DNA of 64,000 nt from Candidatus Binatia bacterium (lineage in GTDB: Bacteria > Desulfobacterota > Binatia > Bin18). Below, one piece after another: positions 1-64,000 of the stretch. The stretch is taken from positions 1 through 64,000 of the forward strand of contig JAJDTY010000047.1 of the NCBI GenBank assembly GCA_022826945.1. The letters run 5' to 3'. The notes beneath the pieces were generated by a model that was not told the DNA's origin, ran no database searches, and saw nothing but the letters and a program-made list of their open reading frames with translations. The translations under genes and the position numbers were made by a program. Every line of letters starts with the position of its first letter. Position 1 is the stretch's first letter.

Positions 1-449
1 TCGACGAAGGCATTCCCAAAGCGGTCGCCCTCCAACACCCGTTTGAAAAGGAACTCCTTTTGCTCCTCGGTCCCATCCAGTCGGACGGCTTCGATCATAT
101 AGTAATGGTTCTGGGGAATCTGGCCTAAAGACGAATCTGCGACCGATATGACGGCCGTGACTTCGGCCGCGGTCGAGAACGACACACCTGCCCCGCCGTA
201 TGCTTTCGGAATAGTGATACCCCATAAGCCGCTCTGCGAGAATTCGTCCAGTTCTTTACGCGGTAGGCGGCGCTCGCGGTCTCGCTCGGCCGAATCCTGC
301 TGAAAGCGCTCGGCGAGACGCTGGGCAACGGCCAGGGCTTCCTGATCGTCACGAATAATGTGGGCAGGGGCCTCCACTCGCGCCATTGGCGCGGCGACCC
401 GAATATCTTGATCCGGTGGAGTGGTGGCTTGCGAGGATGCCTGGCTCAT
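1..449 (-). CDS. SfnB-like acyl-CoA dehydrogenase-fold oxidoreductase, partial
   Basis: N-terminal 149 residues of a gene that leaves the window at base 1. It reads ATG at 449 with AAGGAG six bases upstream. The visible part matches its neighbour at 472-1752 closely: 'ahiirDDqeAl', 'rDRERRLP', 'SQSGLWGitiPKAYGG', 'SLGQIPQNH'. These are the helical N-terminal domain and start of the flavin pocket of the SfnB/DszC branch of the acyl-CoA dehydrogenase fold. Known members oxidise small organosulfur compounds or act in sulfur acquisition; that role is inferred here. Only 22 bases separate it from the upstream paralogue, so the two are a tandem duplication in one operon. The C-terminal half cannot be judged. 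Confidence 0.85.
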   Translation of the reverse strand, partial: MSQASSQATTPPDQDIRVAAPMARVEAPAHIIRDDQEALAVAQRLAERFQQDSAERDRERRLPRKELDEFSQSGLWGITIPKAYGGAGVSFSTAAEVTAVISVADSSLGQIPQNHYYMIEAVRLDGTEEQKEFLFKRVLEGDRFGNAFV

Positions 450-471
450 ATATTCTCCTTGGCCTGTTCTT

Positions 472-1752
472 CTATATCCACGCGTGGCGTGGCGGCTTGA
501 TATTATTCAGATAGTAATTGCCGATGGCCTGAAACTTCCACCGGACGGGATCGTGCAGCGTATGGGTGCGGGCATTTCGCCAGTGGCGATCCAGGTTATA
601 CTCTTCGAGTGTGGAGCGAGTGCCGGCGAGTTCAAACAATTTATTGGTCGCCTGAATAGCAATCTCCGTAGTCAGAACTTTTGCTTCAGCCACGGCAATA
701 GACGCCGTGGCCACACTGTCTTCATTTGGATTTGCCATTGCCGCATCGACCGTACGGCCAGCCCGGTCCAGGATGGCCTCTGCCGCGTGTAGGCGCATTT
801 TAAGGTCGCCGATCTGGGCGATGGAGTACATGTCCTCATAGCCGTGCTCCTGACCGCTATCGATCCACGGACGGGTATAGCGGCGGACAAAGTGGATGGT
901 TTCATCTATCGCGGCCTGGGCAACGCCGAGATCGATGCCGGCATGAATAATCTGCAAGACCGCCCCGTTCGCCGTTGGTATATCGTACGCTTCGTGCGCC
1001 GGGATCACATGGCTGGCTGGCACGAAGGCGTCCTCCAGCAGAACGGTCCCACTGGCCGTGGTGCGTTGACCGAAACTCGACCAGTCATCAATAATGCGCA
1101 TCCCCGGCGTGGCACGCTCCACAAAGGCCAGCTGTGCTTTGCCGCGCTCATCGGTCGCTGCGACCGGCACCATGTGGGCGAGTAGCGCGCCGCTGCAATA
1201 AAACTTTTGTCCATTTACGACATAGCCGTCCCCGTGGGGACGTATGCGCGTTTCAAAATGACCGACGGTTTTGCTGCCCTTTTCGGAAAAAGCATTGCCG
1301 AGACGCATGCCTTTTAAGACCTCGCCAAAGAAAAAGCGCTTCTGCTCCTCACTGGCACACAGACGGATGATATCGAGTATGCCAAGGTGGTTTTGCGGAA
1401 TCTGTCCGAGCGACGGGTCGGCCGCGGAGATAATTGTAATCACCTCGCCCACCGTGACATACGAGACCTCGGCGCCGCCATAGGCTTTGGGCACGGTCAT
1501 GCCCCATAAGCCGCTCTGCGAGAATGCGTCCAGTTCGGTAAGCGGCAGCCGGCGTTCCCGGTCGCGCAGCACCGCTTCCTGCGCAAAGCTTCTTGCTAAA
1601 CGGTGGGCGATATCGATCGCTTCCCGGTCGTCCTGAATAATATGGGCGGGTGTGGCGGGACGCGGCGGGCCGAGGGCCTCCAGGTCTTCGATCCGAGACG
1701 CTCCATTCGTTTCTGAATGGTCTGTTTGTATTGCCCTGTCTTCCCCGCTCAT
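472..1752 (-). CDS. SfnB-like acyl-CoA dehydrogenase-fold oxidoreductase
   Basis: 426 aa, the normal length for the family. The frame is open up to 1890, but ATG at 1752 (MSGEDRAIQ) fits the family start and has AAAGGAG 11 bases upstream. Domains: N-terminal helices (about 35-150), beta domain with flavin contacts ('GNAFSEKGSKT', 'GDGYVVNGQKFYCSGA', 'DDWSSFGQRTTASGTV'), and a C-terminal four-helix bundle with 'LFELAGTRSTLEEYNLDRHWRNARTHT'. The last motif is typical of SfnB/DszC flavin monooxygenases rather than fatty acyl-CoA dehydrogenases. It is likely an FMNH2- or FAD-dependent oxidoreductase acting on a small sulfur- or carbon-containing substrate. It is the first gene of a two-gene unit with the partial paralogue downstream, divergent from an LLM monooxygenase. 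Confidence 0.86.
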   Translation of the reverse strand: MSGEDRAIQTDHSETNGASRIEDLEALGPPRPATPAHIIQDDREAIDIAHRLARSFAQEAVLRDRERRLPLTELDAFSQSGLWGMTVPKAYGGAEVSYVTVGEVITIISAADPSLGQIPQNHLGILDIIRLCASEEQKRFFFGEVLKGMRLGNAFSEKGSKTVGHFETRIRPHGDGYVVNGQKFYCSGALLAHMVPVAATDERGKAQLAFVERATPGMRIIDDWSSFGQRTTASGTVLLEDAFVPASHVIPAHEAYDIPTANGAVLQIIHAGIDLGVAQAAIDETIHFVRRYTRPWIDSGQEHGYEDMYSIAQIGDLKMRLHAAEAILDRAGRTVDAAMANPNEDSVATASIAVAEAKVLTTEIAIQATNKLFELAGTRSTLEEYNLDRHWRNARTHTLHDPVRWKFQAIGNYYLNNIKPPRHAWI

Positions 1753-1908
1753 GGCTGCTCTAACTCCTTTGCCTAGCTCTGAAAGAGAGCCTCGTAATTT
1801 ATCGTTCCCCCTCCTGAGCGTCAACGCGCTTCGCCGGCGTGTTGCTTGACTTTGGCCGGGCAGGGTGTCATGACAGGCGCAGAGTGCCAACGTCTAAAGG
1901 AGGGCCAG

Positions 1909-2754
1909 ATGAAACTCGGTATTGAGATGTTTGCTACGGATTATTCTGTCCGGCCGGATGAGTTGGCCGTTGCCTGCGAAGAGCGCGGCTTTGAGTCCGT
2001 GTGGTACCCGGAACACACTCATATTCCGGCCAGCCGCCGCACGCCCTTTCCCCTTGGGGGCGATTTGCCCAAGGAGTACTGGCATACGCACGACTTGTTT
2101 GTGACGCTCACAGCCGCAGCCGCCGTCACCACCAACATCAAAATCGGGAGTGGGATTTGTCTCGCCATGGAGCGCGACCCGATTACGATGGCCAACGAGG
2201 TCGCCTCGGTTGATCAGATCTCCAACGGGCGTCTGCTCTTTGGTATCGGCGGTGGGTGGAACGCCGAAGAGATGGAGAACCACGGCACGCCGTTCAAACG
2301 ACGCTGGAAGGTCTTACGTGAGAAAATTGAGGCGATGAAAGCCATTTGGACCGAAGAGGAAGCGGAGTATCACGGCGAGTTCGTCAATTTTGACCCGATC
2401 TGGTCCTACCCGAAGCCCGTGCAGAAGCCCCACCCGCCCATTATCCTGGGTTCCCACACCTCAAACGGACTCGACCGGGTGGTGCGTTACTGCGACGGCT
2501 GGTTTCCTAATGCCCAGGCCTATAAAGACCTGCCCGCGGTCGTGAGCGACCTCCGGACCCGGGCCGAAAAGGCCGGACGTCAACCGGATGAGATTTCGAT
2601 CTCTTTCCTGGGCGCCCCGGAAGATGAGGCGGCGCTGCAACAATACCGCGAGTTGGGAGCTGAGCGAGCGGTATTTTTTGTGCCGTCCGAAGGGAAAGAG
2701 GCGATCTTTCCGCTGTTGGACACATACGCCGCGTTTATCCCCAAGGTTGCGTAA
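1909..2754 (+). CDS. LLM class F420-dependent oxidoreductase
   Basis: 281 aa, TIM-barrel luciferase-like monooxygenase. ATG at 1909 is chosen over an upstream in-frame ATG (1846) because AAAGGAGGG lies just before it and the family starts 'MKLGIEMF'. Motifs: 'ERGFESVWYPEHTHIP' (strand 2), 'IKIGSGI', 'DQISNGRLLFGIGGGWNAEEM' (cofactor phosphate loop), 'KPHPPIILGSHTSNGLDRVVRYCDGWFPN'. These fit the TIGR03619-type probable F420-dependent group. The substrate is unknown. Transcribed divergently from the SfnB-like pair, with about 150 bp between the starts. F420 rather than FMN as cofactor is inferred from family resemblance. Confidence 0.9.
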   Translation: MKLGIEMFATDYSVRPDELAVACEERGFESVWYPEHTHIPASRRTPFPLGGDLPKEYWHTHDLFVTLTAAAAVTTNIKIGSGICLAMERDPITMANEVASVDQISNGRLLFGIGGGWNAEEMENHGTPFKRRWKVLREKIEAMKAIWTEEEAEYHGEFVNFDPIWSYPKPVQKPHPPIILGSHTSNGLDRVVRYCDGWFPNAQAYKDLPAVVSDLRTRAEKAGRQPDEISISFLGAPEDEAALQQYRELGAERAVFFVPSEGKEAIFPLLDTYAAFIPKVA

Positions 2755-2785
2755 GGACACACGGAAACGCTGCCGGAGGCCTACT

Positions 2786-2893
2786 ATGCCATTTGCTGCT
2801 GTCCGTGACATTCAAATGTATTACGAGCGGCGGGACGGCAGTGGACCGCGACCCAGTCGCTCTATTTGCAATATAATCGCATCCATTTTATAG
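2786..2893 (+). pseudogene. Decayed start of an alpha/beta hydrolase
   Basis: A 35-codon reading frame with its own RBS (CCGGAGG) begins MPFAAVRDIQMYYERR. That is nearly the same start as the intact hydrolase at 3847 (MPFTTVRDMRMYYEIR). After about 20 codons the similarity is lost and a stop follows. It is best read as the 5' remnant of a paralogous hydrolase. The SDR at 2939 now lies between the remnant and the intact copy, so a tandem duplication followed by deletion or insertion is likely. Confidence 0.6.
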
Positions 2894-2938
2894 TCCGGTC
2901 CCGTCCTAAGGAATTTACACGATAGTAAGGAGGACGAA

Positions 2939-3700
2939 ATGGGTAACTTGGAAGGAAAAGTGGCGATTGTCACGGGAGCAGCACGTGGCCTCGGTGCCGC
3001 CTACTGTGTGGCGCTCGCCCATGAAGGAGCTGCAGTGATGGCCACAGATATACGCGAGTGCGCCGAGACAGTGGGCGACGTTGTAGCTGCTGGTGGACGC
3101 GCGATAGGAACAACTGCCGATGTCGCTAACGCGAACAGCGCCAAAGCTATCGCTGATGCAACGCTCGATGCCTATGGACGCATCGATATTCTCGTCAACA
3201 ATGCCGCAATGTATGGCAATCTTCATGCGGGAAGGTTTCATACGCTTGACGAAGCCGAGTGGGATGCGTGTATGGCGGTTAACGTGAAAGGATTATGGCA
3301 GTGTTGCAAGGCTGTGGTCCCAACCATGCAACAGCAAGGAGGCGGTAGTATTATCAATATTAGTTCGCTCGCGGCCGTCTATGGGATCGCCAACGCCTTG
3401 CACTACGCGACGTCGAAGGGCGCAGTCATCGGCTTCACCCGTGCGCTCGCGCGTGAACTGGGGCGGGACAACATTCGTGTCAATGCGATTGCGCCCACCA
3501 TGGTTGATACGCCAGGAACGAGTGAGATAATGAAGGAAAATCGCGACCGTTTTGCCGAAGCCGTCAAGCGTAATCAGACCTTGCGGAAGACCCTCGAAAC
3601 CGAGGATCTGGTGGGCACCGTTCTGTACCTCGCCAGTGATATGAGTAAATTTGTCACCGGGCAAACGATCATGGTCGATGGCGGCACGGTGTACTTGTAA
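2939..3700 (+). CDS. Short-chain dehydrogenase/reductase (SDR)
   Basis: 253 aa classical SDR. The Rossmann glycine motif TGAARGLG is at 12-19, 'NNAA' at 87-90, and the catalytic Ser143-Tyr156-Lys160 set is complete. 'MVDGGTVYL' at the C-terminus is typical. ATG at 2939 follows AAGGAGG. An NAD(P)H-dependent alcohol/ketone oxidoreductase is likely; the substrate is not predictable. Codon choice looks more AT-tolerant than in neighbouring genes, and it sits between a truncated and an intact copy of an alpha/beta hydrolase, so it may be a later insertion. Confidence 0.9.
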   Translation: MGNLEGKVAIVTGAARGLGAAYCVALAHEGAAVMATDIRECAETVGDVVAAGGRAIGTTADVANANSAKAIADATLDAYGRIDILVNNAAMYGNLHAGRFHTLDEAEWDACMAVNVKGLWQCCKAVVPTMQQQGGGSIINISSLAAVYGIANALHYATSKGAVIGFTRALARELGRDNIRVNAIAPTMVDTPGTSEIMKENRDRFAEAVKRNQTLRKTLETEDLVGTVLYLASDMSKFVTGQTIMVDGGTVYL

Positions 3701-3846
3701 CTCCCTTAACGAGCGCACTTTGGCCCATAAAACGCCGCTTCATCGGGTGCCTCCTGATACGTAGGCCACTCCGTTGCATCGCGTTCCGCACCATCTCTTC
3801 GGTATAATGACAGCTAAAAATTCCTCCTCGAAAAGAAGGGGCCAGA

Positions 3847-4662
3847 ATGCCATTTACCACTGTCCGTGACATGCGCATGTATTACGAGATCCGCGGGACC
3901 GGACCGCGCCTGCTCTACATCAGCGGAACGGGTGGAGATCTGCGACGTTCGCCGAATGCGTTTGATTCGCCACTTACAGAGCACTTTGAGGTTCTGGCCT
4001 ATGACCAGCGTGGCTTGGGTCAAACGGACAAACCTGACGAGGCCTACACTATGGCGGACTATGCGGCTGACGCAGATGGGCTGCTCCACGCGCTCGGGTG
4101 GGATGAATGCCTGGTCATGGGCATCTCTTTCGGCGGCATGGTCGCGCAGGAATTTGCCCTGCGCTATCCGAACCGGGTACAGCGCTTAGTGCTCGGCTGT
4201 ACCAGCAGCGGCGGGGAGGGTGGCGCCTCATATCCCCTGCATGAGCTCACCCATCTCTCTCCTCAGGACTGGGCTCAGCGAGTAGTTGAGTTGAGCGATA
4301 TGCGACGGGACGCGGCCTGGCAGGTAGCGAACGGCCAGGAGTTCCAGACTTTAATTGATGAGATGTTGGCCATCCGAGCGGGGAGTGCAGCCGAGCCAGA
4401 CGCAGCCGTTGGAGCACGCCGCCAAATCGAGGCCCGCCAGAAACACGACACCTATAGCCGCCTGCCTCAGCTCGGGATGCCGGTGCTGGTCTGTGGCGGA
4501 CGGTATGACGGGGTCGCCCCGGTCGCGAATCAGGAAGCGCTGCACCGACAGATTGCGACTTCCCGGATGGCCCTCTTTGAGGGCGGCCATCTATTCTTTA
4601 CGCAGGACCCCCAAGCGTTTGAGGACATAACCGGTTTTCTGAAAGGGGAAGCGGGGGCCTGA
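3847..4662 (+). CDS. Alpha/beta hydrolase
   Basis: 271 aa, standard single-domain alpha/beta hydrolase. The nucleophile elbow G-I-S-F-G-G puts Ser95 as nucleophile. 'LVCGGRYDGVAP' supplies the acid and 'FEGGHLFF' the catalytic His. The oxyanion-region glycines 'ISGTGGD' lie near residue 27-32. The family includes esterases, lactonases and C-C hydrolases of the 3-oxoadipate enol-lactonase/MhpC type. ATG at 3847 lies 3' of a purine-rich AAGAAGGGG. A decayed paralogue start lies upstream at 2786. Confidence 0.9.
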   Translation: MPFTTVRDMRMYYEIRGTGPRLLYISGTGGDLRRSPNAFDSPLTEHFEVLAYDQRGLGQTDKPDEAYTMADYAADADGLLHALGWDECLVMGISFGGMVAQEFALRYPNRVQRLVLGCTSSGGEGGASYPLHELTHLSPQDWAQRVVELSDMRRDAAWQVANGQEFQTLIDEMLAIRAGSAAEPDAAVGARRQIEARQKHDTYSRLPQLGMPVLVCGGRYDGVAPVANQEALHRQIATSRMALFEGGHLFFTQDPQAFEDITGFLKGEAGA

Positions 4663-4685
4663 CGTCTGGATTGCGGTGTCGCGTC

Positions 4686-5159
4686 TTATTGATCAACCAG
4701 ATCTGCAATATCTTCAGCCGCTTGGGCGACCGTGGCAGTCCGGGTGCACATATCGGTTTTCAAATCGCCCTGCGGACTGCGGTAGGCATATACGAAATAT
4801 TCTTTTCCGGTCTGAAACGGAATGCCACACTGCTCTTGTGAGGCGAGTGTTTCAATAACCAGAGGGGATTCATCCGCCGCCTTAATCGGCGTTGTGACCT
4901 CCAGCGTCGCCCGTATGGTCTCAAACTCGTACAGCTGCTCTGAGCCCATCATCTGTTTGAACGAGCCGTACAGCCAGCCATCCGCTTCTATCGTTTCGAT
5001 GTTGGTCGCTTTGCCGACAAAGACGACGTCTGACTTTTCCATCCCAAAGCTCGGCGACGGAGGCGGAAGACAGCGGCACGCCAGGGCAGCCGCGGGAAGC
5101 AGACAAGAAAGGGCTATTCCTCCAACGAGCGCGAGCAACATCCTGTCTGAACGAGCCAT
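4686..5159 (-). CDS. Secreted TIMP/NTR-like protein
   Basis: 157 aa from ATG at 5159 (RBS AGGAGAG). A signal peptide (basic start, then a hydrophobic stretch 7-27) ends in A-L-A before Cys28. The mature protein would therefore begin with Cys-Arg-Cys, the hallmark of netrin-like/TIMP domains in which the free N-terminal Cys-x-Cys chelates a metal. Two more cysteines (111 in 'EQCGIPF', 138 in 'DMCTRT') could pair with Cys28 and Cys30. 'SDVVFVGKAT' and 'GKEYFVYAY' fit the OB-like barrel. A bacterial NTR/TIMP homologue exported to periplasm or outside is likely; the partner is unknown. A lipoprotein is less likely because position -3 of the lipobox is Ala. Confidence 0.65.
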   Translation of the reverse strand: MARSDRMLLALVGGIALSCLLPAAALACRCLPPPSPSFGMEKSDVVFVGKATNIETIEADGWLYGSFKQMMGSEQLYEFETIRATLEVTTPIKAADESPLVIETLASQEQCGIPFQTGKEYFVYAYRSPQGDLKTDMCTRTATVAQAAEDIADLVDQ

Positions 5160-5220
5160 AGACTCTCCTCTTGTACTGGCCGAAACTGTGCGGCTCAAAT
5201 GGTCCGGACCTTCATAACGA

Positions 5221-5259
5221 AGAAAAACAAAAGGGTCAGGGAGGATTCCCCGACCCTTT
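5221..5259 (-). terminator. Intrinsic terminator of the 5288-6397 gene
   Basis: AAAGGGTC (5230-5237) pairs with GACCCTTT (5252-5259) around a G/C-rich inner part. Read on the minus strand the stem is followed by a T-rich run (complement of 5221-5231). It lies about 30 bases past the stop of the amidohydrolase. Confidence 0.75.
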
Positions 5260-5287
5260 ATCGCTTCACACGAGTCAACGATCCTGA

Positions 5288-6397
5288 CTAGTCCAGGTCC
5301 ATCCGGTACGCCTTGATCGCATTCTCAAAGACGATCTTGCGGGTGATCTCCTCCGGCACACCGTCGAAGTCCTTCTTGATCCACTGACGGGATTCCGGCC
5401 AGGTTGAGTCGGTATGCGGGAAGTCGGACGCCCACATGTAATTGTCCTCGCCAAAGATCTTATAGGTCGCCGGACCAACCGGATCATCCTGGAACGTCGC
5501 CCATATCTGCCGCCGGACATATTCGCTCGGCTTCATCGGCAGGGGCTCTTTTTCCATGGCATGGAATTTATCGTAGGCATGGTCCATACGATACATGAAG
5601 TGCGGGAACCAGCCCGTGTCATTTTCGGCGGAAACAATTTTCAGTTCGGGAAAACGCTCCAGCACACCACCAAAAACGAGCGTGGACAGGGAACGTTGCA
5701 CTTCGTGTATCACATTCATGTAGAACAGACTGATCTGCGAAAAATCGACTTTGCTCTCCTTGCTCTTGCCGGTAATCACGTGGAGTGAGAGCGGCATGTG
5801 GAGTTCCGCAGCGGCCTGCCAGAAGGGGTCATACTCACGGCTGCTGTACGGCTTGTCTTCCGGCGGCGAACCCCAGATCATGGCCCCGCGCATACCCTGC
5901 TTGTGCGTCCGTTCCAGTTCTTTGACTCCCGCATCAATATCTTCGAGAGAGATCAGGCTGATGCCGTACAGGCGTTTGGGACTATGCGAACAGAACTCCG
6001 CGACCCAGTCGTTATAGGTGCGGAAACAGGCCCGTTGCAGGTCGGCATTGGGCAGCCCGAAGAGCGGCATACCGAGCGTGGTGTAGAGCACCTCGGCTTC
6101 GACCCCATCAATCTCTTGGTCTTTGATACGCTCGACCGGGTCCCAGCCACTTGGACGGGCGGCTTCATAGCCTTTGTCCATATGATCTTTGAGTTCCTCT
6201 CCGGACCGTCCGGCCCCGAACCCGCCGGCGACGGGAAAGGGGTCGATGCCGTCCGCCACAAAGATGAAGCCCGGCTTCTTCGGATTTTCGACCACTTTCG
6301 GCGCCTGGTCACGGAATTTGTTGTCCAAACGCTGCTGCCACAGATCGGCCGGCTCCATCATGTGCGAGTCTGCCGAGATCACGCGTAACTTTGCCAT
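5288..6397 (-). CDS. Amidohydrolase family protein (amidohydrolase_2)
   Basis: 369 aa TIM-barrel metal-dependent hydrolase or decarboxylase. The metal motif D-S-H is at 10-12 ('SADSHMMEP'); 'MPLSLHVITG' supplies the next His, 'FPELKIVSAEND' the strand-6 region and 'WASDFPHTDSTWP' the catalytic Asp. This is the ACMSD/gamma-resorcylate decarboxylase-like branch (PF04909). ATG at 6397 follows GAGGAGGG. It is a single-gene unit with a clear terminator downstream. Two further paralogues occur at 25179 and 50439. Confidence 0.88.
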   Translation of the reverse strand: MAKLRVISADSHMMEPADLWQQRLDNKFRDQAPKVVENPKKPGFIFVADGIDPFPVAGGFGAGRSGEELKDHMDKGYEAARPSGWDPVERIKDQEIDGVEAEVLYTTLGMPLFGLPNADLQRACFRTYNDWVAEFCSHSPKRLYGISLISLEDIDAGVKELERTHKQGMRGAMIWGSPPEDKPYSSREYDPFWQAAAELHMPLSLHVITGKSKESKVDFSQISLFYMNVIHEVQRSLSTLVFGGVLERFPELKIVSAENDTGWFPHFMYRMDHAYDKFHAMEKEPLPMKPSEYVRRQIWATFQDDPVGPATYKIFGEDNYMWASDFPHTDSTWPESRQWIKKDFDGVPEEITRKIVFENAIKAYRMDLD

Positions 6398-6627
6398 ACT
6401 ACCCTCCTCTTCAAAGAAAGCCTTGCTTCCTTAATGATATTGTATGTACGAGTACCTTATCTGTGGCATACTCCAAAACGGTCTGTCAAGCGGTAGGGCC
6501 GGATAGGTTGAGTGAGCGCTCAGTTTTTTTACCCTTCTCGTTCGGGTTAGACTGGGAGCAGTCTCATTGCCACTGCAGGAAATCACTCCGTATAATAAAA
6601 CCAGCGAACAGCAAGAAGGCGAGAATC

Positions 6628-7581
6628 ATGCTTCCGAAAGTCTATATCGACGGTCATGTTGGCACGACCGGACTGCGTATCCGGGAATGGCTGGCGGGAC
6701 GAAACGACATCGAATTACTGACCTTAGCCGAAGCGCAACGCAAGAGTGATACTGCGCGGCGGGCGGTGTTGGATAAGGCTGATGTGGCTATTCTGTGTCT
6801 GCCCGATGCCGCGTCACGCGAGGCTGCGGAGTGGGCCGTGCACACGAACACTCGTCTGATTGACGCGAGTACGGCGCATCGTGTCGAGGACGGCTGGGTG
6901 TATGGTCTGCCGGAACTCCAGCCTGACCAACGTGAAGCCATTCGGCAGGCAAAATATGTTGCCAATCCCGGCTGCTACCCCTCGGCTTTTCTACTATTAG
7001 TTCGGCCCTTGCTTGAGGCTGGCCTGATCAAAAAACAGACGCCGATTTCGATTCATGCGCTGTCCGGCTATTCGGGCGGCGGACGGCCGCTGATTGAAAA
7101 ATGGGAGGACACCGAGCGGGGCTTGGGCTCATTAGTGTACGAAGCGCCCTACGCCCTGGAGCGGGTGCATAAGCACGTTCCGGAAATGACAAAGTACAGT
7201 CTGCTCGACAATGCACCCCACTTCGTACCGGCGGTTGGTCCGTTCCGCTGCGGTATGCGAGTCCAGGTGCCAATTCATACTGGTTTGTTACAAAGTGGAG
7301 CGGGCGATACGATTTGGGAAGTCTTATGGGAGCGCTATCGATATGAGTCGTTCGTGCGGGTGCTACCTAACGAGCAGCCCCTGGAAACCAACGAACGCAG
7401 CTTCGACCCGCAGGCCTGTAACGACACCAATCGCATCGACCTCCACGTTGCGCCCCATCCCGCCGGTCATGTCCTGCTGATTGCGATTCTCGACAATTTG
7501 GGGAAGGGCGCCTGCGGTGTGGCCATTCAGAATTTGAACTTAATGTTAGGGCTACCCGAGACAACCGGGCTGACGGCGTAG
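6628..7581 (+). CDS. argC: N-acetyl-gamma-glutamyl-phosphate reductase, short type 2
   Basis: 317 aa, the usual length of the short ArgC form. The NADP-binding loop 'GHVGTTG' is at 9-15, the catalytic Cys116 lies in 'NPGCYPSA', and 'HALSGYSGGGRPLIE' and 'PVGPFRCGMRV'-like segments are present. It reduces N-acetyl-glutamyl-5-phosphate to the semialdehyde in arginine synthesis, in the cytoplasm. The frame is open from 6391, but ATG at 6628 with AAGGCGAG upstream matches the family start. It stands alone: no other arg gene is near. Confidence 0.92.
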   Translation: MLPKVYIDGHVGTTGLRIREWLAGRNDIELLTLAEAQRKSDTARRAVLDKADVAILCLPDAASREAAEWAVHTNTRLIDASTAHRVEDGWVYGLPELQPDQREAIRQAKYVANPGCYPSAFLLLVRPLLEAGLIKKQTPISIHALSGYSGGGRPLIEKWEDTERGLGSLVYEAPYALERVHKHVPEMTKYSLLDNAPHFVPAVGPFRCGMRVQVPIHTGLLQSGAGDTIWEVLWERYRYESFVRVLPNEQPLETNERSFDPQACNDTNRIDLHVAPHPAGHVLLIAILDNLGKGACGVAIQNLNLMLGLPETTGLTA

Positions 7582-7647
7582 GAGAACCTCCCTCCAAAGC
7601 CGACCAGAGCCCAAACGCATTTTGCGTCCACGCCCTTGAAAAAGAGA

Positions 7648-9570
7648 TCAATTGCTAACGTTTTCCTCTAAGCCGGCCTCCCGAAAGGCGGCCAGGATAC
7701 GTTCGAGGTCGGCGGGGTCTTTATACGGAAGCGCCTGGGTCATGGTTGTGAACGAGAAGTCGGGGCTGAGGCGGAGAATCTCCGTTGCCAGCGCCCGGGC
7801 TTCTTCAAGACGGCCCAAATCAACCGAGGCCAGGAGCAGATTATAATAGGCCGGTAGAAAATCCGGGTTGTGGGCGAGCGCGCGCTTTAAGACGGCTATG
7901 GATTCTTCGGTCTGACCGAGCACGCGGTAGGTATGCCCCAGGAAGTGCAGATAGATAAACGGATAGCGGGGGTTGAGGCGGATGGCTTGTTGGATGAGTC
8001 GAAGGGCCTCCTGTGGTCGCCCAACGAAAGTCAGCGCGCTCCCGAACCAGGCATAATTGTCCGCATCGTTCGGGCCGAGAGCCACCGCCCGCTCAAGCTC
8101 GCTAATCGCCCGCTCATGCTGCTTCTCGAACAGATAGATATAGCCCAATAACCGATGCGCGACGGGCAACGAGTCGTCCAGGGCCACCGCCCGCTGCACG
8201 AGCGCATGCGCGCGCTGTGAGACCTGGGGGTCTTGCTCCCACTGCATGATAAAGCCGAAGAAGTCTGCCCAGCCCAGCCAGGCATAGGCGGCGGCATACT
8301 GCGCGTCCAGGGCGATGGCCTGCTCAAACAAACGGCGGGCCTGGACCAGCGATTCCTGCGTTGTGCGCCAGAGATAGCTTTCCCCGCGCAAGACGAAATC
8401 GTAGGCCTGGAGGTTATCGGTCGATCTTTGGACCAAACGGGTTTGCTCATCCGCGGTCAGGGTGATCTGGAGGGCCTGGACAATTTGCTGCGTGACCTGA
8501 TCCTGAAGGGCAAAGATATCCCGCATTTCGCCGTCATAGCGCTCCGCCCAGACATGACCGCCGGTGGTGGCGTCTAATAACTGGACATTGATACGAACCC
8601 GGTCATTGGCCCGGCGTACACTCCCTTCCAGAACATAGCGGACGCCCAGGTCGCGCCCGACCTGCTCAACATCGACCGCTCGACCCTTATAGGTAAACGA
8701 AGAATTGCGGGCGATGACAAACAGGCCGGAGATTTTTGAGAGGTCGGTAATAATGTCTTCGGTGATGCCGTCGCTGAAATACTCCTGCTCCGGTTCGCCG
8801 CTCATATTCGTAAAGGGCAGTACGGCAATCGAGGGTTTGTCGGGCAGCGGCAGGCGAGGCGGATTCCAGAAGGCCGGGGATGATAAGAGCGGATACCAGT
8901 CTTTGAGGGCAAAAGCGCCAAGGCCGAGAATCACGAGGACGACCAGGCCGAGGGTGATCAGCGATCCGGGCCCTGGGGGTTTCGGTTCCAAGGAGAGGAG
9001 ATCGCTGTCGAGTGTGGGTGGCACGAGGTCTGCCGCCTCCCAGCGCACCTGATAGACCTGAATGGGCTTGGCGATATTCTTCACCCGCTGCTCGCCCTGA
9101 TACGTAAACACCAAGTCGAGCTTGTTTGCTATCTGTTCATGTACGGCGCCCGATATACAGATACCTCCTCCTTCAGCCAGGCTTTCCAAACGGGCCGCGA
9201 TGTTGACCCCATCTCCGTAAATACGCTCATCTTCAATGACCACGTCCCCGACATTAATGCCCATGCGGTAGTGCATCTGTCGCTCTATCGGAAGCTCGGC
9301 GTTTCGTACGGCTAGCTCCGTCTGAACCTCAACCGCGCACTGCACCGCGTCAACCACGCTCGAAAACTCGGCCAGGAGATTATCGCCAGGAGAATCGACC
9401 ACCCGGCCGGTGTGTTGCTGAATGGTTCGCGCCATCAGCTCCCGATATGCGGTCAGCGTCCGAATCGTGGCGACTTCATCATCGCCCATGAGACGACTAT
9501 AGCCTTGAACATCGGCGCTCAGGATGGCGGCGAGTTTGCGCCTGACGGCGGACGGGTCTTTCTCTGACAT
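7648..9570 (-). CDS. Class III adenylate/guanylate cyclase with TolB-like domain and TPRs
   Basis: 640 aa from ATG at 9570. Domains: class III cyclase (about 12-178) with metal-binding Asp20 ('LSADVQGYS') and Asp63 ('SPGDNLLAEF') and transition-state Asn123/Arg127 ('GVNIAARLE'); one membrane span (about 204-222); a FlgO/TolB-like domain (about 244-370, 'SIAVLPFTNMSGEPEQEYFSDGITEDI'-type start); then TPR repeats (about 400-635). The usual substrate-defining Lys is not evident, so cAMP versus cGMP is open. It probably makes a cyclic nucleotide inside the cell in response to protein partners on the far side of the membrane. The start has a poor RBS; an in-frame extension reaches 9684. Confidence 0.88.
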   Translation of the reverse strand: MSEKDPSAVRRKLAAILSADVQGYSRLMGDDEVATIRTLTAYRELMARTIQQHTGRVVDSPGDNLLAEFSSVVDAVQCAVEVQTELAVRNAELPIERQMHYRMGINVGDVVIEDERIYGDGVNIAARLESLAEGGGICISGAVHEQIANKLDLVFTYQGEQRVKNIAKPIQVYQVRWEAADLVPPTLDSDLLSLEPKPPGPGSLITLGLVVLVILGLGAFALKDWYPLLSSPAFWNPPRLPLPDKPSIAVLPFTNMSGEPEQEYFSDGITEDIITDLSKISGLFVIARNSSFTYKGRAVDVEQVGRDLGVRYVLEGSVRRANDRVRINVQLLDATTGGHVWAERYDGEMRDIFALQDQVTQQIVQALQITLTADEQTRLVQRSTDNLQAYDFVLRGESYLWRTTQESLVQARRLFEQAIALDAQYAAAYAWLGWADFFGFIMQWEQDPQVSQRAHALVQRAVALDDSLPVAHRLLGYIYLFEKQHERAISELERAVALGPNDADNYAWFGSALTFVGRPQEALRLIQQAIRLNPRYPFIYLHFLGHTYRVLGQTEESIAVLKRALAHNPDFLPAYYNLLLASVDLGRLEEARALATEILRLSPDFSFTTMTQALPYKDPADLERILAAFREAGLEENVSN

Positions 9571-9677
9571 AAGCGGCGGTCGTGTTCCGGGGTGAACTGC
9601 TCGTGCTGAACTGGCCAAAGCCCTTGCCAAGGGATAGCATAGCCGCAGACACGACTGAAGGCATCGAGGGGAGCAGC

Positions 9678-10358
9678 ATGGCAACCTATCTGATTATTGG
9701 AGCCGACCGAGGTATTGCAAACGCGCTGTGTCTGCAATTATGCGAGCGCGGAGAGAACGTGATTGCCGCCTGTTTGGGCGACTCGCCCGCCTTGGCAGCA
9801 AAGGGTGCACGCGTCGAGACGGGCGTTGATGTGACGTCGGACTCGGCGGTCCATGCCCTGGCCCAGCGCTTGATCGGCACGCATGTGGACGTGCTTATCC
9901 ATGTGGCCGGGATTTATCTGGACGACGGCCTTGACGCCTTACAGATTGCCGATGTGCAACGCCAGATTGAGGTAAACGCGCTGGGACCGTTGCGCGTTGT
10001 CCACGCCCTCCAATCCTGCCTCGATCACGGCGCAAAAATAGGCATTGTGACCAGCCGGATGGGCTCTATTACCGACAACACCTCAGGCCGGCTGTACGGC
10101 TATCGGATGTCCAAGGCTGCGGCCAATATGCTGGGGGCATCGCTGGCCCAGGACCTCAAAGAGCGCGGAATCGCGGTGGCCTTACTCCATCCCGGGATGG
10201 TCAATACCCAACTGGTGCCCAATCTTCCCGAGAGCGCTCGCAGCCAACTGATTGAACCCGAGGAGGCCGCACGCGGCCTGCTTGCCCGAATGGATGCGCT
10301 GACCCTGGAAACCACCGGAAAATTCTGGCACGCCAACGGCGAGGTGCTGCCCTGGTAG
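9678..10358 (+). CDS. SDR family oxidoreductase, C-factor (CsgA)-like
   Basis: 226 aa from ATG at 9678 (GAGGGGAG upstream). The Rossmann start 'YLIIGADRGIANAL' is atypical. The core 'VTSRMGSITDN' and 'LYGYRMSKAAANML' give Tyr141 and Lys145, with Ser125 or Ser129 as the catalytic Ser. The 'SRMGSI-N-SG--YGYRMSKAA' pattern is that of CsgA/C-factor-like SDRs. The substrate is unknown. It is divergent from the cyclase gene; the 107 bp between their starts probably holds both promoters. Confidence 0.85.
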   Translation: MATYLIIGADRGIANALCLQLCERGENVIAACLGDSPALAAKGARVETGVDVTSDSAVHALAQRLIGTHVDVLIHVAGIYLDDGLDALQIADVQRQIEVNALGPLRVVHALQSCLDHGAKIGIVTSRMGSITDNTSGRLYGYRMSKAAANMLGASLAQDLKERGIAVALLHPGMVNTQLVPNLPESARSQLIEPEEAARGLLARMDALTLETTGKFWHANGEVLPW

Positions 10359-10363
10359 GACGT

Positions 10364-10819
10364 TCAAACAAGGCGAATATTGAATTCCTCGCGAATCTTT
10401 TTTAACGGGACATCGAGATACTGGTTGTTATCCCAGAACGGCCACGGCCGCGTCATCTGTCGTGCTCGGATCATGACTTGGACGAGACGCGGAGAGACGC
10501 GGAGCGTCTCCCAGGCCGTTCGTCCATAGCCGACTTGCCGAAAGATGTTATTGGCCTGGGGGAGCCTGAGATAGTCGAGATATGTCCCGAAGCCGAGCGA
10601 GGTGCCAAAAACGCTCCAGGTATCAGCCATGGCTTCCTGGGGGACTGAGGTGTCACAGCCAAAGACCACATGACAGATATCATGAGCGCGGAAGAACCGT
10701 GCGGCTCGGGAAGGCAGTTCGCTTTCATCGAGGAGACCGGTAAAGCCCGAGCGGTATTCCTCTAAGCCCGCTTGGAGGGAGAGTGGCGCCTCCTGTTCCT
10801 GATAGGAGAATGGCTGCAC
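10364..10819 (-). CDS. Coq4-like protein
   Basis: 151 aa with GTG start at 10819. It contains the exact Coq4 metal motif HDxxH(x11)E: His46, Asp47, His50, Glu62 ('AHDICHVVFG...PQEAMADTW'). Coq4 proteins scaffold or catalyse C1 oxidative decarboxylation in ubiquinone synthesis. Bacterial short relatives also occur in non-quinone contexts. Here it is the last gene of a six-gene minus-strand catabolic operon (24 bases after the hydratase), so a role in decarboxylating a ring compound is possible but unproven. Confidence 0.72.
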   Translation of the reverse strand: MQPFSYQEQEAPLSLQAGLEEYRSGFTGLLDESELPSRAARFFRAHDICHVVFGCDTSVPQEAMADTWSVFGTSLGFGTYLDYLRLPQANNIFRQVGYGRTAWETLRVSPRLVQVMIRARQMTRPWPFWDNNQYLDVPLKKIREEFNIRLV

Positions 10820-10843
10820 GGTCCTGAGTCCTCGACGCGGTCA

Positions 10844-11611
10844 TTATACAAACGTCGCGGACACGCTGCCAAATGAGGAAAAGGTGGTTTCCCAGGTATC
10901 GCCCTTTTCAATGGGCGTCGGCTTGGTCATCGAGCCGGTCATAATGCACTGGCCCGCCTCCAAAGCCAGATCGAATTGCGCCAGGTGATTCGCCAGCCAG
11001 GCAACCGTCTGAAGCTGGTCGTCAATTGCATCTCTGCCCTGCACGCTGGCCACGACCTCGCCGTTTCGTCTGGTCTCCGCGGTCATGGCTCCGAGGTCCA
11101 CATCCGCCGGGTAGGGCCTGACCTCAGGGCCAGTCACAAATCCCCACTGCACCACCCCATCGGCAACACCGAGCGGAAGGTCCGCGCCAATATTGAGCCG
11201 CATGTCCACCAATTCCAGCGCGGGCGCGGCACCGGCCACGGCAGCCAAAGCCTGCTCGCGGGTGACGCCAGGACCCTTCAATTCCTGCCCTATGACGATG
11301 CACAGCTCGGATTCAATAATCGGCTTGCGAAAGTCGGCCCAGTTAAAGCTGCCTCCGCTCTGGAACCGACGACTGGCCAGCAGATAGGCACTGATCGGAG
11401 CATCAAGACCGAACATCTGACGGGTAGCATCGGACGAGAGGCCGACCTTCCAGCCCGCGAGTTGTTCGCCCGCGCTCAGGTGTCGTTCCAGAATTGCCAG
11501 TTGAATCTGATAGGCGTCCTCAAAATTCAATGCCTTTTCCAAGCCGGGGGGCGGATACTGTCCGCTCTGGATGGTGTGCCATAGGGTTTCCACCGCTTCG
11601 TTGATATTCAT
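10844..11611 (-). CDS. 2-keto-4-pentenoate hydratase-like (MhpD/FAH superfamily)
   Basis: 255 aa from ATG at 11611 (AAAGGAGC upstream; an in-frame ATG at 11653 is less likely). The FAH-type fold is shown by 'AGWKVGLSSDATRQMFGLDAPISAYLL', 'PIIESELCIVIGQEL' and 'APALELVDMRL', which carry the acidic metal ligands, and by 'GQCIMTGSMTKPTPIEKGD'. Family members add water to 2-hydroxypenta-2,4-dienoates or decarboxylate 4-oxalocrotonate in meta-cleavage pathways. It is in an operon with a Rieske oxygenase and a muconolactone-isomerase-like protein, consistent with lower-pathway ring catabolism. Confidence 0.88.
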   Translation of the reverse strand: MNINEAVETLWHTIQSGQYPPPGLEKALNFEDAYQIQLAILERHLSAGEQLAGWKVGLSSDATRQMFGLDAPISAYLLASRRFQSGGSFNWADFRKPIIESELCIVIGQELKGPGVTREQALAAVAGAAPALELVDMRLNIGADLPLGVADGVVQWGFVTGPEVRPYPADVDLGAMTAETRRNGEVVASVQGRDAIDDQLQTVAWLANHLAQFDLALEAGQCIMTGSMTKPTPIEKGDTWETTFSSFGSVSATFV

Positions 11612-11655
11612 CGGTCGCTCCTTTTTTGGAAAGTCTTTGAGACCCAGCATCACGG

Positions 11656-12669
11656 TTACGTAATAAACTCGGCTGACGGATGCGCGCGCGGATAGTCACG
11701 TAAGTACTGGAAGAATTTACTCAGGGCCTTATCACTCTTTGTCAGTGTCCCGGGCTGAAAATGAATGGTTTGCATAATAGGCACATCTTCCCCCACCACT
11801 TTTTTTTCGAGCTGCATAGCGAATTGGAGGAAGGCTTCGGTTGAGGCGGTATCGCCGTCCGACTTGCGGGCAACGACAATCATGTATGTTGTTGCCCGGC
11901 CCGGACGGGGCAGACCAAACGGGGCTAAAAAGCCAAACCAGCGTCCATCAAAGATACTGCTTTGATAGAAGATGCTGGTGCCATAAATACCAATCCGATA
12001 CTCAATTGGCTCGCCATTGGCGTGGCGGCCTTTGAAATCATACAGCATGGAATGGGCTGTCCACTCGATATCCTCATCCGGGTCTTCCTGGTCAAACGTG
12101 ACGCCATGCAGGGCTTTGATATGCTGCATGTCTGGCGTGTTACAGCACAAGACCCACGGGTCGACCGGGAGAACTCCCTCAAACGCCTCGACCCGTATGG
12201 CGAGTTCATCCTCGGCATATGGAAAGTCCGGTAGCTCAAAGAGCGGTGTTTCGCCATTAAAGGCCCAGATCAGGCCATATTTTTCGGCTGTGGGAAAGGG
12301 GAACAAGCAGGCGCCGGGTGGTGGCGGGTCGTCAATGCCCGTTTTGACGCAGACGCCGCGTTGGTCGTACTGCCAGTGATGAAAGGCGCAGCGAATGGTA
12401 TTGCCGAGTACCTCACCCACGGAGAGGTCTGCACCAACGTGGGGACAGTAGGCGCTCAGCACCTGCGCCCTGCCGTTCTCCCCGCGGAAAACAACGACCC
12501 GTCCGTCAAGAAAATCTACGCCCCGGACCTGACCCTTGGCCACCTGGCTTGAGAGACACAGGGGAAACCACGATTGCGTGAACAGTCCGTTTGCGCCCTC
12601 AGCCGGAATGGGACGGCCAAGAAAGCGTCGGCGCGGTTCAATAGGCACACCGATAGAAGCGGTAGCCAT
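11656..12669 (-). CDS. Rieske [2Fe-2S] oxygenase, alpha subunit type
   Basis: 337 aa. The Rieske cluster ligands are Cys75-x-His77 and Cys94-x2-His97 ('YCPHVGADL', 'RCAFHHW'). The mononuclear iron site motif D-x2-H-x4-H is at Asp180, His183, His188 ('NTPDMQHIKALHG'). The domain order matches ring-hydroxylating monooxygenases of the KshA/VanA-like type, shorter than naphthalene-dioxygenase alpha subunits. No ferredoxin or reductase gene is close by. Preceded by a muconolactone-isomerase-like gene with a 14-base gap; ATG at 12669 has GGAGAG upstream. Confidence 0.9.
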   Translation of the reverse strand: MATASIGVPIEPRRRFLGRPIPAEGANGLFTQSWFPLCLSSQVAKGQVRGVDFLDGRVVVFRGENGRAQVLSAYCPHVGADLSVGEVLGNTIRCAFHHWQYDQRGVCVKTGIDDPPPPGACLFPFPTAEKYGLIWAFNGETPLFELPDFPYAEDELAIRVEAFEGVLPVDPWVLCCNTPDMQHIKALHGVTFDQEDPDEDIEWTAHSMLYDFKGRHANGEPIEYRIGIYGTSIFYQSSIFDGRWFGFLAPFGLPRPGRATTYMIVVARKSDGDTASTEAFLQFAMQLEKKVVGEDVPIMQTIHFQPGTLTKSDKALSKFFQYLRDYPRAHPSAEFIT

Positions 12670-12683
12670 ACTACTCTCCTCCC

Positions 12684-12965
12684 TTACGCCGGCCCTCCAA
12701 AGAGGGGGTGCAACAGGACCGGCGTGACCTCAAACTCCAGGTAGCGTGCCAGGGGCAGACTGGAGAAAATCTGGTGGACCTCTTCGTTTGAGTCCGCATC
12801 GACAATAAAGAACGAGCCTCCACCGCCGAGCCGGCGATAGGCCGCCAGAATTTTCTTTTGCTCAATGAATTGACGCGCATGGGCCATTTCTTTTTGGATC
12901 AGTTCGGCGGCCTGATCTTCAGGGATTTGCGACCGAAGAATTTTGGTTGTCACCACATAGAGCAT
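12684..12965 (-). CDS. Muconolactone delta-isomerase-like protein
   Basis: 93 aa, the size of muconolactone isomerase and other dimeric alpha/beta-barrel proteins. 'MLYVVTTKI', 'EMAHARQFIEQKKILAAYRRLGGGGSFFIVDADSNEEVHQIFSSLPLARYLEFEVTPVL' follows the family pattern, with alternating hydrophobic strands and the 'S-PL--Y-E-EV-PL' ending. It might isomerise an unsaturated lactone made by ring cleavage; the true substrate is not known. ATG at 12965 has AAGGAGACAGG upstream. Confidence 0.82.
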   Translation of the reverse strand: MLYVVTTKILRSQIPEDQAAELIQKEMAHARQFIEQKKILAAYRRLGGGGSFFIVDADSNEEVHQIFSSLPLARYLEFEVTPVLLHPLFGGPA

Positions 12966-13010
12966 GGCCTGTCTCCTTCCCTGTGAAAGATGAAAAACTG
13001 CTACGACTCT

Positions 13011-13856
13011 TTAGCGGAATGTCGTCATGATGTCCCGGGCAAAATGACGCAAGAGTTGGGGCTCGGTTGACGGGGAGACCGAGAAGACAATATGGGTCAC
13101 ACCCACGGCAAGATAGCCTTCGATCAGCTTGCGCATATTGTGATCGGAGGAGAAGGTCGTCGAGATCAGGACGGACTTCTCAATCTCGTCCGGGTCTCGG
13201 TCGATATGCGAGCAGTGGTCGGCTAGAACCTCGATTTTATGCCGGAAGGTCTCAGGCGTGCCGAAGCTGTTCCACATGTCCGCGTGGCGCGCCACGATGC
13301 CCAAGGCCACCTTCTCCCCGCCGGCCCCAACCAGAATCGGCGGATGTGGCTGCTGAATCGGTTTGGGCTCAAAGGGCGCATCGTGTAGATGATGATGACG
13401 ACCGGTAAAGTTTGCCTGCTGATGGGTCCAGAGTTGTTTAATCAGGGTGATAGACTCGTCCAGGCTGATCAGCCGCTCCCCGGTTGTGGGAAAAGGAATG
13501 TCGTAAGCCTCGTGCTCCAACGCAAACCAGCCGCTCCCGATACCGAAAATCAGCCGCCCATTGCTGATGATATCCACCGTGGTCGCCATCTTGGCCAGGA
13601 CGGCCGGGTGGCGGTAGGTATTGCCCGTCACCATGACGCCCAGACGGACACGCTGGGTTGCCATGGCCAGAGCCGATAAGGCGGTCCAGCCTTCCAGGCA
13701 CGGACCGGTTGGGTCAGAGAAAATCGGCAGAAAGTGATCGAAGACCCAGGCCGTATCAAAACCCAGACTGTCTGCTTCTTGCCACAGCCTGAGCATATCG
13801 TTCCAGTCCCCGTTTTGTTGTGGAACCTGAATGCCGAAGCGGACTGGGTGTGACAT
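13011..13856 (-). CDS. LLM class F420-dependent oxidoreductase
   Basis: 281 aa luciferase-like TIM barrel. 'RFGIQVPQQNGDWNDMLRLWQEADSLGFDTAWVFDHF', 'VRLGVMVTGNTYRHPAVLAKMATTVDIISNGRLIFGIGSGW' and 'QQPHPPILVGAGGEKVALGIVARHADMWN' resemble the TIGR03560 (Rv1855c-like) F420 group. A hydride-transfer or monooxygenase step on the operon substrate is likely. It is 14 bases downstream of the acyl-CoA-dehydrogenase-fold gene and 45 bases upstream of the muconolactone-isomerase-like gene. Confidence 0.9.
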   Translation of the reverse strand: MSHPVRFGIQVPQQNGDWNDMLRLWQEADSLGFDTAWVFDHFLPIFSDPTGPCLEGWTALSALAMATQRVRLGVMVTGNTYRHPAVLAKMATTVDIISNGRLIFGIGSGWFALEHEAYDIPFPTTGERLISLDESITLIKQLWTHQQANFTGRHHHLHDAPFEPKPIQQPHPPILVGAGGEKVALGIVARHADMWNSFGTPETFRHKIEVLADHCSHIDRDPDEIEKSVLISTTFSSDHNMRKLIEGYLAVGVTHIVFSVSPSTEPQLLRHFARDIMTTFR

Positions 13857-13870
13857 GAGGGGCCCCTTTC

Positions 13871-15085
13871 TTATAATTCCTTGAGGGCGCGGATCGTGTC
13901 TTCATCATACATGGCTATCCCGAAGGCGGTCTTGCCAAGGAGTTCCAGGGTCTCGTCGCTGTCAAAAGGATGGAACAGGCCGGCCCGTACATCACGATAA
14001 TATCGTTCTAAGGGCAAGCGCTTAAAATATGAGGCGCCTCCCACGGCCCGCATGGCGAGATCAACCACGCGAGCGGAGTTCTCCATGGCCACCATCCTGG
14101 CGGCCACACTTTTGCGGAGCCAGGTACGGGGTGCTTCCCGGTCGGCCTCGGCTGCGGCTTTCCACAGGCCGGCCCGGGCCGCTTCCAGCAGCATGTCCAT
14201 CTCGCCGACTTTGGCGTAGACGCTCGGCAGATGACTCATTGGTGTGTTGAGCGGGAAACGCGGCCGATCGCGCATAAACTCCACCACAAAATCACGAGCC
14301 GCGGTGGCAATGCCGATATACACGCTGCCGATGGTAAACGGCGCGCGCGGGAACAGATTGGTTATTCCGCCGCGAGTGACTACTGGACGTTCCAGGAAGA
14401 CCGCGGATTCCGGAATAAAGGCGTCTTTGAGTTCGGTACTTCTCGACTCGGTTGAACGCATGCCCATGGTATGCCAGTCGTCTTTGATGATGAAACCCGG
14501 TGTGTCGCGCGGAATCAGAAAAGTAATAATCGTCCCGGTCTGCTGTCCGTCGTGGACGCCTTCTTTCCAGGTCGCTTCGGCAAAATATCGATCAAGCGCA
14601 ATGGACTGGGTGCTGAAGATCTTACGGCCGCTCACCCGCCAGCCGCCGTCCACCCGTTCCGCCGTGGTCCGCGGACGAAGAATGGAAACCGCGTTGTCCG
14701 GCTCGGAACCCGAGCCGCCAATAATGAGCCGCTCGGCCGCGATCTGACGCAGCACGGCTTCGACGGGAGCGGGGCGCTCCCGCTGCCAGAGGTTGATGAG
14801 GAGGCTCATCACATTGAAATGCATATTGATGGCGAGCGCCGTCGGACCGCAGCCCTGGGCCAACCGTTCCTGGGCCTTGATCCGTTCCAACAGGCTGGCG
14901 CCCATCCCGCCCAACTCTTCGGGGATGGTCAGCACGCTGTAGCCGGTCTCTTTCAGCCGCTCGTAGTTCTCATACGGAAACGAGCCTTCTTCATCGTGCT
15001 GGGCCGCGCGCGTGGCAAAGTCGTCGGCTAGGGTAGCCGCGAGGTCTATGAAGCGCTGTTCCCGCTCGGTGTGGAACTGCTGCAT
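13871..15085 (-). CDS. Acyl-CoA dehydrogenase-fold flavoprotein
   Basis: 404 aa from ATG at 15085 (AGGAGGGG upstream); the open frame runs to 15301 without RBS support. 'IPEELGGMGASL' and 'LIIGGSGSEPDNA' mark the flavin pocket, followed by 'DDWHTMGMRSTESRSTELKDAFIP' and a C-terminal helical bundle with 'RAVGGASYFKRLPLERYYRDVRAG'. The usual fatty-acyl motif near the catalytic Glu (YEGTSEI-like) is replaced by 'HPFDSDETLEL', so a monooxygenase or a non-fatty substrate is possible. It is the first gene of the six-gene operon and divergent from the hydrolase at 15208 across 122 bp. Confidence 0.87.
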   Translation of the reverse strand: MQQFHTEREQRFIDLAATLADDFATRAAQHDEEGSFPYENYERLKETGYSVLTIPEELGGMGASLLERIKAQERLAQGCGPTALAINMHFNVMSLLINLWQRERPAPVEAVLRQIAAERLIIGGSGSEPDNAVSILRPRTTAERVDGGWRVSGRKIFSTQSIALDRYFAEATWKEGVHDGQQTGTIITFLIPRDTPGFIIKDDWHTMGMRSTESRSTELKDAFIPESAVFLERPVVTRGGITNLFPRAPFTIGSVYIGIATAARDFVVEFMRDRPRFPLNTPMSHLPSVYAKVGEMDMLLEAARAGLWKAAAEADREAPRTWLRKSVAARMVAMENSARVVDLAMRAVGGASYFKRLPLERYYRDVRAGLFHPFDSDETLELLGKTAFGIAMYDEDTIRALKEL

Positions 15086-15207
15086 GCATCCCCTCCTGTA
15101 TTCCTGGCTCTCAGCATTATCATTCTGCGTGAGACGGGGTAAGCCGGGGGTGCCTGCATTGACAGTCAGTGTGGGCATGTCGTACCAAGACCCGGACAGG
15201 AGGCGGC

Positions 15208-15933
15208 ATGTCCACATTTGTCCTGGTTCATGGCTCATGGCACGACGGCTCTGCCTGGGAGCCGGTATGTGCTCACCTAGAGAAGAAAGGTCATCGGGCA
15301 TTCAGCCCGACCATCGCTGGCCACGGCCACGGCGTTGATAAAAACGTCAACCACGTCCAGTGCACGCAGTCGATTATCGACTTCATCCTTGAAAAAGACC
15401 TGCGAGACATTGTTCTGCTCGGCCATAGCTTTGGGGGAACGATTCTCTCCCAGGTCGCCCCGGCGCTTCCCGAGCGGATTCGGCGACTGATCTTTTGGAA
15501 TGCGTTCGTGTGCGAGGACGGCAATAGCCTGCTGGATGAGATTCCAGGCTACTATCGCACCCTGTTTGCCGAGTTGGTGGCGCAGTCGAGCGATTCTACC
15601 GTGACCCTGCCGTTCCCGATTTGGCGCGAGGCGTTTATTAACGACGCCGACCTGGAGCTGGCCCAGACGGCTTACGCCCGGCTCTCGCCCGAACCGTACC
15701 CGCCGTTTTGCGATAAGCTCGACATGAAGCCGTTTCACGCCCTGGACATTCCTAAGAGTTTCCTGAACTGCACGGAAGACATCGCCCTGCCGCCCGGAGA
15801 GTGGGGCTGGCATCCGCGCATGTCAAACCGCCTGGGGTTATATCGACTGGTCCAAATGCCGGGCAGCCATGAGGTGATTTTCACCAATCCGATTGGCCTT
15901 GCTGAGAAGATCATCGAGGCCGGCCGGGATTAA
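15208..15933 (+). CDS. Alpha/beta hydrolase (EstC/salicylate-esterase-like)
   Basis: 241 aa from ATG at 15208 (ACAGGAGG). 'FVLVHGSWHDGSAWEPV' is the typical opening of the EstC/hydroxynitrile-lyase-like group. The nucleophile Ser is in 'LLGHSFGGTI' and the catalytic His in 'MPGSHEVIFTNP'. The acid probably lies before 'IALPPGEWGW'. It hydrolyses an ester or similar small substrate; the natural substrate is unknown. Confidence 0.88.
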   Translation: MSTFVLVHGSWHDGSAWEPVCAHLEKKGHRAFSPTIAGHGHGVDKNVNHVQCTQSIIDFILEKDLRDIVLLGHSFGGTILSQVAPALPERIRRLIFWNAFVCEDGNSLLDEIPGYYRTLFAELVAQSSDSTVTLPFPIWREAFINDADLELAQTAYARLSPEPYPPFCDKLDMKPFHALDIPKSFLNCTEDIALPPGEWGWHPRMSNRLGLYRLVQMPGSHEVIFTNPIGLAEKIIEAGRD

Positions 15934-15987
15934 AGTCTCAGGTGGGTGAGCGGTATCTAATCTCCGTGAGTCCCGAGTTTCGCCCGC

Positions 15988-16560
15988 TCAGGGAGCCTTG
16001 AGAATATCCAGCATATTCTCAATCATGCGTTGGGTCGCGCCCCAGATTTTATAGCCTCGATAGCGATAGGTCTGAATGGGAATGGTCTCGCCATCGTATA
16101 GCCAGGTTTCCGCATTCAGATTGCCGCGGTCTGCGAGAAACGTGAACGGCACGGAGAAAATCTCGGCCACTTCCCAGGCGTTTGGTTGAAAATTGTACGG
16201 GTAGGGAATCTCCCCAACATAGGGCGTGACCACATAGTTGCTTGCCATGGTACGCAGGTCGTCCAGGGGGCCAATCAGCTGGACGTCCGACGGGCGCAAG
16301 CCCAGTTCTTCTTCAGACTCTCGCAGGGCGGTGTCCAGGGGCGACGCATCCTTTTTGTCCGCTCGTCCGCCCGGAAAAGAAACATCGCCTTTATGGGTCG
16401 GCAGGTTGGACGTGCGGAGAGTAAACAGGAGATGGTAGTCGTCCTCACGCTTGAAGAAGGGGGCCAGTACTGCGGCGCGTTTGGCGGTCGTATCAGCGTC
16501 GAGGACACGAGTTCGATTCCGAAGACGGTTCTTGAGGAGCGTAAGGACATCCATTTGCAT
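15988..16560 (-). CDS. Nudix hydrolase, CoA-pyrophosphatase-like
   Basis: 190 aa from ATG at 16560 (alternatives: ATG 16554, TTG 16596; no strong RBS for any). The Nudix box is visible as 'GGRADKKDASPLDTALRESEEELGL', preceded by 'LPTHKGDVSFPGG', the CoA-pyrophosphatase signature that extends the Nudix motif. Cleavage of CoA or acyl-CoA to 3',5'-ADP and phosphopantetheine is the family activity. It converges with the hydrolase at 15208. Confidence 0.87.
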   Translation of the reverse strand: MQMDVLTLLKNRLRNRTRVLDADTTAKRAAVLAPFFKREDDYHLLFTLRTSNLPTHKGDVSFPGGRADKKDASPLDTALRESEEELGLRPSDVQLIGPLDDLRTMASNYVVTPYVGEIPYPYNFQPNAWEVAEIFSVPFTFLADRGNLNAETWLYDGETIPIQTYRYRGYKIWGATQRMIENMLDILKAP

Positions 16561-16654
16561 CTTTGCCAGCCCATCACATCCGTGGTGGTGAGGCAAGGAA
16601 GCGTATTCGGTTGGCTTGTGAGGGACCCTCCTCAGTTGTTATTGATGTGGCTAC

Positions 16655-16750
16655 AACGGCGCGAGATGGGCCGGACGCTCAAAGGAGATCGGTATGGTCT
16701 TTAACGGCGTGAGATGGGCCGGACGCCCAAAGGAGATCGGTATGGTCTTT
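16655..16750 (+). repeat. 48-bp tandem direct repeat with RBS and ATG in each copy
   Basis: Two head-to-tail copies, 16655-16702 and 16703-16750, differ at two positions. Each holds AAAGGAGATCGGT followed by ATGGTC. The 48-base period keeps the reading frame. It lies in the leader region of the LLM monooxygenase at 16809. Confidence 0.9.
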
Positions 16751-16777
16751 CTCGATAGCGGTGTCTCAGGAATCTGA
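16694..16777 (+). CDS. Possible 27-aa leader peptide in the tandem repeat
   Basis: ATG at 16694 follows AAAGGAG by a proper distance and reads MVFNGVRWAGRPKEIGMVFL..., ending at TGA 16775-16777, 31 bases before the ATG of the SsuD-like gene. The peptide starts in repeat copy 1 and passes in frame through copy 2, where a second RBS-ATG offers an internal start. It could be a translated upstream ORF controlling the next gene, or simply a duplicated start region of a lost gene. Nothing shows that it is made. Confidence 0.35.
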   Translation: MVFNGVRWAGRPKEIGMVFLDSGVSGI

Positions 16778-16808
16778 GAGGCATAACCAGATTAAGAGGT
16801 TGAATCAC

Positions 16809-17846
16809 ATGGAAAACCCGTCAATCGATAAAATGCGCCTGGGCTTCTGGACGCCAGTGTATGGCAATTGGATCATCTCAAAAGATCCAGACACGATGGA
16901 TGCCTCATTTGAGTATACCAAGCGCCTGACACTGCTGGCCGAAGAGCTGAGCTTTGCCACCGTGCTGCTGGCTGAGCATACGTTTAATCCGTTTGGCCCT
17001 GAGCTGAATCAGCAGGACGCGTGGACGACCAGTGCGGCCTTGGCCGCGATTACCAAGAACATTGAACTCATGCCGGCCGTGCGTCCGGCCTTTAAGCATC
17101 CGGCAACAGTGGCCAAGATGGCCTGTAGTATTGACGAGATTAGTGGTGGCCGCGCCGCGCTGAACCTTGTGACTGGCTGGTGGCAACGTGAATGGGAGGC
17201 GATGGGATTACCACCCATGCCGCACGATGATCGCTATGTCCGATCTGAAGAATTTCTCACCATTCTCAAAGGACTGTGGACCCAGCAGCATTTTAGTTTT
17301 GAAGGACGCTATTATCAGATCGACGATATTACCCTGGTCCCGCCTCCCCTTCGCAAACCACATCCGACCATTTACTTTGGTGGAGAGTCTGACGTGGCTC
17401 AGCGTTTGGCGGCAAAACTCGCTGATGTGTATCTCATAAACGGACGGCCAGTAGATGAAACAAAGACATTGGTCGATCAGGTTCGTGCCTCTGCGGCAGA
17501 ACAGGGCCGTGAGGTCCAGTTTGGTATAAGCGCGTTCGTGATCTGCCGTGACTCAACGACAGCGGCGCAAGAAGAACACGCCCGGCTGCATAGCCTACGC
17601 TATGAAGAACGGATCGCTGGCGTTGACCGGAAAGCTGTCATGACTCGGACGTACGGATACGCAGTCGGCCATATTGGTACAAACGGCGGAACAGCAGCCG
17701 GCATGGTGGGTACTCCCCAACAGGTCGCCGATCAGTTCCGCGCCTTTCAAGACATTGGCGTGACCACTTTTCTCCTCCAGTTTCATCCCATGTTGGAAGA
17801 GATGGAACGCTTTGGAGAATATGTTATGCCGCGTCTGTGTGTGTAA
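16809..17846 (+). CDS. SsuD/SfnG-like FMNH2-dependent monooxygenase
   Basis: 345 aa from ATG at 16809 (AAGAGG upstream; an in-frame GTG lies at 16761). Luciferase-like TIM barrel with the alkanesulfonate/dimethylsulfone monooxygenase pattern: 'RLGFWTPVYGNWIIS', 'MPAVRPAFKHPATVAKMACSIDEISGGRAALNLVTGWW', 'DDRYVRSEEFLTILKGLW', 'PHPTIYFGGESDVAQRLAAKLADVYLINGRP', 'GTPQQVADQF'. Such enzymes use reduced FMN from a partner reductase to cleave C-S bonds. Together with the SfnB-like genes at 1-1752 it hints at organosulfur use. The GGESD-A--LAA--ADVYL segment separates it from the F420-type LLM genes elsewhere in the window. Confidence 0.86.
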   Translation: MENPSIDKMRLGFWTPVYGNWIISKDPDTMDASFEYTKRLTLLAEELSFATVLLAEHTFNPFGPELNQQDAWTTSAALAAITKNIELMPAVRPAFKHPATVAKMACSIDEISGGRAALNLVTGWWQREWEAMGLPPMPHDDRYVRSEEFLTILKGLWTQQHFSFEGRYYQIDDITLVPPPLRKPHPTIYFGGESDVAQRLAAKLADVYLINGRPVDETKTLVDQVRASAAEQGREVQFGISAFVICRDSTTAAQEEHARLHSLRYEERIAGVDRKAVMTRTYGYAVGHIGTNGGTAAGMVGTPQQVADQFRAFQDIGVTTFLLQFHPMLEEMERFGEYVMPRLCV

Positions 17847-17866
17847 CGGAACGCTTCTGTCTCGTT

Positions 17867-18868
17867 TTATTCTCCCGGCGCTGCTCGAATCGGCAGCGCT
17901 AGCGGACGGATCGGCGAGCCGGTTGCGCCGCGTATTTTGATCGGCGCTGCGATAAAGGCAAATTCATAGATTTTGTCTTTGGCCAAGTCCTCCAGCCACA
18001 GCAGCTCAAGGAGACACACTCCCCGTTCTGCAAACAGATAGACGTGCACACTGTCTTTTGCCATAGGAAATTTTTCGACTCCCATATTGTCCGCACCGAG
18101 AATGACCGCTCCGTTATCGACCAGCCAGGTGGCACTTTCTTTGGTAATACCCGGGTCGTTATGCACGAACTTTTTGGGGTCAGGCCAGACCGTCATGCGT
18201 CCGGTGCGGATTAAAACCGCATCATTCTTCTGTAGACGGATGCCTTGTTTCTTCATCACTCGCTGAAGGTCTTCGACCGTAATCTCATACGAAGGCGGTA
18301 GCATGTCCACGCCCTGCTCTCCCGCAACATCAATCAGAATCCCGCGAGTGATAATTGGCGGGATGGCATCCGCACCGGCCTTGGTCCAGCCCTTGTCGCT
18401 CAAATAGGTCGAGGCGTCGTAGCCATTAAAAATTTTCTCGCCTCGTCCGAGGTGATTCAGCGCGTCAATATGGGTCCCCGTATGAGCGGACAGGGTATAG
18501 GCATCATCGTATAAGGCGAGGTTGGGCGGACCGCCGGCCGGGGCCAATTGCTCGACCCGCATCCCGCGCGGCGTATGCGTCATCCACATATGAAACGGCG
18601 GGTCGCCCAACCCGAAGTCGGCCAGGCCGGGCATCCCCACGAAGTTCTCAACGCTGAGGTCATAGGTTTTGCCGCTACTGATACGTTGCAAGACGGCCAG
18701 GGTATTGGCCTCGGTTAATTCGTTGAGGACGCCGATTTCATCGTCCGGACCATACGGACTCTTGGCTACATCGTCGGCTTGAGCGCTGGACCAAGTGAGG
18801 AGGAAGACAAACACACTCGATACAAATCTTGCTTGAAGACCGGCCCACCATATCTTTTCCGTGCCCAT
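17867..18868 (-). CDS. Exported cyclase-family hydrolase (KynB/PF04199-like)
   Basis: 333 aa. A signal peptide (basic start, hydrophobic 14-28, ending near S-A-Q-A) precedes the mature domain. The metal motif HTGTHID is at 129-135 with a further His in 'DALNHLG'. 'GILIDVAGEQGVDMLPPSYEITVEDLQ', 'DAVLIRTGRM' and 'GAVILGADNMGVEKFP' are typical of the kynurenine-formamidase-like cyclase family, which hydrolyses aryl formamides, isatin or related ring amides. Periplasmic location is inferred from the signal peptide. It converges with the SsuD-like gene. Confidence 0.85.
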   Translation of the reverse strand: MGTEKIWWAGLQARFVSSVFVFLLTWSSAQADDVAKSPYGPDDEIGVLNELTEANTLAVLQRISSGKTYDLSVENFVGMPGLADFGLGDPPFHMWMTHTPRGMRVEQLAPAGGPPNLALYDDAYTLSAHTGTHIDALNHLGRGEKIFNGYDASTYLSDKGWTKAGADAIPPIITRGILIDVAGEQGVDMLPPSYEITVEDLQRVMKKQGIRLQKNDAVLIRTGRMTVWPDPKKFVHNDPGITKESATWLVDNGAVILGADNMGVEKFPMAKDSVHVYLFAERGVCLLELLWLEDLAKDKIYEFAFIAAPIKIRGATGSPIRPLALPIRAAPGE

Positions 18869-19018
18869 TTTTGTCCTCCTGTTGCTTTACAGCGATAGGT
18901 CTCAAGAGCGTATGGGAGTTCGTACGCCCCTACAACCAACGTCTTCCTTGACACTCAACACACGACAGAGCTAGGGTCCGGCTCAGGGGACATCCATCCA
19001 AGTCGAAAGGAGAAAGTT

Positions 19019-20227
19019 ATGCCCGACGTGGTAACTGGCGATGATTTGAGGGCGGCGCGACGACCGCTATCTCAAGCCTCCATGCTCCCGCCCGCCTGTT
19101 ACACCTCGCCCGAATTTTATGCGCAAGAAGTCGAGCGTATTTTCTTGAAAGAATGGCTCTGCGTCGGACGGACAGACCAGGTAGAGGGGCCAGGAGATTT
19201 TTTTACGCTGATGCTGCTGGGCGAGCGCCTGATTGTTGTCCGAGATGAGGACAATCAGGTTCGGGTGTTATCGAATGTCTGTCGGCATCGCGCCACTCAA
19301 GTGGTGGAAGGACATGGGAACCTCCCCCGGTTTGAGTGCCCCTATCATGGCTGGACCTACTCGCTGAAAGGCGAGCTCATTGGTGCGCCCGAGATGCAAC
19401 GCACCGACAACTTTGACAAAGAACAGTGTCATTTGGCTGCGCCGCGGGTCGAGACCTGGGAGGGCTTTGTCTTCGTCAATTTCGATCAGCAGGCTGCGCC
19501 GCTTGGACCGAGACTGGCTCCCCTCTCGCAGCGCCTCCAGCACTACAAGCTGAGCGAGATGCGTACCGTGAAAACGATGGTCTATGAGGGCAACTGGAAC
19601 TGGAAGATCATGGTGGAGAACTATATGGAAGGCTATCATGTGCTCGGCTTGCACAAAGGGCCGCACGATGTGATGCCCGTCCATTCGATCCATGATGCCT
19701 CACGCCAGGGTTACAACTTTCACGTTGAACCGCACAATGAGGCGTTTGGGATCATCTGGGGAGATTTTGCTGCGCCGGGGGCAACGTTTTATTCCCCTGG
19801 GGTGACGGAGGCTGAGCCAGGCAAGACGGAATGGCTGCCTTCGCCGTTTCCGCTGATCGAAGGCCTCTCTGCAGAAGAGCGCCTGCGTGGAGACTTTATC
19901 AATGTCTACCCAACCCATCTCCTCACACCGTTGCCGGATGGTATGTTTTACGGACAGATTCTGCCCCAAGCGGCTGACCGCATTACGTGGAGCCTGTCGC
20001 TGTGCTTCCCCCCGGAGACCTTAGAAATGCCCGGCTTTGAGCAACACCTGGCCCACGCGGTTGAGGGGGTCGAGTTCATCAACTCACAGGATATGTGGGC
20101 GTGCGAGTCGGTCCAGCGCGGGTTGGCATCGCGCATGGCGCAGCCCGGACGCTACTGTCACCTCGAAGAATGTATTCATCAACTGGCGCAATACGTCATG
20201 GATAAAGTCCTGGACACACGAGCCTGA
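19019..20227 (+). CDS. Rieske [2Fe-2S] aromatic-ring-hydroxylating oxygenase, alpha subunit
   Basis: 402 aa. Rieske ligands are Cys88-x-His90 and Cys107-x2-His110 ('[10 protein letters not shown]', 'CPYHGWTY'). The iron-site helix '[15 protein letters not shown]' gives His207 and His212, with Glu204 where the bridging Asp usually sits. '[21 protein letters not shown]' near the C-terminus supplies the likely third ligand Asp and the conserved E--Q-GL. It probably hydroxylates an aromatic or quaternary-amine-like substrate; no dedicated reductase is nearby. It is the first gene of a six-gene operon; AAAGGAG precedes ATG 19019. Confidence 0.9.
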
Positions 20228-20252
20228 AACAGGCGCAGGAGAAGGAGGGTAT

Positions 20253-21134
20253 ATGGCCACAAAGGACATCAAGCTTGCCTATGGCATTGACGTGGACGCG
20301 GTCGGCGGCTGGCTGGGATCGTACGGAGGAGAAGACTCACCGGATGATATTTCGCGCGGTCTGTTTGCCGGCGAAATCGGTGTGCCGCGTTTGCTCAAGC
20401 TGTTTGAGAAGTATGGTATGAAGACGAGTTGGTTTATTCCTGGTCACTCAATCGAGACGTTTCCAGAACAGACCCACATGATTGTTGAGGCCGGACACGA
20501 GGTCGGCGCGCATGGCTACTCCCATGAGAACCCCATCGCCATGACACCCCAGCAGGAGGAAGACGTCCTGCTCAAAACTATCGGCCTGATCGAGGAAAAG
20601 TCAGGCAGCCGTCCGTCCGGCTATGTGGCTCCCTGGTGGGAGTTCTCGAACGTGACCAACGAACTCCTGCTCAAACACGGCTTCCGCTATGACCACAGTC
20701 TGATGCATAATGACTTCCATCCCTATTATGTTCGGGTCGGCGATACCTGGACCAATATCGACTATTCCAAGCCGGCGGCAGAGTGGATGAAGCCGCTCAT
20801 GCGCGGTGAAGAAACCGACTTGGTCGAGATTCCGGCCAATTGGTATCTCGACGACCTGCCGCCCATGATGTTCATCAAAAAATCGCCCAATAGCCACGGC
20901 TTTGTGAATCCCCGCGACATTGAACAGATGTGGCGGGATCAGTTCGACTGGATCTATCGCGAGTACGACTACGCCGTCTTCACCATGACCATCCATCCGG
21001 ACGTGAGCGGCCGCCCGCAGGTGCTGATGATGCACGAGCGCCTGATTGAATATTTCAACAGTCACGCTGGCGTGAGCTGGGCCACATTTTCGGAGATCGC
21101 GGCGGACTTCGCCCACCGTCAGCCGCGTCAATAG
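20253..21134 (+). CDS. NodB/polysaccharide-deacetylase-fold hydrolase
   Basis: 293 aa from ATG at 20253 (GAAGGAGGG). '[22 protein letters not shown]' carries the motif-1 Asp region, '[25 protein letters not shown]' the metal His pair, and '[28 protein letters not shown]' motif 3. This subgroup of the NodB superfamily lies close to allantoinase PuuE-like enzymes and may hydrolyse a C-N bond in a small molecule rather than a polysaccharide. There is no signal peptide. It is 25 bases after the Rieske gene, in the same operon as a second NodB-fold protein. Confidence 0.86.
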
Positions 21135-21149
21135 TGCATTGGAGGAAGT

Positions 21150-22175
21150 ATGCAGTTTGCAAAGCTTGGCAACACTGGAATAACCGTATCGCGGCTCTGT
21201 CTCGGCTGTATGAGCTATGGCGGCGGTCCGCAGCCCGACTGGGCGATGCCGCGCGACTGGGCCCTGGGTCAGAACGAAGCGCGCGAGCATTTCGTCGTGG
21301 CCCTAGAGGCCGGCATAAACTTCTTCGATACCGCCGATGTCTACTCGATCGGCCTGAGTGAGGAGATCACCGGACACTGGCTGGGGGAGATGGCTTCACG
21401 CGATGACATTGTCGTTGCCACTAAAGTCTGGGGCAAGATGGGGCCCGGACCAAATCGTGGCGGGCTGAGCCGTAAGCATATTATTGAGGCGTGCGAGCAT
21501 TCTCTGCGTCGTCTCAAGATGGATTATATCGACCTGTACCAGATTCACCGCTGGGATTTTTCCACTCCCATTGAAGAAACCCTGGAAGCGTTGGACAGCC
21601 TCGTGCGCGGTGGCAAGGTGCGCTATTTGGGCGCGAGTAGCATGGCGGCCTGGCAGTTTTCCAAGGCTCTCTATGAAGCCAAGGAACAGGGCTGGCACCG
21701 TTTCGTGACCATGCAGAACCACTACAATCTGATCTATCGGGAGGAAGAGCGGGAGATGAATCCGCTGTGTATCGACCAGGGCGTGGCGCTCATTCCGTGG
21801 AGTCCGCTGGCCCGAGGCTTCTTCGCCGGGAACCGTCAGCCCGAGGGTGGCACGGCACTGACCAAGCGTGCAGAAACCGACGCATTTGCCCATAGGAATT
21901 ATTTTCGTGAGAACGATTTCGTTGTTGCCGCGACAGTGGAAAAGGTCGCCGAACAGCGGGGTGTCACACCGACCCAGATTGCCTGTGCCTGGATACTCCA
22001 GGCGCCGGGCGTCACAGCGCCCATAATCGGAGCCACGCAGATTCATCATCTGGAGGAGCTCTTTGCCGCTGTCGATATGGAACTGAGCGATGAGGAAGTC
22101 GCGACGCTCGAAGCGCCATATCAGCCCCATCCCATCCTGGGGCATGAGCAGCCACACCCGGCCAAGATGGTGTAA
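21150..22175 (+). CDS. Aldo/keto reductase
   Basis: 341 aa. The AKR tetrad is present: Asp and Tyr in 'FFDTADVYSIGLSEE', Lys in 'VVATKVWG', His in 'DLYQIHRWD'. 'FVTMQNHYNLIYREEEREM' and 'CIDQGVALIPWSPLARGFFAG' are typical of the AKR11/YajO-like group, and 'GATQIHHLEELFAAVDMELSDEE' closes the NADPH site. It reduces a carbonyl or oxidises an alcohol made by the upstream oxygenase. The start is 15 bases after the NodB-like gene, with GGAGG upstream. Confidence 0.92.
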   Translation: MQFAKLGNTGITVSRLCLGCMSYGGGPQPDWAMPRDWALGQNEAREHFVVALEAGINFFDTADVYSIGLSEEITGHWLGEMASRDDIVVATKVWGKMGPGPNRGGLSRKHIIEACEHSLRRLKMDYIDLYQIHRWDFSTPIEETLEALDSLVRGGKVRYLGASSMAAWQFSKALYEAKEQGWHRFVTMQNHYNLIYREEEREMNPLCIDQGVALIPWSPLARGFFAGNRQPEGGTALTKRAETDAFAHRNYFRENDFVVAATVEKVAEQRGVTPTQIACAWILQAPGVTAPIIGATQIHHLEELFAAVDMELSDEEVATLEAPYQPHPILGHEQPHPAKMV

Positions 22176-22186
22176 GGAGGTGGTCC

Positions 22187-23119
22187 GTGCAACTTATCGA
22201 TAAAGACGTCCCCGGTCCGAAGCGTGACTTTGTCGGTTATGGTGGGCGGCCACCGAAGGTGGCCTGGCCGGATAACGCCAAGGTCGCCGTGAATCTGGTG
22301 GTGAATTATGAAGAGGGCTCCGAGTATGCCAAGCCGGCCGGCGACGAGCGCAACGAAGGGCTGGCCGAGATCAACTATGCCCTTGATAAAAAATATCGGG
22401 ACCTCGCGACCGAGTCGGTCTATGAATACGGCAGCCGGGCCGGAATCTGGCGGCTCATGCGCCTGTTCGACGAATATAAAATTCAGGTGACATTTTTTGC
22501 CTGCGCGGTCGCCTTGGAGCGGAATCCCGAAGTGGGCGAGTGGATCGCCGCGAGTGGTCACGAGCCATGTTCCCACGGCTGGCGCTGGAGCGAGCACTGG
22601 CGACTGAGCCGGGAAGAAGAGCAACAGCATATGCAGTGGGCTATCGAGTCGATTCAGAAGACGTGCGGCGAGCGCCCGCTGGGCTGGTACTGTCGTTACG
22701 GGCCGAGCGTCCATACCCGAGAACTCATCGTCGCCGAAGGTGGCTTTGTATATGATGCGGACGCCTATAACGACGACCTGCCGTATTTCACCCAAGTCGG
22801 GGACACCCAACATCTGATCGTGCCGTACTCTTTCACCTATAACGACGCGCGTTATGTCCTGCCTCAGGGCTATGGCAGCCCAACGGATTTCTTTGAGTCA
22901 TGTAAGCGTGGCCTGGACGAACTCTCAGCAGAAGGTGAGGCCGGCTATCCCAAGATGATGTCCATCGGCCTCCATCCACGTATTGTCGGTCAGGCTGGCC
23001 GGACGTCGGGACTGCGCGAGTTTATCGAATACGCCCTGGACAAAGGCGGAGTGTGGATGACGCGGCGCATCGATATTGCCCGCTGGTGGCTGGCTCATCA
23101 CCAGGAATTCCAACGCTAG
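22187..23119 (+). CDS. PuuE-type allantoinase-like/polysaccharide deacetylase family protein
   Basis: 310 aa, GTG start at 22187 directly after AAGGAGGTGG. 'RDFVGYGGRPPKVAWPDNAKVAVNLVVNYEEGSE' is the characteristic opening of cofactor-type PuuE allantoinases and HpPgdA-like proteins. 'YGSRAGIWRLMRLFDEYKIQVTFFACAVALE' and 'GHEPCSHGWRWSEHW' follow. It probably hydrolyses a cyclic ureide or amide in the cytoplasm. It overlaps functionally with the dihydropyrimidinase two genes downstream and is 11 bases after the aldo/keto reductase. Confidence 0.88.
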   Translation: MQLIDKDVPGPKRDFVGYGGRPPKVAWPDNAKVAVNLVVNYEEGSEYAKPAGDERNEGLAEINYALDKKYRDLATESVYEYGSRAGIWRLMRLFDEYKIQVTFFACAVALERNPEVGEWIAASGHEPCSHGWRWSEHWRLSREEEQQHMQWAIESIQKTCGERPLGWYCRYGPSVHTRELIVAEGGFVYDADAYNDDLPYFTQVGDTQHLIVPYSFTYNDARYVLPQGYGSPTDFFESCKRGLDELSAEGEAGYPKMMSIGLHPRIVGQAGRTSGLREFIEYALDKGGVWMTRRIDIARWWLAHHQEFQR

Positions 23120-23149
23120 TACACCCCATTTCAGCAAAGGAGAGAGCGG

Positions 23150-23644
23150 ATGGACAACGAATGGATGGAAAAACTGGCGATTCAGGAACTCTTTGCCCGC
23201 TATGCTCACGCTATTGACGATCTCAATCCTGAAGCCTGGGTTGAATGCTTTACGCCGGACGGGGTGTTTCAGGTTGGGACGCGCGCTATGCGTGGCCAGG
23301 CGGCCCTGCGCGGCTACGCCGATGTTCACGTCCTGGAAATTCGCTGCCGGCATATGATGGCCAACTTTCTGTATGAGGTGAACGGAGACGAAGCCACCGG
23401 CCAGTGCAGTATGCTGGCAACGCTGGCGACGGTCGGTGGATACAAGATATTCGCCCAGGGCCGTTATGTTGATCGCTTGGTTAAACACGAGGGTGAATGG
23501 CGTATTGCCCACCGGAAAGTCGAGACCGACCAACTCGCTTCTAATCCTACCGGGATTACGAGCATCGCCGACTCTGACGTTGCCGCGCTGGTCCAATCAT
23601 TGGTAGACGCGGCCCGAGAACTCGGGGAAAGAGTGCCGGTGTAA
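23150..23644 (+). CDS. SnoaL-like (NTF2-fold) protein
   Basis: 164 aa, alpha+beta cone fold of the SnoaL_4/NTF2-like superfamily: 'EKLAIQELFARYAHAIDDLNPEAWVECFTPDGVFQVG', 'AALRGYADVHV', 'RHMMANFLYEVNGDEATGQCSM' and 'GRYVDRLVKHEGEWRIAHRKVETD'. Members act as small isomerases, dehydratases or hydroxylase beta subunits. Here it could be a beta-type partner for the Rieske protein or a hydratase; the sequence does not decide. AAAGGAGAGAG precedes ATG 23150. Confidence 0.85.
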   Translation: MDNEWMEKLAIQELFARYAHAIDDLNPEAWVECFTPDGVFQVGTRAMRGQAALRGYADVHVLEIRCRHMMANFLYEVNGDEATGQCSMLATLATVGGYKIFAQGRYVDRLVKHEGEWRIAHRKVETDQLASNPTGITSIADSDVAALVQSLVDAARELGERVPV

Positions 23645-23668
23645 ACCGCGGCTTCAAAGGAGGGACGT

Positions 23669-25036
23669 ATGGATCTCGTGATTCGGAACGGAACGGTCGT
23701 GACGGCGAGTGATATTGCACAAGCCGACGTGGGCGTTGAAGGTGGCAAGATCAAGCACATCGGTCAAGGGTTAGGACCGGCGGCAAAGGAAATTGATGCC
23801 ACCGGGAAATACCTCTTTCCCGGCGGTGTTGATGTCCACACTCATGTTGACATTGAGCTGATGGGCCATCGCTCGGTTGACGATTTTTACTCCGGGACCG
23901 TGGCCGCGGCGTGTGGCGGTGTCACCACCATTGTCGATTACGCCTTTCCCGAGGCGGGCCAGTCGATTCAGAGCAGCGTCGAAGCCTGGGAGGAGAAAGC
24001 CAAGGACAAATCCATTATCGACTATGGCATCCACCCGGTCATCCTGGAGCCGACTCAGCAGATTATTGATGAAATGGCCGACGCGATTGCTGAAGGCCAT
24101 ACCAGCTTCAAGCTGTTCATGATCGGCATGGCCCGTTTTGACGAGCTGGCGGCCGACTACCTCAAGGTTATGGCCCAGGCCGGCAAGCATGGTGCGCTGA
24201 CCAATGTCCACGCCGAAGACCAGTGCCTGATCAGCTATCTGTGCGAACAAATGACGGCCGAGGGCAAGCTGGGTCCAAAACATTTCCCCGACTCTCGGCC
24301 CCGCGAGTCCGAGGGCCTAGCGGTGCAACGCGCACTCAGCATGGCCAGGTACGCCGAGGCTCCCATCTATTTAGTCCATCTGTCATGTGAGGAAGCCCTG
24401 GCTCCGATTCGTCAGGCCCGCGCCCACGGCCAGGTCATCTACGGCGAAACCCGACCGCTCTATCTGCATCTCTCGCGCGAACGCTTTGAAGAGCAGGACG
24501 CCGAACGCTATGTTGGCTGGCCGCCGCTGCGAGAAGCGTCTCAAATGCAAGTCATGTGGGATGGCTTGCGCAACGATAATCTGCAAACCGTGGCCACGGA
24601 CCACTGCGGCTGGAACCTGGCTCAGAAAAAAGCGGGCAAGACCGTAGACGAATTGCTACCCGGCATGTCCAACCTTGAAACCCTGATCCCCATGCTCTAC
24701 TCCGAGGGTGTCGGCCAAGGGAAATTGTCGCTCAACCGCTTTGTCGAAGTGAGCGCCACCAACCCGGCCAAGCTATTTGGTCTCTATCCCCAGAAGGGTA
24801 CGATCTCGGTGGGGTCGGATGCCGACATCGTGATCTTTGATACAGAGAAAGACGTCACCATCCGTCATCGCAATATGCACTCGCGGGCCGACTATGAGCT
24901 GTATGAAGGCTTTCAGGTAACGGGCTGGCCAACGCACACGCTCTCGCGGGGAGAGGTGATTGTGGAAAACGGGGCGGTGTTAGGAAACGCAGGCAGGGGG
25001 CAACTGCTGAAAAGGAAGCGCTTTACGCCGCTATAG
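23669..25036 (+). CDS. Dihydropyrimidinase/D-hydantoinase
   Basis: 455 aa, usual length. All cyclic-amidohydrolase metal ligands are seen: His57-x-His59 ('DVHTHVD'), carbamylated Lys148 ('TSFKLFM'), His181 ('NVHAED'), His237 ('LVHLSC') and Asp311 ('ATDHCG'). It reversibly opens dihydropyrimidine or 5-substituted hydantoin rings in the cytoplasm. It is the last gene of the operon 19019-25036, 24 bases after the SnoaL-like gene. With two NodB-fold hydrolases and a Rieske oxygenase upstream, ring oxidation followed by ureide hydrolysis is a reasonable pathway model. It is also known as hydA or dht in other organisms; the exact substrate is not predictable. Confidence 0.93.
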   Translation: MDLVIRNGTVVTASDIAQADVGVEGGKIKHIGQGLGPAAKEIDATGKYLFPGGVDVHTHVDIELMGHRSVDDFYSGTVAAACGGVTTIVDYAFPEAGQSIQSSVEAWEEKAKDKSIIDYGIHPVILEPTQQIIDEMADAIAEGHTSFKLFMIGMARFDELAADYLKVMAQAGKHGALTNVHAEDQCLISYLCEQMTAEGKLGPKHFPDSRPRESEGLAVQRALSMARYAEAPIYLVHLSCEEALAPIRQARAHGQVIYGETRPLYLHLSRERFEEQDAERYVGWPPLREASQMQVMWDGLRNDNLQTVATDHCGWNLAQKKAGKTVDELLPGMSNLETLIPMLYSEGVGQGKLSLNRFVEVSATNPAKLFGLYPQKGTISVGSDADIVIFDTEKDVTIRHRNMHSRADYELYEGFQVTGWPTHTLSRGEVIVENGAVLGNAGRGQLLKRKRFTPL

Positions 25037-25125
25037 GAGGGGGACCCCGGCCGTCCTGATGACTACAGCGCCTGGGCGGTTGTTATAGTGCAAACGGGGA
25101 GGAGGATGGTTGCGTCTCCGCTTGC

Positions 25126-25170
25126 CTTGTCCCTCTCACCCCAGCCCTCTCCCTCCGGGGGAGAGGGCCA
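25126..25170. repeat. REP-like intergenic palindrome
   Basis: GCCCTCTCCC (25144-25153) pairs with GGGGAGAGGGC (25158-25168) after a CTCACCCCA lead. Sequences of this type are dispersed in many bacterial genomes. It lies between two convergent operons and may also serve as a bidirectional terminator, though no T-run follows. Confidence 0.6.
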
Positions 25171-25178
25171 AATATCGA

Positions 25179-26693
25179 CTACTTTGCCACCTGGCTCTCA
25201 GCCTGTCCGTTCACGCTGACCCCGGCACCCTCCTGCGCCAGGACCGCGGCAGCCCTATCTTCCACCACCGTGCCTTTGAAAAAGTTCGGATTCGTTCCAC
25301 CCAAGAACCGAATCGGGTTATCGCAGGTGAAATCGCGAAAGTTCTCCGAAGTCATCAGTCCGTCTTCAACGAACTCATAGGTTTCGGACAGAACGTGAGC
25401 CATATTCGGAACATCAAAATGGCCGATGTCGGAACCGAACAGGGCGTGCAACTGGGCGTCAAATGGGTTGGCCTTGCGGTTGAAGGCCATGACATTCATC
25501 CGGTCGTCCGCCTCGCAGCCGAAGTAGAAATTCGTGGTAAACAAGTCCTTGATGTCCTTGGCCTTGGTGATGCCGCAGGCCGAGTAGTCGTCCAGATTTT
25601 CAATGCCGCCGGTATCGACCGAACCCTTGGGTGGCATAGCGGTATCAAGGGCGGCTTCCCGCCGGCGCAGCGCCTCGACAATAGTGGTGTTGCCGTACTG
25701 CTCAGCGAGTTCACGGAACAGCGTATGGTCGAGATTGGTCGGATCAACTTCGGCTAGGGCATCGATATTGCGCTTTTCCCAGTGTTCAATCAGATCGACG
25801 TAGAGCTGACACGCCCAACCGACCCCGCCTTCGAGAAAGGCGAACTTGAGCTCCGGGAAGCGTCGCGTCACCCCACCTAAGAACAGCGCCTTACACACCG
25901 CCTCGTTGGCGGCCGCGAAGTGACCAATGTGGTTATAGGTGAAATTGCTCGGTGACATGCGCATGGCAAACCCGCGCCCGCCGGAATGAAAGGAGGGGGC
26001 GACTTTGAGCTCGACACATTTGGCCCAGACCGGGTCGTAGTTATAGTCGCTGTCCAGACCCAGGACGTCCCGATACGCCACAAATTTTGCCGCATCGGGG
26101 TGAACCTCAAGCGCAGCCGGAACATCACGCCGGATCAGGCTGCCCAGCATGACAACCTTCAGGCCAAGCTGTTTGACCGCGTGTTCCAGTTCCGCAACGG
26201 CCTCGTCCGGGGTATGCATGGGAATCACTCCCGCCGGTGTCAGCCGATCCGCATATTTGCCAAAATACTCGGCGCTAAAGGTATTGAAGGCGCGACAGGC
26301 CGCCTGGCGCTGCTCTGCATCGGGAATCAGCGGCAGGCCGAGGCCGGCCGTGGGGTACATCACACTGAAATCGAACCCAAATTCGTCCAACCGCTCATAT
26401 AAGAGTTGCGGCATGACCGCAGTAGCTCGGTCGCGTGTGTTCTTGGTCGGTAGCGCCCAGAACGCCTGCTGGCCGACCCCACTGGCCCGGCGTTCGGCTA
26501 CGGACATGGCTAATTCCTTTTGCACCAGCTTGGGGAAAAAAGAGAATCCTTCAACGGCTTTATCGCCACCTATTTTCCGCATTTCCTCTCTGACCAATGG
26601 CCCAAATTCCAACCAGTGTCCATCTGCGTCTATGATCGGATGATTGAGCTGTGCCCGTATCTCTGATGTTGGTGCGTGTCCGTTACTGCTCAT
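25179..26693 (-). CDS. Amidohydrolase family protein (amidohydrolase_2)
   Basis: 504 aa from ATG at 26693 (AAGGAGGG; the frame runs on to 26765). Metal motif D-G-H at 24-26 ('IIDADGHWLEF'). 'VAPSFHSGGRG', 'FPELKFAFLEGGVGW' and 'LFGSDIGHFDVPN' supply later ligands, including the catalytic Asp. It is longer than the 350-390 aa paralogues because of an insert around 'DTAMPPKGSVDTGGIENL'. A hydrolase or non-oxidative decarboxylase is expected. Last gene of the minus operon; 127 bp separate it from the Rieske gene. Confidence 0.87.
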   Translation of the reverse strand: MSSNGHAPTSEIRAQLNHPIIDADGHWLEFGPLVREEMRKIGGDKAVEGFSFFPKLVQKELAMSVAERRASGVGQQAFWALPTKNTRDRATAVMPQLLYERLDEFGFDFSVMYPTAGLGLPLIPDAEQRQAACRAFNTFSAEYFGKYADRLTPAGVIPMHTPDEAVAELEHAVKQLGLKVVMLGSLIRRDVPAALEVHPDAAKFVAYRDVLGLDSDYNYDPVWAKCVELKVAPSFHSGGRGFAMRMSPSNFTYNHIGHFAAANEAVCKALFLGGVTRRFPELKFAFLEGGVGWACQLYVDLIEHWEKRNIDALAEVDPTNLDHTLFRELAEQYGNTTIVEALRRREAALDTAMPPKGSVDTGGIENLDDYSACGITKAKDIKDLFTTNFYFGCEADDRMNVMAFNRKANPFDAQLHALFGSDIGHFDVPNMAHVLSETYEFVEDGLMTSENFRDFTCDNPIRFLGGTNPNFFKGTVVEDRAAAVLAQEGAGVSVNGQAESQVAK

Positions 26694-26820
26694 TTTTCCC
26701 TCCTTAGCCGACTGCGTGTCCTCTGATGCGTTATTGGACAACTGTCCTGTTGACTGTGAAGACAATAAAAAGTTTCTTGATGCTTTTCAATGCATAGTTG
26801 GCGCGTCTCCCTCTGGTGCC

Positions 26821-28011
26821 TCAGCCACCGAAGACATAATCGTCAATTGCCTTATGCGAGTGCCGTACCAATACTTCCTCGTCGTTCAAATTGAAGTGCG
26901 TTCTGATGCCAGTGGCGAGCATGGACTGTGTTGCCTCAAGCGTGCTGCCGTCCTCCAAGAGTGTATCACGCAAGACACATCTGCTGACTTCCTGGCTGAA
27001 GCGCTGGCCGGCCCGTGTTGTGGGCGGGCAGTATAAACAGGCTTCCCAGAGGGTGCGGCTGGCCGTGAGCGGCCAGAAATGATGCGTGACATACGTCCCG
27101 GCAGAGACATCGACTGAAAAATTGGGAAAGATCACATTCAGATCAAACGCCCACTGCGGACTGCGGGTCGGATTGACGCCGGGCGGGAGACGGTCTTCTG
27201 CAATATGACCTTGAGTGACGACTGAGCCAAAACGATAGGCAAGGGATTCGACGGGCGAGGGCTGATGGCTGGGGTTACCATACAGAGACATCATTCGATG
27301 GCGAGGATAGAGTCTGATGGTCAAAGCATGACTAAACGGATTATCCGGCCCGGAAAAGGTGTCGCCGATGGTTCGCCGGTGGAGGACCGGAACGTGATAG
27401 ATCTCCTGAAATGCATCCAGGGCGACTTTCCAGTTGCAGTTGACTTGAGTGGCGTACCGATAACAGATTGACAGGTGATGAAAGGGATAGCCGCACAGCT
27501 GCCGGCCAAACTCGCCCATGAATTCGTCCAGCGTTTCGCGTGGGTGCGGATCAATATGGATGAAGAGAAACCCTTCCCAGATATCGAGTGTCACCGGCGT
27601 GAGGCCCAACTCGTCTTTATCAAGATCAAAAAAGCTGCCCTCATCCGGTACAAAGCTGAGCTGCCCGTTCAGACCGTAGGACCAGCCGTGGAATTTGCAC
27701 GTCAACATCCGGCAGGTTCCCTGAGTGTCCCAGGCAAGCTTGTTGCCGCGATGAGAACACATATTATGAAAGGCGCGAATCCGGCCGTCTTTGCTCCGCA
27801 CGACAAGGACAGATGTCTTACAAATAGCCAGCTCTTTGACAAAATAGTCGCCAGCGTTGGGGATGTCCTCTACGCGCCCAATATTCAGCCACACCCGACG
27901 AAACAAGTGCTCTCGCTCTTGCTCGAAATAGGTTGGTGAGACACACGGCTCGATCGGGACGGGTTGCGTGCCGAGTGCGGCAGGGGTGTGTCGTGCGTGC
28001 TGCTCCTGCAT
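26821..28011 (-). CDS. Rieske [2Fe-2S] oxygenase, alpha subunit
   Basis: 396 aa from ATG at 28011 (GAGAGG upstream). Rieske ligands are Cys85-x-His87 and Cys105-x2-His108 ('MCSHRGNKL', 'CKFHGWSYG'). The iron helix 'ALDAFQEIYHVPVLHRR' gives His206 and His211, with Glu203 again in place of Asp. 'TLLEDGSTLEATQSML' carries the probable third ligand. It is similar in plan to the 19019 oxygenase but clearly diverged. Co-transcribed 11 bases after an aldo/keto reductase, as in the opposing operon. Confidence 0.88.
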   Translation of the reverse strand: MQEQHARHTPAALGTQPVPIEPCVSPTYFEQEREHLFRRVWLNIGRVEDIPNAGDYFVKELAICKTSVLVVRSKDGRIRAFHNMCSHRGNKLAWDTQGTCRMLTCKFHGWSYGLNGQLSFVPDEGSFFDLDKDELGLTPVTLDIWEGFLFIHIDPHPRETLDEFMGEFGRQLCGYPFHHLSICYRYATQVNCNWKVALDAFQEIYHVPVLHRRTIGDTFSGPDNPFSHALTIRLYPRHRMMSLYGNPSHQPSPVESLAYRFGSVVTQGHIAEDRLPPGVNPTRSPQWAFDLNVIFPNFSVDVSAGTYVTHHFWPLTASRTLWEACLYCPPTTRAGQRFSQEVSRCVLRDTLLEDGSTLEATQSMLATGIRTHFNLNDEEVLVRHSHKAIDDYVFGG

Positions 28012-28022
28012 ATAGAACCTCT

Positions 28023-28970
28023 CTAGGCCGGAGCGCTGGAAACGAGGGTATCGACTTGCGTTACCTCTTCTGCCGAGAGCTTCCAGTTTGTCGCAGCCGC
28101 ATTCGCCCGCACTTGTCCCGGCGTCGTTGCTCCAGCGATCACCGAGGTGACGCACGGTTGGGCAGCAAGCCATGACATAGCGAGTTCAAGCAGGGTGTGG
28201 CCGCGTTGTTCGGCAAAATCTTGCAGGATCTCAACCTTGGCAAAATTCTCATCAGAGGCCATACGCTGCGAGAATGGGAGAACGGCCATCCGCGTTCCGG
28301 GCGCAAAATCCTCACCGCGTCGATATTTGCCGGTCAGCATGCCGCTGGCTAAAGGAAAGTAAGGCAACTGGCCGAGTCCATGCCGCTCACAGGCTGGGAT
28401 CGCATCTGCCTCAACCGCACGATTCAGCAGGCTCCAGTCATTTTGCGCAGTGACGAAGTGAGCGAAATCGTGCGCCGTGGACTGTTCCACTGCTTCACCA
28501 ATTTGCTCAGCAGAAAAATTTGAATGTCCGATAGCACGCACTTTACCCTGTCGGACCAGCGTGTTCAGCGTCTCAAGGGTCTCTTCAATAGGCGTGTTTG
28601 GATCGGGATAGTGCATTTGGTACAGGTCAATCCAGTCTGTTTGTAATCGACGCAGGCTATCCTCGACGCATCGCAGGATATACTCACCCGATCCCCACCG
28701 TTCTCCCGATTTGGCCATCTTGGCGACGCCGCCGAATTTTGTGGCCAGAAGGATATCCTTGCGACGCCGGCCCAACACCTTACCCAGGAACTCTTCAGAC
28801 TGGCCTTTGCCATACATATCTGCGGTATCAAAGCAGGTAATGCCGACCTCCAGAGCCGTGTCGATCACCGCACGGCTGGCTTCCAAATCAATCTTCATCC
28901 CAAAATTATTACACCCAAGACCCACCACACTGGCCTGGATTCCCGAGGCACCGAGCGGACGTGTTTCCAT
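28023..28970 (-). CDS. Aldo/keto reductase
   Basis: 315 aa. AKR residues: Asp and Tyr in 'CFDTADMYGKGQSEEF', Lys in 'LLATKFGG', His in 'DLYQMHYPDPNTP'. 'VTAQNDWSLLNRAVEADAIPACERHGLGQLPYFPLASGMLTGKY' and 'VIAGATTPGQVRANAAA' complete the NADPH site. Cytoplasmic carbonyl reductase or alcohol dehydrogenase. Positioned between amidase and Rieske genes, with gaps of 33 and 11 bases. Confidence 0.92.
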   Translation of the reverse strand: METRPLGASGIQASVVGLGCNNFGMKIDLEASRAVIDTALEVGITCFDTADMYGKGQSEEFLGKVLGRRRKDILLATKFGGVAKMAKSGERWGSGEYILRCVEDSLRRLQTDWIDLYQMHYPDPNTPIEETLETLNTLVRQGKVRAIGHSNFSAEQIGEAVEQSTAHDFAHFVTAQNDWSLLNRAVEADAIPACERHGLGQLPYFPLASGMLTGKYRRGEDFAPGTRMAVLPFSQRMASDENFAKVEILQDFAEQRGHTLLELAMSWLAAQPCVTSVIAGATTPGQVRANAAATNWKLSAEEVTQVDTLVSSAPA

Positions 28971-29003
28971 AGACGATTTCTCCTCAGAGCGAACTGACTT
29001 TCT

Positions 29004-30578
29004 TTACACAGAAGGGGGGAGTAGGCTCTGCCGATCCACTGAACGCTGATACGCCCCCGCGACCCTGAGCAACTGGTCCTCACGGAAATGCGGAGCGACC
29101 AGCATCAGACCGATTGGCAGACCGTCAACCTTCCCGCAGGGCACACTGAGTGCAGGATGGCCGGTCAGATTAAACGGTCCCATGTTCCGGATGACCAGCC
29201 CAAGGTCTAATCCCAATTGTCCCCCGAAAAGCGTATGCTCAATCGCTTCCTCGTAATGCTCGGGCTCGCGATACCGCGGCGCCTTGATCGGAACTGTTGG
29301 CATAGCAAGGACATCTACCTGAGCAAAGGCCTGGTTATACTGTTTGATAAAAGTGGGCCGGACATTATGCGCCTTGGCGTGCAGCCGTCCGTGCGTAAAG
29401 CGGGCGAGATACGCACCGAGGATCAGATGGAGTTTGTAGTTCAGGGGAAGTTCATGTCCGTGGCTGCGCTTAAAGCGGCCAAAGGTGGAGATGAACGAAC
29501 TGGGATAATAGGTCTTTGTGCCGGCGCCACCCAGATTGGTGTCGAACATATGCTTGCCGCCTTCAAAGTAAATAGGCAGCAGGGCCAACGGGGCTTTGTC
29601 GTGCAGCGGAATGGAGACACGCTCAAGCTGAGCCCCGGATTGCTCCAGGGTCGTGAGCGCGTTCAGGACGGTCTGGTCAACCTCGGGCTCGCTGCCGGGA
29701 AAACCAAAGCCCTCAGATAAAATACCGATCCGGATGCCCTCGAGGTTCTGGTTTAATGCCTGGATATAGCTTGGCAATTGGACCGGCAGGGCGGTCTGCC
29801 TTGGATCGTAACCGTCCGCACCCGCCACACACTCCAGGATGATAGCGATATCTTCGACCGTCCGAGCGAGTGGACCCACGTAATCGATCGTTGGGTCCAG
29901 ACCGAACACCCCAGTGTGGGGAATCAACCCATGTGTGGGCATCAGGCCCACGGTCCCCGACCACGCCGCCGGTAGCCGGACCGACCCGCCCTGATCGCCG
30001 CCAAAGGCCACGTCAACCAGACCAGCAGCGACCGCCGCGCCAGACCCTGAAGAAGAACCGCCTGTGACGTGAGCCGTATTATGGGGGTTCAGTGGCCGCC
30101 CAAAGTCGCCAACCCCACTGAGCCCTGGGCCACCAAAGGAGAAATCCTCCATATTCATTTTGCCCACGATGGTGGCTCCAGCGTCGAGCAGTCGGGTGAC
30201 AAGCGACGCGTCAAAGTCCGGAATATAGCCGTCCATAAAATGGCAGCCGAGCGTGAGGGGTATGCTAGCTACACTGATGTGGTCTTTCAGGCCTATGGTC
30301 TTGCCTGCGAGCGGCCCATCTTTTGCGCCCTCAATCCGACATTTCCGAATGAAAACGTTCAGTGGGTCTTCTTCCTCGGTTGGCCGATAGCCGGGGTCTC
30401 GGTCAGTATAGCGGAGGGGCAGACGCTGCTCCTCAATCCTCAGTTCCTGAAAGGTTTCGAATGTTGTGATGTGTTCAAGCATACGAGCGTGCATGCTCTG
30501 CATCTCAGCCGGGGTCAGTTCCAAGCCGAGTTCTTGACTGTATTGGGCGATATCCTGAATACCGAGTCGGGGCAGCAT
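29004..30578 (-). CDS. Amidase (amidase-signature family)
   Basis: 524 aa. The Ser-cisSer-Lys triad is intact: Lys98 ('IGLKDHI'), cis-Ser175 ('GGSSSGSGAA') and nucleophile Ser199 ('GGDQGGSVRLP'). It hydrolyses a linear amide or carbamate to acid and ammonia or amine; substrate unknown. The N-terminal extension of about 70 residues is usual in this branch. ATG 30578 lies two bases past the stop of the upstream LLM gene, with the RBS (AGGAGGG) inside that gene's end, so the two are translationally linked. Confidence 0.92.
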   Translation of the reverse strand: MLPRLGIQDIAQYSQELGLELTPAEMQSMHARMLEHITTFETFQELRIEEQRLPLRYTDRDPGYRPTEEEDPLNVFIRKCRIEGAKDGPLAGKTIGLKDHISVASIPLTLGCHFMDGYIPDFDASLVTRLLDAGATIVGKMNMEDFSFGGPGLSGVGDFGRPLNPHNTAHVTGGSSSGSGAAVAAGLVDVAFGGDQGGSVRLPAAWSGTVGLMPTHGLIPHTGVFGLDPTIDYVGPLARTVEDIAIILECVAGADGYDPRQTALPVQLPSYIQALNQNLEGIRIGILSEGFGFPGSEPEVDQTVLNALTTLEQSGAQLERVSIPLHDKAPLALLPIYFEGGKHMFDTNLGGAGTKTYYPSSFISTFGRFKRSHGHELPLNYKLHLILGAYLARFTHGRLHAKAHNVRPTFIKQYNQAFAQVDVLAMPTVPIKAPRYREPEHYEEAIEHTLFGGQLGLDLGLVIRNMGPFNLTGHPALSVPCGKVDGLPIGLMLVAPHFREDQLLRVAGAYQRSVDRQSLLPPSV

Positions 30579-30580
30579 GA

Positions 30581-31624
30581 TCAGCCCTCCTGTGCTGTAA
30601 AATAAGGCATGACCTCTTTGGCAAACAAGCGCATGGAATACTCCGCTCGGCGGGGGTCAATGCCGCCGATTTGCATCCACATGACCAGATGGGTCACGCC
30701 GGCTTCCTGCTGCGAGCGCGTAATCTCTTGAATCGCATCCTCGGGTGTCCCGATGATGGGCGGCGCCCCAAAGAAGTGGAGCCCCTGGGCCTTGCCGAGT
30801 TCTTCGGCGGGCGGTAACGGCTCGACGCCAAAATAGCCGCCGGGAATTTGAAAATCCCCGGCCTCGTCGAGCTTTTGGGTATAAACGGCCATGCGATGCC
30901 GCACGTGCGGTGCGCACTCTTCCCAGGCACGCGCTCGCGTGTCGGACAGGTAGACCAATCGCAGCGCGGCTTTATGAAAATTCTTCGGATCGTGTCCGTG
31001 GCGGCGCAGACTGTCTTCGTACAGCCGCGTAGTATGGGCACTGCCCGCACCCGCAAAATGACAGCCGTAGCGGGCAACCCGGTCTATCGATTTCGGCGTC
31101 AGCCCAGCCACCCACAGGGGAGGAGTGGTTTGCACCGGTCGGGGGCGGAGAGAAATGGGTCCGATCGTGAAATGCTTGCCGGCGTAGGTAAACTTCTCCT
31201 GGGTCCACAGACCGGTAATGATCGCTAGGCCGTCTTCCATCCGCGCCGGACGCTGGGAGCGGGGGATGTTATAGGCAGCGTACTCGTCCACTACGTAGCC
31301 CTGGCCCAGACCCAAGTCGAAGCGGCCATCCGATAGGGCATCGAGCGTTGCCGCTTCTTCTGCGACCTGAAGCGGATGGTAAAGCGGCAGGATGACGATA
31401 TAGGTTCCGAGCCGAATACGGCTGGTCTGGGTCGCCAGTGCGGCTAGTAGCGGGAACTGGGCTGGGAAGTAGTCGTCGGTGCCGTGATGCTCTGCCGTCC
31501 AAATATGGTCGTAGCCAAGCTCTTCGGCCAGCACCCCCTGTCTGACCATGCTCCGACAGAGTTGAGCCGACGAAACCTGCCAGGGCCGTGGGTTCTCAAA
31601 CGCGAACAGCAGTCCGAAATCCAT
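30581..31624 (-). CDS. LLM class flavin-dependent oxidoreductase
   Basis: 347 aa from ATG at 31624 (GGGGGAGGAG; the frame extends to 31750). Bacterial-luciferase-like barrel: 'FGLLFAFENPRPWQ', 'AEELGYDHIWTAEHHGTDDYFPAQFPLLAALATQTSRIRLGTYIVILPLYHPLQVAEEAATLDALSDGRFDLGLGQGY'. 'EHHGTDD' resembles the luciferase His-containing loop. It is the first gene of the operon 31624-25179 and probably oxygenates or oxidises the starting substrate. Divergent from the crotonase at 31725, with only 100 bp between the starts. Confidence 0.9.
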   Translation of the reverse strand: MDFGLLFAFENPRPWQVSSAQLCRSMVRQGVLAEELGYDHIWTAEHHGTDDYFPAQFPLLAALATQTSRIRLGTYIVILPLYHPLQVAEEAATLDALSDGRFDLGLGQGYVVDEYAAYNIPRSQRPARMEDGLAIITGLWTQEKFTYAGKHFTIGPISLRPRPVQTTPPLWVAGLTPKSIDRVARYGCHFAGAGSAHTTRLYEDSLRRHGHDPKNFHKAALRLVYLSDTRARAWEECAPHVRHRMAVYTQKLDEAGDFQIPGGYFGVEPLPPAEELGKAQGLHFFGAPPIIGTPEDAIQEITRSQQEAGVTHLVMWMQIGGIDPRRAEYSMRLFAKEVMPYFTAQEG

Positions 31625-31724
31625 CTCCTCCCCCTTGTGAGACGCATGAAGAGGTTGTCCGTGCGTCCAAACCTTGTCCTCCCAAATCGCGCGTGGTTTA
31701 ACCGAAGGCAGAAGGGAGGCTGCT

Positions 31725-32492
31725 ATGGCAACATTCGACGAGTATCGCAATCAGTATAAGCATGTTCAGATGGAGCGGCGCAACGGAATTCTGCAACTCA
31801 CGCTCCACACGGACGGGAAAACCCTGCGCTGGGGAGAGAGCCCGCACTCGGAGTTGGGAAAGTGTTTCTACGATGTTGGCAGCGATCCGGAGAACAAGGC
31901 TGTCATTATTACCGGCACGGAAGACAAGTTCATTGCCCGCTACGCCCGGGAGGATCAGTGGGAGGTCACGCCTCAGTTGTGGGATCACATTTACTGGGAT
32001 GCCAAAAAGCTCCTCATGAATCACCTGGATATTGAAGTGCCCATGATTGCCGCGGTCAACGGTCCGGCCACCATTCACGCCGAGCTGGCGGTTCTGTGTG
32101 ATATTGTGCTTGCCTCAGACGACGCGGTCTTCCAGGACGCACCGCATTTCCCCAACGGGATCGTGCCGGGCGACGGGGTGCATATTGTCTGGCCGCTTCT
32201 CCTGGGCGCGAATCGAGGGCGCTACTTCCTGCTCACCGGTCAGAAACTCTCGGCTCAAGAAGCGCTGACGCTCGGGGTGGTCAACGAGGTCATGCCGCGT
32301 GAAAAACTGCTTGAACGGGCCTGGGAGCTGGCGGAGATTGTCTCCAAACAACCGCCGTTGACCGTCCGCTATGCCCGCGTCGCGCTGACCCAACAGCTCA
32401 AGAAGCTGATGCTTGACAACCTCGGCTACGGCCTGGCGCTCGAAGGGTTGGGTGCGCAGGAATACTGGCCAGGCGGAAAGAAGAAACGATAG
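31725..32492 (+). CDS. Enoyl-CoA hydratase/isomerase (crotonase) family protein
   Basis: 255 aa from ATG at 31725 (AAGGGAGG; the frame opens at 31674). '[51 protein letters not shown]' resembles the 6-oxocamphor-hydrolase-like branch of crotonases, which act by retro-Claisen C-C cleavage. '[31 protein letters not shown]' is the oxyanion and catalytic loop. The usual CoA-hydratase Glu pair is not obvious. A C-C hydrolase or CoA-type lyase are both possible. Confidence 0.85.
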
Positions 32493-32578
32493 AGCGAGGG
32501 AAACAGGGAGAGAATGGTGAAGGTACGGATACGCGTCGGGGGCGGTTCACGAATTTTCCTTGTAGTCTGAACACACTG

Positions 32579-33718
32579 ATGTACCGCTATCAGGAAACGC
32601 AGCGCTACTTTGCTCAAGTGGCCGACGATATCAAGGACATTGCCGAGCAGGAACTCCGCACGCTCGGAGCCCGAGAGACCAGTCCGACGTATCGTGGAAT
32701 GTATTTCACTGCCTCACCACAAGTGCTCTATACCGTTAATTTTTATGCCCGTCTGATCACCCGCGTGCTCGCTCCGCTCACGTCGTTCAGATGTCACTCC
32801 GACCGCTATCTGTATAAAAAGGCGCGAGAGATCGAATGGCAGGATTTTCTCGACCCGTCACAAACCTTTGCCGTTTTTGCCACTGTGACCAACAGCCGGC
32901 TACGACACTCGAAATTTGCCGCCCTCCGCCTGAAAGACGCCGTGGTGGACGCTTTTCGAGCCGCCACCGGCGTACGCCCGTCCATCGATACCAGAGAGCC
33001 GGATGTCTGGATTAATCTCCACATCCAGAATGATGAGGCTACGATCAGCCTGGATACGTCCGGAGGCTCGCTCCATCGGCGCGGCTATCGAAAAAAAAGC
33101 GTCCGGGCTCCCCTGATCGAGACCTTAGCCGCAGCCATTATTCACCACGTTGAATGGGATGGACACCGGCCGCTGTACGATCCGTTCTGCGGGTCCGGCA
33201 CCCTACTGTGCGAAGCCTATATGTCGGCTGCACGGATGCCGGCGGGGTTGTTTCGTCAGCGGTTTGGTTTCCAGTCTCTGCCCGACTTCGATGCCGGACT
33301 CTGGCGGCAGGTGCAAGAAGACGGGCGGGCGGCGCTGCGTTCCCCTCCTCCGGGTCTCATCTGCGGCAGCGATATTGATCCTGAAGCCGTGCACGCCGCG
33401 CGGGCCAACTGCGCCGCCTTTTCTGTCGGTAGTGCCATCACGGTCGAGCAACGCGACGCTTTCCAAATTCGCCGGATCGAGGACGCGGCCATTGTGTGTA
33501 ATCCGCCGTATGGCGTTCGAATAGGCAAACAGGACAATCTGGACGCTTTCTATACCCGCCTGGGTGACTTCCTCAAACAGCGTTGTCAAGGCTCGACGGC
33601 TTTCATTTATTGTGGAGACCGCCAGTACCTGAAGCGTATTGGCCTCAAACCGGCGTGGAAAAAACCGCTCGTCAACGGCGGACTGGACGGCCGCCTGGCA
33701 AAATATGAACTGTACTAA
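32579..33718 (+). CDS. THUMP-domain RNA methyltransferase (RlmL/YcbY N-terminal type)
   Basis: 379 aa. Order: ferredoxin-like N-terminal region (1-60), THUMP RNA-binding domain (about 60-160), then a class I SAM methyltransferase with motif I 'DPFCGSGTLLCEA' (201-213), 'SDIDPEAVHAARANC' (264-278) and catalytic 'NPPYG' (308-312). It matches guanine N2-methyltransferases acting on 23S rRNA (RlmL, RlmK-less form) or tRNA. ATG at 32579 has no clear RBS. A housekeeping gene among catabolic ones. Confidence 0.9.
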   Translation: MYRYQETQRYFAQVADDIKDIAEQELRTLGARETSPTYRGMYFTASPQVLYTVNFYARLITRVLAPLTSFRCHSDRYLYKKAREIEWQDFLDPSQTFAVFATVTNSRLRHSKFAALRLKDAVVDAFRAATGVRPSIDTREPDVWINLHIQNDEATISLDTSGGSLHRRGYRKKSVRAPLIETLAAAIIHHVEWDGHRPLYDPFCGSGTLLCEAYMSAARMPAGLFRQRFGFQSLPDFDAGLWRQVQEDGRAALRSPPPGLICGSDIDPEAVHAARANCAAFSVGSAITVEQRDAFQIRRIEDAAIVCNPPYGVRIGKQDNLDAFYTRLGDFLKQRCQGSTAFIYCGDRQYLKRIGLKPAWKKPLVNGGLDGRLAKYELY

Positions 33719-33810
33719 CTCCCCTCCGGTACGATCCCTCTACTGATGCGTGGACGATTTCGAGTACGACGTGGTAGAGTAAACGCTACTCAACGAAGGA
33801 GGGTATGACG

Positions 33811-35256
33811 ATGCTGTCACTGAGTGAATATGCAAAGTATGACGGCCTTGGGCTGGCTGAACTGGTTGCGCGTAAAGAAGTCAGCGCCGAAGAACTCGTG
33901 GCCACTGCCGTCCAGGCTATTGAAAAGGTCAACCCGCAACTGAACGCCGTACTCCAGGTACTGTCAGACCAGGCACAATCCGAGATTCGGGCAGGGCTGC
34001 CGCAAGGTCCCTTCAGCGGTGTGCCGTTTCTGATCAAGGAACTCGTCCTGCACGCCAAGGGAGTCCGCCTCGATATGGGCTCACGGCTGGCCCAGGGCTA
34101 TGTCGCTCCCGAGGATTCTGAACTCATGGCGCGTTTTCGGCGTGCCGGATTCGTGCTGACCGGAACAACCCAGACGCCAGAACTAGGCTATAACCCGACA
34201 ACGGAGACCGTCCTGTTCGGGCCGGTCCACAACCCGTGGAAGGCCGGCCACAGCGCCGGTGGTTCGAGTGGCGGTTCCGGGGCATCGGTTGCCGCCGGCA
34301 TTGTGCCGGTTGCCCACGCCAACGACGGCGGTGGCTCTATTCGTATTCCGGCCTCGTGTAACGGTCTGGTTGGCCTCAAGCCCTCGCGCGACCTGGTTCC
34401 CACCGGGCCTGACTATTCTGATCCGCTGTGTGGCCTGGCGTGTGAGTTTGTTGTTTCGCGGAGTGTCCGCGACTCCGCGACCCTGCTCGATATCGTGGCC
34501 GGAGCCGATGCCGGTGCGCCTGGCATCCCGGTTCCACCGGCCCGGCCCTACCGCGAAGAGGTGAACGCCGCGCCGGGGAAGCTGCGCATTGCCTGGACCA
34601 CAACGCCCGCTTCGGGCGAGAAGGTTGACCCGGAATGCGAGCAAGCGGTCCATGACACCGTGCAGGTGTTGGAGGAACTCGGCCATACGGTGTACGAAGG
34701 CCGACCGGAGTATGACTGGGAGGAGTTCCTTGAAAATGTTCACGTGATTTGGGTGGCGTATAATGCCATGGCGGTTGAAGACTTGGCTGCGCAGATGGGT
34801 CGTTCGCCGAGTCCAGATACGCTGGAAGCCGTGACGCTGGCCTGCTGGGAAGACGGCAAGAAGTATTCCGCGGTTGATCTGCTGAAATCCCTGGACCACG
34901 GGGGCCGCCTGTCCCGCATCGTCGGTCGCTTCTTTGAAGGCCTGGATATCTTTGTGACGCCGACTATTGCCAAGCCGCCCGCGCCGCACGGAGAAGTGAA
35001 CCAGAACCGGGCCGGTATGACGGCCATGGAGTGGACACGTCAGGTCTTCTCCTACGTCCCCTTTACGCCACTCTTTAATACGACCGGACAGCCGGCAATT
35101 TCCCTGCCGTTGCACTGGAGCGCCGACGGCCTACCGGTCGGTGTCCAGTTTGTTGGGCATTTCGGGGACGAAGCAGGGCTGCTGCGCTTGGCCGCTCAGT
35201 TGGAAGAGGCAAAACCGTGGGCAGACAAGCGTCCGCCGGTGCATGTGGCCGCCTAG
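33811..35256 (+). CDS. Amidase (NylA-like amidase-signature enzyme)
   Basis: 481 aa. Lys76 ('VPFLIKELVL'), cis-Ser152 ('AGGSSGGSGAS') and nucleophile Ser176 ('NDGGGSIRIP') form the triad. 'GVPFLIKEL' and 'AHANDGGGSIRIPASCNGLVGLKPSR' resemble 6-aminohexanoate-cyclic-dimer hydrolase (NylA). ATG at 33811 is preferred over ATG 33805 because AAGGAGG leaves only two bases before the first. Cytoplasmic amide hydrolase; substrate unknown. Monocistronic between the RNA methyltransferase and GST genes. Confidence 0.9.
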   Translation: MLSLSEYAKYDGLGLAELVARKEVSAEELVATAVQAIEKVNPQLNAVLQVLSDQAQSEIRAGLPQGPFSGVPFLIKELVLHAKGVRLDMGSRLAQGYVAPEDSELMARFRRAGFVLTGTTQTPELGYNPTTETVLFGPVHNPWKAGHSAGGSSGGSGASVAAGIVPVAHANDGGGSIRIPASCNGLVGLKPSRDLVPTGPDYSDPLCGLACEFVVSRSVRDSATLLDIVAGADAGAPGIPVPPARPYREEVNAAPGKLRIAWTTTPASGEKVDPECEQAVHDTVQVLEELGHTVYEGRPEYDWEEFLENVHVIWVAYNAMAVEDLAAQMGRSPSPDTLEAVTLACWEDGKKYSAVDLLKSLDHGGRLSRIVGRFFEGLDIFVTPTIAKPPAPHGEVNQNRAGMTAMEWTRQVFSYVPFTPLFNTTGQPAISLPLHWSADGLPVGVQFVGHFGDEAGLLRLAAQLEEAKPWADKRPPVHVAA

Positions 35257-35315
35257 CCCTGCGCGAGAGTGAGGCGAGGCCATAGAATAACCGCACACCG
35301 GTGAGGAGTACGCGC

Positions 35316-35981
35316 ATGACCGATACGCACCCATCCCCCCATCTCATCCTGTGGGGTGCAGGAACAACCCGCACCATCCGGCCGCACTGGGTGCTGCACG
35401 AACTCGGTCTGGAGTATGAAAAACATCTGATTGGCTCGCGAACGGGAGAAACGCAGACCGCCGAGTTCCGTGCCCTCAACCCGCGCGGCAAGATTCCCGT
35501 GCTCCAGGATGGGGAACTGGTCCTGGCCGAGAGTGCCGCGATCATCAATTATCTGGTCGAAAACTATGGGCAGGAATCCGGCCTGGTCCCCCGTCCGGGC
35601 ACTTCGCAGCGGGGTCTGTACGATCAGTGGTGTTTTTTCATTATGACCGAGCTTGATGCCCACACCTTATACATCCTGCGGCGGCACGATGACCTCGCCC
35701 ACCTGTATGGCGCAGCTCCGAATGCGCTACAAGCCGCAAAAGAAGGCTTTGCACGGCAGATTGCTGTGGTGACGCAGGCCCTCCGTTCCGGCGGACCGTA
35801 TCTATTGGGGACAAGCTTTACCTGTGCCGACATCTTGTTGACCACCTGTTTGACCTGGGCCCGCTACTGTAAAATCCCTTTAGCCACTGTGCTGGTCGAC
35901 TATGCCCGGCGTCTGACGGCTCGTCCGGCCTATCGTCAGGCTGCGGCAATTAACGGCGGACCTATGGTTGGACTCACATGA
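35316..35981 (+). CDS. Glutathione S-transferase family protein
   Basis: 221 aa from ATG at 35316 (GTGAGGAG; GTG 35301 is also in frame). The thioredoxin-like N-domain 'LILWGAGTTRTIRPHWVLHELGLEYE' and 'NPRGKIPVLQDGELVLAESAAIINYL' carry the cis-Pro and the glutathione-binding E-S pair. The C-terminal helical domain includes 'YLLGTSFTCADILLTTCLTWA' with the N-capping box. It may conjugate glutathione to electrophiles or act as isomerase. Confidence 0.9.
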   Translation: MTDTHPSPHLILWGAGTTRTIRPHWVLHELGLEYEKHLIGSRTGETQTAEFRALNPRGKIPVLQDGELVLAESAAIINYLVENYGQESGLVPRPGTSQRGLYDQWCFFIMTELDAHTLYILRRHDDLAHLYGAAPNALQAAKEGFARQIAVVTQALRSGGPYLLGTSFTCADILLTTCLTWARYCKIPLATVLVDYARRLTARPAYRQAAAINGGPMVGLT

Positions 35982-36042
35982 AAAACCCAGATTGGATTGC
36001 GAACTGCCGGCCTGCGCCCCTCTCGCAAATGGTAGCTGACTT

Positions 36043-36591
36043 ATGACCCAACCGATTCCGACCAAACACCTCCTGCTTTTTCGGCATGCCAAGTCTGACT
36101 GGGGCACGGCGACCGAGGAGGATCACGCCCGCCCGCTGACAAAACGGGGGATCGCCGCGGCACGGGCAATGGGGCGGATTCTGGCGGCTTCCGGCCAAAT
36201 GCCGGACCGTATCGTAACCTCGTCCGCAGTCCGGGCAAAAACGACACTGGAGGTAGCCCGGGCCGCGGGAAAATGGAAATGCCAGACGGAAATAAGTGAC
36301 GCCCTGTATGATACCGATGCCGCCGCGGTGCTGGAAGAAATACGCACCCTCCCCAAGAGTACGACGACGGTCTTATTCGTTGGTCATGAGCCGACCTGGT
36401 CGGAGCTGGCGAGCTTTCTGATCGGTGGTGGGAATCTCCGGTTTCCGACCGCGGCATTGGCCCGCATCGATTTGATCGTTCCCGGCTGGCATGCGGTGAC
36501 CTTTGGTCGGGGAGAACTCGTCTGGCTCCTCCAGCCCAGGTTTTTCACCAAGGGAAAATTTCCGCTGAAGAAGCTGGATGTGGCAAACTAG
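36043..36591 (+). CDS. SixA-like histidine phosphatase
   Basis: 182 aa. The phosphatase motif 'LLLFRHAKSDWG' (catalytic His15, RHAKS) is the SixA signature. Later 'VTSSAVRAKTTLEVA' gives the Arg-containing loop and 'VLFVGHEPTWSELASFL' the second catalytic His. SixA removes phosphate from phosphohistidine of HPt domains or PTS NPr. It lies within 1.5 kb of VOC and hot-dog genes but is not obviously linked in function. Confidence 0.9.
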   Translation: MTQPIPTKHLLLFRHAKSDWGTATEEDHARPLTKRGIAAARAMGRILAASGQMPDRIVTSSAVRAKTTLEVARAAGKWKCQTEISDALYDTDAAAVLEEIRTLPKSTTTVLFVGHEPTWSELASFLIGGGNLRFPTAALARIDLIVPGWHAVTFGRGELVWLLQPRFFTKGKFPLKKLDVAN

Positions 36592-36646
36592 CAGACACAG
36601 GTGGGCAAAAGAAAAGAGTGACAACACCACAGAAGGAGGGAGGATT

Positions 36647-37111
36647 ATGATTAAAGGCATTCATCACACCGCTATCTCAACTGGGAATATCGAGCGCGCG
36701 CTACGCTTCTACAAAGACCTGCTGGGTTTTGAAGAGCTCTTTGCGTTTGAGTGGAAAGTCGGATCGCAGTCAGTCGATCAAATTGTGGGACTCAAGGACT
36801 CTTCCTCAAAAGTCGCCATGCTCAAGGCCGGCAACGCCTGCGTGGAGCTGTTCCAGTACGCCACACCAGAGCCCAAGCCCGGCGACCCAAATCGTCCGGT
36901 GTGCGACCATGGTATTACCCACCTGTGTCTACAAGTGGAGGATATTGACGGTGAATACGAACGGCTCAAAGCTGCGGGCATGACGTTCCATTGCGCGCCG
37001 CAGAAAGCCGGCAAGGGGCTGCGTGCGACCTACGGTCGTGACCCTGACGGCAATGTTGTTGAGCTGTTGGAGGTGGAAGACCCGGACGATAGGCTCTCGG
37101 TGGCGGCGTAG
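36647..37111 (+). CDS. VOC family (glyoxalase/methylmalonyl-CoA epimerase-like) protein
   Basis: 154 aa from ATG at 36647 (GAAGGAGGGAGG). Two beta-alpha-beta-beta-beta modules: 'GIHHTAISTGNIERALRFYKDLLGF' with a metal His, 'ACVELFQYATPEP', 'GITHLCLQVEDIDGEYERLKAAG' and 'RDPDGNVVELLEV' with the closing Glu. A metal-dependent lyase, epimerase or dioxygenase of small size. It is 38 bases upstream of a hot-dog dehydratase gene, so the two are probably co-transcribed. Confidence 0.9.
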   Translation: MIKGIHHTAISTGNIERALRFYKDLLGFEELFAFEWKVGSQSVDQIVGLKDSSSKVAMLKAGNACVELFQYATPEPKPGDPNRPVCDHGITHLCLQVEDIDGEYERLKAAGMTFHCAPQKAGKGLRATYGRDPDGNVVELLEVEDPDDRLSVAA

Positions 37112-37149
37112 CAAGAGGAAAATTCCTGTAGCGTTCTCAGGAGGAAAAT

Positions 37150-38010
37150 ATGACCCAGGATGCACCGAAGACGACAGAACCGTATGTCGGCAAAGAACTC
37201 GGCAGTGTCTCCTTCACTGTTACCGAAGATATCTTAAATGATTACTATAACGGTCTGAACCTCTCGCGTCCGCAGGCCGCTACTGTCCCCTCCATGATCG
37301 CTACTGGACCGGACAACGCTTATTTCGCACAGTCGTCGTTCAGCAATCACTTTGGTCATCTCTGGATGCGCCAAGAGTGGGAATTGTTCGCGTCGCTGAC
37401 GCCGGGCTGGACGTATACGGCAACCGCCCAGATCACGGATATTTATCCGAAGCGCAATCGCTCGGTGGTGCGGTACGAGGTCGAACTGCGCGCAGACTCG
37501 GGAGAACTGACTCTTCGCACGCGACACCACCAGAGCTATCTGCTCGATCAGCACGGTGGGCAACTCGTCTTTCGCGATCCAAAGGCCAAACAGGGAGCGC
37601 GGCGCTTCGTCGTCCCGGAGGGCGAACCGTTTGGGCCGCTCGAACGCGTCATCACTCTGGAGATGTGCGACCGGTTTTTTCACGGTGACGCCAACTACCA
37701 CACCAACCGTGAGGAATCGAAAAAACTCGGTTTTGGCGATGTCGTGGTCGGGGGGCGGATGACCATGGCCTATGCGGCCCATATTCTCGAAGAACGCTTT
37801 GGCACCGCCTGGTGGACGAGTGGTCGGCTGGATACCAAGTTTACAAACCCGGTGTGGCCCAATGAGACCGTTATTGCCCGTGGTGTTATGACCGGCCCAC
37901 TCACGGAGGAGCCGGAACGGACGGGCGCTTTCGTGTGGCTGGCAAAACCGGACGAGACCGTCGTGCTGGTTGCAAATGCGAGCGTCGGATCAGTAGCGAC
38001 AGAACACTGA
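37150..38010 (+). CDS. MaoC/FAS1-like double hot-dog dehydratase
   Basis: 286 aa, about twice a single hot-dog domain. The N-terminal half ('FTVTEDILNDYYNGLNL', 'LTPGWTYTATAQITDIYPKRNRSVVRYEVELR') is a FAS1-type dehydratase domain. The C-terminal half ('EMCDRFFHGDANYHTNREESKKLGFGDVVVGGRMTMAYAAHILEERFG') carries the MaoC-like Asp/His region. It likely hydrates or dehydrates a beta-hydroxyacyl thioester. AGGAGG precedes ATG 37150. Confidence 0.85.
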   Translation: MTQDAPKTTEPYVGKELGSVSFTVTEDILNDYYNGLNLSRPQAATVPSMIATGPDNAYFAQSSFSNHFGHLWMRQEWELFASLTPGWTYTATAQITDIYPKRNRSVVRYEVELRADSGELTLRTRHHQSYLLDQHGGQLVFRDPKAKQGARRFVVPEGEPFGPLERVITLEMCDRFFHGDANYHTNREESKKLGFGDVVVGGRMTMAYAAHILEERFGTAWWTSGRLDTKFTNPVWPNETVIARGVMTGPLTEEPERTGAFVWLAKPDETVVLVANASVGSVATEH

Positions 38011-38027
38011 CGGGACATCTGAATTTT

Positions 38028-38930
38028 ATGGCCAACCAGCGCAAGGCCCCGCAATTTTTTATGCCGCCCGACAGCCCGTTTCAGGTGCCGTGCGACGGAA
38101 CCTTCCTGGTAAAGGACGCGCCGACCGGTCCTGGGAAGAATGCGCCCGGTACCGCCGAGTGTCGGAAGCAGCTTACGCAGTTGACCGCTCGCCTCGACGA
38201 GCGGCAGCGCGTTTTGTATGCCCAGACTCAGTATGCGGTCCTGTGCATCTTTCAGGCTATGGATGCCGCGGGCAAAGATTCAACGATTCGGGCCGTCCTG
38301 CGGGGGCTGAACCCGGCCGGGTTTCAGGTCTTCTCGTTCCAGGCGCCGTCAGTAGAAGAATACGCCCACGATTTCTTGTGGCGGGCGACGCTCCGCCTGC
38401 CTGAGCGTGGGCGGATCGGCATCTTTAACCGCAGCTATTATGAAGAGGTGCTGATCGCGCGGGTCCACCCCGAATTTCTGACCCGCCAGCACCTGCCTTG
38501 GCCAAAGGATCACGACGACCTCTGGGAGTATCGTTTTGAGTCAATCCAGGATTATGAGAAGCACTTGGTTCGGAACGGCACGATAGTGCTCAAGTTCTGG
38601 CTCAACGTCTCCAAGGCAGAACAACGCCGGCGCTTCCTGGATCGTCTGAAGAAGCAGGAAAAACACTGGAAGTTCTCGGAGGCCGATACGGCCGAGCGTG
38701 CCTATTGGGACACGTATATGCACGCATACGAGGACTGTCTGAATCAGACGTCTACTCCGTGGGCGCCGTGGTATGCGATTCCTGCGGACAACAAGCCCTA
38801 TATGCGTCTGGCCGTGGCGCAGATCCTGGCGCAGACCCTTGAGCAACTGGACCTGCACTACCCAACCCTGACCCCGGAACAGAAGGCCGGTCTTACCGCC
38901 AGTCGCAAGCGTCTCAAAGAGGAAAGTTAG
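38028..38930 (+). CDS. ppk2: Polyphosphate kinase 2 family protein
   Basis: 300 aa, single-domain PPK2. Walker A 'MDAAGKDST' (78-86), 'LRGLNPAGFQVFSFQAPS', the lid region 'DFLWRATLRLPERGRIGIFNRSYYEEVLIARVHP' and Walker-B-like 'LKFWLNVSKAEQRRRFLDRL' are all present. It transfers phosphate between polyphosphate and nucleotides; class I (ADP) versus class III (AMP/ADP) is not certain. It begins 17 bases after the hot-dog gene. CYTH and CHAD proteins linked to polyphosphate lie near 60-62 kb. Confidence 0.92.
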   Translation: MANQRKAPQFFMPPDSPFQVPCDGTFLVKDAPTGPGKNAPGTAECRKQLTQLTARLDERQRVLYAQTQYAVLCIFQAMDAAGKDSTIRAVLRGLNPAGFQVFSFQAPSVEEYAHDFLWRATLRLPERGRIGIFNRSYYEEVLIARVHPEFLTRQHLPWPKDHDDLWEYRFESIQDYEKHLVRNGTIVLKFWLNVSKAEQRRRFLDRLKKQEKHWKFSEADTAERAYWDTYMHAYEDCLNQTSTPWAPWYAIPADNKPYMRLAVAQILAQTLEQLDLHYPTLTPEQKAGLTASRKRLKEES

Positions 38931-38988
38931 CGCGGATTGTGCGGACGAGCCGCCTTCACTCTCTTGCGCAGACGATCGAAATCGGATT

Positions 38989-39246
38989 TCACTTCCCCGC
39001 CGGAGCGTTGTTGAGTAGCACAATGCGCTGTTTTCCCAGGGTAGTGAGCGAATATGTGCGGTTGCGCGTCGCTCCTTGCGCCGTCAGGAGCCCTTCTTTG
39101 ATAAGGCGACTGAGATGTTTGTTGACAGCCTGACGGGAGATTCCGAATTCGAAAGCTGTGGAACGGACAATGTGTTGTGAATTGGAACCAACGTGCTCCA
39201 GGATATAGCGGCGAACGAGTAGTCCCCGCTCTCGTATTCCCGCCAT
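38989..39246 (-). CDS. Small winged-helix transcriptional regulator
   Basis: 85 aa. 'FGISRQAVNKHLSRLIKEGLLTAQGATRNRTYSLT' is a clear winged helix with recognition helix and wing. This domain is usually the N-terminal half of longer proteins that carry a STAS-like DUF4325 output domain. Here the protein stops after the wing ('LGKQRIVLLNNAPAGK'), so it is a stand-alone or truncated form. A transposon-like inverted-repeat end begins 36 bases upstream of its start. Confidence 0.75.
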   Translation of the reverse strand: MAGIRERGLLVRRYILEHVGSNSQHIVRSTAFEFGISRQAVNKHLSRLIKEGLLTAQGATRNRTYSLTTLGKQRIVLLNNAPAGK

Positions 39247-39563
39247 GGCTTTTGATGCTTTTCCTTCTTACAAAGATATCGATAGTGTCTCAGTTTGAAA
39301 AATTCTGACCAGAAAACTATCGGCTTCCTTGCCCTTTTCTTAGTATACAGACTGCTTGCACCAAAAAAGCCCTATCCGAGAACGCCTTTGCGGTCAATCT
39401 TCTTTCCATTCGGTCCCCGCCACCTACCGAGGGGCGGATGTCCCGCATCTTCTCTGGTCGCACTCCCCGGTTAGGGCAGCCACGGAGGCCGCCTACAGGG
39501 AACCCGGAGGCGGGTAGGATGCCCGCGACTCCAGGGGGGAAAGGAGATCTTTGTTGTACGTGG
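39247..39563. other. Intergenic region with a solo mobile-element end
   Basis: 317 bases without a convincing gene. Bases 39283-39304 repeat the terminal inverted repeat of the element at 47369-47672 (TAGTGTCTCAGTTTGAAAAA then T). No inverted partner is found before 39563. The 39420-39540 part is GC-rich with loosely repeated GGCGG..ATG.CCCGC segments of the kind seen in dispersed intergenic repeats. Confidence 0.6.
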
Positions 39564-41378
39564 CTATGCGTCGTCGGCGCGCATGGCTGCCCGCAGGGCT
39601 GTAGTGGCCGCTTCGTTAACCGTCCTCGTTGCGACATCCACAACCACGCCATAGACGTCGCGCGCTTTCTCCACAGAGATATACTCGTCCAGCGTATCGT
39701 CGAGGACCTCCTGTACCGGACGATCGAGCGGATTGCCCCAGCCGCCGCCGCCGGTGGTTTCAAACCAGAAGGTGTCGCCATAAGAGAGCTTGTGTCCGCG
39801 CAGTAAGGGGTTGAGCCACCGATTATCTGAGGTCAGACCACCGACGATTTCCTGCGTGCCATCCGCACGAAGGTGCCACAATCGTTGGGGCGAACTCCGC
39901 TGTCCGCCATTCACACCTGGGGTGCCCTCGCGTGTGCGGGCCGTTTCCACGCTCATCGCACCCTCGCACAGAAAGCGGATTTTGAGATGGGAGCCCACCC
40001 CGCCCCGATGGTGGCCGTCCCCGGCCGAGTCTTGCCGGATGTCAAAGGCTTCATAGGCAATCGGGAACATCAACTCCGCAGTCTCTGCTTCCATATTCAT
40101 GCAGTTGCCCAGCGGGTCCATGGTGACATTCATGCCATCATTAAACGGGGTCCCGCCCCAGCCGCCGGCCGGCAGGTCAGAGAAGACATCGGTTTTCCCG
40201 TCCGGCTCACGCACGCCGCACACAAACCAGTTGCAGTCGCCACACGCGGAACCAACCGCGCGCTCGGGCAGGGCATTGGCAATCGCCTGCCACACCGCGC
40301 TAGCGACTTTCGGGGCGGCCAGCACCGTACAGCCGATAGTTGGGGCTGGCCATTTGGGGTTCAACCAGCAGTCGTCGGGTAAGACCACGCTGATCGGGTT
40401 GAACATACCTTCGTTTTGCGGCGCGCTGGGTTCCAGGAAAAACTGGAGGGAATAAAAGACCGCGGAATGAGTATTGGCCTTGGGCGAGTTGATGGCACCG
40501 AGACACTGGGGGTCGGAGCCGGTCAGGTCTACGGTAATATCCGAGTCTTTGACCGTCAGGGTCACTTGAACTTTGACGGGATCATCGCTCTGGCCGTCGG
40601 TATCGGCATAATCCTCGCCGGTATACACCCCGTCCGGGATACTCTCGATCTTCTTGCGGACAATCCGCTCGGTATAGGCGATCAACTCGGCCATGGCGGC
40701 CTTGATCGTCTCCAGCCCGTACCGCTCGGCCGCGGACTGCATTTCTTCTTCTGCGGCTTTGAGACAGCCAACATGGGCCTGGAGGTCGCCCTGGATAAAA
40801 TGCGGGGTACGCGTATTGGCTAGCAAAATCTTGAGGATTTCCGGTTTGATTTCATTGTTCTCAAACGCCTTGATGGGCGGGAGGCGGAGTCCCTCTTCCG
40901 CAATATGCGTGCCCCACGACTGACCGCCCGGCGCCCCGCCACCAAAGTCCATCCAGTGCCCCCGGCTGACCGCAAAGCCCAGCAGTTCCGTGCCTTTGTA
41001 AAAAATCGGCTTGATCCAGGAGATATCGTTAATATGAGTGCCGCCCCGGTAGGGATCGTTGACCACATAGATATCGCCGTCCTTCATATTTTCGATGCCG
41101 AACTCGTCTCGTATGGCATGGGCCGAAAACTTCATGGCCGCCAGATGGACGGGGACGTTGGCGGCTTGGCTCAGCAGCCGCATCTCCGGGTCGTAAATGG
41201 CGTTTGAGAAATCAACCATATCGGACAGAATGGGCGAGAACGACGCCCGTTGGAGCACCGCCGTCATCCGGTCGCAGGTATACTCAAACAGATTCCGCAA
41301 GACTTCAAAGGTGATGTGGTCGAGTCCTGCCCGGTTTTTAATACTGTCGCCTGCCTTTTCGAGTGCGCTGGATTGCAT
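39564..41378 (-). CDS. Hydantoinase B/oxoprolinase family protein
   Basis: 604 aa, HyuB-type subunit of ATP-dependent N-methylhydantoinase, acetophenone carboxylase-like or 5-oxoprolinase complexes. 'FSPILSDMVDFSNAIYD', 'DIYVVNDPYRGGTHINDISWIKPIF', 'GFAVSRGHWMDFGGGAPGG', 'DLTGSDPQCLGAINSPKANTHSAV' and 'WFETTGGGGWGNPLDR' are diagnostic. ATG 41378 is preferred to 41384 because AGGAGG abuts the latter. It pairs with the HyuA subunit 38 bases upstream. Substrate: hydantoin, oxoproline or a related lactam. Confidence 0.93.
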   Translation of the reverse strand: MQSSALEKAGDSIKNRAGLDHITFEVLRNLFEYTCDRMTAVLQRASFSPILSDMVDFSNAIYDPEMRLLSQAANVPVHLAAMKFSAHAIRDEFGIENMKDGDIYVVNDPYRGGTHINDISWIKPIFYKGTELLGFAVSRGHWMDFGGGAPGGQSWGTHIAEEGLRLPPIKAFENNEIKPEILKILLANTRTPHFIQGDLQAHVGCLKAAEEEMQSAAERYGLETIKAAMAELIAYTERIVRKKIESIPDGVYTGEDYADTDGQSDDPVKVQVTLTVKDSDITVDLTGSDPQCLGAINSPKANTHSAVFYSLQFFLEPSAPQNEGMFNPISVVLPDDCWLNPKWPAPTIGCTVLAAPKVASAVWQAIANALPERAVGSACGDCNWFVCGVREPDGKTDVFSDLPAGGWGGTPFNDGMNVTMDPLGNCMNMEAETAELMFPIAYEAFDIRQDSAGDGHHRGGVGSHLKIRFLCEGAMSVETARTREGTPGVNGGQRSSPQRLWHLRADGTQEIVGGLTSDNRWLNPLLRGHKLSYGDTFWFETTGGGGWGNPLDRPVQEVLDDTLDEYISVEKARDVYGVVVDVATRTVNEAATTALRAAMRADDA

Positions 41379-41416
41379 GGCCATCCTCCTGCAAATATAA
41401 AACTGACTCCGTACGC

Positions 41417-43474
41417 TTATAGTCCCACCTGTATAATAAGATTGTCCTGGGTATCAACCGTTGCCTGCGCGCCGGGCGGCAGCACGGCCACCGAATCCAG
41501 ATATTCCAGAATCGCCGGCCCCTGAAGCTCTGCGCCAGGCTGGAGAATTTGGCCGTTGTAAATCGGACAGTCGATCCATTCTCCGGAGAAATACACCGAG
41601 CGCGAACTTTTCATGGCCACGACATTTTCCGCGGCGACACTTCTATAGGGGGGTAGGGCTACGGTAGGCGCCGTGGCGGCGACACTCAGAGAGACAAAGG
41701 CCGGATCGAAGATGTCCGAACTGACCCCGTGCTCCTGCTTGTGCACGGCGTGAAAGGTGTCGGCAATACTGACCAGGACATCCTTGGTGAGCGCTCCTTC
41801 CGGAATGGGGGTTTCAATTTCATACGTCTGGCCCACATAGCGCATTTGGGCGGTCCGATTGATGAGCACATTTTCCGCCGGGACATTGTCACGGGCGAGC
41901 AGAGTGCGGGCGGTCTGTTCGAGTTCGGTATACGCGCTATTCAGCCGGTCTAGGTCAACCTCCCCAATTGGAGCGTACATGAACTGCTCGACGTCCTGGC
42001 GGACATCCATGACGGTGGCGCCAAAGGCCGAGGCCACGCCGGCGGCCGCTGGGACGATGATTTTCGGGATGTTCATGGCCCGGGCAACAAAACAGGCATG
42101 CATGGGCCCGGCTCCACCAAAACTGGTCAGCACAAAATCGCGCGGGTCACGGCCCCTATTGATAATGACCTTTTTGACGGCCTGGGCCATGATCTCACAG
42201 CTGATCTGGATCATGGCGTCCGCGGTCTCGACCGTCGACAGGCCCAGTTGCTCAGCAACGCGACCCACCGCTTGTTCCGCTGCCTGCCGGTCCAGATTGA
42301 TCTTTCCCCCCAGGGTCGGCTCCAGGCGACCGAGCAGCAGGTTGGCGTCCGTGATCGTCGGTTCGGCCCCTCCGTTGCCATAACAGGCCGGCCCCGGTTG
42401 CGAACCGGCGCTACGCGGCCCCACCCGGAGCGAGCCGCCGCTATCCACCCAGCCGATCGAGCCACCACCGGCACCTACACTGTGGATGTCGAGCATGGGC
42501 AGGATGATCGGCAACTCAAATTCAAGCTCATACTCACGGGTCACGAGCCCCTTACCATCTTCGACTATCGAGGCGTCAAAACTCGTACCTCCCATGTCCG
42601 CGCAAATAATGCTGGGCTCGTGTATGGCATCCGCCAGATAGCCGGCATAGGCTACCCCGCCGGCCGGTCCGGACTCCAGCAACTCTTCCGGATGTTCCTT
42701 GGCCAGATCAACACCCATGACGCCGCCGCTGCTTTTGAGAATCAGTAGAGATCCGTCAAAGCCCTGTTGGGTGAGGCGTTCCAGCAGATGATCGAAATAG
42801 GCTCCCATCACCGGCTTAAGCGCGGCACTCACCGCGGTGGTGACAAACCGGCCGTGCTCGCGAAACAGGGGTCGCGTCTCGCCCGACAGCATAATATGCG
42901 CGTCAGGAATATGTTCGAGCAGGATGTCGCGCATCTGCCGCTCATGGTCGGCGTTGACATAGGAATTAATGAAACACACGGCAATGGAACGGATCTTCTC
43001 TGCCTTGATTGTTTCGGCAATCTGCTGCGCGGCTGCGGTATCGAGCGGACGTTCTTCTTCGCCCTTAACGTTGATGCGTTGCGGGACCGTGTAGCGATAG
43101 CGACGCCGAATGAGCGGTTTGGGTTTGACCTGATAGGGGTCGTACAGGTCTTTCCGATGCTGACGACCAATTTCGATGGTATCCCGAAACCCCTGGGTAG
43201 TGACCAGGGCTGGGGTCGGGTAGGAGCGCTCGATCAGGGCGTTGGTTGCGGTGGTTGTACCGTGAACCAGACAGGAGATCTGGTCAAACGGAATACCCGA
43301 TTGCTCGACCGCTTCCAGAGAGTCCCGGGCGGCCTTTTTGACAGCCTCAATGACGCCAACGGAGCGGTCCCAGGGAGTGGTCAGCACCTTGGCCGTGACG
43401 CGCTCGCCGGTCGTTTCTTCCCAGCCAAACAGGTCGGTAAATGTTCCACCAACGTCGACGCCTACCCGCCACAT
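41417..43474 (-). CDS. Hydantoinase A/oxoprolinase family protein
   Basis: 685 aa from ATG at 43474 (AGGAG five bases upstream; GTG 43480 is in frame). ASKHA-type ATPase: phosphate-1 'RVGVDVGGTFTDLFGWE', 'LVHGTTTATNALIER', 'SGPAGGVAYAGYLADA', phosphate-2 'CADMGGTSFDASIV', 'GAGGGSIGWVD', 'FGGAGPMHACFVARAM'. It is the ATP-hydrolysing subunit that phosphorylates the cyclic amide for the HyuB subunit. Together they open hydantoin-like rings. Same strand and operon as 39564. Confidence 0.94.
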   Translation of the reverse strand: MWRVGVDVGGTFTDLFGWEETTGERVTAKVLTTPWDRSVGVIEAVKKAARDSLEAVEQSGIPFDQISCLVHGTTTATNALIERSYPTPALVTTQGFRDTIEIGRQHRKDLYDPYQVKPKPLIRRRYRYTVPQRINVKGEEERPLDTAAAQQIAETIKAEKIRSIAVCFINSYVNADHERQMRDILLEHIPDAHIMLSGETRPLFREHGRFVTTAVSAALKPVMGAYFDHLLERLTQQGFDGSLLILKSSGGVMGVDLAKEHPEELLESGPAGGVAYAGYLADAIHEPSIICADMGGTSFDASIVEDGKGLVTREYELEFELPIILPMLDIHSVGAGGGSIGWVDSGGSLRVGPRSAGSQPGPACYGNGGAEPTITDANLLLGRLEPTLGGKINLDRQAAEQAVGRVAEQLGLSTVETADAMIQISCEIMAQAVKKVIINRGRDPRDFVLTSFGGAGPMHACFVARAMNIPKIIVPAAAGVASAFGATVMDVRQDVEQFMYAPIGEVDLDRLNSAYTELEQTARTLLARDNVPAENVLINRTAQMRYVGQTYEIETPIPEGALTKDVLVSIADTFHAVHKQEHGVSSDIFDPAFVSLSVAATAPTVALPPYRSVAAENVVAMKSSRSVYFSGEWIDCPIYNGQILQPGAELQGPAILEYLDSVAVLPPGAQATVDTQDNLIIQVGL

Positions 43475-43626
43475 GTGCACTCCTCATTCGGGATGACGCT
43501 ATAGAGCTTCTGCTTATGGGGGAGAGAAAAGCGTGTCAAGAGTGAAAGGGGTAGGGTGCATGGAGGTTCTCGCCGGAGGTAGATGGCGAGGTCATTTGGC
43601 CTCGACCTACCCCGACGCGGGATGGA

Positions 43627-44523
43627 TCACCCCAACGCGTCTTCCATTCTAGCCTTGAAATCGCGCATGACCTGACAGACGGTCTCGGGCTTGGGCGCGG
43701 CGCAGGTGACGTGCAGTCCATGCAGACCCGCGTCGCGGTAGGCGCGAATCTCGGCTGCGGTGATGCTGGGATCGACCATTGAGGTGATTTCCAACTCGGT
43801 ATAGTCCCGCCCGCCCGCTTCCATAAGCTGGCGCAATTCATCAAAACGGTGCTGCACATCGCTCAGGGGCAGCGGACCGATATGCCAACCCTGACCGAAT
43901 TCAACTACTCGTTTCAGGGCCGGGGTTGATTCGCCCCCGACCCAGATGGGTGGGTGCGGTTTTTGGGTCGGCTTGGGCGCAAAATGCAGGTCGCGGTTGA
44001 TCTGGACAAACTTGCCATCAAAGCGGGGTGTCTCGTTCGTCCAGACCTCTTTCATGACGGCAATATACTCCCGCGTGCGGGGTGCCCGCTCTTTATATGG
44101 CACACCGAGCAACTCGAACTCATCCGCCATCCAGCCCACGCCGGCCCCAAAGATCACCCGTCCGCCCGACGCCACATCAAGCGAGGCCACCACCCGCGCC
44201 ATCTCCAACGGGTGACGATAGGGAACAATCGTCACGCTCGTTCCCAGCCTGACCGTTTTGGTGACCGGAATGAGCAAGGCCAGCACGGTAAAGGCATCCA
44301 TCCATTCCATTGAAGTAAACACCGAATAGGGGTCCTGGCCGCGCGCCTGGGCCGCGTCAACATAGGGATAGGTCGAGTCGATCTTTTTCGGAATGGTAAT
44401 ATGGTCGCCAGTGACAATGCTGTCATAGCCGAGTTCTTCTGCGGTCTCGCCGATTTTGTGTGCCCCATCGACCTCGCGCAGCGCTGCCCCGCCACCTACG
44501 TGCAGTCCGCAATACATCGCCAT
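43627..44523 (-). CDS. LLM class F420-dependent oxidoreductase
   Basis: 298 aa, luciferase-like barrel: 'AEELGYDSIVTGDHITIPKKID', 'VRLGTSVTIVPYRHPLEMARVVASLDVASGGRVIFGAGVGWMADEFELLG' and 'QKPHPPIWVGGESTPALKRVVEFGQGWHIGPLP'. Same TIGR03619-like group as the gene at 1909. AGGAGG lies eight bases before ATG 44523. Follows the SDR at 44554 with a 30-base gap. Confidence 0.9.
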   Translation of the reverse strand: MAMYCGLHVGGGAALREVDGAHKIGETAEELGYDSIVTGDHITIPKKIDSTYPYVDAAQARGQDPYSVFTSMEWMDAFTVLALLIPVTKTVRLGTSVTIVPYRHPLEMARVVASLDVASGGRVIFGAGVGWMADEFELLGVPYKERAPRTREYIAVMKEVWTNETPRFDGKFVQINRDLHFAPKPTQKPHPPIWVGGESTPALKRVVEFGQGWHIGPLPLSDVQHRFDELRQLMEAGGRDYTELEITSMVDPSITAAEIRAYRDAGLHGLHVTCAAPKPETVCQVMRDFKARMEDALG

Positions 44524-44553
44524 AGAAAATTCCTCCTGCTTTGTCGGATTCGA

Positions 44554-45315
44554 CTACTGCGCCACAATCCCACCGTCAACGGCCATGGCGTGACCGGTCA
44601 CGAACGAAGCCGCATCGGAGCACAGCCAGACTGCGGTTTCGGCAATTTCTTCCGGTTGACCCATACGGCCGATGGGCTCACCGGCTTCAATCTTCTCGAA
44701 CATTCTGGGCCGGCGTTCTTTGAGCCGACCGACCATGGACGTATCAATGATGCCCGGACAGACGGCATTCACCCGGATGCCGGATTTGGCGTATTCCAGG
44801 GCCGCGGTTTTGGTCAGGCCGACCACCCCATGCTTGCTGGCCACATAGGCTGGCATCCGCGGCGCCCCAAGCAGCCCGGCGGCCGAGGACGTGTTGACAA
44901 TAGCCCCACCACCGTTTTTGAGCATCTGTGGAATCTCGTACTTCATGCACAGCCATACGCCGGTCAGATTGATCGCGATCACCGGAGCCCAGTCCGCCTC
45001 GGTATAATCCGTGGTTGAGGCCAGCGCACCCTCAATGCCGGCGTTGTTATAGGCGCAGTCCAGGCGGCCGTAGGTCTCAACCACCGTACCCACCATGGCC
45101 TCGACTTCCGCGGCCTGGGACACATCGGCCTTAATGCAGAACGCTTCGCCGCCGGCGTCCTGAATCATCTTCACGGTTTCCTCGGCTCCGGCCACATTGA
45201 CATCGGCCGCAGCGACCTTGGCGCCTTCACGGGCAAATATCTGGGCCGCGGCTCGCCCGATACCCGAGCTAGCCCCGGTGACCAGGGCGACTTTACCGCT
45301 AGTAAGCGTTCCCAT
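44554..45315 (-). CDS. SDR family oxidoreductase
   Basis: 253 aa from ATG at 45315 (AAGGAGG; the frame runs to 45360). TGASSGIG (13-20), 'NNAG' (90-93), catalytic Ser144-Tyr157-Lys161, and the C-terminal 'VTGHAMAVDGGIVAQ'. 'AADVNVAGAEETV' after strand 2 begins with Asp, favouring NAD. It is a close sister of the next upstream SDR and of 49521. NAD-dependent alcohol oxidation is likely. Confidence 0.92.
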   Translation of the reverse strand: MGTLTSGKVALVTGASSGIGRAAAQIFAREGAKVAAADVNVAGAEETVKMIQDAGGEAFCIKADVSQAAEVEAMVGTVVETYGRLDCAYNNAGIEGALASTTDYTEADWAPVIAINLTGVWLCMKYEIPQMLKNGGGAIVNTSSAAGLLGAPRMPAYVASKHGVVGLTKTAALEYAKSGIRVNAVCPGIIDTSMVGRLKERRPRMFEKIEAGEPIGRMGQPEEIAETAVWLCSDAASFVTGHAMAVDGGIVAQ

Positions 45316-45374
45316 GCTGTCATCCTCCTTATTCTTTGCTTTTTCACCACGTGCGTTCACAACGAAAACCGCCC

Positions 45375-46136
45375 CTACTGGGCAACCATGCCGCCATCAA
45401 CGGACATGGCGTGGCCGGTCACGAACGAGGCTGCGTCCGAGCACAACCACACCACCGATTCGGCAATTTCCTGGGGGCTGCCCATGCGACCGACCGGTTC
45501 AAAAGAGGCCATCTTTGCGGCCCGGTGGGGACGGTGATCGGTTAGCCGGCCCATCATGGGCGTATCAATCGCGCCGGGGCAGACGGCATTCACCCGGATA
45601 CCGGATTTGGCGTATTCCAGGGCCGCGGTCTTGGTCAAGCCGAGCACTCCATGCTTGCTGGCCACATAGGCCGAGCCTCTGCGGAAACCGAGCAGCCCAG
45701 CGGCTGAAGACGTGTTGACGATCGCGCCCCCGCCCTGGGTGAGCATCTGCGGAACCTCATGCTTCATGCACAACCACACGCCGGTCAGATTGATCGCAAT
45801 CACCTGATCCCAATCCGCTTCCGTATAGTCGGTTGTCATCATCGAGATGCCCTCAACCCCCGCGTTGTTATGGGCCGCGTCCAGCCGCCCGTAGGTCTCG
45901 ACCGTCTTGGCAACGAGGGCTTCGACCTGCGCGGCCTGGGACACATCTGCGCTGACAAAGAGCGCCTCACCGCCAGCCTCCCGTATGAGGTTGGCCGTCT
46001 CTTCCCCGCCTTCAATCGCAACGTCGGACACCACGACCTTGGCCCCTTCACGGGCGAAGGTCAGCGCAGTAGCGCGGCCAATACCCGAACTGCCACCGGT
46101 AACAAGGGCGACTTTATCCTGCATCAAATCTGCCAT
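45375..46136 (-). CDS. SDR family oxidoreductase
   Basis: 253 aa. TGGSSGIG (13-20), Ser144, Tyr157, Lys161, and 'FVTGHAMSVDGGMVAQ' at the end. 'SDVAIEGGEETANLI' places Asp after strand 2 (NAD preference). Very similar along its whole length to the 44554 product, so a tandem duplication. ATG 46136 follows AAAGGAGC. The two SDRs and the LLM form one operon, probably with HyuA/B downstream. Confidence 0.92.
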   Translation of the reverse strand: MADLMQDKVALVTGGSSGIGRATALTFAREGAKVVVSDVAIEGGEETANLIREAGGEALFVSADVSQAAQVEALVAKTVETYGRLDAAHNNAGVEGISMMTTDYTEADWDQVIAINLTGVWLCMKHEVPQMLTQGGGAIVNTSSAAGLLGFRRGSAYVASKHGVLGLTKTAALEYAKSGIRVNAVCPGAIDTPMMGRLTDHRPHRAAKMASFEPVGRMGSPQEIAESVVWLCSDAASFVTGHAMSVDGGMVAQ

Positions 46137-46333
46137 GCCTATGCTCCTTTATCTGTCCTACTCATCCCTTACCGCCCTGCCAATCTCTGCCCGTCCTGCT
46201 GTATCAGGCATGCGTCCGTGTGTAAAAGGGAAGTGGCACCGGACAGTCTCATGCTAACAAAACGGTGCGACCGACCGACTCTACTCGTCTCAGCCGACAC
46301 CTGCTAAGACCACACGCAAGGAGGGAGACACCT

Positions 46334-47296
46334 ATGCCGAAATGGAACTATACCAAAGGACTCCACGATTTGGGGAATGGCCTGTATGCCTATCTTCTGC
46401 CCGACGGTTCGTGGGGATGGAGCAACGCCGGGCTGGTTGTGGATGGAGATCAGTCTTTGCTGGTTGATACGCTCTTTGATCTTGCTCTCACGCGGGAGAT
46501 GCTGACTGCCATGCAGGACGCGACCGTTGCGGCGCAGTCGATCAACACGCTGGTGAATACCCATGCCAACGGCGACCACTGGTTCGGCAATCAACTCGTG
46601 TACGATGCACAGATCATTGCCTCCAAGGCGTGCGCGCAAGAGATGGAAGAACTCCCGCCAAGCCGTCTCGCCGATATGATGAAAGCTGCCCCCAATATGG
46701 GTGAGCTGGGCGAATATCTCGCCCGGATTCTCGGCGCATTTCGCTTTGACGATATTACCCCCACCCATCCTTCTCGCACGTTTGAAAAACGACTCGACCT
46801 CAAGGTAGGAGACAAGGGTGTCCAACTCATTGAAGTCGGCCCCGCCCATACTCGAGGTGATGTCCTGGTCTATGTGCCCGACGAGCGGACGATTTTCACC
46901 GGAGATATTCTTTTTATTGATGGGACACCCCTGATGTGGAACGGACCGATCGCCAACTGGATCAAGGCGTGTGAGCTGATGCTTGCCCTGGATGTTGAAA
47001 CCGTGGTGCCGGGGCATGGGCCGATCACCGACAAGCGTGGCGTCGAGTCGGTCAGGGGCTATCTGCAATATATCGAAAAGGAAACTCGCAAACGCTTTGA
47101 CGCTGGCCTGTCTGCAATCGAGGCGGCCAATGATATCGCGCTGCACGATTATGCCGCGTGGGGAGACGCCGAGCGTATTGTCGTGAACGTCAACACGCTC
47201 TATCGCGAGTTCAGCGGCGAAACAGCGGCGCCGAGCTTTGCCGACCTATTCGGAGGCATGGCCACTTGGGCGAAGGGTCAGCAGCCAGCCTCGTAG
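46334..47296 (+). CDS. Metallo-beta-lactamase-fold hydrolase
   Basis: 320 aa from ATG at 46334 (AAGGAGGGAG). The zinc motif H-x3-D-H is seen as His77, Asp81, His82 ('NTHANGDHWFGN'), with more ligands in 'VGPAHTRGDVLVYVPD', 'FTGDILFIDG' and 'VVPGHGPITD'. It resembles SoxH/quinoprotein-relay-like or alkylsulfatase-related MBL proteins. No signal peptide is seen. Substrate unknown. Divergent from the SDR operon. Confidence 0.9.
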   Translation: MPKWNYTKGLHDLGNGLYAYLLPDGSWGWSNAGLVVDGDQSLLVDTLFDLALTREMLTAMQDATVAAQSINTLVNTHANGDHWFGNQLVYDAQIIASKACAQEMEELPPSRLADMMKAAPNMGELGEYLARILGAFRFDDITPTHPSRTFEKRLDLKVGDKGVQLIEVGPAHTRGDVLVYVPDERTIFTGDILFIDGTPLMWNGPIANWIKACELMLALDVETVVPGHGPITDKRGVESVRGYLQYIEKETRKRFDAGLSAIEAANDIALHDYAAWGDAERIVVNVNTLYREFSGETAAPSFADLFGGMATWAKGQQPAS

Positions 47297-47323
47297 TTCC
47301 TCCCCTATAACGGGGTGATTATA

Positions 47324-47352
47324 TTGACATCCGATATTGTATCGATCATACA
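47324..47352 (+). promoter_or_regulatory. Possible promoter ahead of the MITE
   Basis: TTGACA (47324-47329), a 17-base spacer, then CATACA (47347-47352). The MITE begins 17 bases further on, so any transcript toward the gene at 47706 would run through the element. The -10 is weak. Confidence 0.3.
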
Positions 47353-47368
47353 AGTTGTGTGTCTGGTC

Positions 47369-47672
47369 GGTAGTGTCTCACTTTGAATTTCTTTCTTCTC
47401 CACAGGCGTCCAGCCATTCCCCCTCGTCCGTGAGCCTTCGGTGCCCGTTGAGCCCCGCTCCTGCCTTGAGGGGCTAGGGCGGAGCGGGCATGCTTTTCCT
47501 ATTATTTGATAGGTGCAGAACGCCGGTAATTGTCATACAGATGGCCGGGAGTCTTCCGTGCAAGCGTTAGTATCGCACACGGAAGCTGAGGGGAGGATTC
47601 GATGACCGAGCAGAGATGTGGGGGATTTGTCCTGTTTTGCCCGTCCAGCATTTTTCAAACTGAGACACTACC
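47369..47672. mobile_element. 304-bp MITE with 19-bp inverted ends and 8-bp target duplication
   Basis: The left end GGTAGTGTCTCACTTTGAA (47369-47387) and the inverted right end (47654-47672) match at all but one base. Both sides are flanked by GTCTGGTC (47361-47368 and 47673-47680), a perfect 8-bp target-site duplication. The interior has no transposase. It contains two strong hairpins: CCCGCTCC/GGAGCGGG near 47453-47490 and CTTCCGTG/CACGGAAG near 47552-47586. A 20-codon frame with GGGGAGG upstream (ATG near 47602) runs into the right end. An 8-bp duplication and GG-starting ends fit IS1595- or ISL3-like mobilisers, but the family is not proven. Confidence 0.8.
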
Positions 47673-47705
47673 GTCTGGTCAGACACACCTAACAGGGGGG
47701 GTATA

Positions 47706-49403
47706 ATGATTTCGTGCGTACTTGCTGACCCTTGCCATGCCACACTGTGCGCTACCATGCCGTGCCGACGCGCCCGGCGGACTTCGTCCATTCCACGGGG
47801 TGCGGTGATTTTTCTCACAGGCCTGCTCGTGCTGGCCGGCGTCTTTTCCGCTGCCCGCCCGGCCTTGGCGCAGGCCCAGGAAGCGTGCCCCCTCCCTGCC
47901 GGTGAGACGCCGCCTGCGGACCCGCGAGTGACGGCGCAACAGGTGGAAGACGGCAGCGCGAGCCTGATGGATTTCACACTGGCCGTGAGAGAGCGGTCCA
48001 GAGAACATGCCCAGCAGGCCACGACCGCGCAACTAGGTCAACATATCGGATGTATCATAAGGCAGGAGGGGAGTCCCTGGCGTTCCGGTTCCACGTACAT
48101 CGTAACCCTGACGCCCGACGGCAGGGTGTTCGTTCACGCCAAGAATATGGCCTTGTCGGGCGGGCTGCTCAACCCCTTGATTTACGCAGAGATCCTTTCT
48201 GCGCTGGGCGTATCCCCTACCGATCTGGCCAATCTGGCTTCTCCTGATCCTGGCACCGCCGCCCTCGCTCTCCAGGCCGTCTTTGCCACGTTGTCGCAAG
48301 AACCGGCTGCCCCGTTCGATGCGACCACCCCTATCCCAGACATACGACCGGGCATACCAGGCGCCTCCGGCTATGCCGCCGTCTATAACTCGCCCGAATT
48401 AGGGGCTCCGATCGTACTGCTCGCGGGATTCGATCTCAACGCCTCTCATCTGGTTGAGGAAGACATCGATCACGGCGACCCGACCATTACTGCCGCGGAC
48501 GTGGTGGGCCGCAGAACCTTGAAGGCCTTTGTCACGCAGGCGGGGGAGTTCTTTCTTGAACTCATGAGTACCGGCGATGCCGCGGCGGCCTCGCAAGCCC
48601 GGATTGCCTTGCGGGATCCCGAGGGGCCCTGGAGACACGGTTCCGTATATCTCTACGTCCTGGATGTTCAAAACAACATCGTCCTGTTTCACGCAACGGA
48701 GCCGGACCTCTTCGAACTTCAACCTCTGGTCGGGACTGCTCGGGACGGCCGGACCGGCGAGCTCATTTTGCCGCGAGTCCTCGCCGCGGCAAAGAGTAAC
48801 CCGGAAGGCAACTTCGTGGAGTATCATTACGACGATCCCGCCGACGACTCCGACAGCGCCGATATCCCCAAGGTGGGCTACGCCCGCGAGTTCAGCGGTG
48901 AAATCAATGCAGGCGGACGCATACTCCCGGCTGACTTCATCGTGGGGTCAGGGTTTTATCCGAGCGCCGGGGCTCCGGGAGGGGCGCTGGAGAACCCGGG
49001 GCCGGCCTCGTCTCAGAGTGGGACGGGGGCGCTGTGGGGCTGGGTGTGCCACGCCGAGTTGGTGGAGCTCGAGATCGAGACTGAGCGGGGGGAGGGCGCG
49101 CGGTACGTGGCGGCGTATGGCCTGGAGCGGCCGGATACGCTGGAGACCTGTGGGGATGTGGACAATGGCTTTGAGCTGGTCGTCAACTGGAACCGGTGGG
49201 GGGATGGGGAACACACCGTCACCGCTTTGGTGGATGGGGTCGAGTTAGGCCGGGCGACGGTATGGGTGACGACGCTGGGGGCGGAGGTGCTGGAAGGGGT
49301 CGAGGGCGAATGTGTGGCGGGGAACTTTCCACACTCGGGGCAGACGGTCACGCTGGAGTGGCAGCAAACGAATCAGAACTTCGTGATTACGGATGTGCAG
49401 TAG
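47706..49403 (+). CDS. Secreted Cache-like protein with C-terminal beta-sandwich repeat-type domain
   Basis: 565 aa. A hydrophobic segment (about 32-50) ending A-L-A-Q-A indicates export. Two single-Cache-like regions follow (about 75-210 and 255-425): 'GSTYIVTLTPDGRVFVHAKNM', then 'GSVYLYVLDVQNNIVLFHATEPDLF' with 'GNFVEYHYDDP' and 'GSGFYPSAG'. The C-terminal domain (about 440-565) has 'ALWGWVCHAELVELEIE', 'AAYGLERPDTLETCGDVDNGFELVVNWNRWGDGEHTVTALVDG', an extracellular module known from cyanobacteria and Entotheonella-like genomes. There is no kinase or chemotaxis domain, so ligand sensing would need a partner. A MITE lies just upstream. Confidence 0.72.
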   Translation: MISCVLADPCHATLCATMPCRRARRTSSIPRGAVIFLTGLLVLAGVFSAARPALAQAQEACPLPAGETPPADPRVTAQQVEDGSASLMDFTLAVRERSREHAQQATTAQLGQHIGCIIRQEGSPWRSGSTYIVTLTPDGRVFVHAKNMALSGGLLNPLIYAEILSALGVSPTDLANLASPDPGTAALALQAVFATLSQEPAAPFDATTPIPDIRPGIPGASGYAAVYNSPELGAPIVLLAGFDLNASHLVEEDIDHGDPTITAADVVGRRTLKAFVTQAGEFFLELMSTGDAAAASQARIALRDPEGPWRHGSVYLYVLDVQNNIVLFHATEPDLFELQPLVGTARDGRTGELILPRVLAAAKSNPEGNFVEYHYDDPADDSDSADIPKVGYAREFSGEINAGGRILPADFIVGSGFYPSAGAPGGALENPGPASSQSGTGALWGWVCHAELVELEIETERGEGARYVAAYGLERPDTLETCGDVDNGFELVVNWNRWGDGEHTVTALVDGVELGRATVWVTTLGAEVLEGVEGECVAGNFPHSGQTVTLEWQQTNQNFVITDVQ

Positions 49404-49520
49404 GGGCGAGACGCGGGTCACCTCTCCTGGTTGTTCTGAAACAACGCCCTCGCCCGCCACAGCAGGAGGCTGATAGTCCCACCGATCCGCCGAGAGCCAA
49501 AACCTTTCAGTTTCCCAGGG

Positions 49521-50279
49521 TTACGCCGCAACCGCCCCGCCATCCACGGCCATGGCGTGGCCAGTGACAAATGAGGCCGCGTCCGAGCATAACCACACCA
49601 CGGCCTCGGCGATTTCTTCCGGCTGCCCGGAACGACCGATGGGTTCTGCGGCGATCATCTTATCGAGGATGTCCGGTCGGTTGCCCGAGACTCGGTCGAC
49701 CATGGCTGTCTTGATCACCCCAGGACAGACCGCGTTGATCCGAATACCGGATTTGGCGTATTCAAGTGCGGCGGTTTTCGTCAGCCCAACCACGCCGTGC
49801 TTGCTGGCCACATAGGCAGCCATGCGCTTCACGCCGATGAGGCCCGCCCCGGAGGCCGTGTTGACAATAGCTCCACCCCCTTGCTGGAGCATGTGTGGGA
49901 TCTCATACTTCATGCACAGCCAGACACCCGTCAGATTAATCTGAATGACCGGTGCCCAGTCCTCTTCGGCCTGCTCGGCCGTCCGTTTGAGTACGCCTTC
50001 AATGCCGGCGTTATTATGAGCGTAGTCGAGCCTGCCGTAGGTCTCAACGGTCTTTTCGACCATGGCCGCTACGGAGGCAGCCTCGCCCATATCGGCCTCA
50101 ATGAAACACGCTTCGCCACCGGCCCCTGTGATGAGGGATACGGTTTCTTGTCCGCCGACGATATTGAGATCGGCAACCGCGACTTTGGCGCCGTCACGGG
50201 CGAAGGCAAGGGCGGTTGCCCGGCCAATGCCCGAACTGCCTCCGGTAACGAGGGCGACTTTGTCTGTCATATCTGTCAT
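49521..50279 (-). CDS. SDR family oxidoreductase
   Basis: 252 aa. TGGSSGIG (12-19), catalytic Ser143-Tyr156-Lys160, and the ending 'FVTGHAMAVDGGAVAA'. 'VADLNIVGGQETVSLI' has Asp after strand 2. Third member of the sister set with 44554 and 45375, but separated from them by the MBL, MITE and Cache genes. GGAGCG precedes ATG 50279. NAD-dependent alcohol/ketone conversion, substrate unknown. Confidence 0.92.
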   Translation of the reverse strand: MTDMTDKVALVTGGSSGIGRATALAFARDGAKVAVADLNIVGGQETVSLITGAGGEACFIEADMGEAASVAAMVEKTVETYGRLDYAHNNAGIEGVLKRTAEQAEEDWAPVIQINLTGVWLCMKYEIPHMLQQGGGAIVNTASGAGLIGVKRMAAYVASKHGVVGLTKTAALEYAKSGIRINAVCPGVIKTAMVDRVSGNRPDILDKMIAAEPIGRSGQPEEIAEAVVWLCSDAASFVTGHAMAVDGGAVAA

Positions 50280-50438
50280 GCTGTGCGCTCCTTGTCTTTG
50301 CTGGCGAGATTATCCTGTGAAACGACAGGCGTGTCAAAGCGTCCCGTGGAAGGACAGGCACAACTTGACACGACTTTCGGTTACGCTAGGGTGCGGCTGA
50401 GGTTGACGCAGCGTCGTGTCTGAAAAAGGAGGGGGACA

Positions 50439-51623
50439 ATGAGCAAGGGTCATCGCCTCATTGATAGTGACTCCCATATCCTGGAGCCGCCGGATCTGTT
50501 TGAAAAATATCTCGAACCCAAATTTCGCTCACACATGCCGCGGGCGTGGGTTGATTATCAAGGCGACCCCCTCGGCTTTGGTATTTCCGTTACCGTTCCC
50601 TCGGCCCACGACCAAGAATACGTCATGCCCTTCGGGAGCGACCCCGTCCGAGAGGGCCGGCCCACTTTTGGTGATGCCGGCACCCGTATCGTTCTGCCGG
50701 AGCATGACGAAGCCTACGCCAGCTTTGCGCGCGAGGGGTTTCCGCCCGAGCACTACGACCTGGCCCTGGAGCGGGCGGGCATTGATTACATGGTCCTGTA
50801 TCCGACGGCCGGTCTGTACATGACGGCGGTGCCGGAACTCGAAGCAGACACCGCGGCGGCCTATCGCCGGGCGTATAATAACTGGCTGCACGACTTTTGT
50901 TCCGCAGCCGGCACGCGGGTGGTCGGGGTCGCTTCGGTTGATCTGCGCGATCCCCTTGAGGCGGCAAAAGAGGCCCGCCGCTGCGTCAAAGAGTTCGACT
51001 TCAAGGCGGTGCACATCAACCCGACCCCGGTTGGACAACATCGTTTGTACGACGAGTTTTACGATCCGCTGTGGACCGCACTGGAAGACCTCGATGTCCC
51101 GTTGGGCATCCATGTCGGAGCGGGCAACGCTGCGGACGAGATGCTGTATTACTACCTGCCCGAGCTCCGCGTTGCACAAGGGACGGTGGCGTTCACCATT
51201 GGCAATATGCTGGCCAGCACGGCGCTGATTATGGGAGGCGTATTGGAGCGCCATCCCAGGCTGCGGGTCGTCCATCTTGAGTCGGGCGCGGGCTGGGTGG
51301 CCTTTTGGTTGGACCGTCTCGGAGCCGGCGTCCAGGGCGGCTTTCGGGGGCTGGCCATTGACGGGCTGAGCATGGCGCCGCTCGATTACTTTCAGCGCCA
51401 GTGCTATATCGCCGCCGACCAGGATGACCCCGGTATCGCCCAGGTGATCGCCACCCTGGGTGACGACAATATTGTCACTGCCACCGACTTCGGCCATCCC
51501 GAAGGCCGCTTATACGCGCGAGCGACCGAGGAGTTGCTCGGTCTGCCCGATGTCTTGGACGAGAGCAAGCGCAAGATCATGTGGGATAACGCGCTCAAAC
51601 TGTATCCGATTCAGCCGGAGTAG
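50439..51623 (+). CDS. Amidohydrolase family protein (amidohydrolase_2)
   Basis: 394 aa. Metal motif D-S-H at 11-13 ('LIDSDSHILEPPDLF'). 'VPLGIHVGAGN' gives the next His, 'HPRLRVVHLESGAGWVAFWLDRL' the strand-6 part and 'IVTATDFGHPEG' the catalytic Asp. Closest in plan to the 5288 gene. AAAGGAGGGGG precedes ATG 50439. The cupin gene follows after 13 bases and is likely co-transcribed. Confidence 0.9.
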   Translation: MSKGHRLIDSDSHILEPPDLFEKYLEPKFRSHMPRAWVDYQGDPLGFGISVTVPSAHDQEYVMPFGSDPVREGRPTFGDAGTRIVLPEHDEAYASFAREGFPPEHYDLALERAGIDYMVLYPTAGLYMTAVPELEADTAAAYRRAYNNWLHDFCSAAGTRVVGVASVDLRDPLEAAKEARRCVKEFDFKAVHINPTPVGQHRLYDEFYDPLWTALEDLDVPLGIHVGAGNAADEMLYYYLPELRVAQGTVAFTIGNMLASTALIMGGVLERHPRLRVVHLESGAGWVAFWLDRLGAGVQGGFRGLAIDGLSMAPLDYFQRQCYIAADQDDPGIAQVIATLGDDNIVTATDFGHPEGRLYARATEELLGLPDVLDESKRKIMWDNALKLYPIQPE

Positions 51624-51636
51624 AGAGGGGAGCACA

Positions 51637-51975
51637 GTGGGACTCTATCGCCTGTACACCGGGGACGACGGCCAATCGCATTTCGAAGACCAGAGCCTGG
51701 CCTCGCATCCAGCCCTGACCGAACCGCAAGCCACGTCACATATCTCTTTTGTCGAAGTGCCGGTCGGGACCTTTATGGACTGGCATCCCGCGCCGCGCCG
51801 ACAGTACGTGATTATTCTCTCCGGCCAACTGGAAATCGGCCTAGGCGACGGCACCACCCGGCGCTTTGGTCCCGGCGACGCCCGTCTGGTCGAAGACACG
51901 ACCGGTCAGGGCCATACCACCCGAGTGGTGAGTGATGAACCGGTGGTGATGGGCATTATCCCGTTGGCCGGGTAA
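51637..51975 (+). CDS. Small cupin-domain protein
   Basis: 112 aa, GTG start at 51637 after GAGGGGAG. One conserved cupin barrel: 'VPVGTFMDWHPAPRRQYVIILSGQLEIGLGDGTTRRFGPGDARLVEDTTGQGHTTRV'. His and Glu metal ligands of a classic cupin are only partly kept. A small binding or isomerase protein linked to the amidohydrolase just upstream. Confidence 0.82.
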   Translation: MGLYRLYTGDDGQSHFEDQSLASHPALTEPQATSHISFVEVPVGTFMDWHPAPRRQYVIILSGQLEIGLGDGTTRRFGPGDARLVEDTTGQGHTTRVVSDEPVVMGIIPLAG

Positions 51976-51986
51976 GTGATTTGACC

Positions 51987-52014
51987 GTCGGGGTAATCCA
52001 GGAGTTACCCCGAC
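51987..52014. terminator. Bidirectional terminator-like hairpin
   Basis: GTCGGGGTAA (51987-51996) and TTACCCCGAC (52005-52014) form a perfect 10-bp stem with an 8-base loop between the convergent cupin and selenoprotein genes. No T-run follows on either strand, so termination efficiency is uncertain. Confidence 0.6.
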
Positions 52015-52035
52015 CGATAGTTGGGACGGGTGAAA

Positions 52036-52569
52036 TCAGGAGCCCGCTCGCCCCGTCACTTTTTCAACCATCTGACCGAACACGGCCTCGGCCCGGCCGT
52101 GGACTTCCTCCGGCGTGAGCGGCTGGATGGGGTGCTCCACCAGGATGACCTTGAAGTTCGGCATGCCGAGCGCCTTGGCCTGCGCAAGCGCGGCATTGGA
52201 AAACTCGGTCGTGGCAAACACCGCAGAGGGGATACCGGCTTTTTCAAAAAAGATGCCGTCGTGCACACTGCACGTTGTACACGACCCTCAATCGGCTAGG
52301 GCTTCTATCAGAAAATCGCATTTTTGGACCAGTTCCTGACGGATGTCCTCCGGTGCCGGACGGGCGAACGTGGGCTTCATGCGCCGGATGATGGCGCGCG
52401 GCTGAAAGTGTACGGTCAACATCTCTTCCACGCGGTCCAGGAAAAAATTGCCCTTGGCCTTGCTGATGTCGAGCAGACCAACGGTCTTGTCGCGCAAGTC
52501 CGGTACACGGGCCGCAAGCGTCGCGGCGGCCTGCTTCGGGGCTGCGGTCGGGTCATAGAGTTTTGGCAT
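52036..52569 (-). CDS. UGSC family selenoprotein (UGA read as selenocysteine)
   Basis: 177 aa if the in-frame TGA at 52290-52288 is read as Sec (residue 94). Before it: 'MPKLYDPTAAPKQ', 'DKTVGLLDISKAKGNFFLDRVEEML', 'CDFLIEALAD'. After it: 'GSCTTCSVHDGIFFEKAGIPSAVFATTEFSNAALAQAKALG' and 'VILVEHPIQPLTPEEV'. The order U-G-S-C-T is the defining motif of the UGSC family, so both halves belong to one protein, not to a gene and a fragment. A 10-bp stem-loop begins two bases after the TGA. Function in the family is unknown; a redox role is inferred from Sec94/Cys97/Cys100. 22 bases downstream of the 52592 gene, same operon. Confidence 0.85.
52258..52285 (-). promoter_or_regulatory. Candidate bacterial SECIS stem-loop
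   Basis: On the minus strand GTCGTGTACA pairs perfectly (one G-U) with TGTGCACGAC around the loop ACGTGCAG. The stem starts two bases after the TGA, and the loop falls 13-20 bases after it, with a G near the loop start as SelB requires. It lies inside the coding sequence for G-S-C-T-T-C-S-V-H-D. Confidence 0.7.
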
Positions 52570-52591
52570 GTCGTTCTCCTCTTGAGGGGGT

Positions 52592-53650
52592 TTACGTCTC
52601 TATGGGTACGGTCACCAGATCGCTCCGCCCGGCGCCGCCACCCCAGCCGCACATATGTACGGAAAAGCGTCCGGCCGTCCCACCGGCCACGACAATAATA
52701 ATGCCGTCCGGGGAGGACACTTTCGGGATCAGGCTGAAATCGTCTGCGGCGTTCAGCCAGCCGGGCAGGTTGTCCCGCTTCACGCCTTCACTGCCGTCCG
52801 GTCCGGGAAGGAGTTCGTGCAGCGGTCGACGGACGTTCTCGTACAGATAGCGCTTGACGTCCTGTTTGCTCATACCGTCGGCGGCAATGCTGTTGGCGTG
52901 CTCCGGGCCGAGCACGACGATATAGTTGCCGGCCAGATAGGTCTTATCGCTCCAGCCCACAGCCATACTGGCCCCGAGGGTGTCGAGAATACCACGCGCC
53001 GTACGGCTGCCGTGATTACTCACACACTGCGGAGCGTCGCAGCAATAGACGCTGATGGTGCTCTGCGCCGGCTCGTAGCCGTGCTCGACGTGGAGCGGTT
53101 CCCACGGGTTCTGTTCTTCGTACTCGCCAATGCAATAGGTGTATTTGCCGGGATGGCCCATGGTTGACTTATCGATCTCGCCCGGATGCGCCCCGCCGAT
53201 ATTGATCATGATCAGGCGCAGCGCCCGGCCTATGGTCGCATTGGCCCGCCAGCCCGAACCAAACACGCCGGCCGCGCAGTTAATATCGAGCTGCTGGCGG
53301 ACCGGGCCGTTGATCATAAACAGCGGCGTGGCCGTGTGGGTGGTGCCCTGCACGCCGTGTAGATTGGCCCGTTCGTCGCACATCGCCCGAACACCAGCAA
53401 TCACGACCGGCAGGAATGCCGGCTTGCAGCCGGCCATAACCGCATTCACGGCGATCTTCTCGACCGAGGCTTCCCCAAAATTGGGCGGCACGAGCGCAAC
53501 CACTTCGTCTGCGGCCTGTGAGGTGGCAGCCAGCATGAGCTGCATCCGTTCTTCCGTTGGGGGGACAACGGGCAACCCGTCGGTGACGCCCTGCTCGAAG
53601 TAGTATTCGATGGCGTCGAGTTCCGCGTTCAGGGGCGCGTCGTGCGACAT
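52592..53650 (-). CDS. Conserved protein next to the UGSC selenoprotein
   Basis: 352 aa, no family name I can assign with confidence. 'GLPVVPPTEERM', 'VNAVMAGCKPAFLPVVIAGVRAM', 'NGPVRQQLDINCAAGVFGSGWRANATIGRALRLIMINIGGAHPGEIDKSTMGHPGKYTYCIGEYEE', 'GIIIVVAGGTAGRFSVHMCGWGGG'. Eight or more cysteines, including YCC and QC in 'VYCCDAPQCVS', suggest metal or thiol chemistry. Proteins of this type often sit beside UGSC genes; a shared pathway is inferred. No signal peptide. Ends 22 bases before the selenoprotein start. Confidence 0.7.
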   Translation of the reverse strand: MSHDAPLNAELDAIEYYFEQGVTDGLPVVPPTEERMQLMLAATSQAADEVVALVPPNFGEASVEKIAVNAVMAGCKPAFLPVVIAGVRAMCDERANLHGVQGTTHTATPLFMINGPVRQQLDINCAAGVFGSGWRANATIGRALRLIMINIGGAHPGEIDKSTMGHPGKYTYCIGEYEEQNPWEPLHVEHGYEPAQSTISVYCCDAPQCVSNHGSRTARGILDTLGASMAVGWSDKTYLAGNYIVVLGPEHANSIAADGMSKQDVKRYLYENVRRPLHELLPGPDGSEGVKRDNLPGWLNAADDFSLIPKVSSPDGIIIVVAGGTAGRFSVHMCGWGGGAGRSDLVTVPIET

Positions 53651-53751
53651 GGTGCTCTTTTATTTCTCTTGGGCTTTCCGTCCGAATCAGCTATACCCCA
53701 ACCAAACGGCTGATTCAAACAGCGCACGCTCAGCAGACAAGGAGACGGAGC

Positions 53752-54810
53752 ATGGCCAGCGTATCTAACGACTATTACTCGCACGAGAACCACGGCCCGT
53801 TTGAGCTATTCGATCTTGGCAATTTTCCATTAGAGGAAGGCGGGAGCCTGCACGACGGTAAGCTCGCTTATACCACCCAGGGAACGCTGAGCGCCCAAAA
53901 GGACAATGCCATTCTCATGCCGACCTGGTACTCGGGGACCAGCAGGATCATGGCTGACGTCCATGTGGGCAAAGGCCGGGCCATCGACCCGGACAAGTAT
54001 TTTGTCATTATCGCCAACCAACTCGGCAACGGTCTGTCAAGTTCGCCGTCCAATACGCCCGCCCCGTTCAATATGGCGCGTTTCCCGCGCATCCGGATCG
54101 GCGACGATGTCTGTGCCCAGCATAAGCTGGTGACCGAACAGTTTGGTATTGAACGCCTGGAGCTGGTGTGTGGCGGCTCCATGGGCGCGCAGCAGACCTA
54201 TGAGTGGGCTGTGCGCTATCCCGACATGGTCAAGCGCGCGGCTCCGCTGGCCGGCACGGCCAAGAATACGCCGCACGATTTTCTGTACGTCGAGACCTTA
54301 AACGAGTCCATCACCTCGGACCCGGCCTGGAATAACGGCTGGTATACCGACCCGCACGCGGTCCAGGTCGGACTGCGCCGTCAGGCCCGCCTGTGGTCGG
54401 TGATGGGCTTCTGTACCGAGCTGTTCAAGCAGGAAGCCTGGCGGGAGCTGGGTTTCTCTTCCACCGAAGACTTTGTGGTCGGTTTTGTTGAAAACTATTT
54501 TCTGCCCATGGACCCGAACAATCTGTTGTGCATGGCCTGGAAATGGCAGCGGGGAGATGTCAGTCGGCATACCGGTGGGGATCTTAAGCAGGCGCTTGAG
54601 CGGATTCAGGCAAAAGTGTTTGTCATGCCGATTGACGAAGATATGTTTTTCCCGCCGCGCGACTGTGAAGCCGAACAGCAGCTCATTCCGAACAGCGAAT
54701 TCCGGGTACTTCACAGCGTATACGGCCACCTTGGACTGTTTGGCATTGAGCCGGACTATCTGAAACAAATTGACCAGCACCTGAGCGAGCTGCTGGCGAC
54801 ACCGGTCTAG
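53752..54810 (+). CDS. MetX-like alpha/beta hydrolase/acyltransferase
   Basis: 352 aa, homoserine O-acetyltransferase-like fold. Opening 'GGSLHDGKLAYTTQGTLSAQKDNAILMPTWYSGTS', nucleophile Ser in 'VCGGSMGAQQTYEWAVRYPDMVKRAAPLAGTAKN', acid in 'PIDEDMFFPPRDCEAE', His in 'SVYGHLGLFG'. It lacks several acetyl-CoA-site features of true MetX, so a general hydrolase is as likely as an acyltransferase. Divergent from the 52592 gene and convergent with 54815 (four bases between stops). Confidence 0.85.
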   Translation: MASVSNDYYSHENHGPFELFDLGNFPLEEGGSLHDGKLAYTTQGTLSAQKDNAILMPTWYSGTSRIMADVHVGKGRAIDPDKYFVIIANQLGNGLSSSPSNTPAPFNMARFPRIRIGDDVCAQHKLVTEQFGIERLELVCGGSMGAQQTYEWAVRYPDMVKRAAPLAGTAKNTPHDFLYVETLNESITSDPAWNNGWYTDPHAVQVGLRRQARLWSVMGFCTELFKQEAWRELGFSSTEDFVVGFVENYFLPMDPNNLLCMAWKWQRGDVSRHTGGDLKQALERIQAKVFVMPIDEDMFFPPRDCEAEQQLIPNSEFRVLHSVYGHLGLFGIEPDYLKQIDQHLSELLATPV

Positions 54811-54814
54811 GGCC

Positions 54815-56287
54815 TTACTCCCCCAAACCCAGAAATGCCTTGACCCGGTTCGTACACCGTGCGGTGTCGAAGTCCCGATGCAGGCTGGCCGTAATCATGC
54901 TGGGATCGCCGGCGTAGAACATTTCGTACAGCTCGTGCCGTGAGCCAAAATCGGAGCCAACCAGGTCCCAGGCCAGCTTAAAGAGCCGGACTTTGTCCTG
55001 GGCCGGGATGCGGGCGCCGCGATAATATTTTTCCAGGTCCGGGCCGGTCGGTCCGTCAAAGGCAGAAAATGTCGTCGGAATCTGCATCAGCCCGCCTGCG
55101 CCGATCCGACGTATCATGGCCATTAAGCGCGGGTAGATGCGCGGCCCCCAGACCCGTCCGACCTGGAGGGGCTCCAGAGCCGGGTAGATCGCTCCGTTGG
55201 ACGGATCAATTTCGGCCTCGTGTTCCGCCGCCAGCAGGATGGATTTGATGATTTCCACATAGCTGGCGGCCTCGCCCAAAGTTTCCTGGACAACAGGTTT
55301 GTCTTGGACCCCGATGGCTTCAGCCATGAGGCTGAGCGTGCCGTAGACAAACTCGAGCTTGGACAGCAGCCGCGTATTAGTCTGGTGGGCCGTCCATTCT
55401 CGAATGCGGGTGCCGGTATACATCTGACCGACCAGATTGACGTCTTTGTGCAAAAACACGCGTTCCCAGGGGACAACCACATCAGCAAAAACCGCGACCG
55501 CATCCATCTCGTCAAATCGGGCGCTCAGTGGATGATCCTCAACCGCACCGGGCCGGGTGAAGGACTCCCGACACAGAATCTTCAGCCCCGGCGAGGCAAC
55601 CGGGATGATAAAGACAAGGGCGTAGGCGGACTCTGCTTCGGTCAGGGTTGGCGGAAAGGGCCAGGCCAGAATCTCATCGGCGAACGGTGCGGCCGTGGCA
55701 ATCATTTTCGCACCTCGAATCACCAACCCCTCGGCGGTCTCGTCGACAATCCCGAGACACTGATAGGGGTCATCCTGCTCGGCTCGGTTCCTGGAGCGGT
55801 CCACCTGTGGGTCAACCAAGGTATGGGTGAGAAACAGATCGCTCTCGCGGCAGTACTCATAATAGTCCAGGACGCGTTCCCGGCACTTTGGACTCTGCTG
55901 GGCAAAATAGTCGGCCTTGGCCGCCCAGGCGGTGACCATGGCATTGAGAAAGTCCGCACTGCGGCCCATCATACCGCAGGTCGCGTCCGCCCAGACCTTG
56001 CTCATGGTCCGCCGCCGCACGAGGTCGTCCCGCGTGCGCGGGATCAGAAACGACAGACCGACCGGATCGCCGCTTGTCGGCGAGGGGTAGCACAGCGTGT
56101 CCTGATAGGCCGGGTCGTGCTGCATGTCGTATAAACGCGCAAGGCTCTCGACCGCAGCTGTGATCTCGAAATCCGCTGCACTGAAGCCGAGGGAAAGTCC
56201 GCCGCACCCTGAAAAAAGATCGAGCACTCGCGGCTGTGCGCCGGCTCGAAGCCTCGCCAACTTTTCCTGGATGATGTGGCCCGTCAC
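54815..56287 (-). CDS. Chimeric ORF: Dcm N-terminus fused to 4-hydroxyphenylacetate 3-hydroxylase (HpaB-like)
   Basis: 490 aa. Residues 1-48 read 'RVLDLFSGCGGLSLGFSAADFEITAAVES', the SAM-binding motif I start of a DNA cytosine-5 methyltransferase. From residue 49 ('LARLYDMQHDPAYQD', 'PVGLSFLIPRTRDDLVRRRTMSKVWADATCGMMGRSADFLN', 'THTLVDPQVDRSR', 'GLVIRGAKMIATAAPFADEILAWP') it is a near-complete FADH2-dependent HpaB hydroxylase missing its own first 45-50 residues. The frame is kept across the joint near base 56143. It overlaps the 56284 gene by ATGA. The hydroxylase may still fold; the methyltransferase is destroyed. Confidence 0.85.
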   Translation of the reverse strand: MTGHIIQEKLARLRAGAQPRVLDLFSGCGGLSLGFSAADFEITAAVESLARLYDMQHDPAYQDTLCYPSPTSGDPVGLSFLIPRTRDDLVRRRTMSKVWADATCGMMGRSADFLNAMVTAWAAKADYFAQQSPKCRERVLDYYEYCRESDLFLTHTLVDPQVDRSRNRAEQDDPYQCLGIVDETAEGLVIRGAKMIATAAPFADEILAWPFPPTLTEAESAYALVFIIPVASPGLKILCRESFTRPGAVEDHPLSARFDEMDAVAVFADVVVPWERVFLHKDVNLVGQMYTGTRIREWTAHQTNTRLLSKLEFVYGTLSLMAEAIGVQDKPVVQETLGEAASYVEIIKSILLAAEHEAEIDPSNGAIYPALEPLQVGRVWGPRIYPRLMAMIRRIGAGGLMQIPTTFSAFDGPTGPDLEKYYRGARIPAQDKVRLFKLAWDLVGSDFGSRHELYEMFYAGDPSMITASLHRDFDTARCTNRVKAFLGLGE

Positions 56288-56478
56288 GACTCTTGGGACT
56301 CCTGTTGGTCTCTAGTAAACAGGTCCGGCTGTGGATTGAAGGTTTCCCTGTCCAGATACTCGCGGACGAGTCGGGCGATCAGCGGTGACTTTTTGTAACC
56401 CTTCTCCCGGCAATAGGTGTTGAACCGATCGGCCTCCGGCCTCGGCATCAGCACCTGCACGCGAACCAGATCAGCCAT
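56284..56478 (-). CDS. Small RHH/CopG-like or accessory protein of the methyltransferase
   Basis: 64 aa: 'LVRVQVLMPRPEADRFNTYCREKGYKKSPLIARLVREYLDRE'. A short beta strand followed by two helices with 'SPLIARLVREYLD' resembles ribbon-helix-helix DNA-binding proteins. It ends in an ATGA overlap with the methyltransferase-derived start, the usual coupling of a regulator with the modification gene. It was probably the controller or antitoxin-like partner of the lost methyltransferase. The call rests on a short sequence. Confidence 0.5.
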   Translation of the reverse strand: MADLVRVQVLMPRPEADRFNTYCREKGYKKSPLIARLVREYLDRETFNPQPDLFTRDQQESQES

Positions 56479-57095
56479 CTGCGTCAGCCTCCATGCTTGG
56501 CACCGTAAGCGATTGCTGCGCAGTTATCAACATATCTGTGTATTTTTGTGCATCAACCGGCCTGCGATTTTCTCCAGGTCCTTGAGCGCCTCGGGGTGAT
56601 CCGACGGACGTGCGTGCCAGACCTTCTTTGGATAGGCGCTGGAGAGCTACTAGCAGAACGTTGCGAGATTTCGTGACCCGCATCGCTCTCGGCGGTGCCT
56701 CCCACAGGCCCGATGGGGCGGGTGGATGATCGTCCTGGAGGCTGCGGTGGCTATAGGCGGGTCGGAGTCCTGCTCGAACGCAAAGGCGTGCTCATGAACC
56801 AATAGAAACTGTACCGCCGCAACACAGGAGAGAACTGTCTGAGGAGTAACGTGAGCGAGCGCGGACCACCCGGCCCAACGAGGGTCGGTCACTGAACCGC
56901 CTCGCCGACAAACGGAGTGGCAGGTCGGCGTCGAATAAAAAACGGTACCTGGAGAATAAAATAGGGCCTGCTAAACTGCTGTGGGCGGTATTACGATGTA
57001 GCTTGCGATATCGTGGATCATCTTGAGCAGTGAACGAATAGGATTGTTCGTCTACCTGACAAAACTGTCGAAATGGACGAAGTAAGGGAAAGCAA
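56479..57095. other. Gap between divergent restriction-modification genes, with gene debris
   Basis: About 600 bases. On the minus strand 56646-56527 reads 39 codons, '...YPKKVWHARPSDHPEALKDLEKIAGRLMHKNTQIC', ending in TGA. The two codons just upstream are stops and there is no start, so it may be a remnant C-terminus. No other convincing gene is seen. Promoters for both directions should lie here. Confidence 0.35.
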
Positions 57096-58280
57096 TTGGC
57101 TAGCGAATTTACGGACGGTAGTGATGGACTTCGGGTTGATGCGGTCTACGAAGGTGTCAGACAACCCAATGGAAACTACGCTGACCCGCTCAATCGACTC
57201 GTAAATGTCGCCAATCAAGGTGGCTTCAGGTACCGCGGGACAAAAGATAATCCTGCATTAATCGTCCTCACATCAAATTTTGCAGAACCCGATTGGCCGG
57301 ATGAATTGGATTCAGCAACTGGTCGCTTCGTGTATTATGGGGACAATCGCGAACCCGGCCAAGAGCTACACGAGACAAGACGATTCGGTAATCACCTGTT
57401 ACGTACGGTATTCGATCATCTACATCTTGGTCGCCGACATCTGTGTCCGCCCATTTTGGTATTTGCGGCGCTGCGTACCAAGCGTGCTTTTGTATTTCGT
57501 GGTTTGGCGGTTCCTGGTTTTCCTGGTGTACCACCAACTCAAGATTTAGTCGCCATATGGAAATCCGTTAATGGGCAGCGCTTCCAGAATTATCGCGCCA
57601 CATTTACAATCCTGGATGAAGTAACGATAGCGAAGCACTGGACCGACGAGGCCAAGAAGGAACTGCCAGATGTTGCACATGCACCCCTCTCTTGGAAACA
57701 ATGGGTTGAAACAGGAGAGTACAAGCCTCTACAAGCACCTGCGACCAGAGCCGTTCGCACAAGAGAGGAGCAGTTACCTCAAGATCAAATTGATAGGAGG
57801 ATCGTCGAGTGTATTCGTAGTCGATTCGAGAGCAGACCAACGGACTTCGAAGCTTGTGCAGGTGAGCTTGCTAAGCTGTTGCTGCGCGACGTGATAGACC
57901 TTGACTTAACTAGACCGTGGCGCGATGGTGGACGAGACGCAGTAGGCAAGGTTCGACTAGGCCGTGATAGGGCATCGATCGCGGTCAATTTCGCGCTTGA
58001 AGCTAAATGCTACAGCAAGAGAGGCGTGGGTGTCGCTGATGTATCTCGCCTTATTTCCCGGATACGCCATCGTGAATTCGGAATTCTAGTGACAACTTCC
58101 CACGTGGGTACACAAGCATACAAGGAGATCGTGGAAGATGGTCACCCTGTGGTAATTGTCTGTGCACGCGACATTGTAACTTTGCTTAAAGAAGAGGGGT
58201 ACGCCACGCCTGAGGAAGTGGTGAGATGGCTTGATAGTCTAGATCCACAAAAAAACACTTATAGTAAAGCTCACCACTAG
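57096..58280 (+). CDS. AspBHI/MspJI-like restriction endonuclease
   Basis: 394 aa, TTG start at 57096 (AAGGGA upstream; no in-frame ATG fits). The N-terminal part 'GLRVDAVYEGVRQPNGNYADPLNRLVNVANQGGFRYRG', 'DWPDELDSATGRFVYYGDNREPGQELHETRRFGNHLLR' and 'RFQNYRATFTILD' matches the AspBHI N-terminal DNA-recognition domain. The C-terminus is a PD-(D/E)xK nuclease: Asp277 ('WRDGGRDAVG') and Glu302-x-Lys304 ('FALEAKCYS'), then 'VGVADVSRLISRIRHREFGILVTTSHVGTQAYKEI' (Mrr-like). Relatives cut 5-methylcytosine-containing DNA. The gene is visibly more AT-rich than its surroundings, which suggests transfer. Confidence 0.85.
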   Translation: MASEFTDGSDGLRVDAVYEGVRQPNGNYADPLNRLVNVANQGGFRYRGTKDNPALIVLTSNFAEPDWPDELDSATGRFVYYGDNREPGQELHETRRFGNHLLRTVFDHLHLGRRHLCPPILVFAALRTKRAFVFRGLAVPGFPGVPPTQDLVAIWKSVNGQRFQNYRATFTILDEVTIAKHWTDEAKKELPDVAHAPLSWKQWVETGEYKPLQAPATRAVRTREEQLPQDQIDRRIVECIRSRFESRPTDFEACAGELAKLLLRDVIDLDLTRPWRDGGRDAVGKVRLGRDRASIAVNFALEAKCYSKRGVGVADVSRLISRIRHREFGILVTTSHVGTQAYKEIVEDGHPVVIVCARDIVTLLKEEGYATPEEVVRWLDSLDPQKNTYSKAHH

Positions 58281-58304
58281 AGCAAATTACGATGCTGTGT
58301 AGCC

Positions 58305-58395
58305 GCCCGTCATTCTTGCGAAAACAGGCATCCAGGCCCCCGGCTCTCTGGCTGCTGGATGCCGGATCAAGTCTGGCATGACGAGAGCGGACCGG
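58305..58395. repeat. REP-like palindromic intergenic element
   Basis: CCCGTCATTCTTGCG and its partner GGCATGACGAG flank the inner pair GGCATCCAGG and CTGGATGCCGG. The pattern GTCATTC.TGCG...CTGGATGCCGGATCAAG.C.GGCATGACG is a common dispersed repeat in proteobacterial-type genomes. It lies between the endonuclease and the PqqC-like gene. Confidence 0.65.
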
Positions 58396-58571
58396 CACGG
58401 CTACAACTTATCGTAAACTGCTCTAGCCGCCATCGGGTCCCTCGGTGTGTACAGAGAGGGTAGTCGACTGACGGTTGCTGGATCGAGGGCTCCCGGTGCC
58501 GGACCTGTTCTCGAATCGGGGTTATGCCGCTGGAGAAGTGGTGTCCTGGGTGGTGTCGCAGTGGCGAGAGG

Positions 58572-59282
58572 TCAGGCCGCCCGGCGCTGTTCGCCGTAGG
58601 CTAACTCCAGGCCATCAAAAAAGCGCCATAGCAGTTCGAGGGTATGATCGACCGCGTCCCGAACACGTTGCTGTTCCTCATCGGTTTGGGCCAGCTTGGA
58701 AACGAGCTCGACCGCTCCTCCGCCGTGATCCTTATCCGCTTCCTCATGCACCCACCAAAAGGCGGTCTCCTCGTGGGTCAGACCGTAGTCTTTTTCCAGG
58801 ATACGGGAGAACTCATCGCCGGCACCTGGAACTTGGGCTTCGCCGGCAACGCTGACGGCGGCCAGTCCCTCAACAAAGGGACGATGGGCCACCACCCAAA
58901 TCCACCACGTGCGGAGCGCAACCGTCTCAGGTAAGGGGCGAATATGTTGCATGGTCTCCCGACTGCTGCCGAGCGCCGCTCCGAGACGAATATACAGTTC
59001 CGGGTGGGGCGCGCTTTTGGAAATTTGGCCGGTTTCTTCTTCCAGTAGATTTTCGAGAATATGCGCTCGTACGGCGGCGTCTTCGCAGTTGACATACAGG
59101 GGGCCGATCAGGTCGTGCACTCGACCAGTCAGGTAGAACTGCTGTTCGATCCAGTGCCGGACCTGCTCTTTGCTCAGCGCCGAGCGCCGAAATTTCAACA
59201 CCCAGGGATGATCCCAAAAGGCACGACGATGGGCGACCATTTCCTGGAGTTGGGTGGCAAACTGTTCGCGTGCGACTGGCAT
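58572..59282 (-). CDS. PqqC/TenA-fold (heme-oxygenase-like) oxidase
   Basis: 236 aa from ATG at 59282 (AAAGGAGGG). All-helical fold: 'HPWVLKFRRSALSKEQVRHWIEQQFYLTGRVHDLIGPLYVN', acidic 'NLLEEETGQISKSAPHPELYIRLG' (Glu81-83, His93), 'HEEADKDHGGGA' (His179, Asp183, His186). The spacing of Glu, His, Asp and His is that of the diiron members (HDO) of this fold, rather than of cofactorless PqqC. It may oxidise a small amine or amino acid derivative. No pqq genes are near. Confidence 0.82.
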   Translation of the reverse strand: MPVAREQFATQLQEMVAHRRAFWDHPWVLKFRRSALSKEQVRHWIEQQFYLTGRVHDLIGPLYVNCEDAAVRAHILENLLEEETGQISKSAPHPELYIRLGAALGSSRETMQHIRPLPETVALRTWWIWVVAHRPFVEGLAAVSVAGEAQVPGAGDEFSRILEKDYGLTHEETAFWWVHEEADKDHGGGAVELVSKLAQTDEEQQRVRDAVDHTLELLWRFFDGLELAYGEQRRAA

Positions 59283-59347
59283 CGTTTCCCTCCTTTTTTG
59301 TTTCTTCTTCCGATGAGGCCCAAAACTCTGTCCATCTATAGAGCAGC

Positions 59348-59839
59348 TCAACCAGGTAAGACAAGCTGCGCTATTGCTTTCCCGCTTACCCGATCCACTC
59401 GATCATGATTCGGAAGAGCGGCTCGCAGCCTGCGTAGAAAGCTATCCAGCCTGGGTTGACGCGAAAAGAAATACAGATGGGCCAGACACGTGCAGTCGGA
59501 TGCGCCAAAGCCGGGAAGGGGAATCGATGCGCCCGGCATGCGCGCAAAAATATCAGCCCAGGCATGCTCCCGGCGAACGGAATCGGAGGAATACCAGATG
59601 TCTCGAAGCGTGGCTGCCCGGCGGAGATAATCAATATGCCAATGCGGACGGGTCGCCAGCCGAGAATGATGACCGACCCGCGCCCGTACGCCTCCCGGTC
59701 CCAGGGCACTGCCAACGTAGACGTAGCAGCCCGGCTCAACGGTGAGCTGGCCCAGCCGCCCAACCTGGACGGTCCGCTGGTGGTCCGCCTGCAAGAGAAG
59801 GGCATAGGTGCCGGGGTGCGCATTCATTTCCAGAGCCAT
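59348..59839 (-). CDS. DUF123 GIY-YIG nuclease-like protein
   Basis: 163 aa. 'GTYALLLQADHQRTVQVGRLGQLTVEPGCYVYVGSALGPGGVRARVGHH' has the DUF123 form of the GIY-YIG core, and 'RPHWHIDYLRRAATLRDIWYS' plus 'GFGASDCTCLAHLYFF' are family-specific. DUF123 domains occur alone or fused to endonuclease III. A structure-specific DNA nuclease role is inferred. ATG 59839 has a weak RBS. Confidence 0.85.
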   Translation of the reverse strand: MALEMNAHPGTYALLLQADHQRTVQVGRLGQLTVEPGCYVYVGSALGPGGVRARVGHHSRLATRPHWHIDYLRRAATLRDIWYSSDSVRREHAWADIFARMPGASIPLPGFGASDCTCLAHLYFFSRQPRLDSFLRRLRAALPNHDRVDRVSGKAIAQLVLPG

Positions 59840-59875
59840 CTTTATTAGTCCTCACAGGTCTCTATACTACAAGGG

Positions 59876-61417
59876 ATGCGCGGGGACATGTCTCATAACA
59901 GATCAGAGCCGGGCATGAGTGCGCGGGCTCGCTATACCTTGCCAGAGAGCACGACTCAGGGCCAGTTTCTGCGTCAATTGCAGGCGCGTTTTCCCGTTGA
60001 GCTCGCCTCCTTAGGAACCCAGACGCGGCACTATTTCGACACTTTTGACTGGCGTTTGTTTCGGCGTGGACTGGCATTGTGTCAGACGCACGATACGGCT
60101 GCGCTCTGGTCGCTGGACCACCGTCCGGTGAGCGAACGCACTCCCTGCTTGGCGCTTCTGCCCTACGTTGGCGAGTGGGTGGAGAGTCCCCTCAAAGCCC
60201 AACTCCTGTCGTTCGTCTCAATCCGTGCGCTGATGGAGCGGGCGGTCGTGCACGCCGCGTATTTTGCGCTGGCAGAGCAGGCGGCCTCCCATCGCCCGGT
60301 GGCGCATATTGTCTTTGAAGAGAGCGCAGCCAAAGACTACGGACGGATCGTCCCGCTTCCGACCCAGATCGAGGTTGCCGCCTATGCCGGGTCGGCCGTG
60401 GCCGGTGAACTGCGGGCGTGGCTGGACTCCTTGGGTCTGACAGCGGTTTCTTCAAGCGGTCCTGCGGCAATCCTTCATACAGTCCAGCAGGCTCGGGCGT
60501 ATTCAGCGAAACTCGCGTTCACATTCGAGCCCGACATGCGGGCTGAGCATGCGGTGCGCGCGATTCTGGCCTTTCTGCTCGACATCGTCAGACAGAACCG
60601 GCCGGGTATCCTCCACGATATTGATACCGAGTTTTTGCACGACTTCCGCGTCGCCGTTCGGCGCGCCCGATCCTTGCTCGGCCAACTGCCCAAGGTGCTT
60701 CCGGTTCGCTTAAGCCAACACCTACGCAAAGACCTGTCTTTTCTGGGTAGCCTGACCAACCACCTGCGTGACTTGGACGTGTTGCTGCTCCAGCAAGCGG
60801 ACTATCTGGCCGCCGTGCCGCCAGACCTGCGTCCGGATATGGACCCGCTTTTTCGCGCCGTTCAGCAGGACCGCTACGCCACCCAGCACCGACTGGTGGA
60901 GGCGCTGAACTCCCCGCAGTCTGAGGCCATTCTTCAGCGCTGGGAAAGCGCGACAACGGAGACGAAAGCCAGGGGACCGCAGGCAGAACGCAAGCTGGCC
61001 AAGCTGGTCCGAAAAGCCATCCGCGGGCAGTGTCAGCGGATGCTCGCCGCCACACCGCCTGACACTCTCAGGGACAGCACTCCCGAGCAACTGCATAGAC
61101 TGCGCATTGCCTGCAAGAAGCTCCGTTATATGTTCGAGTTTTTTACCAGTGCGTTTCCCCAGGAGATGACGGCGGAGCCGGTCCGACGGCTGCGCGTTCT
61201 CCAGGATGTACTCGGTCAGCTCAACGACCTCGATGTCCAGCGGCAGATGCTGCGAGAACTCGTCCGCGCAGTACCGGGATCGCCCGGCCAGCGGCATCGC
61301 ACTGATACCGCAGTCCATCTCCTGATGCAGACCTTTGAAGCGCAGCAGGAGCAACTGCGCGCGCAAGTCCATACGACCTTTACGGACTTTATCGCCGAGG
61401 TCGCTCCGTGGTCATAA
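59876..61417 (+). CDS. CYTH-like/CHAD fusion protein
   Basis: 513 aa. The N-terminal 200 residues contain a degenerate CYTH tunnel domain ('RHYFDTFDWRLFRRGLALCQ'). The C-terminal 280 residues are a CHAD helical domain with 'LHDFRVAVRRARSLLGQLPKVL', 'LGSLTNHLRDLDVLL', 'LHRLRIACKKLRYMFEFF' and 'LQDVLGQLNDLDVQRQML', whose conserved His/Arg/Lys bind polyphosphate. CYTH-CHAD proteins localise to polyphosphate granules. Start uncertain (ATG 59876 or 59888). Convergent with a separate CYTH protein. Confidence 0.88.
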   Translation: MRGDMSHNRSEPGMSARARYTLPESTTQGQFLRQLQARFPVELASLGTQTRHYFDTFDWRLFRRGLALCQTHDTAALWSLDHRPVSERTPCLALLPYVGEWVESPLKAQLLSFVSIRALMERAVVHAAYFALAEQAASHRPVAHIVFEESAAKDYGRIVPLPTQIEVAAYAGSAVAGELRAWLDSLGLTAVSSSGPAAILHTVQQARAYSAKLAFTFEPDMRAEHAVRAILAFLLDIVRQNRPGILHDIDTEFLHDFRVAVRRARSLLGQLPKVLPVRLSQHLRKDLSFLGSLTNHLRDLDVLLLQQADYLAAVPPDLRPDMDPLFRAVQQDRYATQHRLVEALNSPQSEAILQRWESATTETKARGPQAERKLAKLVRKAIRGQCQRMLAATPPDTLRDSTPEQLHRLRIACKKLRYMFEFFTSAFPQEMTAEPVRRLRVLQDVLGQLNDLDVQRQMLRELVRAVPGSPGQRHRTDTAVHLLMQTFEAQQEQLRAQVHTTFTDFIAEVAPWS

Positions 61418-61449
61418 AACGAAACGGTAAGGAGGACGGTTCACGGACC

Positions 61450-62157
61450 TCACACGCTTGACCGTGGCGGGCTTGCGTAGGGGACTTTCCATACCCCTGG
61501 GCCGTATAAGAGAGCGAGCCCGCGATGCAGCTTGTTGTCGCGTGACGGGTGTAAGGGAAAACGTTCCTGGAGAAAACGGCTGATCTGTTTCAGTTCATCC
61601 TGTGTGCCGGTCTCCAGTTCGACTTCGACTTCATAAAACGTGGCAAAGGTACGCTCCGGTGCTTTCGGATCACGGTAGCGCGCCGTATCGAGCGCTATTT
61701 CTGCCAGAGCCGCTTCTTGGGGCTCGGCGCTCCGCTTGATGGCCAGGCGTTGGCGCTCCACCTCGGAAACCAGAATCGGGGCCAGCGTCTGGCCGATAGC
61801 AGCGGCGGGTAAACCGCCGGCTAATTCTTCTGGTGGGACGAAGGGAAAGGTCGGAGCGCTGGGCAGGACCACCGTTCGTTCCGGGCGAGCGTGAATGGCC
61901 CCTTTGACCTGGCCCTGTCCCTTGGTCGAGACTTCCCAGCCATCGTCCCCTATGCGCCGCAGACGCAGGGCGAGTGCATGCCGGGCGATAAGGAAGTCGG
62001 CCGTATCCAGATATGTCGTCTGCAACTGTAAGGTCGGACGGCGTTCAAGACAAAAAGGACCGAACTGGGAACAGGCTGCGATCTGGTCGAAGACCGTCAC
62101 GTCCTCGGTGAGGAGTTTGACTTCGACTTCCTGGAGGACTGCACTCGTGGTTGCCAT
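61450..62157 (-). CDS. CYTH-domain protein (inorganic triphosphatase-like)
   Basis: 235 aa from ATG at 62157 (frame to 62193). The ExExK motif is Glu10-Val-Glu12-Val-Lys14 ('QEVEVKLL'). 'TTYLDTADFLIARHALALRLRRIGDDGWEVSTKGQG' and 'FYEVEVELETGTQDELKQISRFLQERFPLHPSRDNKLHRGL' complete the triphosphate tunnel. It hydrolyses triphosphate or polyphosphate ends, or thiamine triphosphate. Paired with the CHAD gene in convergent orientation. Confidence 0.9.
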   Translation of the reverse strand: MATTSAVLQEVEVKLLTEDVTVFDQIAACSQFGPFCLERRPTLQLQTTYLDTADFLIARHALALRLRRIGDDGWEVSTKGQGQVKGAIHARPERTVVLPSAPTFPFVPPEELAGGLPAAAIGQTLAPILVSEVERQRLAIKRSAEPQEAALAEIALDTARYRDPKAPERTFATFYEVEVELETGTQDELKQISRFLQERFPLHPSRDNKLHRGLALLYGPGVWKVPYASPPRSSV

Positions 62158-62211
62158 CGCTCTATAAGGTCCTTTCTCCGGCCTGTGTTTCAAGCCCTCC
62201 GGTGAGGACTC

Positions 62212-62433
62212 CTACAAACTGACAACCTCGACATCAAGATGTTCTTTGACCTCGTGTTCGGCTGAAATATGCCGAGCAATCTCATCAAGAGTCGTAGCCA
62301 AAAAATAATGCTCTCCACACTCCAGACAAACCTCTGCGGGGACATTCTCGACAATATAGAGTTTGCCTCAGAGCCAATGTTGACGCCGGACTTTCTTCTT
62401 TCTTGTCCTTCCTCTGCAGAACTCGCAAATCAT
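62212..62433 (-). pseudogene. YgiT-type zinc-finger protein interrupted by a TGA
   Basis: Minus-strand frame of 73 codons: 'MICEFCRGRTRKKKVRRQHWL', TGA (62370-62368), 'GKLYIVENVPAEVCLECGEHYF', 'LATTLDEIARHISAEH'. The two CxxC pairs (3/6 and 36/39) and the linking strand are those of YgiT/MqsA-type zinc-finger antitoxins. The TGA falls at a variable position between Leu and Gly, not at a Cys, so a nonsense mutation is more likely than selenocysteine. The start overlaps the stop of a 27-codon upstream frame (62513-62430) by ATGA, perhaps the tail of the lost toxin partner. Confidence 0.6.
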
Positions 62434-62548
62434 AGCTCTTCCACCAGAGCATAGGCAATGACAATGGCAACGCTTGACCCTACATGAGGGAACAGGATAG
62501 GGATACGGCACATTCAAAAACTCGGAACCATACAGGGAGGGGAAAAAG

Positions 62549-64000
62549 ATGTCCTACGATCTGCTGATTAGGAATGGCACGGTGGTTGATGGGAGCGGCG
62601 CACCGCCGGTCCGGACCGATATCGCGGTGGCAGAGGGGAAGATTGCCGAAATTGGGAAAATCAGCGACGGCGCAAAAAGGGTCATTGATGCGGCCGACCT
62701 GACGGTCACCCCCGGCTTTATCGACCACCATACCCACTATGATGCCCAGATCTGTTGGGACCCGGTGATCTCTCCGTCGTCCTGGCACGGTGTGACCAGC
62801 GTCATCATGGGCAATTGCGGCGTGGGTCTGGCTCCGTGCAAACCCGAGGTGCGCGAGATCGCGGCCTGGGATCTCGTCAATGTTGAGGCCATTCCTTTTG
62901 ATGTGTTGTCACAAGGCGTGACCTGGGACTGGGAAACCTTCCCCGAATATATGGATGCCGCGGCTCAGCGAGGCTCTGGGATCAACCTCGGGTTCATGGC
63001 TCCACTGACCCCGTTTCGCCATTACGTCATGGGTGAAGAGTCCATGGAGCGGGCCGCCACGCCAGAGGAAACAACCCGAATTGCCGCCCTTCTGCGTGAA
63101 GCCATGCAGGCCGGGGCATTTGGTTTTTCGACTACCAACGGTCCGCAGCATATCGGCTATCAGGGCCGGCCGCTTGCCTGTCGCCTGGCCAGCTTTGACG
63201 AACTGGCCGCCTACGCCGGTGTCCTCAAAGACCTTGGCCGGGGCTCGATTGAACTCGCCCTGAACGACCAGCCGGGTGTCGTGACAGAAAGCGACTACGC
63301 CTTACTTGACCATTTGGGCACGGAGAGTAATCGTCCGGTGACTTGGCTGGCCATGCTGTCACGCGACGACCAGCCCGATGTCTGTATGGAAACGCTCCGC
63401 CAGACCGAGTCCCTGATTCAGCGCGGAATCGTTCCGCAGGTCACCTGTCGGCCGCTCAGTGTGCAGGTCAACCTGCGCAACCCGTTCATTTTCGCCAATC
63501 TGGAGTGTTGGAACCCGGCCTTTAACAAGTCGGAAGAGGCGCAGATCGCACTCTACCGTGACCCCGACTTCCGCCAGGCCTGGCGCAAAACCTTTGAGGA
63601 GCCCAGGGTCTTTCCTGGGAAGTGGGACCGGGTCGATATCCAGGAAGTCAGTAATCCGGCGCTCAAACAGTACGAGGGCAAAACGGTTGACGAGGTGGCC
63701 CGCGAGCGGGGGAAGGACGGGCTGGACACCTTCCTCGACCTGGCCATTGAGGACAATCTGAATATCCAGTACGTCATGGCTCTCTTTAACGCGGACGAAA
63801 ATCGCGTAGCCGAACTCATCACCCATCCCAACACGATGATTGGCCTGTCGGACGGCGGCGCCCACGTGGATATGCTGTGCGACGCGGGCTACTGCACCTA
63901 TCTGCTCGGCACCTGGGTGCGTGAAAAGCAACTCATGCCGATTGAGCGGGCGGTCCAGCGGATTACCTCCGAGCCTGCCCGGTTTTTTGGTGTGCCCGAC
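62549..64000 (+). CDS. N-acyl-D-amino-acid deacylase family amidohydrolase, partial
   Basis: 484 codons visible; the gene runs off the window end. ATG 62549 follows GGGAGGGG. 'YDLLIRNGTVVDGSGAPP', metal HxH in 'PGFIDHHTHYDAQICWDP', the Cys ligand in 'VIMGNCGVGLAPCKPE', and 'LSDGGAHVDMLCDAGYCTYLLGTWV' with the catalytic Asp. The family hydrolyses N-acyl-D-amino acids or N-acyl-D-glutamate/aspartate (D-aminoacylase). It would fit the ring-opening and amide-hydrolysis theme, for example N-carbamoyl or N-acyl intermediates. Confidence 0.92.
   Translation, partial: MSYDLLIRNGTVVDGSGAPPVRTDIAVAEGKIAEIGKISDGAKRVIDAADLTVTPGFIDHHTHYDAQICWDPVISPSSWHGVTSVIMGNCGVGLAPCKPEVREIAAWDLVNVEAIPFDVLSQGVTWDWETFPEYMDAAAQRGSGINLGFMAPLTPFRHYVMGEESMERAATPEETTRIAALLREAMQAGAFGFSTTNGPQHIGYQGRPLACRLASFDELAAYAGVLKDLGRGSIELALNDQPGVVTESDYALLDHLGTESNRPVTWLAMLSRDDQPDVCMETLRQTESLIQRGIVPQVTCRPLSVQVNLRNPFIFANLECWNPAFNKSEEAQIALYRDPDFRQAWRKTFEEPRVFPGKWDRVDIQEVSNPALKQYEGKTVDEVARERGKDGLDTFLDLAIEDNLNIQYVMALFNADENRVAELITHPNTMIGLSDGGAHVDMLCDAGYCTYLLGTWVREKQLMPIERAVQRITSEPARFFGVPD

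Follow-up and report, generated by a model that had tools for sequence, protein, structure and literature searches.

A UGSC-family selenoprotein and its constant partner in a Candidatus Binatia bacterium: a putative two-subunit Sec-dependent reductase related by profile to GrdB and PrdB

For D-proline reductase, a mechanism has been proposed in which PrdA binds proline through a pyruvoyl group and PrdB uses its Sec to attack the alpha carbon, with cleavage of the C-N bond and resolution of the selenoether by a PrdB Cys (PMC3091704, available part). The UGSC family was in print by 2008, when a fusion (UGSC/Unknown_1) was described from ocean metagenomes in which UGSC is joined to an uncharacterised conserved domain (PMC2398784, available part). 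The accessible portions of the literature on the family do not assign it a catalytic role, which agrees with the initial annotation of the locus studied here. The UGSC gene described below is a new member of this already known family and one of seven paralogues in the genome of a Candidatus Binatia bacterium. It lies in a stretch of 64,000 nucleotides (contig JAJDTY010000047.1, positions 1 to 64,000; the window).

The gene occupies 52036..52569 on the minus strand, starts with ATG at 52569, ends with TGA at 52038-52036 and encodes 177 residues. The initial annotation had claimed this interval as a single frame with a TGA and had given no strand. The sequence AGGAG at 52576..52580 (minus strand) is a probable ribosome-binding site. 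The in-frame TGA at 52288..52290 (minus strand) corresponds to residue 94, and the joined frame reads EALAD-U-G-S-C-T-T-C at this point; Cys97 of the UxxC motif, with its codon at 52279..52281 (minus strand), is likely the resolving cysteine. As predicted, conventional reading splits the gene into ORFs 52569-52288 (93 aa, ATG) and 52266-52036 (76 aa, GTG). The further claim that the 3′ half has no start close to it fails, because this GTG sits 8 codons downstream of the TGA.

The joined protein matched PF24696 over residues 4-172 (4e-49; 167.5 bits vs. a cut-off of 25) and NF041046 over residues 28-171 (7.4e-47; 159.1 bits vs. a cut-off of 125). It is a member of the UGSC family over its whole length, with both curated cut-offs passed, as had been proposed from the U-G-S-C-T motif, which is present in the translation. 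Both matches span the TGA, so the two sides belong to one family. The nearest named relative, from a Candidatus Binatia genome (L093; partner 93% identical), has the TGA conserved. Between the two genes, dN/dS was 0.109 upstream and 0.045 downstream of the TGA, values that derive from small numbers (8 and 4 amino-acid-changing differences) and point to selection on both halves.

The genome had been predicted to carry selA, selB, selC and selD, none of them in the window. All four were detected in the assembly (4.71 Mb, ∼90% complete), and among the matches listed all are on contigs C29, C81 and C17, none on C35, the contig of the window. The tRNA-Sec gene (selC) scored 70.7 bits, above the Rfam cut-off, with anticodon TCA, and SelA (603.7 bits) is encoded on the same contig ∼240 bases away. 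SelB (384.9 bits) and SelD (309.2 bits, in a 764-codon frame) were, like SelA, above their family cut-offs. Neither a missing Sec machinery nor unrelated sequence on the two sides of the TGA was found, and the interpretation of the initial annotation is supported.

The UGSC family was found in 30 of the 297 genomes sampled from the phylum. In the richest genomes 11 candidates were scored, so the matches number at least 89; among the 89 listed, 81 carry at least one in-frame TGA (two of them carry two and one has further stops). The seven copies in the genome of the window have one TGA each, and 35 of 36 fetched UGSC loci have TGA at the motif, the remaining one (L055) having Cys. The TGA could alternatively be an error of sequencing, or mark a pseudogene or a regulatory stop. 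That it interrupts the frame is the sole point in favour of such a reading, which is very improbable in view of the recurrence of the TGA in all seven copies and in these relatives, the purifying selection past it, the complete machinery and the covarying hairpin described below. That the TGA is decoded as selenocysteine is nearly certain from these comparisons, and an annotation ending at the TGA would misdescribe both halves of the gene.

Homologues with Cys at the Sec position, for which the initial annotation had suggested a search, do exist. Among 70 partner loci with UGSC (see below), 62 are Sec forms and 8 are Cys forms, which with L055 makes nine such relatives. The eight come from Candidimonas (C. 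nitroreducens, L106), two Mycobacterium, Parapusillimonas (P. granuli, L112), the archaeon Natrialba, an Acetobacteraceae bin, Sphingomonas and a Binatia bin; because of them, Sec is probably not strictly required for UGSC function. A selA gene above the cut-off was present in 37 of 42 Sec-form genomes vs. 3 of 8 Cys-form genomes (Fisher p 0.005), a comparison that covers 42 of the 62 Sec loci. Two of the five Sec genomes with no selA above the cut-off have fragments at contig ends. Among 103 Sec sequences, position 97 is Cys in 100 and Ser in 3, and a second Cys (C100 in the window, giving UxxCxxC) is present in 55.

Sec genes lie near the UGSC-partner pair in three loci of one family: tRNA-Sec, SelA, SelB and a SelD-like fusion in L152 (Hyphomonadaceae); tRNA-Sec, SelB and a SelD-like fusion in L165 (Henriciella); and tRNA-Sec, SelA and SelB in L172 (Henriciella). 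These stretches may represent a compact selenium cassette.

The stem-loop CGTGC-AGTGT-GCACG at 52260..52274 (minus strand) lies 13 bases past the TGA. When 103 Sec codons (99 distinct sequences) were aligned without gaps, 92.9% of the cells of its five-pair stem, which closes a five-base loop, were paired, and the best slid register reached 57%. Two-sided changes in the stem numbered 54; the 500 shuffles averaged 13.7, and none reached this count. Two of five covariation measures were unremarkable: the number of pairs with two-sided change was equalled in 187 of 500 shuffles, and that of further pair types in 18 of 500. Because the stem coincides with codons of conserved residues, part of the pairing is due to protein constraint. 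In the eight Cys forms, one of the five stem pairs was kept in all and the other four in 50 to 62%. With the window sequence folded alone, a competing hairpin, in which bases 6-15 from the TGA pair with bases 24-33, was predicted to be more stable than the conserved stem. Single-sequence folding past the TGA gave z values of -1.58 and -2.48 (window, two lengths), -0.90 (L020) and 0.21 (L023), and an Rfam scan of the window at gathering scores gave zero matches. The conserved stem-loop is probably a SECIS element, less clear in the window sequence by itself.

Upstream of the UGSC gene, at 52592..53650 on the minus strand, lies a gene for a 352-aa protein that matched no family in Pfam and NCBIfam profile searches, hereafter the partner. 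Its TAA stop is 22 bases ahead of the UGSC start, so both genes are probably on one transcript. A partner relative adjoins UGSC at all seven copies in the same genome, which has eight partner matches, and is present in 35 of the 36 fetched UGSC loci (7 of them from this genome). In the genome of the exception (L047), a partner is on the same contig, ∼95 kb from the lone UGSC gene. A partner-seeded search was evaluated on the best 80 stretches out of at least 584 that were confirmed. Of these 80, 70 contained UGSC in the stretch examined, always on the same strand, with the partner first in 50 and UGSC first in 20, and the gap between matched parts did not exceed 400 bases in 66 of the 70. The genomes of the other 10 loci all have a UGSC match somewhere.

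In several loci the two are joined in one open frame, UGSC first (e.g., L035, L041, L051, L147 and L153; L039 is the same gene as L147) or partner first (L124, 7872-9626). The distance matrices of UGSC and partner were correlated over 72 pairs (r 0.815, 0 of 1000 permutations), and part of this correlation stems from the relatedness of the organisms. Within the seven paralogues of one genome, r was 0.865 (17 of 5039 permutations), and here host kinship cannot be the cause. The structure predicted for the fused L147 protein (pLDDT 90.4, pTM 0.91) suggests that the two domains would be packed in a defined way; a fold search with this model, in which aligned ranges were not displayed, returned no match naming the partner. 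As judged from gene order, fusion and co-variation, there is strong support for the proposal that UGSC and the 352-aa protein make up one enzyme, either as its two subunits or as fused domains. The Unknown_1 domain, as described in the available part of PMC2398784, is likely this partner. Apart from that 2008 fusion with an unnamed domain, a constant partner is not stated in the accessible portions of the literature on the family. The partner was also considered as a relative of GrdE, GrdB or UGSC and was rejected as such (hhalign probability <1% each).

The genes around the UGSC and partner loci (210 of 282 neighbouring ORFs examined) showed no dominant family and named no pathway. CoA_transf_3, the commonest in the first neighbour set, was matched by 7 of 124, and by 2 of 86 in the second. 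In L093 the pair is flanked by a MetX-like hydrolase, a cupin and the end of an amidohydrolase, as in the window, with most of HpaB further off. Three Poribacteria loci (L105, L110 and L123) have the partner with no adjacent UGSC, followed by two small genes that are alike in the three loci and look like CBS-domain proteins; CBS was matched by 2 of 124 neighbours. In the window, the first ∼43 residues of the HpaB-like frame at 56287-54815 (minus strand) belong to a DNA cytosine methyltransferase (PF00145 over 20-48). L093 matches this frame from residue 44 on only, so the junction arose by recombination or assembly. A gene for an AspBHI-type restriction endonuclease (PF18062 with Mrr_cat; 57096-58280, plus strand) lies near this methyltransferase fragment. 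A hydantoinase A and B pair (43480-39564, minus strand) belongs to a catabolic region that also has, at a greater distance, two amidases and a luciferase-like monooxygenase.

The model of the window UGSC protein (pLDDT 92.6) has five alternating strand-helix units; Sec sits between the third strand and the third helix, immediately ahead of the latter. We read the predicted fold as Rossmann or flavodoxin-like. Foldseek gave lumazine synthase as the best match (TM ∼0.5), the matches being varied and none close, and thioredoxin was not named among the 50 listed of 1805. Aligned by hhalign to thioredoxin, UGSC gave a probability of 1% or less (E 0.046 and 0.16; two Trx sequences, thin profile). 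The published label of a 'Trx-like fold', in the part of the source available, is probably wrong. Searches of solved structures by sequence gave no convincing match (best E 0.008 for the window UGSC, 1.5 for the partner, none for a GrdB, 1.5 for the A2 profile and 0.12 for the A3 profile).

These results bear on the possibility that UGSC acts in general thiol or peroxide redox chemistry, as a thioredoxin-like or peroxidase-like protein, with the partner as its redox client. The UxxC motif would fit such a role, and a peroxidase activity of GrdB is named in the title of a reference within the available part of PMC3091704. We consider this role unlikely, since neither the hhalign comparison nor the modelled fold resembles thioredoxin, and a role of that kind would give little reason for a co-varying partner, paired or fused, and for seven copies.

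We show instead a profile relation to another group of selenoproteins. A profile of 31 UGSC sequences aligned by hhalign with 6 GrdB (E 1.4e-9) and with 23 short PrdB-like sequences (E 1.9e-7), with the Sec columns aligned. A second UGSC set (n = 74, with the window protein included and L147 once more) gave 1.1e-8 and 5.4e-6, respectively. UGSC showed no such similarity to GrdE or to the partner. With the U, G, S and C columns masked, the scores were 46.6 (GrdB) and 41.3 (PrdB-like), vs. at most 22.2 in 200 column shuffles each. The UGSC-GrdB similarity is limited to ∼70 to 103 columns around Sec. At the level of profiles, UGSC thus appears related to the Sec-bearing part of GrdB and PrdB and not to thioredoxin. 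The window UGSC protein did not match PF07355 at E 0.001, PF24696 being its only match; PF07355 matches end just before Sec. The accessible portions of the literature on the family were not found to state the UGSC-GrdB relation, which is no proof that it is unpublished, and a search for literature on selenoproteins with SAR202 found no paper.

The same genome has three short GRDB-like (PF07355) matches, L071 (G000:C83:114092-114511), G000:C54:16274-16756 and G000:C29:2750-3106. The frame of L071 continues through a TGA into U-P-V-C and so looks like a further selenoprotein.

By analogy with D-proline reductase, we propose, at a probability of ∼0.55, that UGSC and its partner form a two-subunit Sec-dependent reductase that would cleave a C-X bond of a putative substrate, with the TGA encoding the Sec. 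The partner would hold and activate the organic substrate. Sec94, located where an alpha-helix begins, would attack a carbon and expel the leaving group, cutting a C-N, C-S, C-O or C-halogen bond. Cys97 would then convert the selenoether into a selenide-sulfide, to be re-opened by thioredoxin or a comparable reductant. The multiple paralogues of a genome would serve different substrates. That the cleavage would be reductive is likewise inferred from the analogy. The pair may also catalyse another type of reaction, not a reductive bond cleavage, in which Sec would serve as nucleophile or metal ligand. The uncharacterised partner family, the varied neighbours (e.g., CoA transferases, luciferase-like monooxygenases and TctC receptors) and the Ser found at position 97 in 3 of the 103 Sec sequences would allow for this, but the Cys present in the other 100 fits a redox cycle, and this alternative appears improbable, also in view of the relation of UGSC to GrdB and PrdB. 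The function of the putative Sec-dependent reductase can be put to the test, given its constant partner, its distant kinship to enzymes whose mechanism has been proposed and the Cys forms present in named isolates.

More tentatively, and with somewhat less than even confidence, we suggest that (i) UGSC and its partner constitute a third, pyruvoyl-free branch of the GrdB/PrdB-type Sec-dependent reductases; (ii) this branch is present in numerous bacterial groups and in at least one archaeon (Natrialba, Cys form); and (iii) its paralogues act on different substrates. No GrdE/PrdA homologue (PF09338) was found in this genome and the partner is unlike GrdE and GrdB, so the pyruvoyl chemistry of Grd and Prd has no visible counterpart here. 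PrdB of D-proline reductase has its Sec and Cys arranged as in UGSC, which in the window reads UxxCxxC (U94-C97-C100), and the Sec residues are aligned in the profiles. GrdB has E-[KR]-A-G-I-P shortly past Sec, as does UGSC, and H-P near the C-end in four of six GrdB rows. The number of residues after Sec is 83 in the window UGSC, 86 in GrdB (Sec at 350 of 436) and 90 in PrdB (152 of 242) of C. sticklandii, whereas the part ahead of Sec is shorter in UGSC than in GrdB and PrdB. GrdB and PrdB pair with GrdE and PrdA; UGSC pairs instead with an unrelated partner, which may occupy the place of PrdA.
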